A stretch of 64,000 bases of DNA. Source: Allolobophora icterica (Eukaryota > Annelida > Clitellata > Crassiclitellata > Lumbricidae). Made by a program: the position numbers and the translations under genes. Positions 1 through 64,000 of this stretch are shown in pieces. Location of the stretch: positions 77,268,736 through 77,332,735 of the forward strand of contig OY744604.1 of assembly GCA_963556255.1 (NCBI GenBank), in the 5' to 3' direction. How positions within the stretch are numbered: the stretch's first letter is position 1; every line of letters begins with the position of its first letter. Below the pieces are notes generated by a model. The model searched no databases. It was not told the origin of the DNA and saw nothing but the letters and a program-made list of their open reading frames with translations.

Positions 1-719
1 TCAAGGTATTTCTAATAGACAGAAATATAACGCGTGGTTTAATAATCCATGCACTACGTCACTTGGACATTTCTCAGAATCTTGCAAACTATCGGGTCCC
101 GCACTGTCGACTCAGCAATAGCGAAGCCTAGTGTAACTCAAACATTGAACAAAGTGCTTGAGTATTACACACGTCAAATGAAACAATGATTCCAATTAAA
201 CAGCTTGAGAGCCGCTGACATATATGTATTGAGGTCCGAGACTGAGAACACAATGCCAACCCACACTCATCTAATGCGTACTCAGCACTTCTCCAAAGTT
301 GTCTCTCCAAATCTCGGAATACCCTCAACGTTATCTCACCTGGACATGCGCAAAACCCTGCATTAACCCATAGACATTTCATCTGCACGAAAAGTCTACG
401 AAGCTATGCTTACACAGTGCAAAATTTTGGATTTAGCAACTGACCCAAAAGTTGGAAGGCTACATATCGAAACAGATCCAATACCGACGAACACCTGTCA
501 AAAACCTGACATGTTTGATAAAAAAAAACTAAGCGTTAGGACAAGCAACGGCATATTTGAACTTTGTAAGGAAATGGAAGAAATCTGCTGGTCTGATTAC
601 GTTAAAAGTGATATCATATAAACTCTGACGATGGTCGACAAATTGTATAGGTGAAATGACTTAATCTGCTTTTACAGTTTTAGTCAACCAGGCTACACAA
701 ATTTAGATGGCGAAAACGA

Positions 720-839
720 AGACGATGACATTGATGATGATGATGACGATATTGCTAACGTTGCAGCATTTGTTGATGATGGTGGCGATAACGGTGATGA
801 TGACGCCGACGACAATGGCGATGGAGGTGGTGATGATTA
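720..839. repeat. GAT/GAC-rich microsatellite
   Basis: Imperfect GAT/GAC repeats, shared with 42,095-42,240 in the paralogous block, so the tract predates the duplication of A and C. Confidence 0.8.
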
Positions 840-1071
840 ATAAAATTCAAATAAATTGAGAAAGCTGTCTTCAAAACGATTAAAAGAAATAACATGATAT
901 CAATCAAGCAATCAGTCAAGCAAGCATTTATATTGCGCCCTTCAATGAAGCTATTCAGAGGCGCTCCCATGCAGCTCAACCCCGGCGAAAGAGAACAGTC
1001 TGTAGAGCAGAGAAAACGTGGTGGATGAGTTTCGAGGAAGAGACCGTATTGCTTCCGACGATGCACATTTT

Positions 1072-1077
1072 TTTATT
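1072..1077 (-). terminator. Candidate poly(A) signal of gene A
   Basis: AATAAA on the minus strand, about 20 bases after the stop codon of the gene A tail exon. The very short spacing would give a minimal 3' UTR. Gene C lacks the hexamer at this place, so other signals may be used. Confidence 0.35.
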
Positions 1078-1094
1078 TTGATCATTGCAGCGTA

Positions 1095-1972
1095 TCAGTT
1101 TTCTTCGTTGGGTGTTGTCACAAGAGAAGCGTAGACCGGTGGTTGAAGAGGAATGCGCTCTGTAAGATCCTCGTAATTTCCTTTGCGTCGTGAAGATCCA
1201 GCAGAGAATGAGTCAGGTGTGGCATATGTTCGGACTTTTGTAGCAAGTTCTTGGCTTTTAATTGTTGCGCTGATTTCGTCTTCTTTGGCAGTTTTTGTTG
1301 GTGTCAGAATTGAGGTGTCTTCCTGCACCGCTATTATTGGAATATCTTCTATCAGTGGCTCCTCTTTCACGTGTACGTTTACATATGTAGAATCCAATAC
1401 GAAATTCGGATCTTCTTCGAGTGAGGTTGATTCTGCAGAGGATGGCGCGCTTGCAATTTCAGCGCACTCACTTGAATGATGTTTTGGTTTCGACAATCTG
1501 TACGAGTCATTACTATTTCTGGTAGAACATTCATGATGGTGTTGCTTTGATAAATTAGCGTATGAAATTGGTGGTAGAAAAAGCGCCTGTGGTTGTGCCA
1601 AAGAATCAACAGTTTTATTGATGTAAGGAGCTGTTACCTGTTCTGTTTCTTCTTCTTTTGGAGGCGTATTCACGCGTCTTCTTGGAGCTACATTGCAATA
1701 CACTGATATTTGACGCTGTACAGATACCACTTTGCCGGTTGGTATGGGAGGAACGTGAAAAACTATTGCAGGTGATTCAGGGTCTTCTTCTTCGTTCGAA
1801 TGTTGAGGCAACTCAGCAACAACGCATAAATTGTCGTCAGATATCTCTTCATAGACTGGTCTAACTAATGCTCTTCCTGTCGCTTGTGGATCTGCTGGGC
1901 CTGAGAAGTCAGTGTCAATTTCATCGCCAGTGCTGAGGTTGTTTCTATTCAGCGGTTCCGTCTGTTTTGAAT
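1095..1972 (-). CDS. Receptor gene A, cytoplasmic-tail exon (tyrosine-motif tail)
   Basis: Last exon of gene A. An acceptor (CATTTTAG) precedes 1,972, the exon opens in phase 1 and runs about 291 codons to TGA at 1,097-1,095. The product is a hydrophilic, proline- and acid-rich intracellular tail. Visible tyrosine motifs in order are VYEEI (Src-type SH2 site), SVYCNV, PYINK, ISYANL, STYVNV, NYEDL and VYASL. SVYCNV, ISYANL and STYVNV fit the ITIM consensus; several are YxN sites of the Grb2 SH2 type. NYEDL and VYASL are separated by ten residues, which fits the ITAM spacing YxxL-x(6-12)-YxxL. The 42,346-43,172 exon is a clear paralog conserving most of these sites. Expected role (inference): phosphotyrosine signalling after ligand binding by the Ig ectodomain. 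No intron is seen inside the exon. Confidence 0.85.
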
Positions 1973-2282
1973 CTAAAATGCCGTTATGGCGTTAATCTAC
2001 ATAGCTATAAAATGCTGCGGCTGGGCTGATCAGTAGGGTGCATCGAAAAAAAATTTTTGGGAAAACAATATTCTAATAGTTACCGATAGTTGCCTTTTAT
2101 ACTGCTTAGTTACCATGCAAGTTTTGGGATTTTTTGGATAAGTCCTTGAGGTGCCCCAACGACCCTCAAATGTTCATGATTTGAAGACTCCCGAGCACTG
2201 CATAAAACGTAATTTGTTGTAGGGCTAACTACTTTTGTGTATAGCTTTAAAGAGTTCTGTTGATCTTTTAGTAGGTAGGTAG

Positions 2283-2520
2283 CATGGGCGGCTATCCAGG
2301 GGGTCGAGGGGGACAAGACCCCACCTTTAACACTGGGGACACACCATGCATTGGCCCCCTCCCCGAAATTTTGAAGAAACGCCAAAAAAGGTAAAATAAT
2401 GTTATCGCGACTGAGCGCGACAATTTTTTACTTCTTGTTTAATCAGATCAGTTAAAAACTTTTTTTGACCAGATCATTTCAAAAGTGTCCCCCACCTGTC
2501 AAACAAGATCGCCGCCACTG
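2283..2520. mobile_element. hAT-like MITE nested in the TAGGGTG transposon
   Basis: A 238-bp element bounded by a perfect 8-bp duplication GTAGGTAG (2,275-2,282 and 2,521-2,528). Its ends are imperfect inverted repeats (CATGGGCGGCTATCC against CAGTGGCGGCGATC on the other strand). No coding capacity. Part of it (GGGGTCGAGGGGGACAAG) resembles the inside of the MITE at 21,969-22,264. Confidence 0.85.
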
Positions 2521-3602
2521 GTAGGTAGTAATACATTCGAGTTCCTAAAGATGAGAAGGAGTTTCTAACTGACCAGAGAACAGTAAGGTTGATGTGTATC
2601 AGCAATGTCGACAAACTTACAACAAATAAGCTTGTTAGCAAGCAGAAAAGAAAAGCTAAGCAAGTTCGACGGGCCGAAATATATTGCGTCATTATGTGGT
2701 GGAAGGTCGTGGGTGTTAGTGATGACTCAGTAGACGATTCTGAATCTAATTTCGATAGGCCCTACCAGCAGGTCAAACACTTCTAATCGACTAGAAGATT
2801 AAAGATCGTACTGTTCAATTTAGTAGTAATCAACTTGCGATGAACCTGAATCGAACGTTATAGTCAAGAGACTTTCGAAGTAGACTACCAACATTTAACT
2901 TAAGCCTATGATCGTTTTGGTGTTCCAGGCAGAGCAGCTGCTGAGATAACACCAGATTTCGGTGTTAAATGAGATGCTGATTTGTCAAATGTTATCGACC
3001 AAAATAAAATTAGACGTGAACGATGAAATTAACGCAACGAGCTGGAAGACTTGAACAACGTAGGTGATTTACTCGTTTATTTTTGATGGTCGAAAGATGA
3101 AACTATAGTACAGAATGTCAAGGAAGGAAATAAGTATACTACCGGTGAGCTGTTACCGAGGAAAACTTATCGTTGTTGAATGAAGGAACCAGGATCGACT
3201 TACGTCGGACATATCACCCACGACTAGATCAGCCTTGCAAAATTGTAACCACATCGGAGCATAATTATACATATACTTTCACTATACACATCGCCAGCAT
3301 TTGAAGCTCTTCTGATGGTTTGCAACTGTCAATGTACAATTGCAATATTCTATTTGCAGCTGTCAACCACCGCAAGTGATTCAATGTTCCATGGTGTTTT
3401 TCTAGATTAATTCAACGAGCACTGGCCTCTAAGGACCGTGTTACTAATATCCCACAATACTGCCAGTCACTACTTAAGTCAGTTAAAGTTGCAGGTGGAA
3501 AATCCGATTCAATTTTATCAAAGAGCACTACTGGTAACTGTTTACACGTTAATAAACCCATTGCCGATTGGTCCAGAGAAAGGACGAGGAGCGCTTGTTG
3601 CT

Positions 3603-4021
3603 CCATGTTAACTGATGGCCGTAAGAAAATTTGAAAGCTGGGAATGCGTCATATCCTGAAAGCTAGGAAACTGTGCGGTCTGGAATTCGAAATTCGTTGT
3701 TCCTGTGCTAAAGTTTGATGCCTCTGATGCCTCTGAATTCATTTTCTGGCAATAATGCGTAGCAGAACACCACTAACGTTGGAAGTATCTGATATAGAAA
3801 TGATGCAATTTGTAGCGACGCACCCAGCACAAACGTTCGACTTTCCTAGATTCCAATGCCAATTGCCAATCATAGGCAGTGGAGCGTTATGTTAAAGTAG
3901 GGACTGAGGCTTGCAGCTGCAGTCTGCGGCATCAAAGCTAGGAACGGTTTCATAAGAACAAGATTGGAATCCGGGCGAATAATGCCGACTTTTAACAATA
4001 AGAAAGAATATCGCGTAGCAT
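3603..4021 (+). pseudogene. Decayed transposon protein, C-terminal half
   Basis: Successive short plus-strand frames, broken by frameshifts and stops, read as parts of one protein: a segment beginning MLTDGRKKI and ending HILKARK, then EMMQFVATHPAQTFDFPRF, then QAVERYVKV, then VCGIKARNGFIRTRLESG and MPTFNNKKEY. The first segment aligns with the frame at 7,119-7,436 (MITDEQEHINELGLSRLLKAR), so both are copies of the same family. From memory, such proteins occur as uncharacterised repeated genes in cnidarians, arthropods and other invertebrates; I cannot name the family. Its position inside an element with termini and TSD suggests it is the element's own transposase or accessory protein. Confidence 0.65.
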
Positions 4022-4814
4022 GACTACTTAGGCCTAAGCTTACTTGTATCAATGGGATAAGACTACTACTGTAGTTTACCGTTACTGTAGTTTAGTCTCA
4101 ACTCACTGTTTCATCATCGACATAATGATGGTATAATATAGCTAATATGTTTTACCAATATTCCATTCTACTTCTCATCAGATTCAAGCTGTAGAAGCCG
4201 TTTTTTCTGGACATTACTCCTTGCATAACTTGGGCAAACATTGTGGGTCTAATATCAACATTTCAAGGTCATTGGGGCACCTCAAGGTCATGTGCTAAAT
4301 TGATGAAATTGCACCAGAATACTGCTGACATCAAATGGCAACTACTTTGCACTATTAGAAATAAAAATGAGACAAATTTTTTTTCTCCCATTATGATCGA
4401 TGCACCCTACTGATCAGCGTTATTCCGATATTTGGCGCAGGTTACACAATACACATGTATATGATCAGAAACGCCGAATGAACTGCGCTGCTATCGAGTA
4501 TATGAGAACCATTCTTTTTAATCATGGTTATGTATTTTCAATTCGGGATCACCTATCTCGAAATTCTTCTAATTCTTGAAGAGACGCTATACAAATTATT
4601 GTCTATGAAACAATCACAAGTTATGCATGACAATGCCAGACTAACGGTGAAGAAATAATCTTAAACTTGACATCATCCTAAGTGATACTAAACTGCTTAT
4701 AAGTTCTTCTCAATGCATTCAAAATCTTAATGGTGTTTTTGAAGCATTAATCTAAATATGATGAATGTTCTAAACCGACTATAAGAGAGAGAGAGAAAAG
4801 TAGATTTGCATTAC

Positions 4815-5342
4815 GCGTCGTGTATCTTCTTGTGATGAAACGGATCGACAGAAAAACGCCACCAACAATGCATATTGCAGCAACGATAGGAATTATAATC
4901 GCAAGAAGAGATCTAGATTTGGTTGAATCTTTATCCAACCTACTAAACAAAAAGTTTGACTCTTTTGTAACATACAAAGTTTTGGACATCCAAGTGAAAG
5001 AATATTCTGGTACGTTGTTTGAAACTGGCCATGTTACGCGTCCCGTAACATGTTTAGCACATTCAGCCGATCGACTGAATTCCGTGAAATGGGTAGTGCA
5101 TGCATACTTACAACCATCCAAATTCGAATGAGCAGTTATGTTGATAGTAGAAATGACGACGTTGTTAGTACAGGAAGAGTTAATAGAACCAATATCGACT
5201 GTTGATTCATCTCCGTTGGCTGAAATCATCTTCCATTCCATCACTGGAGTCCAGCTTCCGACATAGTTAACGCTGCACCGCATCTGTACACTGGAATGTA
5301 GATCCCGCCCATCGTCATCTACCTCACAGCGTGGATTAGACT
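4815..5342 (-). CDS. Receptor gene A, second Ig domain plus transmembrane exon
   Basis: Internal exon with acceptor AATTTCAG before 5,342 and donor GTAATG after 4,815; it is phase 1 at both ends. It encodes an Ig-like domain with cysteines in the QMRCSVNY and KYACTTHF contexts, a GSWTPVMEW core matching the GNWIPVMEW of genes B and C, and a closing NVPEYSFTW motif. A short stalk follows, then a hydrophobic helix (AIIIPIVAAICIVGGVFLSI) and a basic stop-transfer stretch (RFITRRYTTR). In B and C the Ig2 and TM parts lie on separate exons, so here they are fused or were never split. Donor and acceptor phases match the tail exon. Confidence 0.85.
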
Positions 5343-5755
5343 CTGAAATTGGTATAATATTTAGCATATTGCGTCGCAATTTATTAACATGCTTTCAATT
5401 TAACCTCAATGCAAACCTAGCTCCAAAAGATTAAATAAGCACTTTCAAAAGAATAAATAGGGCCTAGTTTACAAATGAAGTATTAATTTTTCAAACTGGA
5501 ATCTATTTTTCGTAATCTTTCGTTATATTTCTTACTTTCAACATTATTTTCCCTTTATGAGTGGTGGCCTTTGTCAGATTATATTGCAATATCCACATGA
5601 CTGAAAATGAATATGATGAACTCAGCATTTCACAAACGCTAGAGAAGTGATAAAACAAAAGAAAATCATAAGTCTAACTGCAATAGCATAAGAGTAATGT
5701 TTGATTTCAGATCCAATCTATAGAGCAAGCCTTGTGAGATGCCGTTAACACTTAC
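5343..5755 (-). other. Gene A intron between Ig exons
   Basis: 413-base AT-rich intron with GTAAGTG donor and AATTTCAG acceptor; nothing else recognised. Confidence 0.7.
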
Positions 5756-6067
5756 CCAATACAACTAGATTAGCGCCGGCCCTTCCCACACCAGCCTCCT
5801 CACACACATAATGTAATGGAATGTCCTTTCTTGTCCTCACTTTAAGTGCAAATTGTCCTTTTGTTGAGTTGTTAATCTCGCAGCAGTCTGTGTATTTGTT
5901 CACAAATCTATTTCCTGTATAAATTGTAGCCAGTGGTACGTCTGTAAGCGTTTCATCTATTATTCTCCAAAGCAGTTTGCTGTTATTCGTCTTACAGTTC
6001 ATGATGGCAACATCTCCTTCAACCACAGCTGCGTTTTTAGGCACAACTGTCAGTTTGGTTTTGCTAC
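5756..6067 (-). CDS. Receptor gene A, first Ig domain exon
   Basis: Internal exon with acceptor GTGCACGCAG before 6,067 and donor GGTAAGTG at 5,756/5,755; phase 1 on both sides. It encodes one V/I-type Ig-like domain: a cysteine in IMNCKTN, a tryptophan in KLLWRI, a YTGNRF turn, a second cysteine in HYVCEE and a closing LVVLG strand. The YTGN and CEE-GV motifs also occur in the paired exons of B and C, which are more like each other than like A. An extra Cys-Cys pair lies in the middle (TDCCEI). No signal-peptide exon could be identified upstream. Confidence 0.8.
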
Positions 6068-6490
6068 CTGCGTGCACAAAGTTCAGTGCATCATTCAGAA
6101 TATTTTTCAGCAATTTCAACTAACATTTATTATTATTTATCAATATATCGTTGGTGCGTGTATTTTGCTAGATGCGGTTTGCACTTTTGGGTTTAAACAG
6201 CGACCTGCCTCATATTGTAGATCTACACCAGTTCTTGCAAGTAAAAGATCTCATTAGTTTTAAATCTTGATGCCTCTGCGTAAATATCCAGCGAGCAGCT
6301 GCTGTGCTCCATCTTATCTCAAGAATTGTGCATCACCGGCTCTGTGTTTTCGCTTTGAGAGCCGGAATTGACATTGTGGGATATGTGGTTACTAGTTGTG
6401 CTTAGTGAAGTCACTCATTGTACATCATCAGCCCGCCCTTAGAAGTGACCAACCAAGCAAAATACTTGCATACAGAAATATATGTGCATT
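6068..6490. other. Upstream of gene A Ig1: no gene seen
   Basis: AT-rich sequence between the first recognised exon of gene A and the decayed transposon copy. A leader exon should lie on this side, but no convincing hydrophobic start with a phase-1 donor is visible. Confidence 0.4.
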
Positions 6491-8480
6491 AGGGTGGTGC
6501 GAACGTAATGGTCAAAATTTTTTTGTCAGAATTATTAATTGTAATTGCTGGAAAAAGTTGTGTCTGTAAGAGGTGAAATTGTGGCTAGATTTGTTAGTTG
6601 CTAGTGCCATGTCTTGAACTGCCCCAACGACTTTGAAACTGAGCAGTAATAGATGCTTGCAAAATACTAATAAGCGATTACTTACCATAGGGCCTAACGC
6701 CTAATACACGTTATGCAAGCTATTACAAATATATCTGTTACTAATATCTAAACAATCCTTCACAAAATTATACATTTCGTTACTGAACATGTCTGAACAC
6801 AAATTTTTAAGAAGTTGGAGATCATTGTTATGGAGTAATATGGACAGTTTGGACAGTGGACACTGGACACACAAATGCTGTCCAACAGTCAAAGTAATTA
6901 AAATGTGAACAAGCTTGAAACAGAGACATAAATGTCGATTAAATTATCCAAAACTCATAGATTACAATTGTCACACATTATGGAATACATATTAATCTCT
7001 TTTCTTATCAAGAGAAGCCACCTGTTACCAGGACTTTGTTCTGTGTCTCACTAATCCAGTTAGAGCAATTTCCAGGCAAACCGCTTGACATGCTTCGGTC
7101 ACTTGTTTCACTCCTCTCTTACAGCTTATGAATGACATGGCACCCTGACGAATGGCAGTATAGCGTTGTTGGCACCAAATATTCTGCCGGATCAACTGGA
7201 ATCTTTGATAACAACCGTGGGGCGGTAACGGTCAAATCCATACAGTTTATTAACTCGACGTAACTTTCGGCGTTGAAGCTCAAAGTCGGTATGACAAACT
7301 TTCTGATACCCCTCGGTTGCTGTTGGCGAGCTTTCAAAAGTCGACTCAACCCCAGTTCGTTTATATGTTCTTGTTCATCTGTTATCATTGCTAATGAGAT
7401 ACTTTCTGGGTGTGCAAAGATACCATTAGAGTACAAGGTTCCTATTGAATCCCTTGTTTCACCTGCTTACATTGATGTACGCTTTCTAGTAATTTTTCTT
7501 TCTCGGCGAAGCTTAGCAATCGATTACATGGGTTGATTCGGTCTGTGAAACAATACCAAAATCTTCTATAGTACAGCATTGGCAATTACCGCACCTGCCC
7601 TGTCAGATATTCCATATCGGTGACAGATTTTTTACAACTTCGGTAATTTTTTTCTCGTTTGCTTAGTTTTATTTACTTCTTTGGAGGTACTTGGTTTTCT
7701 GACGCATCCATATCTTCTTTGTCTGCTAAGCTTTGACTCTGTACTGGATCTATTTCTCTTTCCGCTGCGGAATTTTGATCATTAGGCTACTGTCTGCTAA
7801 TGTTTGTTCATTGCTGAAATCCAAATGTTTGCAACATCTTAGGTGCTCGGTCAGCTTTCTTTCATGCCGCTACTTTAGTTTAGTTGATGCAATCTTATCT
7901 TTACCGCCAATTATCATTACTCTAATCTCCGCTGATCATGTAGGAACTCATCTTCATCGTTTGGCACCTCTCTACCGTTGGGACATTTGCGAGCTTCGAT
8001 GTCAACAACTTTTTCTCTACATTTGTGTTAAGAGTTTTGCAATTTTTGCGATATATACTACCTTTATAAGTCGGCGATCGAAATTCATCGTGGGTTGTTC
8101 TTATCATCTTCAGAACACTTGTGTGTGAAGCTGCCACGATGGAAGCTTTTCTCCATATAGCTGCTATGTGTCTTGCTACGACTCCTGCTGTTTGAGCGAC
8201 AATAGATTCTTTGGTTCCTTCCGTGTTGACTCTGATGAGGTTGTGTTTAACATAATTATAGTGCCTCGTAACGTCTTTATAAGTTGGCAAGACATTTTTC
8301 GGTAACTCGCACGAATATCCAAAATCAGTACATTTTCAGCGGTTCTTGTTTTGATTTTGGATGGCGATTAGTAAATGATCGAAAAGACCTCTTTTTACAA
8401 AAATTTTGCGATTACCGGATTTCTACAAACCTTTGCACATGACATTGATTATATATTATACAATTAACATCGTGCCCTAA
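6491..8480 (-). mobile_element. Decayed second copy of the TAGGGTG transposon
   Basis: The left end (TAGGGTGGTGCGA at 6,491) and the inner motif CTGCCCCAACGAC near 6,620 resemble the terminal region of the element at 2,034-4,409. A minus-strand protein remnant of the same family follows, with its C-terminus toward this end as in copy 1. The right end is uncertain; CGTGCCCTA near 8,471-8,479 could be it, but no target duplication was recognised. Confidence 0.5.
7119..8290 (-). pseudogene. Broken orphan protein of the TAGGGTG transposon family
   Basis: Three colinear minus-strand pieces. The N-terminal piece (8,290-7,922) opens MPTYKDVTRHYNYVKHNL and includes VVARHIAAIWRKASI. The middle (about 7,920-7,480) reads through shifts, with pieces such as VMIIGGKDKIASTKLK. 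The C-terminal piece (7,436-7,119) has MITDEQEHINELGLSRLLKAR and LSFNAESYVELI. The last piece matches the remnant at 3,603. Stops and frameshifts make it non-functional. Function unknown; transposase or accessory role is inferred only from its location within mobile-element ends. Confidence 0.6.
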
Positions 8481-8502
8481 ATATGACACATGACTTGGTG
8501 GG

Positions 8503-8702
8503 CAGGGGCGTAACTTTGGTCTAAAAAGTGGGGGATACCAATTTCTTACATATACGAAGCAAGACAAGGACTGCGATTTCTGGCATGACTCAATAATAAA
8601 ATATTGATTCGCTTTGTTTAAAAAGTGGGGGTGAGATACCCCAGTCCAAAAATTGGGGGTACGGGTGCCCATCGTCCCCCCCAACAACAAGTTACGCCGA
8701 TG
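8503..8702. mobile_element. hAT-like MITE (200 bp)
   Basis: Inverted ends CAGGGGCGTAACTT and (other strand) CATCGGCGTAACTT, with two mismatches. The flanking 8-mers TTGGTGGG and GTGGTAGG match at six of eight positions, an aged target duplication. Non-coding. Confidence 0.65.
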
Positions 8703-8734
8703 GTGGTAGGACAAATACCGGTTCGCTTAATATG

Positions 8735-8910
8735 GGTTAATATGGCGCCTTGTGACCGGAGGGTTGCAGGTTCGAATACCAATTGCTCGTGGCGCTTCGG
8801 CGTGAAAATTCCGGCATATTAGCAAATGCTGTATTCGGGAGCGCCTCTGAGTAGTAGTTGACTTCGAGAGGCGCTATAGAAATATCAGGTATAAATAAAA
8901 TAAAATGAAA
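8735..8910 (+). mobile_element. tRNA-derived SINE
   Basis: A pol III B-box-like GGTTCGAATAC lies at about 8,770, followed by a body ending in a GAGAGGCGCTATAGAAATA-type 3' end and an A-rich ATAAAATAAAAT tail. Similar 3' ends occur near 10,165-10,215 and, inverted, near 940-990 and 17,370-17,420. No complete tRNA fold is apparent. Confidence 0.55.
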
Positions 8911-10827
8911 TATGCAGTTAGCAAGTTGCCTAAATGATAATTGTTTTTCCCAGAGACGTATAGGATTCGGCAAAATAAAAAAAACAGTTTACGTCTATCT
9001 AGGGTGTCAAACACAGCTTCACTCACCATTGTCTGCCACAATGATTGTCTCTACGAAGGATAGATTAGCACTGTGCCCCATAAATTATTCACTACACTTA
9101 AATGTTGTAAATCCTGTATGTACGTAAGCATTTACATATGCATTTCTACATGCATATTTTGTGTCTATGTATTTGTATGTATGTGTGTATATATGGTCTG
9201 TTTGTTTGTTTGCATATAGTCATGTGCGCATGCATGTATGTGTGTACCTTCAGATTTATATAGCCCCTTTATCGCCTTAGCGACGAGCTGCATTGGTTTC
9301 TCCATCGCTTTTAGTATGTACTGTGGTCGTTAAAGTGTTAAACACTTCTCAAAGACGCTATGCTGTGGCATCTACAGCAATGCTAAAACCTCTTTTAGGG
9401 TTTACTTATCAAGACAAAAAGCCATATCAAATCTTTATGTTCAAAAGAGCCAGGTTAATCTAAATAGCGGAAACAAATGGTACTTTATTGCAACCCTGGA
9501 TCTAAGAAAACAAAAGAGAAACTCTCAATTAGGCTATGCTGTTCAGTTGAGGCCATTTCAACTTATTACAGTATAATTCCGACAAAGGCTAAGTGGTGTT
9601 GAAACAACAGATGCTAAACTTTAACAATTAGGCTAATACGTTTCTGAAAATGTTACTTAGACTGAAAAAGGCAAACCGAAAAAAAATCAACCCACCATGC
9701 ATCCAATTTTACCTTCTTTGTGTCTTTATGGATAGAACATTTGAATAAGTACATCTGATTAAAAAGCAAACTAAAGGCAAGCACAAATTCATCCATTTGA
9801 TGCACCTATAACAAAGCATCAATACGACATAAAGAAAAAGAATGCATCTGAAGGTCCTAGATGGCCTTATTCAAACAGAAAATTTACGAAAACATAATAT
9901 ATTAAACCTATTTAGGTTACTTTGTGACTCAAAATGAAACTTCAGCTTTAGTCATCACATGCTATTTCGTCAAAATACTTCCTTGTGAACAGTCATAAGA
10001 GACCACTTTGTTGATATAATTCATTAATTGCATAACATGAGTTCAATGTTGACGAATTCGTTCATATAGGCTAATAACATGCTTGCACAGGCCTCTCTTA
10101 AATTCTGTCAGTGTATACTTGAAAACCATATTGCTCGATAGTGGTTTTGTGATGTCATGTTTAAAGGGCCTCTGAGGAGTCTCTCTTCACAGAAGCGCTA
10201 TATAAATATGTATTTGGAATTAGAGTTACAAATTTGGCGGTGGAGATTGCAGTGTATGATCGATACCGGCGTAAACAACCGGGTTATACGTGGTTGGATG
10301 GATCTGCGGTGCAATGGCTGGCTGTCTTCGAAATCCGTTCATCTCCATGTACTCTGTGCCATCGTCTCCAATGTACTAAATCCACAAAAAGGAATAAGAG
10401 TAATATATGTTACTTTTGGCATTGTATAAGCAACTCTAGTGACTGATGAAATAATCAACACACTTTATCGACAGTTGCAACACTTTAATTATTATCAACA
10501 GCGTAGGCCTAAATTGCATATATTAACACGATAAATAAGTTTTACAAATTCAACATGGTATGTTCGTATCTAGATATTCTTAAGAACTGTTTAAGAACCT
10601 CAAAAAGCGCTTACTAGTGTTACTTAATTTTAATTTCTAATTCTACGACAATATAAAGTTGATCTATAAACGCACAAAACTCGCGTTAGTCGCGTAGCTA
10701 GAGACGGGTTCCATTTACTGTCCCACGTAGAAAGCAAAGACCAACGGATTCCAAACCATTATCCCTGTTTCGGATTCATCTAAAGATGAAGAATGAGGCT
10801 TAAGCGAACGAAGCAACGCTCATCAGC
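8911..10827. other. Intergenic, no gene seen
   Basis: AT-rich and without coding evidence. It holds a degenerate TGTATG/TGTG microsatellite at about 9,115-9,245 and a SINE 3'-end fragment at about 10,160-10,215. Confidence 0.6.
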
Positions 10828-11170
10828 CAGGGGCGGACTGGCCCACCGCGAAACCGTGAAATTTCCCGGTGGGCCCCTGCCCAATTAAATTCGTTAGACC
10901 ATGCTCATGATCGGATAAAATTGGGTGAAGATTCCCATCATGAAACACATGAAACAATGGGTGCTGGTTCACGTGTTGTTGAGTGCGCTGGAGCCTCACG
11001 CATCTGACACACGCATCCACTTTCTCCAGTCTGTACCTTGCTTATCAGTACTTTGTCTTTTTCACGTTTGTCCTAGGACGCAGGCCCGCCGAGAGGGGGC
11101 AGAGGCTGCAAATGCCCAAGGGTCCGCGATTTTCCGGGGCCCGGGCTGGTCCCGCAATCAACATTTCTCG
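10828..11170. mobile_element. hAT-like terminal fragments
   Basis: CAGGGGCGGACTGGCCCACC at 10,828 has the look of a hAT terminus, with the partly complementary GGTGGGCCCCTG following about 30 bases later. A second terminus-like CAGGCCCGCCGAGAGGGGGC starts near 11,082. No duplication was resolved, so this may be two degraded elements. Confidence 0.4.
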
Positions 11171-11716
11171 TAAAGCCTAATGATAGTTACGGACCCGTGA
11201 CTGCTCTGCCTATGGGTCCGGAATTTCTGTCGGTGGCATAGTGTGAACGGACCTTTAGTCAGCTTAAGGTCACCAAAACACCGCTTCGTGGCTCGTTCGG
11301 AAATGACAAACTACGCTGTGTCCCAATTGAACTGATACCCTTCTTATTTTGGCAATAAATGTGTCAATTCTAAAAAATAATTCTCTAAATGAAAATATTT
11401 ATCGAAATTAAGAGGGATAATTTAGCAATGTTGTCAGAAACTTTCACAAAATTCTATCAACAGGGTCCAAAGTTATGCACACTCAAAGTTGGACAAACAA
11501 AATTCGAACTTTCCTACATGTAAAAGTTAAGCAATAAACAATTTGTTATTACTGTTTTCTTCCAAACTGCATACCATACTTACTAAAAAATATAACGTCA
11601 TAATGTCTTCATTTCCATTTAAGCAGACGATAATGAAGGAAAATACCTTTCATTAAAAATAACTTGAGTTTGATTAAAATGTTAAGACAAGAAAAACATT
11701 AGGGAGCAAAACGGTT

Positions 11717-11990
11717 TTGAAGAAATTTGATATTCCTGAAGGACAGTGCTCCAGCTCACCGAGCCAGATAAACTGTGGATCTGCTGTCAGTAGAAACTCC
11801 ATATTTTTTTCACCCACTTTTGGCCCCCCAATAGCCCTGAACTCAATCCGCTCGACTACAAAAATATGGAGCATCCTTAAAGAACGTCTTTATCAAACCC
11901 ACATACGCGACGTTGACCATCTCAAACAGCGAGTTGTGGAGGAATTTCCATTTTGATCAAGGAATTGTTGATCGTGCACTCAATGAATAG
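11717..11990 (+). pseudogene. Tc1/mariner transposase, C-terminal remnant
   Basis: The frame contains KIWSILKERLYQTHIRDVDH followed by LKQRVVEEF, the conserved C-terminal region of Tc1/mariner transposases after the last catalytic acidic residue. Just upstream, the usual proline/asparagine-rich catalytic stretch is garbled by a frameshift, and the N-terminal DNA-binding part is missing. Not functional. Confidence 0.7.
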
Positions 11991-12004
11991 CGAGATCACC
12001 TTAG

Positions 12005-12083
12005 GTGATGATGATGATCACGATGATGATCATGATCATCATCATCATCATCATCATGATCATGATGATCACGATGATGATGA
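12005..12083. repeat. GAT/ATC palindromic microsatellite
   Basis: Alternating GATGATGAT and CATCATCAT runs form an imperfect palindrome inside the mariner element. Confidence 0.8.
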
Positions 12084-12791
12084 TATTCGTTTATTGTTTG
12101 TAAAGTGAACACATGCTGACAAACCGCAGCATGTAACAAAGTTAGAAAGACTTTTGAGAAGTAGCCTAGATAATGTTGAGTATAGTATTAGTGTTCGGGA
12201 AATAAAGTTGTCTTTAACTGGAAGACAGTACTGGTGATTCTGGGGACACAATGAATATACAGTTTTATGGATTGGTTGTAAAAGAGGCCAAAGGACGTCA
12301 TCTTGATTGATGCAATTAATCGGCAATCAGCAGAATTCGCAAGGTCAGCTATAGTCAGTTGTTCGTTGAAAAACCTCATTCTCCGCAACCTCCTGATAAA
12401 ACGTTCTAATCTTAAGCGATCTGATGATGAGCATGTATTGAGCATGTAAGCCTAATTTATGTAATGGCGGGTATTTTGAACATCAACTTTAAAGAACAAT
12501 ATTGAACTCAATTTAATTTTAAATATTGATTTCTTCGTGGTTTTGTAGAATTGTAAAGTTTTATAATAAAAAAGAAATGAAGTTTTACATGTAACATTTT
12601 GGAAAGTTCGAATTTTTTTGTCCAACTTTGAATATGCATAACTTTGGATCCCTTTTATAGAATTTGATGATATTTCGGAAAATATTGATAATTTATCCCT
12701 CTTTCAATTTATAAAATTTTATTAAATTAGTTTTAGAATTGACAGATTTATTGCAAAAACAAAGAGTATCAGTTCAATTGGGGTCACAGTT

Positions 12792-13369
12792 TAGAGACGT
12801 CTATGCTGATGTGTTCCGAAAAAGATGTTCTTGATTCCATCACTATAGATGATCTGATCCACGTCATGGCCAAAGATTCACAAGTCTTTGCTAAGATGCT
12901 GCTGCTATGGAATCATTTTATGATTTGCTGCATAGACTCTCTACCGAGCAACGAATCGTTGAACACTATTCAGTGCAGTTCAACGGTTCACACACGTAAC
13001 AGTTGAGTACTTGTTTTCGTAACATAAGTAACAGTGTCACTGTGATACAACCAACGTACGCCCCACTCACCCACGCGAGTGCGGGCCCTTCGAGGAACTC
13101 TTTCCCAGTAGAAATTCTCAGCCCAGTCCGCCCCTGTCATCAGCCCATCAATTTTAGTTTCGTTGTTGATATCAACGCACCCGAAGGTTCTCACACTTCT
13201 GGTTCTGTGCCTTCCTTAGAATTCTTTAGAAAATGACCGTGAAAAGAACCTTTCTCGATACCGAACTGAAAGCCCTCGCTTGTCACAACCGAACCTAATG
13301 GACGCCTGCCCGACGGGCAATCATACTCGGATCTTCCCTTTAGCCTACATCTCTGGCGAACCCCTCTGT
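12792..13369. other. No gene seen
   Basis: Mixed-composition spacer, GC-richer after 13,050. No coding or repeat family was recognised apart from general similarity to LINE-flanking sequence. Confidence 0.4.
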
Positions 13370-13475
13370 CATGACGTGCGTTCTTGAATAAGCTGGTGTC
13401 CGGCGCTTAGGTTAAGAGTAGCGCTTTAGAAATTCGGAGTTTACTTGTACGATTACGATACGATTACAATAGCAG
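13370..13475 (+). mobile_element. 3'-end fragment of the CR1/L2-like LINE/SINE family
   Basis: Contains the recurring tail CTTGAATAAGCTGGTG, then GTAGCGCTTTAGAAATT, then a run of ACGATT units. The same tail closes the LINE at 45,686-48,335 and fragments at 18,126-18,640, 20,870-20,965 and 44,150-44,215. Confidence 0.7.
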
Positions 13476-13757
13476 AATTAGGGCTCCCCGAACCAAATTC
13501 TAGATACCCCTCCGCCCAGTGCGGGGATCGTACGGGTAAATGAAATCACAATTTTCGGAGTCACTCTTTCGGAAAGAATTGGGTTCTCCTCGCACATTAA
13601 CAACATCTGTTGTAAAGTTAAACAATCCTTTTTTGCTCTGCGAGTCCTGGTTTCGCATGGATTAACTGGTAGCCGCCTCCATGATGTTGTACGTTCCACC
13701 ACAGTGGCACGAATGTTGTACTCATCTCCAGTCTGGTGAGAATTTTCTAATGGTGCT

Positions 13758-14158
13758 TTGATACGTAAACTTAAGCGACAAGGGTATCTGCCAACTAGTA
13801 ATCCTACATTTGACTTGTGTTCTAAGGCGGACGATGCTGTCTTTGCTGCAATCCTTCGGGGCCCAGGGCATGTCCTCCATGATTTACTTCCTGCGATACG
13901 ATCTTCCGGGTACTCTCTTCGACCTCGCTGGCATAATCGTGAGATACCGCGATGTGATACTTTGACAGGGAAGGGCTACATTGCCAGATTACTGCATAAA
14001 TGATAAGAAAACACTTGCTTTCTTATTTACTTATTTTATCATTTTTATTTCGATTTATTATTACTTCAATGTTTTACAATCAATGCTTCTAGCTTCTGTC
14101 CTATTGTGCGTTTGCTAACGGTATAATAAAGAATATACTTACTTACTTACTTACTTAC
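13758..14158 (+). pseudogene. LINE fragment: C-terminal protein end plus 3' tail
   Basis: The 81-codon frame contains RQGYLPTSNPTFDLCSKADD, then HVLHDLLP, SGYSLRPRWHNREIP and a closing YIARLLHK. I recognise this as a C-terminal segment commonly following reverse transcriptases of marine-invertebrate LINEs (inference from memory). It is followed by an untranslated region ending in ACTT repeats at about 14,138-14,158, typical of a LINE 3' end. Strongly 5' truncated. Confidence 0.6.
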
Positions 14159-14499
14159 GTGATTGCTGGTCCTGCATTGTCAAAACTGGCATAATTACAT
14201 GCATGCAGATGACACAGTTAAGCTCATATAGGGCGTTTACTCATGTTAGATGGATCATCGTGACTTCCAACGTTGACAATATTAAAATCTGAATATTTCG
14301 TTCAAACCGCATAATAATGCTTTACTATAACGTAAATCAATCTTACTTTTAATCTGAACTGACAGAGGACAGTTTGACCCACAACCGTCATATTACGGTG
14401 TGAAGCCAGTTGTCAGTAAATTTGAATAGGTCTATGCATAGCATAGTAAACATTATAAACTGGAAACAGAATATGATAAAATTAAAACAAGGACATGAA

Positions 14500-14573
14500 T
14501 GCTTCCTCCTAGAGAAATACTTCCTATTAGATAAATACTTCCTGCTAGATAAATACTTCCTACTAGATAAATA
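14500..14573. repeat. 18-bp tandem repeat (CTTCCTNNTAGATAAATA)
   Basis: Four imperfect copies; the array continues at 15,951-15,985 on the other side of the inserted element, giving an exact empty-site reconstruction. Confidence 0.85.
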
Positions 14574-15950
14574 GGGTAAGGTGGGGCAAGAAGCCCCCCT
14601 TAAGCCAAAAATTGACTTTTCAGCAAATGGTTTAGCGTTGAACAAAATTTTCCACTGGTTAACATACTTCATTAATAGTACTAAAAGCTGTATTTGTTTG
14701 GTGGCATCAAAGTATCATAGTTTAGGAAATATTTAACATTTTAACAAGTTTACCAGAGGAAGCCTTTTGCCCCTCGTCTGGGGCAAAAGGCCTCCATGGG
14801 GGCCTTTTGCCCCATTTGCATTACAAATATTGAAACCACTGTAGCATCAACAGCATAACATCGCAGTAGCATTTCAGACACTTTTTTATGTAACACCTAA
14901 CTCAATCCCACGTGCTTGGTCCTGGGTAGACCAACACAGTGAAGATCTGCCGTTTTACAAGATCAGCATTACCACCTAGTGGCAGCTTAAAAATGGTGTT
15001 AAAGTTCAAGAATGTAAAGTTCTAAAAAATTGATTCCTCGGCTGTGACTGTTGCCAAATGGTTAACACAAGCCAAGCAGTAACATATTCTTCATCACAGT
15101 CGGATTCTTCATAATTTCTTATGGTATTTTGCCTTCATTGTGCCTTTTTCAGTCGGTTGTTTTCTGCCTTTTCTGCGACAAGTTTTTTCTTTCTGTAGGT
15201 CGGTTCATGAGAATGTGAGTCGATACTGTAAACTCCTCCTTACACTTTTATTCTTTCGACTGGCTTTCTATACCTCGTTTAAAAGCAATAATGCGATTGA
15301 CAGCATGTTCTTTATCCAGGCCACATCTTTCTTAGCCTCTAGTGTTTGTTCGGTGTTCCTGCAAGGTGGTTGATGATTGAGCTTTCCTTTTCCTTGTTCT
15401 TGCTTGTTTAATTATTGGTTGCGGTGAAATTTCTTATGACGCTTATACTGGCGAACCATTCCTACAACACAAGCAGGAAAATGCTACTACACAAATAGGC
15501 TTTCGTAGTTAGTTGCAGTAAGATTCGGGGCAAAAAGCCTTCGGGGGCTTTTTGCCCCGTCACAAAGTGGGCCTTTTGCCCCGAGTCACCGTAGACATGA
15601 TGGTACATGAATATTCATAAAACACCATAATATCGATTGGTTATCCATATTTCAGATGAAAAGCAGAGTATTTTTACTATTAATGAGCAAGTAGTACAAC
15701 ATATTATAAATAATCTCATCACCTCAAAATATGAAAGTGTACACTGCGAATTTTATAGCGAAACGACCAAAAACTTACTTTTGTTTGTGAAACTGTCAAA
15801 CCGATGACTTTTGCGATGATTTTACACCAAATCATTCGATAGAGGATGCTCTTCACGTTTCCACCAGTGCTGGTCCAAAAATTACCACAGATTACAAGTA
15901 ATCACTAGGGGGCCTTTTACCTCGAGGGGGCCTTTTGCCCCACCTCACCC
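14574..15950. mobile_element. Non-autonomous DNA transposon, TA target, GGGGCAAAAGGCC-rich
   Basis: 1,377 bp interrupting the 18-bp tandem repeat with a TA duplication (14,572-14,573 and 15,951-15,952). The ends are inverted: GGGTAAGGTGGGGCAAGAAG and, from the right, GGGTGAGGTGGGGCAAAAGG. Variants of GGGGCAAAAGGCC and its complement recur near both ends (about 14,760-14,815 and 15,525-15,590), like subterminal binding sites. No transposase frame was recognised and the superfamily is unclear. Confidence 0.8.
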
Positions 15951-16525
15951 TACTTCCTGCTAGATAAATACTTCCTACTAGATAAAACTATCGATGGAAT
16001 ACGAAGCATTTCACCAGTCGTAACAAAGCTACTTGTAGCAGCTTTGAAACTATAAGAAAAGTCATCGGCAAAGACAAACTGAGCAAAACACGTATTCGTA
16101 TACATATAGACCACAAGGTAAGGGATACAACTATTCCTTAGAGTTAGGGTAAACACTTGCCCTTGAGAAACTCGGAGGTTCATCTCCTTGTTCGGGTTTT
16201 GCCACAGGCAACGAAGCTACTGAACCTGAAGTTTAAAAATATATAAAAGGATTTATTGTTTATGTAAAATAAAAATAAACGCTTTCTATTTGAAGGATTA
16301 AAAGATGTTGACGCCCAAATGTAGGTTTCTAACGTCCTTCCGGTTTCATCCCAGACATGAGATGCTGATGTAAAACAAACAACAACACATGGAAGCCCAG
16401 CTGATCCTTATTCCATATAGGTATTACTAAGCATTAGAAAATGGTATTAAAACTCAGAAGACGCTTAAAGTACAACAGCTTGAAATAGGTCGTAATGTTT
16501 GTGTACGCCATTATTAAAGTATACG

Positions 16526-16528
<3 letters not shown>

Positions 16529-16600
<72 letters not shown>
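16529..16600. repeat. (TA)n microsatellite
   Basis: About 35 TA units, flanked on both sides by GCGATATA/TATATCGC, so the whole is a perfect palindrome that could extrude a hairpin. Confidence 0.9.
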
Positions 16601-16601
<1 letters not shown>

Positions 16602-16921
16602 CGTAGGTGATTGATCTGTTTTTGCCTTAGTCGGAAAAGCAGACTGCTTATCGAAAAAGCGTGCTCCAGAAAATAAATACTACAGGAGAACTGTGTAGGC
16701 CTATGTCCACAATTAAGAAACGCATAACGCTTCCCCAATCGTTATGCGCTATATAAATGTGTGCAGACGGTGGACGTGCATCTAGAACTACGTGAACTAG
16801 GGTCGTAGATATAATGATCTTGTAGTTTTTAGTTTCTGTTTAACAAAGACGACTAACGTCTCCTCCGTTATTCAGGCCACGCGAATACGGATCTGACTGT
16901 CATGAACAACAGATAATTAGA

Positions 16922-16981
16922 TAATATAGATAGACAGATAGAAACACACAGAGAGAGACATACATTTATATGTACAGACAC

Positions 16982-17036
<55 letters not shown>

Positions 17037-17050
17037 TAGATAGATAGATA
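16922..17050. repeat. (GACA)n/(GATA)n microsatellite
   Basis: Degenerate start, then a clean GACA run and finally GATA units. Confidence 0.9.
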
Positions 17051-17825
17051 GCAGGTGTAATTGTGCTTCAGTTATCACCCACTGACCTGGGTACAATTGC
17101 AGATAATTGGCGCCCTGCCAAACTTGCACATAAGAGTTGCCTTCGTCTGCGTCAGTCGCCTGTGGCCTTACGCCTTCGTCAACGCCTGGAAGCAACAGGG
17201 AATGGATTAGCAATGACCGTTATAACGCCAAATACAATGGCAATCTGAGTCGATAACTCGAGAGGCGAATTCAGGTGGGTAGCGTTCATCTGAACTTAGG
17301 AGCATCAGCTGGAGAGGCCATAAGTGAATCAGAAAGAGATGAGCAAATGATACGTGAATTGCAAATGTAAGTGCCTATTTATATAGCGCTCCTTCCAGAA
17401 AACTCGTCAGAGGCTCTCCCGCCTGACTATATAAGACCACGACCGAACAGAATGGTCTACAGCCGATTGTAAAACAGAAACATGGAAAGTAGAAGAAGCT
17501 CTTGTAACAGATTGGATGGAAACCAACCACTGCAAAGTTACCATGCTTCGTTGTTGCAGATGAGTGAACTTTGAGTGAAGATTAAAGTTAGTATGCTAGT
17601 GTGAAATGTGGATGCTGAGAAATACTTCTGTACTGGTGCTGAGTTGGAAAGCTAGCTATCAAACTTACAGGTACATACATATTTAGTTTTGAAACCTTTG
17701 TGGGTCTTCTGCAGCAGTTAAAGTTTTACCAGGCAACCCTTAAGGATAAATCTTCGTAAACCTTTTAACGCGAGCAGAATTTCAAGAAAACTCCATATCG
17801 TTGATTTCTCAATGGTATTGCAACG

Positions 17826-17962
17826 TCAGTTGCGATGGGGATCATTTATAGCAGGGTCATTCATTATTACTGAGATGATTAAAGTACCATTTGGTGTTAC
17901 GTTTGCGTTCGTGTCAGCTCGATCGTGTCCAATAGTTGAATCAAGGCACTTCGATATGCAAC
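17826..17962 (-). CDS. Receptor gene B, predicted short cytoplasmic-tail exon
   Basis: The acceptor ATATTGCAG precedes 17,962. The phase-1 end of the B TM exon reads directly into a 45-codon frame (starting GCISKCLDS, ending NDPHRN) that stops at TGA 17,828-17,826. The tail is short, rich in Ser/Thr/Asn/Asp and has no tyrosine, so it cannot carry the phosphotyrosine motifs of genes A and C. Support is limited to a plausible acceptor, correct phase and an open frame; there is no paralog in this window. The true tail could instead be an unrecognised exon elsewhere between 6 and 17.8 kb, or B could end inside its intron. Confidence 0.4.
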
Positions 17963-18125
17963 CTGCAATATATTTACACAGTTCACAATTAATACTTTTT
18001 CAATGATTCCGTAAATTAAGAAAACTGGTTATCTTGTTACGAATCTGTAGGACTGTATACGTTTCAGATTCAAAGAATGTTATTTAGATTTAACACACAA
18101 ACACAACCTTATATCAAATTATAAA

Positions 18126-18640
18126 GTTTTCGCGAAATCTTCACCATCCAGGCACCCCGCTCTACCGATCATCCTCCGATCTCAGTCCATTTCGTCCTCA
18201 GTCACTACTCGCCTAATATTCTCCAACCGACCCATTTCCCACCTGGAATCTGGAAAGAACTTTCCTCTAAATCCCGCATATTCTCAGTTTCTCCACCAAT
18301 ACCGCCACTCACTCACCTTCGTCTGCCTCGGGCTTCTCTACTCATCACCCCACAGGCTTTCCTCTCCAAACTGAAGTCTCACCTTTCCAAGAATGTCTAC
18401 CTTGATCCATCTGATCCTCTGCCTATCAAGCTTTCTCGTCCTCATCGAAACCTCTGTAACAGCTGCTCTGCCTCCTCTTTCTGGTCTCTCTGGCGACCGG
18501 ACTCGGACCTCCACTGTACATTTATTTATGGACAGTCCACTGATACGATGCAGCGCTCCTGAATAAGCTAGTGCCCTGCGCTTAGCTTCATAGTAGCGCT
18601 TTAGAAATTTGTAGTTTACGGGGTTTGATTACGATGCTTT
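18126..18640 (+). mobile_element. 5'-truncated CR1/L2-like LINE (3' end)
   Basis: Closely similar to 47,710-48,335, the end of the longer LINE in gene C, including the pyrimidine-rich CTCACCTTTCCAAGAATG region and the closing GAATAAGCTAGTGCCCTG tail with GATTACGAT. It lies in the gene B intron between TM and tail exons. Confidence 0.75.
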
Positions 18641-18830
18641 TGCTTCTACATGTAGTTGGAGTGAAATTACTCAAAATAATTCAAGAAGCCTTATACGAGT
18701 CTGATATAAACTGTTTTGCACTTCTGAAATTCCTGGACTACTCGAAAAAAAACTGTTTTGCAAATTCTCGTTAATGATGCAGGTTTAACCCAACATCAGA
18801 AGTAAAATTAGAGTTCTTATTGATGCAATG

Positions 18831-19450
18831 TTCCGCGCAGCAACGTGCGACCGTACGTTACTTACCGGAATAACGTACGCGTAGGCCTACTGTAGGTACG
18901 GTTTCAAAAAAATAACGTAGGCGTTCCGTACGCGTACGTTAAAATGCCACAAGTTTATCTGATTTTTCACAAAGAACCTCAATATACATGTAACTATAGT
19001 CTTATAACGTATGCGTACCGTACGCGTACGTTCAAAATGATCAGTTTAGCTCTACTGCAACAGTATTAGCCTCCCCGCACACATGCCTAAATATTAATTT
19101 TACGAACGGTACCGAAATTTAGTATTACCAATAAAATGACCACTGGCACTGACCATCCTATAAAGTGTGCCGTAAAATTTTAATAACCTTCATATTATAC
19201 CTTAGACAGAATATTAGCAATTTGGAATTTAAAAGTTTAAAAGTAGAGATCATTGAAGAGCTGTAATGGTTAAAACTGTTTACGCCGTGAGTCACCAACT
19301 ATTATTGACATTTCTTGTGCATAATGTTATGTATTTATTTTCGTCATGAACTGATGTCAACGTACGCTAACGTACGCGTACTGTACGTACGTTACAGAAC
19401 AAAATAACATACGTTCCATACGTACGGTCGCATCTTGCCGCGCAAGCATC
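18831..19450. mobile_element. CGTACG-rich inverted-repeat element
   Basis: About 620 bp. The ends are complementary (GCGCAGCAACGTGCGACCG against GCGCGGCAAGATGCGACCG from the right). The interior repeats the palindromes CGTACG and ACGCGT many times (CGTACGCGTACGTTAAAATG-type units). Non-coding, and unlike its AT-rich surroundings in CpG content. No target duplication was resolved. Confidence 0.6.
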
Positions 19451-19610
19451 TACGCGTCAGTTCGGGATAATGTCCTTTCTGGATAAGATCACCTGCTGCT
19501 CCTTTGCCTCAGCCCCACTTCCCTCCCTCTCATCATTTTCTAATACTTCTCTCATGCCGTTCTCCTGCCCTTCCTTCCTTGTGTGAGGACTCGCAATATT
19601 TCATGCTTAC

Positions 19611-19784
19611 CTTCGTTAGTTTTCTTGCATGTGATGCACACTATAATAGCCAACAGGATGCAAAGAATAATCATGGAAATCAGAATAGGTTTTAAACCAT
19701 CAACGTTAGACGTATTAATTTGTGTAGTAGGAGAGCTGTCTTTGTCAGTTGAGATCGGCTGTGTAGAATGTGACTCAGTTGTTA
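19611..19784 (-). CDS. Receptor gene B, stalk and transmembrane exon
   Basis: The acceptor GCTTTTCAG precedes 19,784 and the donor GTAAGC follows 19,611; phase 1 at both ends. The 57-codon frame gives a Ser/Thr-rich stalk (TTESHSTQPISTDKDSS), a hydrophobic helix (PILISMIILCILLAIIVCIT) and a CKK stop-transfer. Layout matches the gene C TM exon but the sequences differ greatly, so the two are not recent copies. It joins in frame to the Ig2 exon at 22,784. Confidence 0.7.
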
Positions 19785-20219
19785 CTGAAAAGCAGAATAA
19801 TGCACGTTGATATTAACCTCTTACCATTACACGGATAAACAGGCTTTATTTTCTAAAAGAAAGTAAAAAATACGCGATTCACACGCCAATCTCTTAGAAT
19901 AGCAACACTGCAACAGTGCATATTTGAAAACGACGACACAATTATTTATCTAAGCTTGCTATTTTTGGCTTCATGCTAAATTATGCTAAATTATGCTCAA
20001 TTTTATCACGTGTAATGACGGTGACTTTATGTAACCGTGTTTTCGCCGCTCGTCATGTTGTCATAAAGTTCGCCTCAAAGCGGAAAGCCTTCGATAATTG
20101 TTTTGTATTCGGATTGTTACTATGATCAGTTTGACCTTTCAAAATTATTTACACGAATTTGCTGTGTATTTATGTTTCCCAGGCATTGTTTTCTGCTCGT
20201 ATCTTAAGTTCTTTTGACC

Positions 20220-20440
20220 TTGAATTTCTTCCGGTTCTCGTCCTCAGTTAGGTTCGTTAGGTTGCCTCTCCTCCCGATACTGAATCTCCCCCTTGATTCT
20301 GTTGTATCCTTCCTCTATCATGCAGTCCAACACCATCTGTCTTGGTCTTCCCTTTGTCCTCTTCCCCTCCAGTTGATTTACTCCATTCTTCTCCAAATCC
20401 ACATTTCAAACGCCTCCGTCCTCTTCCTTGAATAGTCCAT
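20220..20440 (-). pseudogene. RTE-type LINE C-terminal fragment
   Basis: On the minus strand the frame reads EAFEMWIWRRME, then after a stop/frameshift GKRTKGRPRQMVLDCMIEEG. Both are hallmarks of the extreme C-terminus of LINE polyproteins of the RTE-like type. Short, broken and lacking RT. Confidence 0.6.
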
Positions 20441-20454
20441 CTCTAACAAAGGCG

Positions 20455-20965
20455 ATGACAGGTTCTAGATGGATGATCACGACTCACATCGGAATATCAA
20501 TCTAAGCCGCCGAAAGGCTTGAAATGACACTGGCCATCTACAAGAACCGTTTATTGCTTTCGATAATTGATCGACCTGAAGACTCGGGTTATATCCGTAC
20601 GCTGCGCAGTATGCTACCTATGACGGACCGTTGGATGGTGGGGTTATTGTGTGCCGTGGACATCATCGCTTGACATCGTTCTACGTCTTAGACCTTATTC
20701 GGTCCATGGACTCTGAACACGGTGTCATATCTGTCAAATCGAGATGGGATTCCTTTGGCTGGGCTCAACGTGTGTGCAGGAGCGTGCTACTCGTGAGTTT
20801 TCTAATTATATGAACATTGCCTGATGAACACTGCCAAATGGAATTGCACCTCCACTTGATAATTCTGCGCAACCCATCTGACACGACGCAGCGCTCGTGA
20901 ATAAGCTTGTGCCCTGTGCTTAGCTTTCAAGTAGCGCTTCAGAAATTTCGAGATAACGATTATTA
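20455..20965 (+). mobile_element. SINE with CR1/L2-like 3' tail (gene B copy)
   Basis: Starts near GATGATCACGACTCAC and ends with the LINE-family tail GAATAAGCTTGTGCCC plus GCGCTTCAGAAATTTCGAG. The related copy in gene C (45,256 onward) shares the start, the inside (AATGACACTG, GTGTGTGCA) and the end. The sequence to its right is colinear with gene C, that to its left is not. Confidence 0.7.
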
Positions 20966-22783
20966 TTACAAACATTACTTTTGTTGTTATTTCCTGATAA
21001 AATAATTTCGGCTAGCAAAGAGACAATCTCTGATTAATTCCCTTGAAGTACCGGTAGCTCTACTATAAATGTCCAATTACATTTGTTATTAATTCTCTTA
21101 TTACGATTAAACTGGAAACTAGGTGGCTCGAATCCTTCGATTGAAAACTATGCATCAGCTTTGCAACACCTCACCGAATGGAACACCCAAGTTTGAGTCT
21201 AACATTATTATATTGTCTTTAAATCCAGCAACCCAGCTATTACCCGTTTCAATTGACTTTAGAACATCAGTGTTATGTCGACTCATTTCTTATTTTGGAC
21301 ACTTTCCATTTTTCGGTAAGGCCTGTTGCTTTCGACTTTACCTTTGTCTACATTATTATATGAGCCTTTAAGGAGGCTTTTTCACTTATTAAAAATTCCC
21401 CTATTAGCCTAAAATATACTGTCGGGTCTGTGCCCATACAATTGACTTTAAATTGTACATTATTTAATGAAAGCAAAAGTAATGATTCTGCATCACCCAA
21501 TCGAATTTAAATTTCAAAAATAGAGTTTATGTTTTAACAATAAACACTATTAAATTGAGTCAATATTTGGAGCAATCAGTTTATCTGAAAACACTAATAA
21601 AATCCAGATAAAATCAAAAGTTTCAATGTGAATCGACCTATATTATACTTTGAACTCGTCTGTTTTGTGAACGAACTCCACCAAAGGAGGACTATAAGAC
21701 AGGCCAAAGGAGCAACAAAGGCATGGACTGATAATAGCATGTTAAGGACAGTAGACATGAAAACTTCATGTATCATTGTGTAGGCCCTATAATATATGAC
21801 TCGGGTGGATACATTTCTTTGCCAAAGTATAGAGAAACGTTGGGTCATATTCTTCTTGGTACCAGGCTGCTTTTCAGGTTCAAATTCAAACAAAATATTC
21901 CTGGGCCGTGACTGTATCTTTCACAAATGCTACTATGACTGCAAATTTTAAATATGGATAGCTTTAGTCAGGGACGTCATTTCAGCTTTTTCCAGGGATG
22001 AAAAAAGTGTAACGCGAATTTTTTTTACACCACATGGAGACAACAGTACACTGTGTTCCCCACTGTTAAAGGTGGGGTTCTTGTCCCCTCGACCCTTCGG
22101 GATCGCTGCCCATGTTTGTATTTAGTCTCCATGTGCAAAACTGTAAGACGGTGCTTTTTTTCGTTTAACCCCTTTCTTCTTCCTCCTTTTCCTTTTCCGT
22201 CTTTTTTTCTTTTTTCCCAAAAAGCAGAGTAATGCCCCCTTGCTCCTCCCAAATGTCATCGCTGGCTTTAGTCAATAGGCTACGGAAAACAAGACAACTC
22301 TGGTGAGCAGTTCAGGCTCAACATAGAGGTTCGGTCAGCGCCTTTGGAATGTTCTGAAATGGTAGCCTGGCAATTTACGATAAATTACAATGATATACGT
22401 GATCCGGATTTATGACTCACACATACATTAAGACTTAAACGCAATGTCTCTAATTTTCAACCTATAGGAACCTACATTTACGGCTTAACTTCTCTGTCAT
22501 TGGCTAGCTGAAAAACGAAAGCGATGTTAATGTCCTGGACATTTTCATCTAGTGACCTTATAACGTCTGCAAGAATATACAGTCCACAATGAAAAACTGT
22601 CAACAGTGGAAATCAGCTTCCTTTGGCAATATCAAAATAAAGTACGGTTTAATAACATTTCAAACGTTGAGTATCTTGTGCAACTGGTGCAAACAGCAAG
22701 ATACGGCGGAGCTTGAAGTCCAACTGTTCTTTTAAAGATACCATAAATAACAATAAACCAAATTCCATGTCGCATTAACTTAC
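20966..22783 (-). other. Gene B intron segment paralogous to gene C
   Basis: Non-coding intron between the Ig2 and TM exons, paralogous to about 48,340-49,937. Except for the MITE at 21,969-22,264 the two stretches are colinear at high identity. The open frame near 21,594-21,893 is shared with 49,130-49,348 but is disrupted between copies, so I do not call it a gene. Confidence 0.6.
21969..22264. mobile_element. hAT-like MITE with empty site in gene C
   Basis: Flanked by the perfect 8-bp repeat GCTTTAGT (21,961-21,968 and 22,265-22,272). Ends CAGGGACGTCATTT and, from the right, CAGCGATGACATTT. The paralogous site in gene C (near 49,392-49,402) has the single uninterrupted sequence, so insertion followed the B/C duplication. 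Confidence 0.9.
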
Positions 22784-23125
22784 TGGTTGATGTGTCAAGT
22801 GAGTCATCTGGATATGTCCAAGTGTAAGAATATTCTGGTATATTTGTTGCTGTTGTTAAACGAGGTCGTCCTGTGGCGTTGAATCTGATTGTACACTTAT
22901 ATTTCGACCTTATATCTATTGGTTGAACACTCAATGTGGAAACAACGGTGTCTTTGCTTGCGTTGGTGTTAATTCCATGAGTGATCAGTTTTGCTTCATT
23001 TACCATTTCTCCAGATATTTGTCGCCATTCCATCACCGGAATCCAGTTACCAAAGTAACGTAGACGACACTCCATCCGAAGACCAGTGGTACTTCCATTA
23101 ATACGAGAACATGCTGGATCGGATG
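22784..23125 (-). CDS. Receptor gene B, second Ig domain exon
   Basis: Acceptor TTTGTTTCAG before 23,125 and donor GTAAGT after 22,784; phase 1 at both ends. It encodes an Ig-like domain with cysteines in RMECRLRY and KYKCTIRF, the FGNWIPVMEW core and the closing NIPEYSYTW motif, plus an extra cysteine near the start (DPACSRI). It has N-glycosylation sequons such as NAS and NAT. Nearly the same sequence as 49,938-50,279, including intron flanks. It joins in frame to the Ig1 and TM exons. Confidence 0.85.
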
Positions 23126-23432
23126 CTGAAACAAAATGAAAATATATCAAACCCAACTGGAAATTATTTCGATTTAAATATGATCTGAACACAACATATT
23201 TAAAATCCAGATATCTAATGTAGCGGAATAATCAATTTTAACTCCAGTCAAATCTCGAAAGTGCAAGTTCATTGGTTATTCTAATTCATTTCTGCAGCCC
23301 CAAGAGAAAAATAATGTGAAAGTCACACGAATAAATATTAAATAAGTAAAATTTATTTACATATAACAACTGTTTCCTCGAAGGGTTCTAGTCACTTCGT
23401 ATTAGGCTAGATATCTAGGAAATAAGTCTTAC

Positions 23433-23756
23433 CCAAGACTATAAGTTCGGCACTAGATTTCGAGACTCCTGGTTCTTCACAGATGTATCTTCTGGCAGTT
23501 GTGTTGAAAGCTTTAATTTTGAGGTCAAACTGTCCTTCATTTGTAGTATTGATCGCATACAACTCCTTGACAATATTTGCAAATTTGTTACCTGTATAGA
23601 TTACCACGATGGTGTCGTTTTCAGAGAATTGTATTCGCCAAAGTGGTCTACCTGTGTAATTTATAGGTATTGTATTCGTTCTGCAATTGAGGACAGCTTC
23701 ACTGCCTTCATGGGCTACTGTGTTGTTTGGAACAAAAGTCAGTATTCCACTGCAAT
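23433..23756 (-). CDS. Receptor gene B, first Ig domain exon
   Basis: Acceptor TTTTTCCAG before 23,756 and donor GGTAAGA at 23,433/23,432; phase 1 at both ends. The intact Ig-like domain starts DCSGILTFVPNN, with the cysteine pair in VLNCRTN and RYICEE, the tryptophan in PLWRIQ and several NxT sequons. The paralog at 50,582-50,904 is frameshifted, so this is the only intact member of this subtype here. The leader exon upstream is not identified. Confidence 0.85.
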
Positions 23757-24847
23757 CTGGAAAAATAATGTATAAGGGAAATCAATGTCGACATCAAAAC
23801 GCAACGGCTCGCCGGTAGCAAGAATCTTTGACAGCAACGTGTTCAAGATTTGAACTAAGAAACTAAAGAAGCAAGTAAGGAAAGCAAGGAAAGTGAAGCC
23901 AGTTAGTGAGTATTTGTGTAAAAATAGGTAAGATATCTGTTTTACCACAGGCAAATACCCACACTTTGAAACAACCACGCAGAATAGACAGTTATAAAAC
24001 AAAATGTCAGTAAAAAGATTTGTCCGGGGACGAAACGTCCGCATACCCAGTAAAGTATGTGCACTACTATGAACAGTGGAAGTCTAAATTTATATACGTC
24101 TCAGAGAAACTATCGGCATGAAAGTCTACCTTTATTTATGACAATGACTGTGACAAAATCATTTATTGAAACCATAGATCAGAAACAAAACGTGATAACG
24201 TCTCATAACACAAACTGGTGACAAAAGGATGTCCCTAAAGGGACGAACTCCCGCTTTCAGGGACACCATATTGCCAAGACTATTATCATGGCGCAAGAAC
24301 CAACTTGAAATCTTAATCAATTCCTCTAAAAGAAGAAGAAACGGGAAAATCAACTTAACTTAACTATACTGCCGACGCTTTATAGGCCTAGAAGGAGAAA
24401 CCAACGAAAAATTTAAAGAGGAAACCGGTAAACGGAAGGAGGTTAACAAAGAAGAATGTAATCCGAAGATTAATCGGAAGGTTTATTCTCATGGGAGACT
24501 CAAACGAAAGGGAACACACCAAATCTCAGGGGGAGGCGGGAGAAGATATTTAATCATCCCCGAGGGATACAAAGCAATAATAATAGTCAAACGTCTATAG
24601 TTAATAAGTGCTAGCTATCGATCAAAATCAGATGTTGTCGCAGTAATTTTTAAAGAGCAAAAAGGACCCCACCTGTGTTACTTTGATAGAAATATTTGTT
24701 TTGCAAATATGGGAACTAGTGCATTCATTTTTGTAAAATTCTGACAGTGCAGCTGCAATTACGGTAAATTTCACTAAATGTTTTACATAATTTTGCGTTA
24801 GCTATGCTTACAAGACTGACATCAAGAGCAGTTCCGCTTTGACATAG
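23757..24847. other. Upstream of gene B Ig1: no gene established
   Basis: The first ~370 bases are paralogous to 50,905-51,250. A minus-strand frame at 23,739-24,044 has a hydrophobic stretch but lacks conservation. GGGGGAGGCGGGAG near 24,530 is the only GC-rich patch. Confidence 0.4.
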
Positions 24848-25586
24848 CAGGGCATTGATTCGAATTAGTTAACTAAAAAGTTGCCAGCTTTTAGTTTAAC
24901 TAAAAAAATTTATTTAAGGATGAAGTTTAACTAAAAAAGGTTTAGTTAAAACCATAGTTTAACTAAATTTGTTTAGTTGCTAACTAAAAAGTTTAACTAA
25001 AAAATCAGCAATATATGCAATTTTTTTCCAAAATGAACATTGTCAACAAATCAATGTGAAACTAACTGATTAACACTGTATGGTTTTAGCATTGACAGCC
25101 TGTGTTTTCAAATTCATACATTACTTAACCCTCTACGGAACCAAGGTTTTTTTAACATTTTCTTGATTTCATTGAAAAAATATAAAATAGCAAGACGTTG
25201 CAAACAAAATGCCAACTGAGCAACGAGTAATATATCAGGAGATGCTGTAACAAGTCCAGTAGCGCATAAGTGCAAAAATGCACTGCAAGGTGAGCTGTAT
25301 GTACTGTAAGGTGATAATGCAAAGATGCACTTCAGGCCCATAGAGGGTTAATTACAGTATGCCTCTAACTGTGTGCTATTGACGCTCTGCATTATAACAG
25401 TTCACTTAACCTATGTTATTGTGAAAATGTTTGTCGTAAAAGTTGGAAAAAGTTGGAAAAAGTTTAACTACTTTTTCTTAGTTTAGTGAACTGATTTCCA
25501 AAATCAGTTGCCAACTTTAGTTAAACTATTTTTTAGTTGGAAAATAGTTTAAGTTTAACTAAAAAATAGTTTAGTGCCCATCACTG
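24848..25586. mobile_element. Element with GTTTAACTAAAAA repeats, hAT-like end
   Basis: Both flanks contain many copies of TTTAACTAAAAA and its complement (24,870-25,010 and 25,440-25,570). The right end read from outside is CAGTGATGGGCACTAAAC, a typical hAT-type terminus; the left end CAGGGCATTGATTCG is a poorer match. No clear target duplication, perhaps because the right flank is a microsatellite. Non-coding. Confidence 0.55.
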
Positions 25587-25803
<217 letters not shown>

Positions 25804-25805
<2 letters not shown>

Positions 25806-28000
25806 TGGCGGTCAAGGCCACAGTGCGTAAGTGGAAGGATTTATTTTATGCGAATAGCATCGTTTTCTTTAAGTTTACATGCGAAGGGAACAGCATCGTT
25901 TCTCTTAATTTTACATGCGAAGGCCCAGCATCGATCATTTAATTTTTATTTAATTTCAATAGGCAACTGGCCAGCAACGACCGTGGTAGGGAAGACTGAT
26001 TATATATTTTAAGCCACGGTATAGTGTGGTGAGGGATAAGTAGAGGCTGCCTCACGGTGTGCTGCTTTATACGTGAAGAGTTGGTTCGACTCTTCATACA
26101 TAGCAATACTGTTAAACAGCGTTGTTGGTTAGCGATTCAGTTACCGATTCAAATATACTGCACTCAGTGTGGTAGGCGAGTGATTTTGGTTACGACCGAG
26201 TCAGAGTTCGAGTTTCCGGTTAGTACAAATATATTTACGGACGAAAGGGGCGTCCGAATAATATAATCAGGCGATCCCGAGTACAGCTAAAGAAGTTCAC
26301 TGTTGGGAGACGGGCCGACAGCGCCGATCCGGCGGGTTGGATCCCTCAGTTGATCGCGAAGCGGTCTAGATCCCAATTGTGGGAAATCTACGGCTGAGTA
26401 ATACTCGGGGAAGGATACCGTTGATACACAGGAAAACTAATTCAGTGTGAGATCGAAAACCAGGGTAAATTTGGCGTCGGGCAAGGAAATCCCTCTTGGA
26501 GTTCGAAGAACTCCAAGATCCGACAGTGTTTGGTTTTATCCACTGAGGAGAGTTTTACGCGATTTCGGCGTACTCGACACAGGGGAAGTTCTACGCGCTT
26601 TCGGCGTACTCGGCCGGGAGAGTTTTACGCGACTTCGGCGTCTTCGGCTGGGAGAGTTTTACGCGACTTCGGCACTCGGTGAAGTGACCGTCGGGATACC
26701 TGAAAAAACCAATTTAGTACAAAAACGATAATAAGGGTAAATTTGGCGACAGGCAGGAAATTCCCTCTTGGGTTTTGAAGAACTCCGCGATCGGAGCTTG
26801 TCCGGTAACCCATGGGAGTAAGTGTGACCTTCTTAAGGTAGCCAAATTTCGGAAATTCTGATAATACTCGAAACCGAGTTGGGACCATCCACTGGTTAAC
26901 TGAGAGGCAAGCGAAGCTTGTCCGGTTACCTGTGGGAGTAAGTGTGACCTTCGTTAGGGAACCAAAATTCGGAAATTCTTGGGAACCAAATTCAAGACAT
27001 TCTGGTAACCTTACGGGGTCAGCGTTACATTTGGATTGTGACACTTGGATGGCTGACACGCCGGTGGAGCGTTGGAGGGGCTCCATCGCCCGGTAACTAA
27101 AAATAGTTACTGGGAAAGACCACTGTTACCGAAAGACCGCAGTACGGGAAAAGACCGCCCGACAACTGATTACAGTGCGGTAAGACCAGGAAAACGATAG
27201 AATCAGGAAAATCTTGTATTCAAACCAGTCGTTATTCAGAGCAAATAACTTGGTGATCGAAACACGTAGTTCCGAGAACTGACCGAAGTGCGAAGTAGGG
27301 CCCACCTCGTGCGCCGGTCGGAACACAGTTCTGCGTGCGGTTAGGGAGGTTTTAGACCTAGAACCTGTCCTATCAGAAGAGAGTGTCGTGAGACCAGTAT
27401 ACCGCGTTAATATTACACGTATATATATTATCGCAAGATGTTCGCGTGTTTGAGACGGCACGACGTGACGACTCGTCAGATGTACACCTTGTCCTCTCGG
27501 ACAAGAGAACGTTCAGAGTTTTCCCCTATTGACGATAACTCGAGAGTCATGAGATGCAGAATGGTACGTGAGGGTTCGGTTAAGGTGGAGAAAAAGAGAA
27601 AGTCTTTGACTAAGAGATCTCACAGGAAGCTGAGGACTCCTGCCGGCAAGAGAGCGAACCCTGTTCTAAAGGACGGCCATCCTGAGGACGAGGACGTTGC
27701 CCACCCGGCGACCGCGGCAGTGGCAGAGTCCGAAAGTGAGATGGAGCTTGACAGCGACACTGTTCGCAAACAAGCGATACCCTCGGGACCTCCTCTTGGA
27801 GAAATGGGCACTGAGAGCGGAGACAGGGAACCGCTCGTCTACAGCAGAAGTAGACAGGATAGTGACCCGGGCGACTCCAGAAGGTCAGTTGGCTGGAGCC
27901 GAACCCAGCCCGACGACGAAGCAGCGTCTCGGGTAAGACCGACACAAATTGGTACCACGTCTGATGAAGGGTTAGTTGATCTCGAGCGACGAACGTCACA
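25804..28000 (+). repeat. 5' LTR of retrotransposon 1 (2,197 bp)
   Basis: Begins TGTGGCGG and ends GTCACA. Unusually, its last ~560 bases are the first ~188 codons of gag. The leader contains four ~34-bp tandem units built on GAGAGTTTTACGCGACTTCG (about 26,535-26,690) and repeated blocks around AAATTCCCTCTTGG and GTGGGAGTAAGTGTGACCTT (26,460-26,960). Confidence 0.92.
27420..27427 (+). promoter_or_regulatory. TATA-like element just before the gag start
   Basis: TATATATA ends ten bases before the first gag ATG. If it drives transcription, RNA would start about 25-30 bases downstream, past that ATG, and translation would begin at a later in-frame Met (27,480 or 27,549). An alternative TATA-like stretch lies at 26,000-26,011. 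Not proven. Confidence 0.3.
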
Positions 28001-29951
28001 AACTGGTACCAGAAGTGGGGTCCTAACGTTTTCTTGTCACAGAACCAGGCAAGGTCAGGAAGATCCCGAGGACGAGTCGGATGAAGTGCCCCATAGTGAG
28101 CACGGAGGCGCGCGTCCAAAGTTACGTAAACGGAAAAGCAAACGAAGGTTGCTTGATGAAACGGGTGCACCTGACGAAACCAGTGCATTTGAAACGGAAG
28201 CTGGAACCCGCAGTGGGCGTGAAAGAGGTTTCCATGAGGATAACGGATGGTTGATAACCGTTCCAAAGACTACTGAGGTAGTACAGAACGATGTGAATAA
28301 CGAGACATTCACACACTGGCGAGAGACCGTTGGTGAGAGTAGGTTTGACAGGTCCAAACCACTCGTCGACAATAGATCGGGGAACCTTGTGCAGGTTCAA
28401 GTACCTAGTATCGTACGGGGCAGGCAACCTGTACAGTCGAGACAGGCTTGTGATAGGCCAAGAGACATTGAGACAGGCCTGAAACCGCGGGGTGACGCCG
28501 TAGTGCAGAAAACGAGTGGTGACATCGTGGCGCATCAGCGAAACGAAGGCAATCGAGTACCGTTTACCAACATGGAAGAAGGTCGCCCAAGACCTGTGAC
28601 AGATGAGGTAGATTGGCAAGCGGAGATGTCTTACCTGCGACAGAGTGTGGCAATGATGAGTTCGAAACTTGAAGAACTGTCTGTTCCTGCTGCTCAGCAT
28701 GCGAAGTCTTACCGACGCGAGACATCGGGGAAACCTACGGGCCCAGGTTACCAGATGGATCACCGAGGGAAGCTGCAGATCGAAGAGCCAGCACGGAGCC
28801 GAGGTAACACAGAGACACGTGAGGAAGTTTCGCTTTCGGGAACTTCGGAAAAGTTACGTAGCCGCTATCTTCCCGAGGACAGCGGGAGAGAGTCACACGG
28901 TAAAACGGCAAGGCAATCGAGTCGACAACGTCTGTTGACAAGAGGAAGGGTTGAGGCGAAATTACGTTCGTCAGTGAGTTCTTCGGATTCAGACACCGAT
29001 AGTGTTGGTCCAGAAGAGGCCATGAGAACCGGAGTCTTTGACAGGAAAAACCTCCGTCAACGAGGAAGGCACGAGAGTTATGAGAAAACTGAAAGGGAGA
29101 CGTATGGTAAGGAACGTCTACCAGAGTACGAGAGACACGGTTTAAAACAGGCACTTGATAGAGAAACCGAGAGAGAATCGAACATGGGAAGAGACAGAGA
29201 TCATTTGGCCTGGGATGAGACCCACGAGCGGTACTCTAAAGGGCACAAACCAGATTCGAGAAGTCGTAATTGTCTTAGGTACGACGAATCTGACAGACCG
29301 CCAGAGTCAGGAAAAAGAGATATTCGCGAAGAAGACAGAAGAGTTACGTTCGTCAACGGAAACTCTCAGAGCTCTCGCAATAAATATAAACGATCGGAGT
29401 CCAAAGACTACGCAGGTGGTGAGCCTCGTAGAAAAGGTCAGAGACAGGCTGAGTACATCTCTGATGAAGACAGTGCAACGTCAGGCGACCGAGAGATGAC
29501 TACGATGTATTCTAAGTGGCGTACAGGGAAGACGTTGGGTACTCTGAGGGGACAGAGTCGGCACCGGTCAGTGGTGAGGACAGACGAGGGAAACGATTCC
29601 CGGAGTAACGATGAGGACAACCGGAGAGGAAATCCCAAGAAGAGTGTCGGAAGATCACTTGTCACGCGGACAAGAGGCGAAGACCGATCGGATCGCGGTA
29701 TACGAATCAAGCTAGAGAAGTACGATGGCAAGTCAGCGATCGCAGCCTTTCTAGCAAAGTTCGAAGTTTGTGCACGGTGCAACCGGTGGAGTGATCAGGA
29801 AAAAGCAGACCAGTTAATGTGTGCCCTAACGAGTCCCGCTTCGCAGCTGTTGTGGGACATGGGTGACAGAGGGACGTGTCTTGGCGAGAACTTGTTGAGC
29901 GGCTTAAGGCCCGGTACGGGTCTGATGACCAAACTAGCCTATATCGGATGA
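27438..29951 (+). CDS. gag: Retrotransposon 1 gag N-terminal region (frame broken at 3' end)
   Basis: 837-codon frame starting inside the 5' LTR and crossing the LTR end and primer-binding site. Residues 1 to about 740 are highly charged, Arg/Glu/Ser-rich and probably disordered, with a possible coiled coil near residues 395-420 and a GKPTGPGY motif. The retrotransposon gag (capsid-like) domain begins about residue 755 (LEKYDGKSAIAAFLAKFEV). At about 29,863 a C present in element 2 is missing; after that the frame is nonsense and stops at 29,951, while the proper frame continues in the next entry. The N-terminal extension is much longer than usual for Ty3/gypsy gag. I infer gag and pol were one frame. 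Confidence 0.85.
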   Translation: MFACLRRHDVTTRQMYTLSSRTRERSEFSPIDDNSRVMRCRMVREGSVKVEKKRKSLTKRSHRKLRTPAGKRANPVLKDGHPEDEDVAHPATAAVAESESEMELDSDTVRKQAIPSGPPLGEMGTESGDREPLVYSRSRQDSDPGDSRRSVGWSRTQPDDEAASRVRPTQIGTTSDEGLVDLERRTSQTGTRSGVLTFSCHRTRQGQEDPEDESDEVPHSEHGGARPKLRKRKSKRRLLDETGAPDETSAFETEAGTRSGRERGFHEDNGWLITVPKTTEVVQNDVNNETFTHWRETVGESRFDRSKPLVDNRSGNLVQVQVPSIVRGRQPVQSRQACDRPRDIETGLKPRGDAVVQKTSGDIVAHQRNEGNRVPFTNMEEGRPRPVTDEVDWQAEMSYLRQSVAMMSSKLEELSVPAAQHAKSYRRETSGKPTGPGYQMDHRGKLQIEEPARSRGNTETREEVSLSGTSEKLRSRYLPEDSGRESHGKTARQSSRQRLLTRGRVEAKLRSSVSSSDSDTDSVGPEEAMRTGVFDRKNLRQRGRHESYEKTERETYGKERLPEYERHGLKQALDRETERESNMGRDRDHLAWDETHERYSKGHKPDSRSRNCLRYDESDRPPESGKRDIREEDRRVTFVNGNSQSSRNKYKRSESKDYAGGEPRRKGQRQAEYISDEDSATSGDREMTTMYSKWRTGKTLGTLRGQSRHRSVVRTDEGNDSRSNDEDNRRGNPKKSVGRSLVTRTRGEDRSDRGIRIKLEKYDGKSAIAAFLAKFEVCARCNRWSDQEKADQLMCALTSPASQLLWDMGDRGTCLGENLLSGLRPGTGLMTKLAYIG
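28004..28028 (+). promoter_or_regulatory. Primer-binding site
   Basis: Starts three bases after the LTR with TGGTACCAGAAGTGGGG. This resembles the complement of the 3' end of an animal tRNA-Leu(UAA), with about three mismatches in 24 positions by my recollection of that tRNA. It sits inside the gag coding frame. Confidence 0.6.
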
Positions 29952-32443
29952 AACTTCGCACTTACCGGCAGGCTCACGGAGAAACGCTGAGTAGTGTAGT
30001 GCAGGAAGTACGAAGGCTAATGGCTTTGGCATACCCAGGACCAACAAATGATATCGTCGTGACGGTCGCTTGTGACGCTTTCATTGATGCACTGGCAAAC
30101 CAAGATTTGGGGCAGAAGGTGCGCGAGCGAGAACCAGTTAACCTCGAAGCGGCGTATAAACATGCGGTGAGGTTGGATGCCTATGGTCGATCTTCGACAC
30201 AAGGTGGTGATTTAGACCGGAGACACGCGAGAGTTAAAGTTACCATGGAAGACCGAAAAGACTCGAGCACTGAGGGGCAACAGTCTCGTCGTCTAGAAGA
30301 TCTCGAGCGAAAGATTAAAAATCTTTCAAGAGAACTTGATCGAGTGACAATAAATCAGAATTTGGGCATCGTTCCGAGAAAACCTCATGAAAGGGAGAAC
30401 AGTTCTGATCTAGCTGTGGGAGATCAGAGGACAACCGAACCGAATGTGGGATGGCGACGGATTTATCCGCCCACACGGTTGCGTAACCCGGATATCGAAT
30501 GCTACTTGTGCAAACGAAAAGGACACATGAAGCGATATTGTCCTCAGAGAAACGCTGAGACGAATGGTGCAACCGGTACCAGTGAACCTACAAAGGCTGA
30601 ACCGATACAAGAGGAAACCCAAAACCGTCTGGTCAAAGGCAGTAGGGTGGCCTACGTGGTTGCGAGACTGGCAGGAAAACGTATACACTGTCTACTTGAT
30701 TCTGGAAGTGAAATGTCACTTGTGCCACGACGTTTCGTGCTAGACGCTGTGCTAGTACCGTCAGAACAGCGACTCCTAGCCGCTAATGGAAGTCAGATTA
30801 AGGTGGATGGTGAAACTAACCTTAAGATTCGGATCGGAAAGCAGGTGTACCCTGTACCCTGTCTAGTTACAGACCAAGTGACAGAAGTGATCTTGGGGTT
30901 ATCTTGGCTGGAAGCCAATCAGGCAAGATGGGACTTCGCAAGTCGATGCGTTTTCCTTGGGAGCGAGAAGATCCCTCTGAAAGAGGTCGTTACCGAGTCC
31001 ATGTGCCGGAGGGTTATTGTGCAAGAGGACATAATAGTTCCTCCAAGGAGCGAAGTTGACGTTCCAGCTTGGGTCGTATACCCGCATTTCCAAAAAGATA
31101 ACGAAGATTGGACGACCATTCCAATGGAATTATCAAAAGATTTGATAATCGGACGTACGTTGGTGACAGGAAGAGACACGGAAGTGTGGATCAGGATGTT
31201 GAATGTTGGAGACAGAGATTCGCTAGTCAAGAAACGGACTGAATGTCCGCTGGAGCGAGTGAACGTAGTCGATGTGACAGTTAATCGAGCCAGAACGGAA
31301 TCGTATGATGAGCCTTACCGAAGCGAAAATCCGGGGAAACCTACGGGCCCAGGTTATCCGGAGGAACGCCGAGGAAAGCAGCAAAGTACGATTGACCGGT
31401 TTGGATCGAAGATTAGTACAACGGCCAGTGTAGCGGAGCAGACGCTCAACCCACTTGCCGAACAGACCCTAAAACGACTATGGGAAGAAGTGCCAGCAGA
31501 CATTTCGGAAGAAGAGCGAATCAGGTTACGAAAACTTGTGCTAACGTACAGCGCAACGTTTTCCCTTAACGAAAGTGATAACGGATTCACTTCGGTGATC
31601 CAACACGAGATCGATACGGGACAGGAGAAACCAGTTCGGCAACCTTTGAGACGTCAACCGCTTTCCATGTTACCGGAAGTTGATCGTCAGGTAGAAGACA
31701 TGTTGAGACAAGGAATCATTGAACCTTCGATATCGGAATGGGCATCCAATGTCGTAATGGTTAAGAAAAAGGATGGCAGTATGCGTTTCTGTATCGATTA
31801 CAGGCAACTGAACCTGAAGACACGGAAAGATGCTCATCCGTTACCCCTTATCCGCGAGAGTTTAGATACCCTGGGTGGCGCCAGATGGTACAGTACGTTC
31901 GATTTGAGAGCAGGTTATCACCAGATGGCCTTGCACCCAAGAGACAAACACAAGACCGGGTTCGTTACGAGAAGGGGCAGCTTCCAATTCAAAGTGTTAC
32001 CTTTCGGATTGTGCAATAGTCCGGCCTCGTTTTGTCGACTAATGAACTTAGTCTTGACAGGGCTAAACTATGACATCTGTCTGGTTTACTTGGATGACAT
32101 AATTGTGTTCTCGAGGGACGTAGAGACGCACATGCAACGTCTAGAGAGGATTTTCAGGAGATTACAAGAGTATAATCTCAAGCTGAAACCATCCAAATGT
32201 TACCTGTTACAACAGAGAGTATTGTTTCTTGGTCACGTTTTGAGTGAAGAAGGGGTCGCGACGGATCCGAGCAAGATCAAGGCCGTAGAAGAATGGTCTG
32301 CTCCTCGGAACTTGAGGCAAGTCAGATCCTTCGTTGGTCTTTGCTCCTATTACCGACGTTTCATACATGATTTCGCGGTGGTAGCTCAACCACTTCATTT
32401 TCTGACCAGGAAAAATTTACCGTTCCATTGGACTGACGAATGA
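29876..32443 (+). CDS. pol: Retrotransposon 1 capsid end, zinc knuckle, protease and RT
   Basis: Continuation of the polyprotein after the one-base deletion; the apparent ATG start is not a real one. In order: the rest of the gag domain (WRELVERLKARYGSDDQ), a CCHC zinc knuckle (CYLCKRKGHMKRYC, about 30,500-30,542), an aspartic protease with LLDSGSEMSL (about 30,690-30,720), a linker with a second GKPTGPGY motif, and reverse transcriptase with YSTFDLRAGYHQ and the catalytic YLDD (32,087-32,098). The frame ends at TGA right after FHWTDE, where other gypsy elements continue into RNase H; a small deletion here shifts the frame. Confidence 0.9.
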   Translation: MSWRELVERLKARYGSDDQTSLYRMKLRTYRQAHGETLSSVVQEVRRLMALAYPGPTNDIVVTVACDAFIDALANQDLGQKVREREPVNLEAAYKHAVRLDAYGRSSTQGGDLDRRHARVKVTMEDRKDSSTEGQQSRRLEDLERKIKNLSRELDRVTINQNLGIVPRKPHERENSSDLAVGDQRTTEPNVGWRRIYPPTRLRNPDIECYLCKRKGHMKRYCPQRNAETNGATGTSEPTKAEPIQEETQNRLVKGSRVAYVVARLAGKRIHCLLDSGSEMSLVPRRFVLDAVLVPSEQRLLAANGSQIKVDGETNLKIRIGKQVYPVPCLVTDQVTEVILGLSWLEANQARWDFASRCVFLGSEKIPLKEVVTESMCRRVIVQEDIIVPPRSEVDVPAWVVYPHFQKDNEDWTTIPMELSKDLIIGRTLVTGRDTEVWIRMLNVGDRDSLVKKRTECPLERVNVVDVTVNRARTESYDEPYRSENPGKPTGPGYPEERRGKQQSTIDRFGSKISTTASVAEQTLNPLAEQTLKRLWEEVPADISEEERIRLRKLVLTYSATFSLNESDNGFTSVIQHEIDTGQEKPVRQPLRRQPLSMLPEVDRQVEDMLRQGIIEPSISEWASNVVMVKKKDGSMRFCIDYRQLNLKTRKDAHPLPLIRESLDTLGGARWYSTFDLRAGYHQMALHPRDKHKTGFVTRRGSFQFKVLPFGLCNSPASFCRLMNLVLTGLNYDICLVYLDDIIVFSRDVETHMQRLERIFRRLQEYNLKLKPSKCYLLQQRVLFLGHVLSEEGVATDPSKIKAVEEWSAPRNLRQVRSFVGLCSYYRRFIHDFAVVAQPLHFLTRKNLPFHWTDE

Positions 32444-32456
32444 ACTTAAACGAAAG

Positions 32457-34484
32457 TTGGTTTCCGCACCTATACTTGGGTTACCGAACGACGAGGGCCA
32501 GTACATCCTAGATACGGATGCCTCGGCATACGCCATTGGAGCGGTGTTATCGCAAGTACAAGAGGGAGAAGAGACAGTGATTTGTTACGCGAGTCGGCTC
32601 TTGTCGACGGCGGAACGGAACTATAACGTTACCAGGCGAGAGTTGTTAGCTGTGGTGTATTTCTTGAAAGAGTTTCGTCAGTACTTACTGGGTAGTAAAT
32701 TCCTACTCAGAACAGACCACTCCGCACTTCAGTGGTTACGCAGAACACCGGAACCGATTGGCCAACAGGCTCGTTGGTTAGAGATGATAGAGGAGTTTGA
32801 CATGGAGATATGTCACAGACCGGGAGCAAAACACGGTAACGCAGACGCGATGTCTAGAGGTCCGGGTGAGGAACAACCTAAAGGGGTTACCATGAGAGTT
32901 ACGAATGAAGACGTGATGTGGGCACGTCCGATCGGAGAAGTAACGCGCTCCGAGGTTACCAGTGAAGATACAGGCCAGGAAATCCGTTGGACAAAGGAGT
33001 TTCTTCGAAGAGAACAGCAGAGCGATTGCAATATTGGTACGGTCCTTGATTGGAAGGAGTCGAAGCATCATCCAACACAGGCAGAACTATCACCTGCTAA
33101 CGGAGAGGTGAAAGTGTTGGTGAGCAACTGGAATCAGCTGGAAGTCCTGCAAGGAGTGTTACACAGAGGCTGGATTCAGGGTAACACAGGAAAAGCGGAG
33201 CGATCTCAGTTAGTTGTGCCCTTATCTCTACGGCAAGAGATGCTTCAGTTAACACACGCAAGCTTTGCCGGAGGACATTTCGGGATTCGGAAAAGTTTAT
33301 CTCAGTTGCAACGTCGGGCGTATTGGCCGAGTTGGAAGGACGATGTTAGACGGTTCTGCCAAAGGTGCGATCGCTGTGCTCGTTATCGAAGGGAGAAACC
33401 TCCAAGACAGGGTTACATGCAGACTCCTGTGGTCGGTGAACCAATGGAGAGATTCGGAATTGATATAACTGGTCCGCATCCTGTATCAAGTAAAGGCAAC
33501 AAATACATACTGACAGCGATAGATTACTTCTCGAGATGGGCTGAAGCTCTGCCTATCAGAAACCAAGAGGCCGTTACTGTGGCAGAATCGCTTATGGTAC
33601 ACGTGTTCTCGAGGTTTGGTATGCCACGCCAGATCCTGACGGATCAGGGACCGTGTTTTGAGTCGAAGTTATTCAAAGAGCTGTGTAAACGCATGGAGAT
33701 TGACAAAGTACGTACAACTCCATATCGACCCTCTGGTAACGGAATGATCGAAAGGTTCCACAGAACACTGAACATGTTGATCGGAAAGGTAGTGTCGGAA
33801 CGACAAAAGGATTGGGATGTTCATGTACCATATGTAATGGCGGCATATCGAGGTACTGAACATGAAGCGACCCAACGGACACCTAATTTCCTGTTCCTGG
33901 GAAGAGAGAACCATACGCCATTAGACTTGATTCTAGCCCAAGTTACAGAGTTCGAGAGACCGTCTTACAGTGACATGGAAGAGTACGTGGAGAAACAGAA
34001 AGAGAAAATGGAACGATCGTATCGGCTTGTACGAGAACAGTTAAAGAGAGTAGCAGAAAGAAGGAAAAAAGCCTACGATTTGAGAGTGAGACCTAGCAAG
34101 TTCGCTCAAGGAGATTGGGTTTACTATTACTACCCTCGGCTAAGAAGTGGAAGGAAGACAAAATGGGCTCGCTATTACACCGGCCCATTCTTGGTTATTC
34201 AAGTGCTCAGTCCGTGTCTGTACCGGATTCAGAAGAGTCCGAAATCCACGCTAATGGTTGTGCACGTGGATAAATTGAAGCCGTTTTACGGTAAACCTCC
34301 GAGTACCTGGTTACCGGAGAGGGACAGAAATCTTGAGTTACCTACAGTAGACTGGCCAGTCCTGGCTCAAGATTCTAATGCAGAACATGAACCAGAGGAA
34401 CCTTCAGAGAATCCAGACGAGACCGCTGATCCAGAATTGCCACCTGGACGACGGACGAGACGAAGACCTCGCTTGGATGGATGA
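32457..34484 (+). CDS. pol: Retrotransposon 1 RNase H and integrase
   Basis: Displaced-frame continuation of pol. RNase H begins with DTDASAYAIGAVLSQ and includes the ERNY and RTDHSALQWL motifs. Integrase has an HHCC zinc-binding module (GGHFGIRKS, then CQRCDRC) and the catalytic triad in GIDITGP, LTDQGPCFES and GMIERFHR, followed by a GPF-type module (YTGPFLVIQ). The C-terminus is proline- and acid-rich and ends in a basic run. No chromodomain was recognised. The frame itself is intact to the stop. Confidence 0.9.
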   Translation: MVSAPILGLPNDEGQYILDTDASAYAIGAVLSQVQEGEETVICYASRLLSTAERNYNVTRRELLAVVYFLKEFRQYLLGSKFLLRTDHSALQWLRRTPEPIGQQARWLEMIEEFDMEICHRPGAKHGNADAMSRGPGEEQPKGVTMRVTNEDVMWARPIGEVTRSEVTSEDTGQEIRWTKEFLRREQQSDCNIGTVLDWKESKHHPTQAELSPANGEVKVLVSNWNQLEVLQGVLHRGWIQGNTGKAERSQLVVPLSLRQEMLQLTHASFAGGHFGIRKSLSQLQRRAYWPSWKDDVRRFCQRCDRCARYRREKPPRQGYMQTPVVGEPMERFGIDITGPHPVSSKGNKYILTAIDYFSRWAEALPIRNQEAVTVAESLMVHVFSRFGMPRQILTDQGPCFESKLFKELCKRMEIDKVRTTPYRPSGNGMIERFHRTLNMLIGKVVSERQKDWDVHVPYVMAAYRGTEHEATQRTPNFLFLGRENHTPLDLILAQVTEFERPSYSDMEEYVEKQKEKMERSYRLVREQLKRVAERRKKAYDLRVRPSKFAQGDWVYYYYPRLRSGRKTKWARYYTGPFLVIQVLSPCLYRIQKSPKSTLMVVHVDKLKPFYGKPPSTWLPERDRNLELPTVDWPVLAQDSNAEHEPEEPSENPDETADPELPPGRRTRRRPRLDG

Positions 34485-35551
34485 CTACGACTGTAGAAGT
34501 CCTTGTTAGTGACCTTCTGAAGCAGACGTGTATCTAGGACCAACTAGATTAACGCTTAATTGCGTTGGTTTCATTGACTATTCCAGACCCATGTTTCAGT
34601 TGCCCTTTTGATGAGAGTATTTCTTTTGAGCGGTATCTGGGAGCATACAGTACCTGTGCTACCAGAACGCTTAATTGCGTTGGTTTTACAGATTGTCAGT
34701 GAATGACTGTTTAAGTTTCCTTTTGATGATATGTTTCGGTTAAACATTGGCTTAGTGGTTAGTACTGAAACGAGTAAAGATTCCAGTACTAGGACGCTTC
34801 ATTGCGTTGGTTCTACAAGCGAACTATTGGAGAACCATGTTCCGTTTCCTTGTGATGACAGAATTTCTTTTCGACAGTATAATGCTCGTAACAACGAGTG
34901 TTAAGGAAATTCGGGGCAACGCGATTTCCTTGGTTACCGTTTCATGATACTTTAGTGCGCTACCTTAGTACGCTATTTAGGATAGAGCATCATGCGATAG
35001 AAGCATATGTTAGGACCTAGATCATGTGCGTAAATACGATAACTTGTACTAATTAAGATATGTAAAAAAAAAAATATATATATATTTTAGCAAAATAAAA
35101 AGGTTATCGGATCGAGGCGGGGCAGTACAAACTGTTGTCCGCTTTTATTTTGCTTTCACGATTTTGAAGTGGTACCGGGTGTGACTGATCGACGATGGTT
35201 ACCAGATCGGGAGACAGTGGGCGACTTTTCTCTCCTTTAGTTCTCCTGGCCCTTGGGGTCCGGTAGAGCCCAGGTTCATGATAGAGGGCCTGTTAAGGTT
35301 GGCGATTTGTCAGGAACGACAGGTTGCCAGTAGGGTGGTGGTTCGGATCGAAAGCATCATTAAATAGGCTGTCGCTATCACGGTTCTCATCGTTGTTTGG
35401 CGTACGTGCAGGGTGCCGAGATTGCTGATATACCGCCCTATAACCAAAGGTGCATTTGGTTCCTTGCTCTCTAAGTGGATCTGGGTTGGGGATGTTCCTG
35501 TCACGTTTGATTAAGGTCCCCGATTTTGGCAGAGATGCTCCGCATCTAAGT
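34485..35551 (+). other. 3' untranslated region of retrotransposon 1 with repeats
   Basis: Three spaced copies of ACGCTTAATTGCGTTGGTT (34,552, 34,667 and 34,794, the last with one change), each followed by a CCTTTTGATGA-like motif, in units of about 115-125 bp. Element 2 keeps the first two units and has lost the third. Function unknown; it could be an RNA-structure or packaging signal. Confidence 0.7.
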
Positions 35552-35564
35552 AAGGTGGGGAGAG
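35552..35564 (+). promoter_or_regulatory. Polypurine tract
   Basis: AAGGTGGGGAGAG lies directly before the 3' LTR, the expected plus-strand priming site; it is conserved in element 2 (54,152-54,164). Confidence 0.85.
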
Positions 35565-38218
35565 TGTGGCGGTCAAGGCCACAGTGCGTAAGTGGAAGGA
35601 TTTATTTTATGCGAATAGCATCGTTTTCTTTAAGTTTACATGCGAAGGGAACAGCATCGTTTCTCTTAATTTTACATGCGAAGGCCCAGCATCGATCATT
35701 TAATTTTTATTTAATTTCAATAGGCAACTGGCCAGCAACGACCGTGGTAGGGAAGACTGATTATATATTTTAAGCCACGGTATAGTGTGGTGAGGGATAA
35801 GTAGAGGCTGCCTCACGGTGTGCTGCTTTATACGTGAAGAGTTGGTTCGACTCTTCATACATAGCAATACTGTTAAACAGCGTTGTTGGTTAGCGATTCA
35901 GTTACCGATTCAAATATACTGCACTCAGTGTGGTAGGCGAGTGATTTTGGTTACGACCGAGTCAGAGTTCGAGTTTCCGGTTAGTACAAATATATTGGTT
36001 CCGCAAAGGTTCACCAGTCACTCTGGTACAGAGTAAAGCAGGGAGGCGACCTGACCGACGACTCTGATGAGCGTAGACTCGGATCCGACCTGGGCTGGTG
36101 AACCAAAGTCCTCCGTGCCCACCTTCTCGTGGTGCGGACCGTTAGTACCCTTCCTAGGAAGTACTCTTCCTAGGAGGGGGAACGAACGGGCACGGCAGGC
36201 AAAACCAGGGGAAGGCAATGGCAAACCACCCCTGTTAATCATGCCAAGAAAATCGCCATGCCACACACCAAACCACGCCGATGGTCGCGGATGGAGGGAC
36301 TCCCAGGCCGGAGCGCTGAGGTGGGACTCCCAGGCCAAAGCGCGACTCAAGGGCTACTGGGAGAAGTAGCAAGACGGCAACGGAGACTGTGTGGCATGAC
36401 GATCGCTAGGGCTCCTAGAGCCGACGGCACAAGGAGACAAGGAGACAAATATATTTACGGACGAAAGGGGCGTCCGAATAATATAATCAGGCGATCCCGA
36501 GTACAGCTAAAGAAGTTCACTGTTGGGAGACGGGCCGACAGCGCCGATCCGGCGGGTTGGATCCCTCAGTTGATCGCGAAGCGGTCTAGATCCCAATTGT
36601 GGGAAATCTACGGCTGAGTAATACTCGGGGAAGGATACCGTTGATACACAGGAAAACTAATTCAGTGTGAGATCGAAAACCAGGGTAAATTTGGCGTCGG
36701 GCAAGGAAATCCCTCTTGGAGTTCGAAGAACTCCAAGATCCGACAGTGTTTGGTTTTATCCACTGAGGAGAGTTTTACGCGATTTCGGCGTACTCGACAC
36801 AGGGGAAGTTCTACGCGCTTTCGGCGTACTCGGCCGGGAGAGTTTTACGCGACTTCGGCGTCTTCGGCTGGGAGAGTTTTACGCGACTTCGGCACTCGGT
36901 GAAGTGACCGTCGGGATACCTGAAAAAACCAATTTAGTACAAAAACGATAATAAGGGTAAATTTGGCGACAGGCAGGAAATTCCCTCTTGGGTTTTGAAG
37001 AACTCCGCGATCGGAGCTTGTCCGGTAACCCATGGGAGTAGTGTGACCTTCTTAAGGTAGCCAAATTTCGGAAATTCTGATAATACTCGAAACCGAGTTG
37101 GGACCATCCACTGGTTAACTGAGAGGCAAGCGAAGCTTGTCCGGTTACCTGTGGGAGTAAGTGTGACCTTCGTTAGGGAACCAAAATTCGGAAATTCTTG
37201 GGAACCAAATTCAAGACATTCTGGTAACCTTACGGGGTCAGCGTTACATTTGGATTGTGACACTTGGATGGCTGACACGCCGGTGGAGCGTTGGAGGGGC
37301 TCCATCGCCCGGTAACTAAAAATAGTTACTGGGAAAGACCACTGTTACCGAAAGACCGCAGTACGGGAAAAGACCGCCCGACAACTGATTACAGTGCGGT
37401 AAGACCAGGAAAACGATAGAATCAGGAAAATCTTGTATTCAAACCAGTCGTTATTCAGAGCAAATAACTTGGTGATCGAAACACGTAGTTCCGAGAACTG
37501 ACCGAAGTGCGAAGTAGGGCCCACCTCGTGCGCCGGTCGGAACACAGTTCTGCGTGCGGTTAGGGAGGTTTTAGACCTAGAACCTGTCCTATCAGAAGAG
37601 AGTGTCGTGAGACCAGTATACCGCGTTAATATTACACGTATATATATTATCGCAAGATGTTCGCGTGTTTGAGACGGCACGACGTGACGACTCGTCAGAT
37701 GTACACCTTGTCCTCTCGGACAAGAGAACGTTCAGAGTTTTCCCCTATTGACGATAACTCGAGAGTCATGAGATGCAGAATGGTACGTGAGGGTTCGGTT
37801 AAGGTGGAGAAAAAGAGAAAGTCTTTGACTAAGAGATCTCACAGGAAGCTGAGGACTCCTGCCGGCAAGAGAGCGAACCCTGTTCTAAAGGACGGCCATC
37901 CTGAGGACGAGGACGTTGCCCACCCGGCGACCGCGGCAGTGGCAGAGTCCGAAAGTGAGATGGAGCTTGACAGCGACACTGTTCGCAAACAAGCGATACC
38001 CTCGGGACCTCCTCTTGGAGAAATGGGCACTGAGAGCGGAGACAGGGAACCGCTCGTCTACAGTAGAAGTAGACAGGATAGTGACCCGGGCGACTCCAGA
38101 AGGTCAGTTGGCTGGAGCCGAACCCAGCCCGACGACGAAGCAGCGTCTCGGGTAAGACCGACACAAATTGGTACCACGTCTGATGAAGGGTTAGTTGATC
38201 TCGAGCGACGAACGTCAC

Positions 38219-38219
<1 letters not shown>
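35565..38219 (+). repeat. 3' LTR of retrotransposon 1 (2,655 bp, with insertion)
   Basis: Same start and end as the 5' LTR, longer by 458 bp because of an insertion at 35,997-36,455 and a one-base deletion near 37,040. It carries a second copy of the gag start (37,657), whose frame runs off the LTR end into a TAG stop supplied by the microsatellite. Confidence 0.92.
35997..36444 (+). mobile_element. SINE-like insertion in the 3' LTR
   Basis: 448 bp flanked by the perfect 11-bp direct repeat ACAAATATATT (35,986-35,996 and 36,445-36,455). It ends in short AAGGAGAC repeats. The inside includes GGGGAAGGCAATGGCAAACC followed by TGCCAAGAAAATC, a pattern I associate with 3' regions of RTE-type LINEs and their SINEs. 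It is absent from the 5' LTR, so it arrived after integration. Confidence 0.8.
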
Positions 38220-38255
<36 letters not shown>

Positions 38256-38283
38256 ATAATAATAATAATTATTATTATTATTT
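38220..38283. repeat. (TAG)n/(TAA)n microsatellite, right side of the target
   Basis: Continuation of the microsatellite interrupted by retrotransposon 1. Confidence 0.95.
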
Positions 38284-41200
38284 TATTAAAATGAAACCGA
38301 CTACCAACGTTTCTCCGATTCTCGTAGACCTCCTCTTATAACTCATTATTTATCTTTAGCCTTTAAAAATGTGGATATCTAACTGCTTTCATCTGGTGAA
38401 TGACTAATTACGCCTTCGATTCACATTTCTGTTTGACTGCGCATTAAACAGTATCATAAGAGTAAAAATAATACCGAGGATCTAAAGTGGCCTCTCCTTT
38501 GTTTAGTTCAGCTATGTTTTATGACTCGGTTTGCCATTAATTTTAGGCGCTGCGATGAGTGCTGTTACTGAACTGATGAGTTGGAGCCACTGGGATATAA
38601 TGATTAAATGTCTAAATAATGCGCGATATATGACGATGACTTGAGCTCTATAGAAATCTACAGCGAAATACACACATTATGTTGTAGTCGTTTTATAGGC
38701 CTATACATAAAAATTATTGACACTCGTAAGGATGAATTACACGATATTGTCACCCGAGCAATTTACAATGTTTGATATAAAATTTAAAAATTCATAAATT
38801 ACCTTGTCCAAAGATCGAAAAAGCTATCACAAAGCAGATAGTACAAGTCCTCATGTCTACGCCTAACTACTGATTAGATATTTAACAAACAAACGTTACT
38901 CTTTCCTGTGAAGAAGCATAAAGGCCAGCTATTTAAGTGGCATGTTCATAAAATGCACGTAATATGCGCAAGAGAGTACATAGATGACTAGCGACCTAAT
39001 CATAATTATTATCTCAACTATTTGCTAAACAGAATAACTTCATCCGCTTTCCGCCGTGTTATGTAGCCAGCGTCACGTTCTAAGCGATGTGGTTAATTTA
39101 TTATAATGAGATACAAACCGCACAACGATAACGAGAACATAATGATACAAGGTAACGTTCAGGGTTTTCTAAGGCCCATCAACGTTTTCTATTTATAGTG
39201 CATCGTAAAAACATTGTATAAATCCGGATTGTGCAACCATTGAAAGAGTTATAATTAGCAATGCATGAAACACGTGATTCAGTATATAGCGCATTGTAAC
39301 CGACAAGATGAGTTAACAAAGCAACACGAAAACGCGCAGCAAGAGAACAAACAGCTGCTCGACAGCGCATGCTTAATCATCGCAAATAAGCAAAATGTAA
39401 TATTTAATTTTAACCTTCACTCTACATACTGACCTTTAGGCCTAAGAAAGCATATCTTTACCTGCACAAAAGGAGACCATTTCGCCTCAACAGTGTTGTT
39501 TACTTAAGGACGCAAACAATAAACGGAATAGACCACGCACAACTTCTTAGCTCGTATGTTAGAAATTAAGACCAGAGCTGAAGTTAAATAATCCCGTACC
39601 CTTTGACTTTTGAGTGGGTTCATTGCTTTCTGGTTCAGCTTGCAAATCTCAGGGTCAGTGGTTCTTTTGCTTCCACTCTTTCAGTCAAGCTGTAAAAATA
39701 CTGGTATAATATAGTCAGCATATTCAACATTTCTTTAGTTTTTCTCGTGTCACATAATAAAATACGGCCCTGCTCGCAGAGCTTCCGGAGTCCCTGAACT
39801 TGTCTTTGTAGAATGTAGATACTAGACTGAGGTATGCCACTGTGAACTGGACATCAACTGAGTCAACAAGATCTAGGCAATTTGTAAAGGCCTACAACCG
39901 TTTCAACCGCTGGGTCGCGTAAAAACTGTGGAAAACACGGTACGGATATTAGAAGTTTGCTCGTATCTTGGATCGAAGGGCGAGGCTGATGGCAACAGCG
40001 AGCCATGAACTCTGACGGCGAATGGCATTCACCAGGGACTGAAGCCTATGAGGAGATTTAATTGGATAATTTGGAATGCGAAAATTTGGCAGGACACAAA
40101 CCTTCGTCTGTTTTATTCTTACATGCTACCTGGGTTCTTTTGTAGGTCTGATACCTTGAGGTTCACAATGGACATAGAAAAGAAAACTGGATGCCTCGCA
40201 ACAAGAGTGCCTTAAATGGGCGTCCGTAGTGGCTACTAGGAGGGTAAGGAAGAATTTGCTCCCCTGGATTTTGCGCATATTTAAAAAAAATTAAATTTTT
40301 GATTATTATGGTTATTACAACAATACCAACACAATTTTATTGCGAAACAACACTAAATTATTTCACTTGACCATTATCTATTTTTAAAGTTTTCGCGTGT
40401 TCTGTGTTCACGAATAGCTATGCAAAAACGTCATTCTGGCCCCCTTCAAAAATTGTGCACCCCCTAAAACATTTCCTGCGGACGTCCATGGTGCCTTAGG
40501 AGAATCCTGCGTCCCCTATATACTGATCATCTGATTAATTCAGAAATTTTCAGGGACACATCCCTATCTCTAGCAGTGAGTTATCATTATACTTAAATTA
40601 CTAGAGCAACTGATCTGGACTTGCACGTGCCAGGTACTCTGCGTGATGTGGAATTCGTGGCGTGTTTAGATATTTCTCGCAAACTTCAAGTCAGTTTGCT
40701 TACGAATTCTTCATAGTGTCTCAGAACAGTTAAGAAATCCTATTAATTGCCTTCTTTAGTAACGTTAACTTTTTAACCAACTTAAAAACTTTAGTAACAA
40801 CTAAAGCTGGACAATTAACATCTTCATTGCGCCATATAAGACAGAAAAAGCAACAGAGCGACGAAAAATACTACAAAGAGGAATAAGAAAAAAGAGCATT
40901 AATAATAGTCTACAGCACATCAGCTCAATGTAGGCCCTAAACAAGTCATCAAATCTACTATACAGTTGACCATAATGTTTATACATGAATACCAATGAGA
41001 AACATTCATCATTATGGTCACAATAATTCTTAGATAATTATTTAATAAGTATGCCCACAGCAGGTTATGAAGAGCAACATCTGACAGAAAGGTACACAAT
41101 GCAAATACAATTTTCAACGTGGTACTTTCGCCATAAAAATAAAATTCAGTCTGCCCAGTCTTTTTATAAAACTTTAAACATTTTCTCATTTCTTATGCCG

Positions 41201-42345
41201 AATATAAGACAGCATACAGTATTCCAGCATAGATACAATTCATAATGATGACGGTGAGTAAGCTCAGTAAAAGTCTATTTTTAGCAGATTTTACTTTAAA
41301 CATAATAAGTTTCAATGTTTATATCTTAACACTTAGGCCTACAAATACTCAAGGTATTTTAAATACACAGAAATATAATGTGTAGTTTAATAATCCATTC
41401 ACTATGTCACTTGGACATTTCTCAGAATTTGGCAAAATATCGGGTCTCACATTGCCTTGGGTAGTGCAACAAGACACACTGTTCTTGAATATTGCACACA
41501 TTAAATGAAACAAAAAATAAATCCAATGATACAGCTTCTGACATATATGTAGAAACACCCGAGACTGAGAAAACAATGCTAGCCCGCACTCATCTAATGC
41601 GTACTCAGCACTTCTCCAATGTTTTCTCTCTTAATCGCGGAATACTCTCAACGTTATCTCACTGAGCATGCGCAAAACCCTGCATTTACACAACGACACC
41701 TCCTCTGCACGCAACGTCAGGGAATCTATGCTTACACGGTACACAATACGCACAGAATTTCACATTAAGATCAAATAATTTAAATTTTTTCCTCATTTAG
41801 CGTTATTATATTACATAGTTTTACACTTGGTAAGATGGCTAGACATCGAAGCAGCTCTAATACTGAAGAAAACACGTCTAAAACTTGACATCTTTGATAA
41901 AATAAAATATTGATTTAGGATAAGTAACGACATCTCTGGACTTGTGGAAGAAATCCTTTGGTCTGATTACGTGAAAGAGTGATGTCATATAAACATCCTT
42001 AGCCCAACTCTGACTATGGTCGGCACATTGTGTAGGTGAATGATTTAATCGGCCTTTACAGATTTATTCAATTAGGCTACATATGTTTAGATGATGAAAA
42101 CGACGAAGACGACATTGATGATGACGATGATGACGACGACATATTGCTATTTTTACAGCATTTGTTGATGATGATGGTTATAACGGTGATGATTATGACG
42201 ACGACAATGAAAAATGCGACGGAGGTAGTGATGATGAATAAAATAGCAAGTAAATTTTAAAAGCTGTCTCCATAATGATGAAAAGATATAACATAATATA
42301 CATGTACTGCTTCCGACACGGTACATTTTTTATCATTGCAGGATA
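38284..42345. other. Flank of gene C, duplicated at 61,908-63,887 and 1-1,094
   Basis: No gene recognised. 38,360-40,610 is colinear with 61,908-63,887; 41,347-42,345 is colinear with the start of the window. The GAT/GAC tract at 42,095-42,240 gives an acidic open frame that is not a gene. Confidence 0.65.
40215..40490. mobile_element. MITE with 8-bp TSD and empty paralogous site
   Basis: 276 bp flanked by GTGCCTTA (40,207-40,214 and 40,491-40,498). Ends AATGGGCGTCCGTAG and, from the right, CATGGACGTCCGCAG. The paralogous block has a single uninterrupted GTGCCTTA near 63,768, so the insertion followed that duplication. Confidence 0.9.
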
Positions 42346-43172
42346 TTAGTTTTCGTCGTCTTTTGTTCTGTCAAGACAAGCGTAGACAGGCGGTTGAAGA
42401 GGAATGCGCTTTGTAAGATCCTCGTAATTTCCTTTGCGTCTGGGATATCCATGTGTGGCATAGTTTGGGTCTTTTGTAACAAGTTCTTGCATATCAATTG
42501 TTGCGCTAATTTCGTCTTCCTTGGCGCTCTTTGTTGGTGGCAGAATTGAGGCATCTTCATGCGGCGCACTAGTTGGAATATCTTCTCTCAATGGCTCGTG
42601 TTCCTGGTGTACGTTTACATATGTGGTATCTAACGCAAGATTTGAATCTTCTTCAAGTGAGGTTGATTCTTCAGATGACGCGCTTGGAATTTCAGCGCAC
42701 TCACTTGGCTGATGTTTTGGCAGATCCTGGTTTGGTTCTGACAATGTGAACGTGGCACTTCTATCTGCTGTAGAACAGACATGTTCGTGTGGTTTGGATA
42801 TATTAACGTATTGAATTTTTGGTAGGAAAGGCGCCTGTGGCTGGGGCAAAGAATCGACAGTTTCATTGATGTAAGGAGCTGTTACCTGTTCTGTTTCTTC
42901 TTCCTTTGGAGGCGTATTTACGCGTCTTCTTGGAGCTACATTGCAATACACTGATATTTGGCGCTGAACAGATACTACTTTGGCGGTTGATATGGGTGGA
43001 ACGTGAAGATCTATTGTAGGAGACTCAAGGTCAACCGTCTCTAACTTGTCGTCAGATATCTCTTCATAGACTGGTCTGACTATTGCCGTTGCTGTCGCTT
43101 GTGATTCTGCAGTGTCAATTTCATCGCCAGTGTTGCGCCTGTTGGTCTCCAGAGGTTCCGTCTGTTTTGAAT
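42346..43172 (-). CDS. Receptor gene C, cytoplasmic-tail exon (tyrosine-motif tail)
   Basis: Acceptor ACATTGTAG before 43,172, phase 1, about 274 codons to TAA at 42,348-42,346. Paralog of the gene A tail (1,095-1,972), with the same order of motifs: VYEEI, SVYCNV, PYINE, IQYVNI, TTYVNV, NYEDL and VYACL. IQYVNI fits the ITIM consensus and TTYVNV the ITSM form (TxYxxV). The terminal YEDL and YACL are again ten residues apart, and the segment between them differs from A at one position only (TKRIPLQPPV against TERIPLQPPV). A segment of gene A just before the SVYCNV region is shorter here. The frame is intact even though the gene's first Ig exon is not. Confidence 0.85.
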
Positions 43173-44506
43173 CTACAATGTTATTTAGGCGTAATCTACA
43201 TCCGCATAAATTGCTGCGGCTGCGGCTCGGCCTATCAGCGTTATTCTTAGGCTTTGGAAAAGGTTAGCTATATCCACTTTCACACGGAATGAACTGCGCT
43301 GGTTTTCTCAGCAAAGATGCAGCGAGCATATGAGAACCATTCTCTTTAATCATGGTTTTGGCTGTCACGTCTGGATCACCTATCTTGAAATTCTTTACTA
43401 TCCGCTATTCAAATTAGTGACATGAAAGAATCACAGGTCTTTGCATGACTTAAGTTCAGTTTAATAGTATATTTAATTTACCTGGGCATTTATTTAGCGC
43501 TGATTTAGAAGAAATTAATCAGAATATTGGCAGATATTTCTAAACTTCATTGGAGACGTTGAAAAGAGGAAAAGTTCTGTAACTGGAAAGCGCAAGTTAG
43601 AAAGGTTACCGGTAAAATTGAAAGGTTCTAGTTTAATTGTTACTGATATCTACATATGTCCTACAAAAATACTTCAAAACAAAGCTACAAACTGTACAGG
43701 AAACGTGACAGTGACCAATCGACTATCCAATTCACATTTTCTTTTTGTAAATTAGACGCGACAAATTAAAAACAGATAGGCCTACTGCTGCTTTGAGTGG
43801 AAACAAATTACGTTGTTATTAAACCCTCATTGCTAATGGGAAACTGCGCATGACTTCTACTTTCACAAAACGTAATTGTTTCCATACGAAAGCAACTGTC
43901 GCATTGTTTACTTTCATCATTTTCAGAAAGGTACCCATACGAGTCAAGCGTTAATAAATCGAACAAGTGTTGACCATTTTCAGGTCATCCTATTTCACTT
44001 TATTCAGCTGTACCTGCTCCTTATTCGTCACTGCATTATGCTAACCAAAATCATTCACCACCATCGTTAAGACAATTGAAATTTTAAGACATGCCATATT
44101 TTTCGTTGTGTTCTGACATCAATGCGGCTTTCTTAAACCATTTAGCGTTCGTAAATAATCTGGTGCGCTCCGCGCTTTGCTTACAATAGCGCTTTAGAAA
44201 TGTGGAGTTTAGCAGGATATCAGGATATCATTTGGCGTCTATGCCAAGTTTATTTGTTTTCCACTGCAGATTAAAAAAGCTAACTACTAAGCATTCAAAA
44301 GTGTTTAATAGTAGGCCTACGTAGAGACTTAACATGAAAAATGTTGGGGCAAGATTTTGTAAAATATAAGTGATATATAGTAATAAGGTTCTACTGGTTT
44401 CTAATTAATAAATAAAAACCAAATGATTTAGAGAACTGAAGGACGAATAAATTAATGTATTAAAAACTAAATAGAATATTAAAAACCAAGATTTTAATAA
44501 GGTTAC
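43173..44506 (-). other. Gene C intron between TM and tail exons
   Basis: AT-rich intron, GGTAACC donor. It holds a CR1/L2-family tail fragment at about 44,150-44,215. The place corresponding to the gene A transposon (about 43,226-43,240) is empty. Confidence 0.65.
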
Positions 44507-44692
44507 CTTTGCAATATACGTTTCTTAGTAATGCTACCAATATGGCAATTCCTGTTCCGAGAAAAGCTGCCGCTAGTATGTAAATTATTGTCACGATGTC
44601 AAAGTTGCTTGGTTCCATAGTATGCCCAAAAGAGGTGGTAGTTTTCAATGAAATCCATTCGCTGTCGGAAATTGTTGCAGGATTCGATGTTC
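44507..44692 (-). CDS. Receptor gene C, stalk and transmembrane exon
   Basis: Acceptor ATCCTACAG before 44,692 and donor GTAACC after 44,507; phase 1 at both ends. It encodes a Ser/Thr-rich stalk (TSNPATISDSEWISLKTTTS) and a hydrophobic helix (IVTIIYILAAAFLGTGIAIL) followed by LLRNVYCK. It joins in frame to the tail exon, giving KD at the junction, and to the Ig2 exon at 49,938, giving Arg. It shows little similarity to the TM segments of A and B. Confidence 0.75.
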
Positions 44693-45127
44693 CTGTAGGA
44701 TACAACACACAAACGAATCGTAGGAAAAAGTATAGAAAGGGAAAGCCATTTGTTAACTACTTGCCACATTATACTTATTAGTAATTTTCTGCACTGTTAA
44801 TTTGACTTAAGATAAACTTGGAATTACATTTTTATGCTTATATAGATACATCTGAAACATAATTCAATCACTGGCTAAAAGTAAAAAAGTTTTAAACTAG
44901 CTAAAAACTAAGTAAAAGTAAAACAAAATTTGTATTTCAATGTGCATTTCTGTACACTCCAAAATTATGAAAAGGTATGTTCATATCCACAAAATTGATA
45001 TCAAAATCAAACAAATCTAATCCCCATTTGCACATAATGAGGTCAAAGTAACGTGTCTTGCTATTAATTTTTAACTTCTAAGCGTAAGTTAAGAAACTCT
45101 TAGCTTAGTACTTATTTATTTATTGGT

Positions 45128-45255
45128 GTATGAAGTGTGTCGTCTGAATATGTCCAACTGCACAAATATTCTGGCATAGGCCTATTTATTGCTGTTGTTA
45201 AACGTGGTCGTGCAATGGCGTTGAATCTAGTTGTACACGTAAGCTTATATTTCCA
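45128..45255 (-). pseudogene. Remnant of a second-Ig-domain exon
   Basis: Strongly similar to the 3' part of the Ig2 exons (compare 49,951-50,060): the pieces coding the Thr-Arg-Phe-Asn-Ala segment and the PEYxxTW end are recognisable, with changes. It is cut off at 45,256 by the start of a SINE, and the donor site is degraded. It has no first half or acceptor. It sits between the gene C TM exon and the Ig2 exon now used, so it is a relic of an earlier ectodomain. Confidence 0.75.
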
Positions 45256-45685
45256 GATGATCACGACTCACAGCTGAATAGCTACATGTATCTGCGCCCT
45301 CGAAAGGCAAGAAGAGGCTTGGAATGACACTGACTATCTACCAGAAGCGTTTAAGCTATCTGTCGAATTGCTGTCCGTACATGATCGTACTGAAGACTCG
45401 AGTTGTGACGGGCCTTTGGACGGTGAGGTTATTATTTGCCGTGGACATTCGTCTACTCGGTCCACGGATACTGAAAATAGGGTCATCTGTCAACTCAAGT
45501 TGGAATTCTATTGGCTGGGCTGAGCGTGTGTGCACGAGCCTGCTACTTGTGACTTATCTAATTGTCTGAACATAGCCTTCTGACTGATGATCATTGGCAA
45601 CTTGACATGGACCTCCACTTGACAGTTCTGCACAACGCATTTGACACGACGCAGCGCTCGTGAATAAGCTGGTGCTCTATGCTTA
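45256..45685 (+). mobile_element. SINE with CR1/L2-like tail (gene C copy)
   Basis: Related to 20,455-20,965. Its tail is interrupted by the LINE insertion at about 45,686 and resumes at about 48,336 (AATGCTTCAGAAATTTCGAG). It lies at the switch point between the Ig2 remnant and B-like sequence. Confidence 0.65.
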
Positions 45686-48335
45686 CATTTGAAATCAAGC
45701 CTTTCGCTCGGCCTCCTCTCTCGACTCATTCTTTCCGTCTCGCCGGATCCATAGACCGTCATCCATAATGTTCTTGATTCACAACTGGTTCTTAATCCTC
45801 CCTCTTCCCTTGATGACCTGCTCTCTTGTTACAATTTCACACTTTCCAACCTCCTTGACATTCATGCACACACATCTCCAAGCAGAGTTCACACGCCAGC
45901 AACCCTTGGTTAACTTCCTACCTCCAAGCATTTTGCACTTTCCGCAGGCGCCTTGAGCACATTTACCAGCACACTTTCGATCCTGCAGCTAGATCTAAAG
46001 CCATCAATACCTTGAAATCAGCTACCAACAAATGGCACAAACTCATCGCTGATGCCAAAAAGAAATATTATTCTTCACTTATCCATTCCAGCGCCTCAAA
46101 CCCTAGACATCTCTGGAAAGCTGTCAACACCCTCCTTCGTCGCAAATCTCCCTCCCCACTGCCTAGCCCCATTCCCTCCTCCTCTGTTGCTGAAACCTCC
46201 TGTTCATTTTTTTTCAAACAAAATCTCATCCATTCGCTTTACATTACAATCTCTTCTAGACACACTTACCCCTCTTGCCTCCTCCAGCACTGATTCGCCC
46301 GCTTCTGTCAACTTTACGTCTCCTACCTCTAAGTCATCGCTCCCAATTCTCTCTCCTGCCTCTGAAGCAGAATTGTCAATCCTCCTAAACTCTCTCCCTA
46401 ACAAGCAATGCGAACTTGATCCTATCCCCACCTCTCTTCTAAAAGACTGTGCCTCTGTCCTGGTTCCTGTAATCACCAAAATTATTAATCTCTCACTCTA
46501 TACCGGCAATTTTCCTATGGCCTTTAAGCATTCTGTTGTCACTCCTCTTCTCAAAAAAGCAAACATTGACAAGGAAAACCTATCCAACTATCGTCCCATC
46601 TCCAATCTTTCCTTTCTTTCTAAATTAACAGAACGAATTGTCCTTTCTCGGCTAAATGACTACCTCTCTTCAAATTCACTTCTTAACCCCACCAATCTGG
46701 CTTCACTAAACACCACTCCACAGAAACTTTACTTGCCTCTCTTTACAATAAACTGGTCTCTGCCGTCAGCCATCAACAAGTCTCCTGCCTCTGTCTTCTC
46801 GACATCTCCGCTGCATTTGACACCATTGATCACAGCCTCCTTCTTCAGCGACTACCTTCTTGGTTTGGCGTCTCTGGCACTGCTCTACTTTGGTTCCAGT
46901 CCTACTTATCTTCCCGATCCTCTTTGTTAAAGCCTCCAGCCACTGCTCACAACCCCTCCCTCTTTCCTGTGGTGTCCCACAAGGTTCCGTCCTGGGTCCA
47001 CTACCTTTCATCCTTTATGCCACTCCTTTAAGTCATCTCATAAAATCCTCCTCTGTCGACCACCATCTCTATGCAGATGACACCCAACTCTTCATATCCT
47101 TCTCTCCAGTCTCTTTTTCCACCGCCATCACACAACTACTCAACGTGGTTAACCTTATTTCACAGTGGATGTCATCCAATCTCCTCTGCCTTAACCCTTC
47201 AATAACTGAATACATCATACTAGGCCTTCCTGATCAAATCAAGAAAATCCCTGATCCTTCCATAAACCTTTCGACTAACTCATCATCTCTCGCCTTCACC
47301 TCTGACTCCCCTGTTCGCAATCTTGGTGTTATTTTTGATCCACACCTCTCCTTCCCCACATCTCCAACCTCTCGCGCTCCTGTTTCATTCACATTCGTTA
47401 CCTCCGACGCATACGACCCATGCTCGACCTTCAAACTGCCTCCACCATTGCTACCTCCATTGTTCATTCAAAGCTTGATTACTGCAAATCTCTTTTCCTC
47501 AACCTTGAATCCACTCAAATCAAACGTCTACAGCTTACCGAGAACTCACTTGCCAGAGCTGTCACTAGGACGCCCAAACATCCCAAACATCATCATATCG
47601 CTCCCATCCTCAAATCACTCCATTGGTTAAAAATCTCAGAGCGAATCCACTACAAAGTTCCACCACAAACCTACAACTCCCTACAATATTCCCAGCCCAA
47701 GTAAACTTCGTGATCTCTTCACCATTCAGACAACCCGCTCCACCCGATCATCGTCCTATCTCACTCTTTCTCGACCCCCAGTCACTACTCACCTCAAGTT
47801 CTCCAACCGAGCCATTTCCATAACAGCACCGCACCTCTGGAATGATCTCCCCTCTGAATTCCGCAGTTTCTCAGTGCCTCCATCGTCATTGCAACCCGTC
47901 CTTCCTCCTCCTCCTCCTCCTCCTCCTCCTCCTCCTCCTCCTCCTCCTCCTCCTCTTCTTCCTCCTCCTCATGTTCCTCTATCGATCACCCCCTGGCTTC
48001 CCTCTCAAAACTGAAGTCTCACCTTTTCAAATACTCCTACCCTGACTCATCTGATCCAACGCCTTCCAATTATTCTCGCCGTAAACGACACCCGCCTTCC
48101 TTGACAGCTGCTCTGCCTCTCCTGATCTGGTACCCTGGAAATCGGACTTGGACCTCTTTTGGACTACTCTGTGGAAACCCCGTCTGATTTGGTTTGGTCT
48201 TCTGGAAACCGGACTCGGACCTCTCTTGGACTACTCTCTGGAAACCCCCTCTGATCTGACGTAGCGCTCGTAAATAGGCTGATGCCCTGCGCTTGGCCTT
48301 CGAGTGGCGCTTTAGGAGTTTGGAGATTACGATTT
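45686..48335 (+). pseudogene. CR1/L2-type LINE, nearly full RT region, multiply frameshifted
   Basis: Plus-strand frames give a LINE polyprotein: the pre-RT segment [19 protein letters not shown] and [10 protein letters not shown], then RT blocks [19 protein letters not shown], an AAFDTIDH region in a shifted frame, [12 protein letters not shown], the catalytic YADDTQLF, and the C-terminal LDYCKSLF and [11 protein letters not shown]. Frameshifts near 46,290, 46,700, 46,930, 47,360 and 47,700 destroy the frame. A CTC run lies at 47,905-47,965. The 3' end is the family tail with GATTACGATT. It is 5' truncated and inserted into the SINE tail; the paralogous gene B SINE is the empty site. Confidence 0.85.
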
Positions 48336-49937
48336 TAAGTAATGCTTCAGAAATTTCGAGATTACGATTTATATTACAATTACGAACATTACTTTTGTTG
48401 TTAATTCCAGATAAAACTCTTTCGCCTAGCATATGGACAATTTCTGATCAGTTCTCTCGGGGCAACGCTACATAAATGTCCAATTACATTTATAATTAAC
48501 TCTATTACTACAGTTAAGCTGGAAACTTGTAATCCCTCTATTGAAAATTATCTTCGCGGAATGGAACAGTGAAGCTTGAATCGAGCATATTATATTGTCG
48601 TTAAAACCGGCAGCCCAGCTATAACACGTTTCAATCGACTCTTGGTGAACAGCGTTATGTCGACTCGTTTCCTATATTGAGCACTTTCCATTTTCTACTA
48701 TCGCTTTCGACTTTACCGTTCTCTACATTATATATGATCCTTTACGGGAAACTTTTCACATAGTTGTAATTCTTCTATTAACTTAAAAATACACTTCACT
48801 TTCCGCTCTGTCCATTCAATTGACTGTTCGTTGCACATATTTTTTGTTGGCAAAAGCAATGGTGGTGCATGACCATGTGTATAATCCGAAACTCATCAAC
48901 CTATCGAATCTAAATGTGAAAAATGGGTTTATTTTTTAACAATATTAAAATGAGTCAATATTGGCAGCAATCATTTTATCTATGAAACATTAATAGGCCT
49001 ACAACCCCAATAAAATCAAAAGTTTCAACGTGAACTGACCGATATCTATTTTAAACTCGTCTGTCTTGTGAGCGAACTCCACCAAAGGAGGACAATAAGA
49101 GAACCAAAAGGATGAAGACATTTGGACGATTACAGGAGATTTGGAGTGACACAGGCATGAGCTGAACGTTGCATGACAAGGACACTAGACATAAAAGCGT
49201 CATGTATCATTGCGGATATCACTTGGCTGGATACATGTGTTTGCCACTGTATAGAAAAACGTTGCCAACGTTGGGTCATATTCTTGTCGCCAGCAGGCTG
49301 CTTTTCAGGTTCAAATTCAAACAAAACATACCCGGGCCGTGACTGCATCTTTCACAAATGCTACTCTGACTGCAAATTTCAATTATTGATAGGTGTAGAC
49401 AATAGGTTACAGAAAACAAGAGAACTCTAGTGAGGATCTCAGGCTCAACAGAGAGGTTTGGTCAGTGCTTTTCGGATGTTCTGAAATGGTAGCCTGACAA
49501 TTTACGATAAATTACTATGATATAAATTTATATGATGCGGATTCAAGACTAACAAATGCATTTCAGTGTTGAGGACATACTGCACTTCACGCATGAACCT
49601 AACATTACGGACTACTGGATGTCAAGAAGAGGAAGACTCTAGAAGAGGTCCAATCATAGGGAACACTGTTGTAAATTTTGTGTGTGATTTCCTATATACA
49701 TAGTATAATTTGCATTAAGGAACTGTGGACTACGTAACATGTTTAAATAGTAGGCCTATAGTATGGGCAGGTCTGCTGTCCAGTTAATGCTGTATCGTTT
49801 GTCTGATTGTTTTTTTGCTACCATATTTGGTGAATAGAAGATTTATATATAAAGATACGGTGGAGGTTGAAGTCCAACTGTTCTTTTGAAGATACCATAA
49901 ATAACAAAAAACCAAATTCCATGTCGCATCAACTTAC
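48336..49937 (-). other. Gene C intron, paralogous to 20,930-22,783
   Basis: Colinear with the gene B intron, without the MITE. No gene recognised. Confidence 0.65.
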
Positions 49938-50279
49938 TTCTTGATGCATGAAGTGTGTCATCTGGATATGTCCAAGTGTAAGAATATTCTGGTATATTTG
50001 TCGCTGTTGTTAAACGAGGTCGTCCTGTGGCGTTGAATCTGGTTGTACACGTATATTTCCACCTTATATCTATTGGCTGAACAGTCAATATGGAGACAAC
50101 GGTGTCTTTGCTTGCGTTGGTTTTTATTCCATCAGTGATCAGTTTTGCTTCATTTACCATTTCTCCAGATATTTGTCGCCATTCCATCACTGGAATCCAG
50201 TTACCAAAGTAACGTAGGCGACACTCCATCCGAAGACCAATGGTGTTGCTATAAATAAGGGAACATGCTGGATCGGATG
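49938..50279 (-). CDS. Receptor gene C, second Ig domain exon
   Basis: Acceptor TTTGTTTCAG before 50,279 and donor GTAAGT after 49,938; phase 1 at both ends. Very close paralog of 22,784-23,125: cysteines in RMECRLRY and KYTCTTRF, the FGNWIPVMEW core and the NIPEYSYTW end. The frame is open. It could still be expressed if the first exon is skipped, as phases allow. Confidence 0.8.
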
Positions 50280-50581
50280 CTGAAACAAAATGAAAATATA
50301 TCAAACCCAATTGGAAATTATTTCGATTTAAATATGATCTGAACACAACATATTTAAAATCCAGATATCTAATATAGCGGAATAATCAATTTTAACTCCA
50401 GTCAAATCCCGAAAGTGCCAGTTCATGGGTAATTCTAATTCATTTCTGCAAACCCAAGAGAAAAATAATGTGAAAGTCACACGAATAAATATTAAATAAG
50501 TAAAAATTATTTACATATAACAACTGTTTCCTCGAAGGGTTCTAGTCACTTCGTATTAGATATCTAGGAAATAAGTCTTAC

Positions 50582-50904
50582 CCAAGACTATAAGTTCGGC
50601 ACTAGATTTCGAGACTCCCGGTTCTTCACAGATGTATCTTCTGGCAGTTGTGTTGGAAGCTTTAATTTTGAGGTCAAACTGTCCTTCATTTGTAGTATTG
50701 ATAGCATACAACTCCTTGACAATATTTCAAATTTGTTACCTGTGTAGATTATCATGATGGTATCGTTTTCAGAGAATTGTATTCGCCAAAGTGGTCTACC
50801 TGTGTAATTTATAGGTATTGTATTCGTTCTGCAATTGAGGACAGCTTCACTGCCTTCATGGGCTGCCGTGTTGTTCGGAACAACAGTCAGTATTCCACTG
50901 CAAT
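50582..50904 (-). pseudogene. Receptor gene C, first Ig domain exon with one-base frameshift
   Basis: Same boundaries and phase as 23,433-23,756 and highly similar. A single base is missing in the AATATTTCAAATTTG stretch near 50,728 (AATATTTGCAAATTTG in gene B), which shifts the frame after YTGNKF and leads to a stop before the exon end. The second cysteine strand is therefore lost. It may be a real lesion or an assembly error; the missing base is not in a homopolymer. Confidence 0.8.
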
Positions 50905-51394
50905 CTATAAAAATAATGTATAAGGGAAATCAATGTCGACATCAAAACGCAAGGACAAAGCAGCAACGTGTCCAAGATTTTAAATAAGAAACGCAATAAA
51001 AAAGCGAGTAGAAATGTGAAGCCAGCAAGTAAGTAAGTAAGTAAAAAATCTGTATTAGCACATACAAATGCCCATACTTTGCATCAACCACGCAAAGAAA
51101 ACAGTTTTAAAACAAATAATCAGTAAACATTATGCACTGCTATGAACAGTGGAAGTCTACATGTATATACTGCTCAGAGAAACTATCATCATGAAAGTCT
51201 ACCTTTGCCTACCCGTCGATAGAAGTATTTGTATTGAAAATATGGTAACTAGTGTATTCATTGTTTAAATTCTGGCAGTTCTGGTGGTATCTTGTAGGCT
51301 CAAACTTATGTCATATTTCAGTAAATTTTAGCATTTGCGCTTACTATTCTCAACTGATCAAACGTACAAGAGATATACCGGTATCGAAAATCAT
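50905..51394. other. Upstream of gene C Ig1: no gene seen
   Basis: The first ~340 bases are paralogous to 23,757-24,130; GTAAGTAAGTAAGTAA near 51,030 is a short repeat. No leader exon recognised. Confidence 0.5.
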
Positions 51395-51941
51395 CAAGTG
51401 TCATAAAAGTAGATAAAAAGATCACAGAATACTTTCACACGAAAACTGGAGTACGACAAGGATGCATCTTATCCCCATACTTATTTAACCTAGTGTTAGA
51501 AGCAGTATTGTCACTCAGCCTTAACAATTATACCGAGGCAGGAATAAAGCTAAAAGGAGAACTGGTGATTAATCTCCGATTTGCTGACGACATTAGCCTC
51601 CTCACAAGAAGCGAGTCAGAACTACAGGATATTACGACACAGATTGACGAAACCAGCAGAAGATTTGGCCTAATGATCAACGCACAGAAAACTAAAACAA
51701 TGGTGATTGAAAAGACCAAAGAGACACTGGTCAATAACTATCACAATCCAAGGAGAGGCTGTTGAGCAAGTAGAAAAATTCGTCTACCTCGGAGGCTAAT
51801 AATACGCTGATGGCAGTAATGAAAAAGATATACAAAGAAGAACTGGACGCGCTTCACATGCATTTGGAATAATGAACAGGATATGGAGGAGCAAAGAATT
51901 AACAAAGAAAACCAAGAAAAAAATATACGAGACAATGATAC
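51395..51941 (+). pseudogene. RTE-like LINE, RT fragment (left part of a split copy)
   Basis: Plus-strand frame with GVRQGCILSPYLFN, then the catalytic region FADDISLLTRSES, then MINAQKTKTM and, after a frameshift near 51,760, a segment containing GRAFHAFGIMNRIW. It is cut at 51,941 by retrotransposon 2; the rest resumes at 61,255 in the same frame. 5' truncated. Confidence 0.8.
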
Positions 51942-54151
51942 TGTGACGTTCGTCGCTCGAGATCAACTAACCCTTCATCAGACGTGGTGCCAATTTGTGT
52001 CGGTCTTACCCGAGACGCTGCTTCGTCGTCGGGCTGGGTTCGGCTCCAGCCAACTGACCTTCTGGAGTCACCCGGGTCACTATCCTGTCTACTTCTGATG
52101 TAGACGAGCGGTTCCCTGTCTCCGCTCTCAGTGCCCATTTCTCCAAGAGGAGGTTCCGAGGGTATCGCTTGTTTGCGAACAGTGTCGCTGTCAAGCTCCA
52201 TCTCACTTTCGGACTCTGCCACTGCCGCGGTCGCCGGGTGGGCAACGTCCTCGTCCTCAGGATGGCCGTCCTTTAGAACAGGGTTCGCTCTCTTGCCGGC
52301 AGGAGTCCTCAGCTTCCTGTGAGATCTCTTAGTCAAAGACTTCCTCTTTTTCTCCACCTTAACCGAACCCTCACGTACCATTCTGCATCTCGTGACTCTC
52401 GAGTTATCGTCAATAGGGGAAAACTCTGAACGTTCTCTTGTCCGAGAGGACAAGGTGTACATCTGACGAGTCGTCACGTCGTGCCGTCTCAAACACGCGA
52501 ACATCTTGCGATAATATATGCACGTGTGAATTTAACGCGGTATACTGGCCTCACAACACTCTCTTCTGATAGGGCAGGTTCTAGGTCTAAAACCTCCCTA
52601 ACCGCACGCAGAACTGTGTTCCGACCGGCGCACGAGGTGGGCCCTACTTCGCACTTCGGTCAGTTCTCGGAACTACGTGTTTCGATCACCAAGTTATTTG
52701 CTCTGAATAACGACTGGTTTGAATACAAGATTTTCCTGATTCTATCGTTTTCCTGGTCTTACCGCACTGTAATCAGTTGTCGGGCGGTCTTTCGGTAACA
52801 GTGGTCTTTCCCAGTAACTATTTTTAGTTACCGGGCGATGGAGCCCCTCCAACGCTCCACCGGCGTGTCAGCCATCCAAGTGTCACAATCCAAATGTAAC
52901 GCTGACCCCGTAAGGTTACCAGAATGTCCTGAATTTTGTTCCCAAGAATTTCCGAATTTTGGTTCCCTAACGAGGGTCACACTTACTCCCACAGGTAACC
53001 GGACAAGCTCCGATCGCGGGGTTCTTCAAAACCCAAGAGGGAATTTCCTGCCTGTCGCCAAATTTACCCTTATTATCGTTTTTGTACTAAATTGGTTTTT
53101 TCAGGTATCCCGACGGTCACTTCACCGAGTGCCGAAGTCGCGTAAAACTCTCCCAGCCGAAGACGCCGAAGTCGCGTAAAACTCTCCCGGCCGAGTACGC
53201 CGAAAGCGCGTAGAACTTCCCCTGTGTCGAGTACGCCGAAATCGCGTAAAACTCTTCTCAGTGGATAAAACCAAACACTGTCGGATCTTGGAGTTCTTCG
53301 AACTCCAAGAGGGATTTCCTTGCCCGACGCCAAATTTACTCTTGGTTTCAGGGATTTCAGAATTCCAGAAAATGGCTACCTTAAGAAGGTCACCTTACTC
53401 TCATGGGTTACCGGACAAGCTCCGATCGCGGAGTTCTTCAAAACCCAAGAGGGACTTTCCTGCCCGTCGCCAAATTCACCCTGGTTTTCGATCTCACACT
53501 GAATTGGTTTTCCTGTGTATCAACGGTATCCTTCCCCGAGTATTACTCAGCCGTAGATTTCCCACGATCGGGATCTAGACCGCTTCGCGATCAACTGAGG
53601 GATCCAACCCGCCGGATCGGCGCTGTCGGCCCGTCTCCCAACAGTGAACTTCTTTAGCTGTACTCGGGATCGCCTGATTATATTATTCGGACGCCCCTTT
53701 CGTCCGTAAATATATTTGTACTAACCGGAAACTCGAACTCTGACTCTGTCGTAGCCAAAATCACTCGCCTACCACACTGAGTGCAGTATATTTGAATCGG
53801 TAACTGAGTCGCTAACCAACAACGCTGTTTAACAGTATTGCTATGTATGAAGAGTCGAACCAACTCTTCACGTATAAAGCAGCGCACCGTGAGGCAGGCT
53901 CTATGCATCCCGAATGAGCGCGTCTGCTCGCTATGCGCTGGCTTCAGACCGTCGATCGGGCCTCCCCACCACGGTCGTTGCTGGCCAGTTGCCTATTGAA
54001 ATTAAATAAAAATTAAATGATCGATGCTGGGCCTTCGCATGTAAAATTAAGAGAAACGATGCTGTTCCCTTCGCATGTAAACTTAAAGAAAACGATGCTA
54101 TTCGCATAAAATAAATCCTCCCACTTACGCACTGTGGCCTTGACCACCACA
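51942..54151 (-). repeat. 3' LTR of retrotransposon 2
   Basis: Contains a copy of the gag start (frame from 52,504 downward) and the same leader repeats as element 1, with several sequence differences between the two elements. The polypurine tract is at 54,152-54,164. Confidence 0.9.
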
Positions 54152-54893
54152 CTCTCCCCACCTTACTTAGATGCGGAGCATCTCTGCCAAAATCGGGGAC
54201 CTTAATCAAACGTGACAGGAACATCCCCAACCCAGATCCACTTAGAGAGCAAGGAACCAAATGCACCTTTGGTTATAGGGCGGTATATCAACAATCTCGG
54301 CACCCTGCACGTACGCCAAACAACGATGAGAACCGTGATAGCGACAGCCTATTTAATGATGCTTTCGATCCGAACCACCACCCTACTGGCAACCTGTCGT
54401 ACCTGACAAATCGCCAACCTTAACAGGCCCTCTATCATGAACCTGGGCTCTACCGGACCCCAAGGGCCAGGAGAACTAAAGGAGAGAAAAGTCGCCCACT
54501 GTCTCCCGATCTGGTAACCATCGTCGATCAGTCACACCCGGTACCACTTCAAAATCGTGAAAGAAAAATAAAAGCGGACAACAGTTTGTACTGGAATCTT
54601 TACTCGTTTCAGTACTAACCACTAATCCAATGTTTAACCGAAACATATCATCAAAAGGAAACTTAAACAGTCATTCGCTGACAATCTGTAAAACCAACGC
54701 AATTAAGCGTTGCTGGTAGCACAGGTACGGTATGCTCCCAGATACCGCTCAAAAGAAATACTCTCATCAAAAGGGCAACTGAAACATGGGTCTCGAATAG
54801 TCAATGAAACCAACGCAATTAAGCGTTCATCTAGTTGGTCCTAGATACACGTCTGCTTCAGAAGGTCACTAACAAGGACTTCTACAGTCGTAG

Positions 54894-55187
54894 TCATCCA
54901 TCCAAGCGAGGTCTTCGTCTCGTCCGTCGTCCAGGTGGCAATTCTGGATCAGCGGTCTCGTCTGGATTCTCTGAAGGTTCCTCTGGTTCATGTTCTGCAT
55001 TAGGATCTTGAGCCAGGACTGGCCAGTCTACTGTAGGTAACTCAAGATTTCTGTCCCTCTCCGGTAACCAGGTACTCGGAGGTTTACCGTAAAACGGCTT
55101 CAATTTATCCACGTGCACAACCATTAGCGTGGATTTCGGACTCTTCTGAATCCGGTACAGACACGGACTGAGCACTTGAATAACCAA
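54894..55187 (-). pseudogene. pol: Retrotransposon 2 integrase C-terminal remnant
   Basis: 97-codon frame matching the end of the element 1 integrase frame (VIQVLSPCLYRIQ to the basic C-terminus RRTRRRPRLDG). It is left after the large deletion; the join to the protease frame is at about 55,230 and is out of frame. Confidence 0.85.
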
Positions 55188-57121
55188 GAATGGGCCGGTG
55201 TAATAGCGAGCCCATTTTGTCTTCCTTCCTGACGATCAACTTCCGGTAACATGGAAAGCGGTTGACGTCTCAAAGGTTGCCGAACTGGTTTCTCCTGTCC
55301 CGTATCGATCTCGTGTTGGATCACCGAAGTGAATCCGTTATCACTTTCGTTAAGGGAAAACGTTGCGCTGTACGTTAGCACAAGTTTTCGTAACCTGATT
55401 CGCTCTTCTTCCGAAATGTCTGCTGGCACTTCTTCCCATAGTCGTTTTAGGGTCTGTTCGGCAAGTGGGTTGAGCGTCTGCTCCGCCACACTGGCCGTTG
55501 TACTAATCTTCGATCCAAACCGGTCAATCGTACTTTGCTGCTTTCCTCGGCGTTCCTCCGGATAACCTGGGCCCATAGGCTTCTCCGGATTTTCGCTTCG
55601 GTAAGGCTCATCATACGATTCCGTTCTGGCTCGATTAACTGTCACATCGACTACGTTCACTCGCTCCAGCGGACATTCAGTCCGTTTCTTGACTAGCGAA
55701 TCTCTGTCTCCAACATTCAACATCCTGATCCACACTTCCGTGTCTCTTCCTGTCACCAACGTACGTCCGATTATCAAATCTTTTGATAATTCCATTGGAA
55801 TGGTCGTCCAATCTTCGTTATCTTTTTGGAAATGCGGGTATACTACCCAAGCTGGAACGTCAACTTCGCTCCTTGGAGGAACTATTATGTCCTCTTGCAC
55901 AATAACCCTCCGGCACATGGACTCGGTAACGACCTCTTTCAGAGGGATCTTCTCGCTCCCAAGGAAAACGCATCGACTTGCGAAGTCCCATCTTGCCTGA
56001 TTGGCTTCCAGCCAAGATAACCCCAAGATCACTTCTGTCACTTGGTCTGTAACTAGACAGGGTACAGGGTACACCTGCTTTCCGATCCGAATCTTAAGGT
56101 TAGTTTCACCATCCACCTTAATCTGACTTCCATTAGCGGCTAGGAGTCGCTGTTCTGACGGTACTAGCACAGCGTCTAGCACGAAACGTCGTGGCACAAG
56201 TGACATTTCACTTCCAGAATCAAGTAGACAGTGTATACGTTTTCCTGCCAGTCTCGCAACCACGTAGGCCACCCTACTGCCTTTGACCAGTCGGTTTTGG
56301 GTTTCCTCTTGTATCGGTTCAGCCTTTGTAGGTTCACTGGTACCGGTTGCACCATTCGTCTCAGCGTTTCTCTGAGGACAATATCGCTTCATGTGTCCTT
56401 TTCGTTTGCACAAGTAGCATTCGATATCCGGGTTACGCAACCGTGTGGGCGGATAAATCCGTCGCCACCCCACATTCGGTTCGGTTGTCCTCTGATCTCC
56501 CACAGCTAGATCAGAACTGTTCTCCCTTTCATGAGGTTTACTCGGAACGATGCCCAAATTCTGATTTATTGTCACTCGATCAAGTTCTCTTGAAAGATTT
56601 TTAATCTTTCGCTCGAGATCTTCTAGACGACGAGACTGTTGCCCCTCAGTGCTCGAGTCTTTTCGGTCTTCCATGGTAACTTTAACTCTCGCGTGTCTCC
56701 GGTCTAAATCACCACCTTGTGTCGAAGATCGACCATAGGCATCCAACCTCACCGCATGTTTATACGCCGCTTCGAGGTTAACTGGTTCTCGCTCGCGCAC
56801 CTTCTGCCCCAAATCTTGGTTTGCCAGTGCATCAATGAAAGCGTCACAAGCGACCGTCTCGACGATATCACTTGTTGGTCCTGGGTATGCCAAAGCCATT
56901 AGCCTTCGTACTTCCTGCACTACACTACTCAGCGTTTCTCCGTGAGCCTGCCGGTAAGTGCGAAGTTTCATCCGATATAGGCTAGTTTGGTCATCAGACC
57001 CGTACCGGGCCTTAAGCCGCTCAACAAGTTCTCGCCAAGACACGTCCCTCTGTGCACCCATGTCCCACAACAGCTGCGAAGCGGGACCCGTAACAATCTC
57101 GGCACCCTGCACGTACGCCAA
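55124..57121 (-). pseudogene. Retrotransposon 2 capsid end, zinc knuckle and protease
   Basis: Frame containing the gag domain, read without the one-base gap of element 1 (WDMGAQRDVSWRELVERL), the zinc knuckle CYLCKRKGHMKRYC, protease LLDSGSEMSL and the linker before RT. It runs into the deletion junction and ends in out-of-frame integrase sequence. Its gag-domain start is separated from the upstream gag frame by the insertion at about 57,091-57,173. Confidence 0.85.
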
Positions 57122-57152
57122 AACGATGAAAACCGTGATAGCGACAGCCTAT

Positions 57153-59603
57153 TTAATGATGCTTTCGATCCGAAAGGGCACACATTAACTGGTCTGCTTT
57201 TTCCTGATCACTCCACCGGTTGCACCGTGCACAAACTTCGAACTTTGCTAGAAAGGCTGCGATCGCTGACTTGCCATCGTACTTCTCTAGCTTGATTCGT
57301 ATACCGCGATCCGATCGGTCTTCGCCTCTTGTCCGTGTAACAAGTGATCTTCCGACACTCTTCTTGGGATTTCCTCTCCGGTTGTCCTCATCGTTACTCC
57401 TGGAATCGTTTTCCTCGTCTGTCCTCACCACTGACCGGTGCCGACTCTGTCCCCTCAGAGTACCCAACGTCTTCCCTGTACGCCACTTAGAATACATCGT
57501 AGTCATCTCTCGGTCGTCTGACGTTGCACTGTCTTCATCAGAGATGTACTCAGCCGGTCTCTGACCTTTTCTACGAGGCTCACCACCTGCGTAGTCTTTG
57601 GACTCCGATCGTTTATATTTATTGCGAGAGCTCTGAGAGTTTCCGTTGACGAACGTAACTCTTCTGTCTTCTTCGCGAATATCTCTTTTTCCTGACTCTG
57701 GCGGTCTGTCAGATTCGTCGTACCTAAGACAATTACGACTTCTCGAATCTGGTTTGTGCCCTTTAGAGTACCGCTCGTGGGTCTCATCCCAGGCCAAATG
57801 ATCTCTGTCTCTTCCCATGTTCGATTCTCTCTCGGTTTCTCTATCAAGTGCCTGTTTTAAACCGCGTCTCTCGTACTCTGGTAGACGTTCCTTACCATAC
57901 GTCTCCCTTTCAGTTTTCTCATAACTCTCGTGTCTTCCTCGTTGGCGGAGATTTTTCCTGTCAAAGACTCCGGTTCTCATGGCCTCTTCTGGACCAACAC
58001 TATCGGTGTCTGAATCCGAAGAACTCACTGACGAACGTAATTTCGCCTCAACTCTTCCTCTTGTCAACAGACGTTGTCGACTCGATTGCCTTGCCGTTTT
58101 TCCGTGTGACTCTCTCCCGCTGTCCTCGGGAAGATAGCGGCTACGTAACTTTTCCGAAGTTCCCGAAAGCGAAACTTCCTCACGTGTCTCTGTGTTACCT
58201 CGGCTCCGTGCCGGCTCTTCGATCTGCAGCTTCCCTCGGCGATCCATCTGGTAACCTGGGCCCGTAGGTTTCCCCGATGTCTCGCGTCGGTAAGACTTCG
58301 CATGCTGAGCAGCAGGAACAGACAGTTCTTCAAGTTTCGAACTCATCATTGCCACACTCTGTCGCAGGTAAGACATCTCCGCTTGCCAATCTACCTCATC
58401 GGTCACAGGTCTTGGGCGACCTTCTTCCATGTTGGTAAACGGTACTCGATTACCTTCGTTTCGCTGATGCGCTACGATGTCACCACTCGTTTTCTGCACT
58501 ACGGCGTCACCCCGCGGTTTCAGGCCTGTCTCAATGTCTCTTGGCCTATCACAAGCCTGTCTCAACTGTACAGGTTGCCTGCCCCGTACAATACTAGGTA
58601 CTTGACCCTGCACCAGGTTCCCCGATCTATTGTCGAACGTTCTCTCATGTATTATACGCGGAACTCTATTGTCGTCGAGTGGTTTGGACCTGTCAAACCT
58701 ACTCTCACCAACGGTCTCTCGCCAGTGTGTGAATGTCTCGTTATTCACATCGTTCTGTACTACCTCAGTAGTCTTTGGAACGGTTATCAACCATCCGTTA
58801 TCCTCGTGGAAACCTCTTTCACGCCCACTGCGGGTTCCAGCTTCCGTTTCAAATGCACTGGTTTCGTCAGGTGCACCCGTTTCATCAAGCAACCTTCGTT
58901 TGCTTTTCCGTTTACGTAACTTTGGACGCGCGCCTCCGTGCTCACTATGGGGCACTTCATCCGACTCGTCCTCGGTATCTTCCTGACCTTGCCTGGTTCT
59001 GTGACAAGAAAACGTTAGTACCCCACTTCTGGTACCAGTTTGTGACGTTCGTCGCTCGAGATCAACTAACCCTTCATCAGACGTGGTACCAATTTGTGTC
59101 GGTCTTACCCGAGACGCTGCTTCGTCGTCGGGCTGGGTTCGGCTCCAGCCAACTGACCTTCTGGAGTCACCCGGGTCACTATCCTGTCTACTTCTGATGT
59201 AGACGAGCGGTTCCCTGTCTCCGCTCTCAGTGCCCATTTCTCCAAGAGGAGGTTCCGAGGGTATCGCTTGTTTGCGAACAGTGTCGCTGTCAAGCTCCAT
59301 CTCACTTTCGGACTCTGCCACTGCCGCGGTCGCCGGGTGGGCAACGTCCTCGTCCTCAGGATGGCCGTCCTTTAGAACAGGGTTCGCTCTCTTGCCGGCA
59401 GGAGTCCTCAGCTTCCTGTGAGATCTCTTAGTCAAAGACTTCCTCTTTTTCTCCACCTTAACCGAACCCTCACGTACCATTCTGCATCTCGTGACTCTCG
59501 AGTTATCGTCAATAGGGGAAAACTCTGAACGTTCTCTTGTCCGAGAGGACAAGGTGTACATCTGACGAGTCGTCACGTCGTGCCGTCTCAAACACGCGAA
59601 CAT
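57153..59603 (-). CDS. gag: Retrotransposon 2 gag N-terminal region
   Basis: 816-codon frame starting inside the 5' LTR as in element 1, with the same charged N-terminal extension. It has an in-frame 13-codon stretch (VPRIIHERTF region) that element 1 lacks. It ends prematurely where a copy of the element's own 3' region is inserted. Apart from that it is intact, which shows the LTR-internal start is conserved between copies. Confidence 0.85.
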   Translation of the reverse strand: MFACLRRHDVTTRQMYTLSSRTRERSEFSPIDDNSRVTRCRMVREGSVKVEKKRKSLTKRSHRKLRTPAGKRANPVLKDGHPEDEDVAHPATAAVAESESEMELDSDTVRKQAIPSEPPLGEMGTESGDREPLVYIRSRQDSDPGDSRRSVGWSRTQPDDEAASRVRPTQIGTTSDEGLVDLERRTSQTGTRSGVLTFSCHRTRQGQEDTEDESDEVPHSEHGGARPKLRKRKSKRRLLDETGAPDETSAFETEAGTRSGRERGFHEDNGWLITVPKTTEVVQNDVNNETFTHWRETVGESRFDRSKPLDDNRVPRIIHERTFDNRSGNLVQGQVPSIVRGRQPVQLRQACDRPRDIETGLKPRGDAVVQKTSGDIVAHQRNEGNRVPFTNMEEGRPRPVTDEVDWQAEMSYLRQSVAMMSSKLEELSVPAAQHAKSYRRETSGKPTGPGYQMDRRGKLQIEEPARSRGNTETREEVSLSGTSEKLRSRYLPEDSGRESHGKTARQSSRQRLLTRGRVEAKLRSSVSSSDSDTDSVGPEEAMRTGVFDRKNLRQRGRHESYEKTERETYGKERLPEYERRGLKQALDRETERESNMGRDRDHLAWDETHERYSKGHKPDSRSRNCLRYDESDRPPESGKRDIREEDRRVTFVNGNSQSSRNKYKRSESKDYAGGEPRRKGQRPAEYISDEDSATSDDREMTTMYSKWRTGKTLGTLRGQSRHRSVVRTDEENDSRSNDEDNRRGNPKKSVGRSLVTRTRGEDRSDRGIRIKLEKYDGKSAIAAFLAKFEVCARCNRWSDQEKADQLMCALSDRKHH
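59013..59037 (-). promoter_or_regulatory. Primer-binding site of retrotransposon 2
   Basis: Same position relative to the LTR and nearly the same sequence as in element 1 (TGGTACCAGAAGTGGGGT), with one difference toward its 3' end. Confidence 0.6.
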
Positions 59604-61250
59604 CTTGCGATAATATATGCACGTGTGAATTTAACGCGGTATACTGGCCTCACAACACTCTCTTCTGATAGGGCAGGTTCTAGGTCTAAAACCTCCCTAA
59701 CCGCACGCAGAACTGTGTTCCGACCGGCGCACGAGGTGGGCCCTACTTCGCACTTCGGTCAGTTCTCGGAACTACGTGTTTCGATCACCAAGTTATTTGC
59801 TCTGAATAACGACTGGTTTGAATACAAGATTTTCCTGATTCTATCGTTTTCCTGGTCTTACCGCACTGTAATCAGTTGTCGGGCGGTCTTTCGGTAACAG
59901 TGGTCTTTCCCAGTAACTATTTTTAGTTACCGGGCGATGGAGCCCCTCCAACGCTCCACCGGCGTGTCAGCCATCCAAGTGTCACAATCCAAATGTAACG
60001 CTGACCCCGTAAGGTTACCAGAATGTCCTGAATTTTGTTCCCAAGAATTTCCGAATTTTGGTTCCCTAACGAGGGTCACACTTACTCCCACAGGTAACCG
60101 GACAAGCTCCGATCGCGGGGTTCTTCAAAACCCAAGAGGGAATTTCCTGCCTGTCGCCAAATTTACCCTTATTATCGTTTTTGTACTAAATTGGTTTTTT
60201 CAGGTATCCCGACGGTCACTTCACCGAGTGCCGAAGTCGCGTAAAACTCTCCCAGCCGAAGACGCCGAAGTCGCGTAAAACTCTCCCGGCCGAGTACGCC
60301 GAAAGCGCGTAGAACTTCCCCTGTGTCGAGTACGCCGAAATCGCGTAAAACTCTTCTCAGTGGATAAAACCAAACACTGTCGGATCTTGGAGTTCTTCGA
60401 ACTCCAAGAGGGATTTCCTTGCCCGACGCCAAATTTACTCTTGGTTTCAGGGATTTCAGAATTCCAGAAAATGGCTACCTTAAGAAGGTCACCTTACTCT
60501 CATGGGTTACCGGACAAGCTCCGATCGCGGAGTTCTTCAAAACCCAAGAGGGACTTTCCTGCCCGTCGCCAAATTCACCCTGGTTTTCGATCTCACACTG
60601 AATTGGTTTTCCTGTGTATCAACGGTATCCTTCCCCGAGTATTACTCAGCCGTAGATTTCCCACGATCGGGATCTAGACCGCTTCGCGATCAACTGAGGG
60701 ATCCAACCCGCCGGATCGGCGCTGTCGGCCCGTCTCCCAACAGTGAACTTCTTTAGCTGTACTCGGGATCGCCTGATTATATTATTCGGACGCCCCTTTC
60801 GTCCGTAAATATATTTGTACTAACCGGAAACTCGAACTCTGACTCTGTCGTAGCCAAAATCACTCGCCTACCACACTGAGTGCAGTATATTTGAATCGGT
60901 AACTGAGTCGCTAACCAACAACGCTGTTTAACAGTATTGCTATGTATGAAGAGTCGAACCAACTCTTCACGTATAAAGCAGCGCACCGTGAGGCAGGCTC
61001 TATGCATCCCGAATGAGCGCGTCTGCTCGCTATGCGCTGGCTTCAGACCGTCGATCGGGCCTCCCCACCACGGTCGTTGCTGGCCAGTTGCCTATTGAAA
61101 TTAAATAAAAATTAAATGATCGATGCTGGGCCTTCGCATGTAAAATTAAGAGAAACGATGCTGTTCCCTTCGCATGTAAACTTAAAGAAAACGATGCTAT
61201 TCGCATAAAATAAATCCTCCCACTTACGCACTGTGGCCTTGACCACCACA
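59041..61250 (-). repeat. 5' LTR of retrotransposon 2
   Basis: 2,210 bp, starting TGTGGTGG on the minus strand and ending GTCACA. Same length as the 3' LTR. Confidence 0.9.
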
Positions 61251-61254
61251 ATAC

Positions 61255-61700
61255 AACCCATTTTCCTATATGGATCGGAACGTTGGACAATGCGAAAACA
61301 AGATGAAAAAAGAATTCTTACAGCAGAAATGAACTGGCTGAGGAAGATCGCAGAGATTTCAAGACTGCAGAAAATAAGAATCGATTACATAAGACAATCA
61401 TTAGGCATCAAAGCAACTCTGCTAGACAAAGTCGTTCAACGAAGACTCCGATGGTTTGGACATGTAGAGAGGATTCCAGTTGATAGAATCCCACACAGTG
61501 CACTACATGCAGGATTTGAAGGGAAAAGACACAAGGGCAGACCAAGACTACGCTGGATAGATAATATAACTGACCCAATAACATCACTTGGACTAACATT
61601 AATAATGTCTTACGAGCCCTTTCAACGTGATCGTACAGCTATGCAACTATGCAGCAGTATTCACTATATGAATAGCATTGACTTTAGTTAATTTATTGGA
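61255..61700 (+). pseudogene. RTE-like LINE, C-terminal part (right part of split copy)
   Basis: Plus-strand frame with PIFLYGSERWTMRKQDEKRI, then EMNWLRKIAEISRLQKIR, QRRLRWFGHVERIP and GRPRLRWIDNITDP, the usual C-terminal region of RTE-like LINEs. It continues the fragment ending at 51,941 across retrotransposon 2. Confidence 0.85.
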
Positions 61701-63887
61701 CTGAACTGTGGGTGCTTCGGGAGGATTAAACCTGACTCAGTGCCTGCATTTTATCACGGTCGGGTTTGGCTTTGATCTAGGAGATCTTAATATTATTGTT
61801 AATAATATTAACTTTATTGGAATGGAACAGACTGCCAATGTTTCTCATATGCTGCAAATCTTCTTTCCTCCAAGAAAGGCCTTAACACCCATTAATTTAT
61901 GACTGCTTTTAAAAAGTTGGATATCTATCTGCTCTTCATCTGGCGACTGATTAGCTGCGTCTCAGATTCACATTTAGACTGTGTGACTATGCATTAAAAA
62001 GTATCATAAGAAAAAGAATAATACTGAGTACCTGAAGTGGCACCAGCTGGTTTAGTTCAACTGTGGTTTGTGACTCCTCTCGTTATGTAGGCACTACGAT
62101 GAATGCTGTTTCTGAACCGATAAGCATTGAGTTATACAGCGTTATTGTTTAAATAATGCGCAATATGACGATGGCTTAAGCTCTATAACAATTAACAGCG
62201 GAAGACACAGAATATGTTGGATGTCGTTTGAAATGCAGAAACCTGTTGACACTAATAAGGATGCACATACATAATATCGCTATCCCGAGCAATTAATAAT
62301 GTTTGATATATATATGCTAAAACGTCGCAAATTACCTTGTCCAAAGATCGAAAAAGCTAGCATAAGCCATACAGTACAAGTCCTAATGTTCAAGCACTGA
62401 TTGGATATTTAACCAACAAACGTTATTCTTTCTTGAGTAGAAGCATAAAGGCCGGCTGTTGAAGTGTCATGTTCATAATAAGCATATGATATACGCAAGA
62501 GAGCACAATGCATTGATGACTGGCGAACTTATCGTATCTAATATCTCTACTATTTGCTAATAGACCAGCTAACAAAGCAACTTCATCCGCTATCCCCCGT
62601 GTTGTTTCGCCACCATCATGTTCCAGGCGTTGAATATATGTTAACTTATTATAATGAGATGCACACTGCCCAACGATAAAAACAGTAGGACGATAGATGG
62701 TAACTTTCAGCCTCTCTAAAGCCCATCAAAGTTTTTTTATATATTGCAACGTAAAAACATTGCATACATCCGCATATTGTGCAACCATTGAAAGAGTTAT
62801 TAAAAATGCCTGAAACATGTGATTCAGTATAGCGCATTGTAACCGACAAGGTGAGTTAACAAAGCAATACAAAATTGCACAAAAAGAGAACAAACAGTGG
62901 ATCAAAGCGCATGTTAAATTATCGCAGGTATGCGTATTTGATTTCAACATCCAGTGTACAGACTGAGCTTTAGGCCTAAGAAATCTATATCTACACAAAA
63001 GTAAGCCAGAGAATTGCATATTCCCATTTCGCCTCAGTAGTGTTATTCTCTTAAGGACATAATCAATAAACGGGGTATTCTATGCCCAACTTGTTAGCCT
63101 GTGTGTAACAGGTCTTATTGCGTAATATGGAGGCCAAAGTCAGAAGTAAATAATCCCTGACACTTAGGCTTCTGAGTGGGTTCATTGCCTTCTGGCCCCG
63201 CTTGTAAATTTGAGGTTGAGAGTGAGGGTCGAGAGTCAGTAATTTTTTAGTTCCACTCTTTCTATGCGGAAAGATTACATTTAAGCTGCAAAATACTGAT
63301 AAGTACATGACTATACAAGCATCTTAAACATTTCTTTAGATTTTCACGTATCACGTGATGAACTTCGGCTGTTCTTGCTGAGCTTCTGGAGTCCTTGTTA
63401 TTGTAAATACTAGACAGAGAGGTGTGCTACCTTGGACTTGGTATCAACTGGGTCAACAAGATTCAGACAACAGTACAACTTCCTCTACAGGCTACGAAAA
63501 ACACGGTATAACTGATAGGAGATTTCAATTATCTTGGATCGGACGGCGAGGCTAATGGTAACAGCGATTCTGAGCTCCGTCGGCGAATGGCAAATCCCCG
63601 TGGTGGAATGAACACACGTAATCGGGAAATTTTAAATGCGAAAATTCGTCAGGACACCAAAATTTGCCTGATCTTACATGCTACACCTGGGTTCTTCTAT
63701 TATAGGGCTGATACCTTGACGCTGACAATGAACACAGTAAAGAAAATTTTGATGCCTCGGAACAAGGGTGCCTTAGAGAATCTTGCGTCTGCCTTATACT
63801 GTGCACCTTATTATTGTAGAATTTTCATGGACATACCTCCATCTCTAGCAAAGAGTCATCCATATAGAAACTTAAATTACTAGAGGA
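61701..63887. other. Start of a further receptor block (paralog of 38,360-40,610)
   Basis: Colinear with 38,360-40,610 from about 61,908, for example GGATATCTAACTGC against GGATATCTATCTGC and the TTGTCCAAAGATCGAAAAAG stretch. It lacks the MITE found there. No gene recognised; by analogy another receptor tail exon should lie just beyond the window. Confidence 0.7.
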
Positions 63888-64000
63888 CAGTGCTGGGTAA
63901 AATACTCTGTAGGCCCTATATGTATTTCAAATACTAAATACAAATACATTTTTCAAAAGTATTTGAAATACAAATACAAAATACATTTTTCAAAATGTAT
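63888..64000. mobile_element. hAT-like transposon, left end (cut by window)
   Basis: Starts CAGTGCTGGGTAAAATAC, followed by GTATTTGAAATACAAATAC-type repeats, a common hAT terminus. The paralogous block (about 40,607) diverges exactly here. The expected 8-bp duplication would be CTAGAGGA (63,880-63,887); the other end lies outside. Confidence 0.75.

Follow-up and report, generated by a model that had tools for sequence, protein, structure and literature searches.

A clustered family of putative Ig receptors with an ITAM-like tyrosine pair in its long tails and in some short ones

We analyzed a 64,000-nucleotide stretch of DNA (the window) and consider it probable that its three receptor genes belong to a clustered family, gene A being chimeric, gene B complete and gene C a pseudogene, and that the family's tails either carry a likely built-in ITAM or are short and without one. 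A pair of YxxL sites ten residues apart is conserved among the tails while most other tyrosine sites are not kept by every paralog, so that an ITAM-like element is supported and mixed signalling is not a family trait. Features are collected in Table 1; coordinates without a contig prefix are window positions, and all exons of genes A, B and C lie on the minus strand.

Table 1. Features of genes A, B and C in the window
Feature	Position	Strand	Remarks
Gene A, first extracellular exon (predicted Ig V-type domain)	5756..6067	-	AG/GT borders, open frame, phase 1-1
Gene A, exon for second extracellular domain and predicted transmembrane helix	4815..5342	-	borders, frame, phase 1-1
Recombination breakpoint, intron between A-type and long-tail sequence	4631..4633	.	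similarity switch
Gene A, cytoplasmic tail exon	1095..1972	-	292 codons + stop; open frame, borders
YEEI	1842..1853	-	Tyr kept in 5/5; EEI only in A and C
SVYCNV, ITIM-like	1689..1706	-	Tyr lost in 2/5 tails
ISYANL, ITIM-like	1551..1568	-	Tyr lost in 1/6 long tails
STYVNV	1374..1391	-	Tyr invariant in 6/6 long tails
YEDL-x10-YASL pair, ITAM-like	1122..1175	-	lowest-pN stretch of tail; spacing recurs in 11/12 tail exons
Gene B, signal-peptide exon	38803..38854	-
Gene B, Ig1 exon	23433..23756	-
Gene B, second extracellular exon	22784..23125	-
Gene B, membrane exon	19552..19784	-	short tail, no tyrosine before the stop; complete model of 316 aa
Gene C, signal exon	62336..62387	-	ATT in place of relatives' ATG
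Gene C, Ig1 exon	50582..50904	-	lacks 1 base relative to that of gene B; frame broken near 50727
Gene C, second extracellular exon	49938..50279	-	open
Gene C, membrane exon	44507..44692	-
Gene C, long tail exon	42346..43172	-	YEDL-x10-YACL

The sequence-only reading had joined the tail exon of gene A in phase to exons for an ectodomain and a membrane helix. This joining held, as the three exons are bounded by AG/GT, meet at phase 1 junctions and together give 573 codons including the stop. No signal-peptide exon resembling the six found elsewhere was detected upstream of gene A. The gene has two sources. Window 4633-6345 matches the related gene A81 while window 1-2033 and 4493-4631 match long-tail genes, indicating that an A-type ectodomain was joined at ~4632 to a tail that is otherwise found on B-type genes. 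The first Ig exon of gene A is 41% identical to that of gene B, and the tree placed the gene A ectodomain within its group with support of 100/99, in contrast to its long tail. Only the split between A-type and B-type was used from this tree, in which 4/6 inner branches are open and L035 was marked as a long branch. Window 897-999, which lies on the long-tail side of the breakpoint, also resembles A81 and A62 (76-78%), a similarity that we take for a repeat.

Two Ig domains had been proposed for the ectodomain, and the first of these stands as a predicted Ig V-type domain. A profile of 8 paralogs matched antibody and TCR V domains in the PDB (best E 6.7e-5), and V-set was recognized in 5/8 members (best E 2e-4, the one displayed score being below the Pfam cut-off). 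The fold matches listed for its model (pLDDT 58) were Ig domains by title, mostly of V type. The second domain is likely Ig-like, a claim that rests on a pattern of Cys, Trp and YxC residues kept in 9 paralogs and on weak matches to C1-set (E 0.012) and ig (E 0.1), each in 1/9 members. The best match of the gene A exon for this domain was Podoplanin, with an E of 0.0019 that is below that family's cut-off. The models of both domains were shallow, with pLDDT of 58.4 and 63.5. In two fold comparisons of the second domain, the 50 matches listed each time were other kinds of protein with no Ig domain recognized, a result that is uninformative in either direction. Sequence searches of the PDB with single domains gave nothing useful, protein searches with the gene A chain (E up to 0.1) and with A81 (E up to 1) found no match, and an Rfam scan of the window gave nothing at the gathering score.

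Gene B is complete and its tail is without the x10 pair; the possibility that it has no tail at all was ruled out by its membrane exon. Gene C is a pseudogene. Its tail had been cited as an argument against chance, and the order of the motifs and the ten-residue spacing are indeed kept there, but the argument is weakened because the gene has decayed, and further tails take its place. As a pseudogene, gene C was also ruled out as a working gene that could back the mixed-signal reading.

A genome search returned 55 related Ig1 rows, 47 of which fall inside C3:75.5-78.3 Mb (2.75 Mb). Complete models without internal stops include G59 (602 aa, long tail) and A81 and A14 (392 and 389 aa, with short ITAM-like tails), and in the four complete models, these three and gene B, two extracellular domains lie between the signal peptide and the membrane helix. 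Among the six long-tail loci five are incomplete or broken: gene A is without a found signal exon, while C, T4, T5 and T6 are damaged in the ectodomain, the damage in T6 extending to the membrane exon. A long tail is therefore seen in a complete model only at G59. We found three types of tail, which have been exchanged between ectodomain types. The genes G59 and G47 adjoin the window. Their DNA identity is 94.8% in the region of the signal exon and 91.4% over a stretch that starts before Ig1 and runs until ~220 bases beyond the second domain; farther on there are only pieces of 74-80%, with a different membrane exon and tail. One of these tails is ITAM-like and the other is not, on ectodomains that are 91-95% identical, and this combination of near-identical ectodomains with tails of different signalling type is that of paired receptors.

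The pair itself was found as claimed, with YEDL and YASL of gene A ten residues apart, counted from Leu to the second Tyr. No other 20-residue window of the long tail is as conserved as the block that contains it, GNYEDLTERIPLQPPVYASL (94%). When pN was measured in 282 overlapping windows of 21 codons, the three lowest values (0.053-0.055) came from windows that start at columns 274-276 and cover the pair, and pN/pS was 0.37 for columns 276-296 versus 0.76 elsewhere in the tail. The long tail exon of gene A has five relatives on C3. Long, short and distant tails otherwise align poorly, and the pair is present in 11/12 of the tail exons read, which come from a minority of the Ig1 loci: besides the long tails it closes the short tails of three exons within the cluster, one more short tail (L048) and the tail of a distant member (L035/L049), which sits 0.9 Mb off. 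The twelfth exon, the short tail of A62 (C3:77356133-77355936), has a TGA ahead of the pair and lies outside the 11 rows of our spacing and motif tables. In the third, short type of tail the pair is missing in 3/3. A broken piece on C1 (67094192) retains YEDL-x10-YVSL; the counts include neither this fragment nor the weak pieces located near C3:78240550, on C4 and on C14.

The strict YxxL/I double pattern occurs in 10/11 scanned tails, the exception being T5 with YEDF. ITAM spacing is classically 6-8 residues, or 6-12 in a wide definition, and an acidic residue usually stands just upstream of the first Tyr. The spacing is 10 in all 11 tails that bear the pair, inside the wide range and outside the classic one, and we use the label ITAM-like for this reason. 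Position -1 of the first Tyr is E in 4/11 tails, all short, and N or S in 7/11; in the long tails the two positions before it are G (-2) and N (-1), neither of them acidic. Shuffling of the tail produced YxxL/I-x10-YxxL/I in 57 of 20,000 trials and the double pattern at any spacing of 6-12 in 419 of 20,000, so that the pair of a single tail is only moderately unlikely by chance. It is the comparison of paralogs that disfavours a chance origin and supports an ITAM-like pair.

A working model would start from the predicted family layout, in which a V-type Ig domain is followed by a second, likely Ig-like one and by a predicted membrane helix, all connected through phase-1 introns to either kind of tail. 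Clustering by ligand would let a Src-type kinase phosphorylate both tyrosines of the pair, which would then be bound by a Syk-type tandem-SH2 kinase, and the conserved YVNV of the long tails may add a Grb2-type adaptor. Short-tail members without the pair could vie with the others for a shared ligand or weaken the signal, as happens among the paired receptors of vertebrates.

The sequence-only reading had gone further and placed activating-type motifs together with inhibitory-type ones on a single chain. The SVYCNV, ISYANL and STYVNV sites and the YxN sites, four in number, were all located in the gene A tail exon, and its YEEI is present too, although 3/5 tails read YIEI or YIEL. A stable mix was not borne out. 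All six long tails keep both Tyrs of the pair, whereas those of SVYCNV, ISYANL and APYIN (the last losing its Tyr in 2/6 tails) vary, and at three sites among the long tails Tyr is swapped for D, H or C. A bifunctional receptor, switching between activation and inhibition through a working ITAM and a working ITIM/ITSM, could appeal to the two or three ITIM-pattern sites that A, C and T6 have besides the pair, and to the invariant Tyr of STYVNV. Across 11 tails, however, members do not keep [SIVL]xYxx[ILV], the pattern expected of an ITIM receptor: there are three matches in A and in T6, two in C and one each in T1 and L035, the last (ITYTRI) being the second Tyr of its own pair, while the four short tails, T4 and T5 have no match. 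T4 has neither the ITIM nor the ITSM pattern, T1 has one of each and T5 has the ITSM form only. We regard such a switch as distinctly unlikely, and the combination on one chain is not supported as a family trait. Selection on all nine tyrosines of gene A was likewise rejected, since 5/9 were invariant versus 112/272 columns overall (P=0.29; only columns covered by at least 5 of 6 sequences entered the test). Pairwise dN/dS of the tails was 0.48-0.95, indicating mild constraint overall. Their loose evolution suggests that the remaining tyrosine sites are likely accessory.

YxxL/I also fits a sorting signal for the clathrin adaptor AP-2, and the second YxxL site ends 4-8 residues before the C-terminus. 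Sorting signals, however, are not known to need a partner at a fixed distance, while here the ten-residue spacing is retained in 11/12 tail exons and residues inside the pair are also well conserved in the six long tails; that the sites serve AP-2 and not SH2 docking seems very unlikely. An adhesion or guidance family with a docking tail and no immune use would agree with the similarity of the first domain to Dpr/DIP, cell adhesion molecule 2 and Robo domains, and with YVNV, which is a Grb2-type site. Against it stand tandem birth and decay, exchange of tails and the existence of gene pairs that differ in having the ITAM-like element or not, which are usual in immune-type families and unusual among guidance receptors, and we think this reading unlikely. 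From the gene cluster, its turnover and its tail logic we infer an immune or allorecognition use. A more serious contender, to which we give slightly less than an even chance, is that recombination left gene A dead, working receptors being found only among its relatives. The missing counterpart of the known signal exons and a tail acquired through recombination are in its favour, but none of the three exons has a broken frame or a damaged splice border, and the first exon may have gone unrecognized or may be taken from gene B, whose signal exon has an equal phase.

The balance between activating and silent or inhibitory tails underlies NK-cell and allorecognition decisions. Two bantam-like matches in this genome (best E 3.8e-8, below the cut-off of the family) suggest a protostome; a mir-103 search without a responding control found no match. 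We can offer only tentatively the view that the cluster is a protostome LRC-like locus, independent of that of vertebrates, with dozens of two-domain V-Ig receptors in 2.75 Mb, in which the ITAM is borne by the receptor and active and silent forms arise by tail-exon exchange between near-identical ectodomains through phase-1 introns. If true, paired-receptor logic, here with a self-contained ITAM in a likely protostome, would have arisen more than once; recombination within same-phase introns, by swapping tails, would be a route to tail diversity, and the fixed x10 pair would provide a handle on Syk-type signalling in invertebrate immune or self/non-self decisions.

Within the literature in reach, which excluded most subscription titles, we found no paper on a comparable family with the x10 pair. 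The closest systems are compared by the parts of their descriptions that were accessible. The fester co-receptors (FcoR) of Botryllus schlosseri are described as clustered type I Ig receptors of 520-610 aa on several chromosomes, with a V-Ig, a sushi and two C2 Ig domains and tails with ITIM, hemITAM or core motifs (PMC12065747). By description, our family resembles FcoR as a clustered multigene Ig family with long tyrosine-motif tails whose members differ in signal motif, and differs in its two-domain ectodomain and in the x10 spacing of its two tyrosines; the FcoR order of V-Ig, sushi, two C2-Ig, TM and tail was not found in the four complete models. Hydractinia Alr, with 41 Ig genes in one complex and ITAM/ITIM motifs reported on candidates, is alike, again by description, in being a large clustered invertebrate Ig family; the bantam-like matches of the present genome would be out of place in a cnidarian. 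Oyster CgIgIT2 is reported to have its own ITAM and five Ig domains, to occur mostly in hemolymph and to signal through ERK phosphorylation (PMC11999971). It shares with our genes an ITAM-type element on the chain of an invertebrate Ig receptor, but its description names one gene, with five domains, whereas the present genome has dozens of related Ig exons and its complete models have two domains. Tandem clusters with similar ectodomains on differently signalling tails also recall KIR, LILR, SIRP, CHIR and FCRL, as far as these were described. Activating paired receptors of vertebrates usually borrow the ITAM of an adaptor through a charged membrane residue; here, by contrast, the middle of the predicted membrane helices was free of charged residues by eye, and the ITAM-like pair lies on the receptor itself.

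Rereading of the gene A tail, which contains nine tyrosines, found YEDL and YASL ten residues apart together with every other motif that the sequence-only reading had listed there. That reading had also placed the tail in phase behind a membrane helix and a two-Ig ectodomain; the phase-1 AG/GT junctions and an Ig V-type first domain agreed with this arrangement, but the Ig fold of the second domain was not confirmed by domain, profile and fold searches. Six signal exons were recovered for other members of the family, but none for gene A.

Features of receptor genes A and B in the window
Feature	Position	Strand	Remarks
Gene A Ig1 exon (first extracellular domain)	6067-5756	minus	AG/GT borders, phase 1
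Gene A second domain and membrane helix exon	5342-4815	minus	AG/GT borders, phase 1
Gene A tail exon	1972-1095	minus	AG/GT borders, phase 1
Gene A YEDL-x10-YASL pair	1175-1122	minus	read from tail exon
Gene B signal exon	38854-38803	minus	
Gene B membrane exon	19784-19552	minus	ends in short tail without tyrosine

A profile of eight paralogs of the first domain matched antibody and T-cell receptor V domains in the PDB (best E 6.7e-5), and five of the eight members had a V-set match (best E 2e-4), the one score given, that of the first member, lying under the Pfam cut-off. Going by their titles, the structures listed as fold matches of its predicted model were Ig domains, for the most part V domains of antibodies, although that model had a pLDDT of 58. 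The first domain is thus assigned, from profiles and model, to the Ig V type. In the second domain the Cys, the Trp and the Cys of YxC were kept in nine paralogs.

One tail by itself is little proof of the pair, since shuffling the gene A tail produced a pair at a spacing of 6-12 residues in 419 of 20,000 shuffles and at exactly ten in 57 of 20,000. The pair was kept in 11 of the 12 tail exons read, while in the twelfth, that of the paralog A62, a stop codon precedes its position. The +3 residue of the first site was L or I in 10 of the 11 pair-bearing tails and F in that of locus T5. Three further cluster genes have a short tail of ~90 residues ending in EYEILTERQPLSTPIYTSL or a variant, and a fourth short tail lies at C3:77505726. 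A distant member at C3:78.224 Mb (Ig1 41% identical), which has its own exons with phase 1 borders as read by eye, ends in SYIDLDGGERIRPITYTRI; here and in the short tails the spacing between both sites was exactly ten residues.

The genome compared (1.118 Gb, 328 contigs), in which the window spans C3:77268736-77332735, has six long-type tails, those of A and C included, all within 190 kb of C3. The pair block was the most conserved 20-residue window of the long tail, and among 282 overlapping 21-codon windows the three lowest in pN begin at columns 274, 275 and 276 and take in the pair. The pN/pS ratio was 0.37 for columns 276-296 versus 0.76 elsewhere in the tail, with pairwise dN/dS over the whole tail of 0.48-0.95. 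Since the x10 spacing was kept in 11 of 12 tails and the block has low pN, we accept the pair, on sequence grounds, as an ITAM-like element. On another chromosome, at C1:67094192-67094320, a lone and damaged duplicate of a portion of the long-tail end still has YEDL-x10-YVSL.

Constraint on the tyrosines among paralogs was only partly borne out. Tyrosine columns 206, 261, 278 and 292 were invariant across the six long tails and column 42 in all five having it; besides the pair, the tyrosines of YVNV and of the (N/T)YA site were invariant in 6/6 and that of YxEI/L was kept in 5/5. However, gene A tyrosines as a class were not more invariant than other residues (5/9 vs 112/272 columns, P=0.29), and tyrosine was replaced by D or H at column 96 (SVYCNV) in 2/5 tails, by C at column 121 (APYIN) in 2/6 and by H at column 142 (ISYANL) in 1/6. 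With the SVYCNV and ISYANL tyrosines lost in paralogs and an ITIM-pattern site absent from all four short tails scanned, the proposal that activating-type and inhibitory-type motifs are combined on one chain was not upheld as a family trait. The tail tyrosine sites outside the pair are likely accessory.

Gene A itself is, by its matches, a recombinant. Window 4633-6345 matched A81, a gene of the A-type ectodomain group, at 79%, and the gene A ectodomain grouped with A81, A14 and A62 (support 100/99). Window 1-2033 and 4493-4631 matched, in pieces, the long-tail genes C, G59, T4, T5 and T6; the gene A tail belongs to the type that B-type genes carry. Between these stretches, in the last intron, lies an element with inverted ends (2031-4412), which starts with CAGTAGGGTGCATCG and ends in its reverse complement; it resembles a DNA transposon and falls where the alignment with the C and G59 introns is interrupted. 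A probable repeat of ~100 bases at 897-999 also matched A81 and A62. The reverse combination occurs in G96, with a B-type ectodomain, a short tail and a second-domain exon split between frames. The two combinations indicate that tails move among ectodomains whose introns share one phase.

Gene B (signal exon, Ig1, second domain and membrane exon; 316 aa) is open throughout. Its tail type also occurs on G47 and G32, whose tails each carry a single tyrosine on the membrane side and lack the pair. Around the signal exon G47 is 94.8% identical to the neighbouring G59; over the stretch that runs from upstream of Ig1 to ~220 bases beyond the second domain the figure is 91.4%, leaving aside ~1.4 kb that G59 alone has. 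Farther downstream only short pieces matched (74-80%). Their tails differ, ITAM-like in G59 and not in G47, giving the two the appearance of paired receptors. Downstream of the gene B stop, a conserved open stretch at 17841-17999 (KSINCELCKYIAG...), with relatives 66-77% identical downstream of G47 and G32, may be an alternative tail exon or another kind of element.

In ITAM receptors, ligand clusters the receptor, a Src-type kinase phosphorylates the two tyrosines and a Syk-type kinase binds them. Beyond the layout, spacing, constraint, tail types and exchange observed here, analogy suggests that ligand would cluster the receptor, a Src-type kinase would phosphorylate both pair tyrosines and a Syk-type kinase would bind them, while members lacking the pair may compete. 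The predicted membrane helices, inspected by eye, had no charged residue mid-helix, so an adaptor would not be needed in this model. Sequence searches for relatives found none. Nearest in kind, compared by description only, are Botryllus FcoR (PMC12065747), Hydractinia Alr and oyster CgIgIT2 (PMC11999971); the family's domain layout is unlike that of FcoR. Matches to bantam (best E 3.8e-8, below the cut-off) point to a protostome as the source.

Birth and decay are evident at the locus. Complete models were obtained for G59 (602 aa), A81 (392 aa), A14 (389 aa) and gene B. In gene C the signal exon has ATT in place of the ATG of others, and Ig1 lacks one base; the ectodomains of T4, T5 and T6 are broken or incomplete, as is the T6 membrane exon. 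Querying the genome with gene B Ig1 (E 0.001) returned 55 rows. Of these, 47 fall within C3:75.5-78.3 Mb; C3 has two more outside that interval, and the remaining six are on C9. The rows include pieces of one gene and some with stop codons, so working genes are fewer than 55. A second-domain exon remnant (45115-45252) lies between the second-domain and membrane exons of gene C, and an unassigned open frame of ~356 codons lies between two receptor genes at C3:77408018-77409085. Several long retrotransposon-like frames, with a pol of Ty3-like type by eye, occupy 25.8-37.7 kb and 51.9-61.4 kb of the window; stretches in these two parts are mutually 100% identical, which points to recent insertions. 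One such group sits in the first intron of gene B, and a long simple-repeat array spans 25543-25821.
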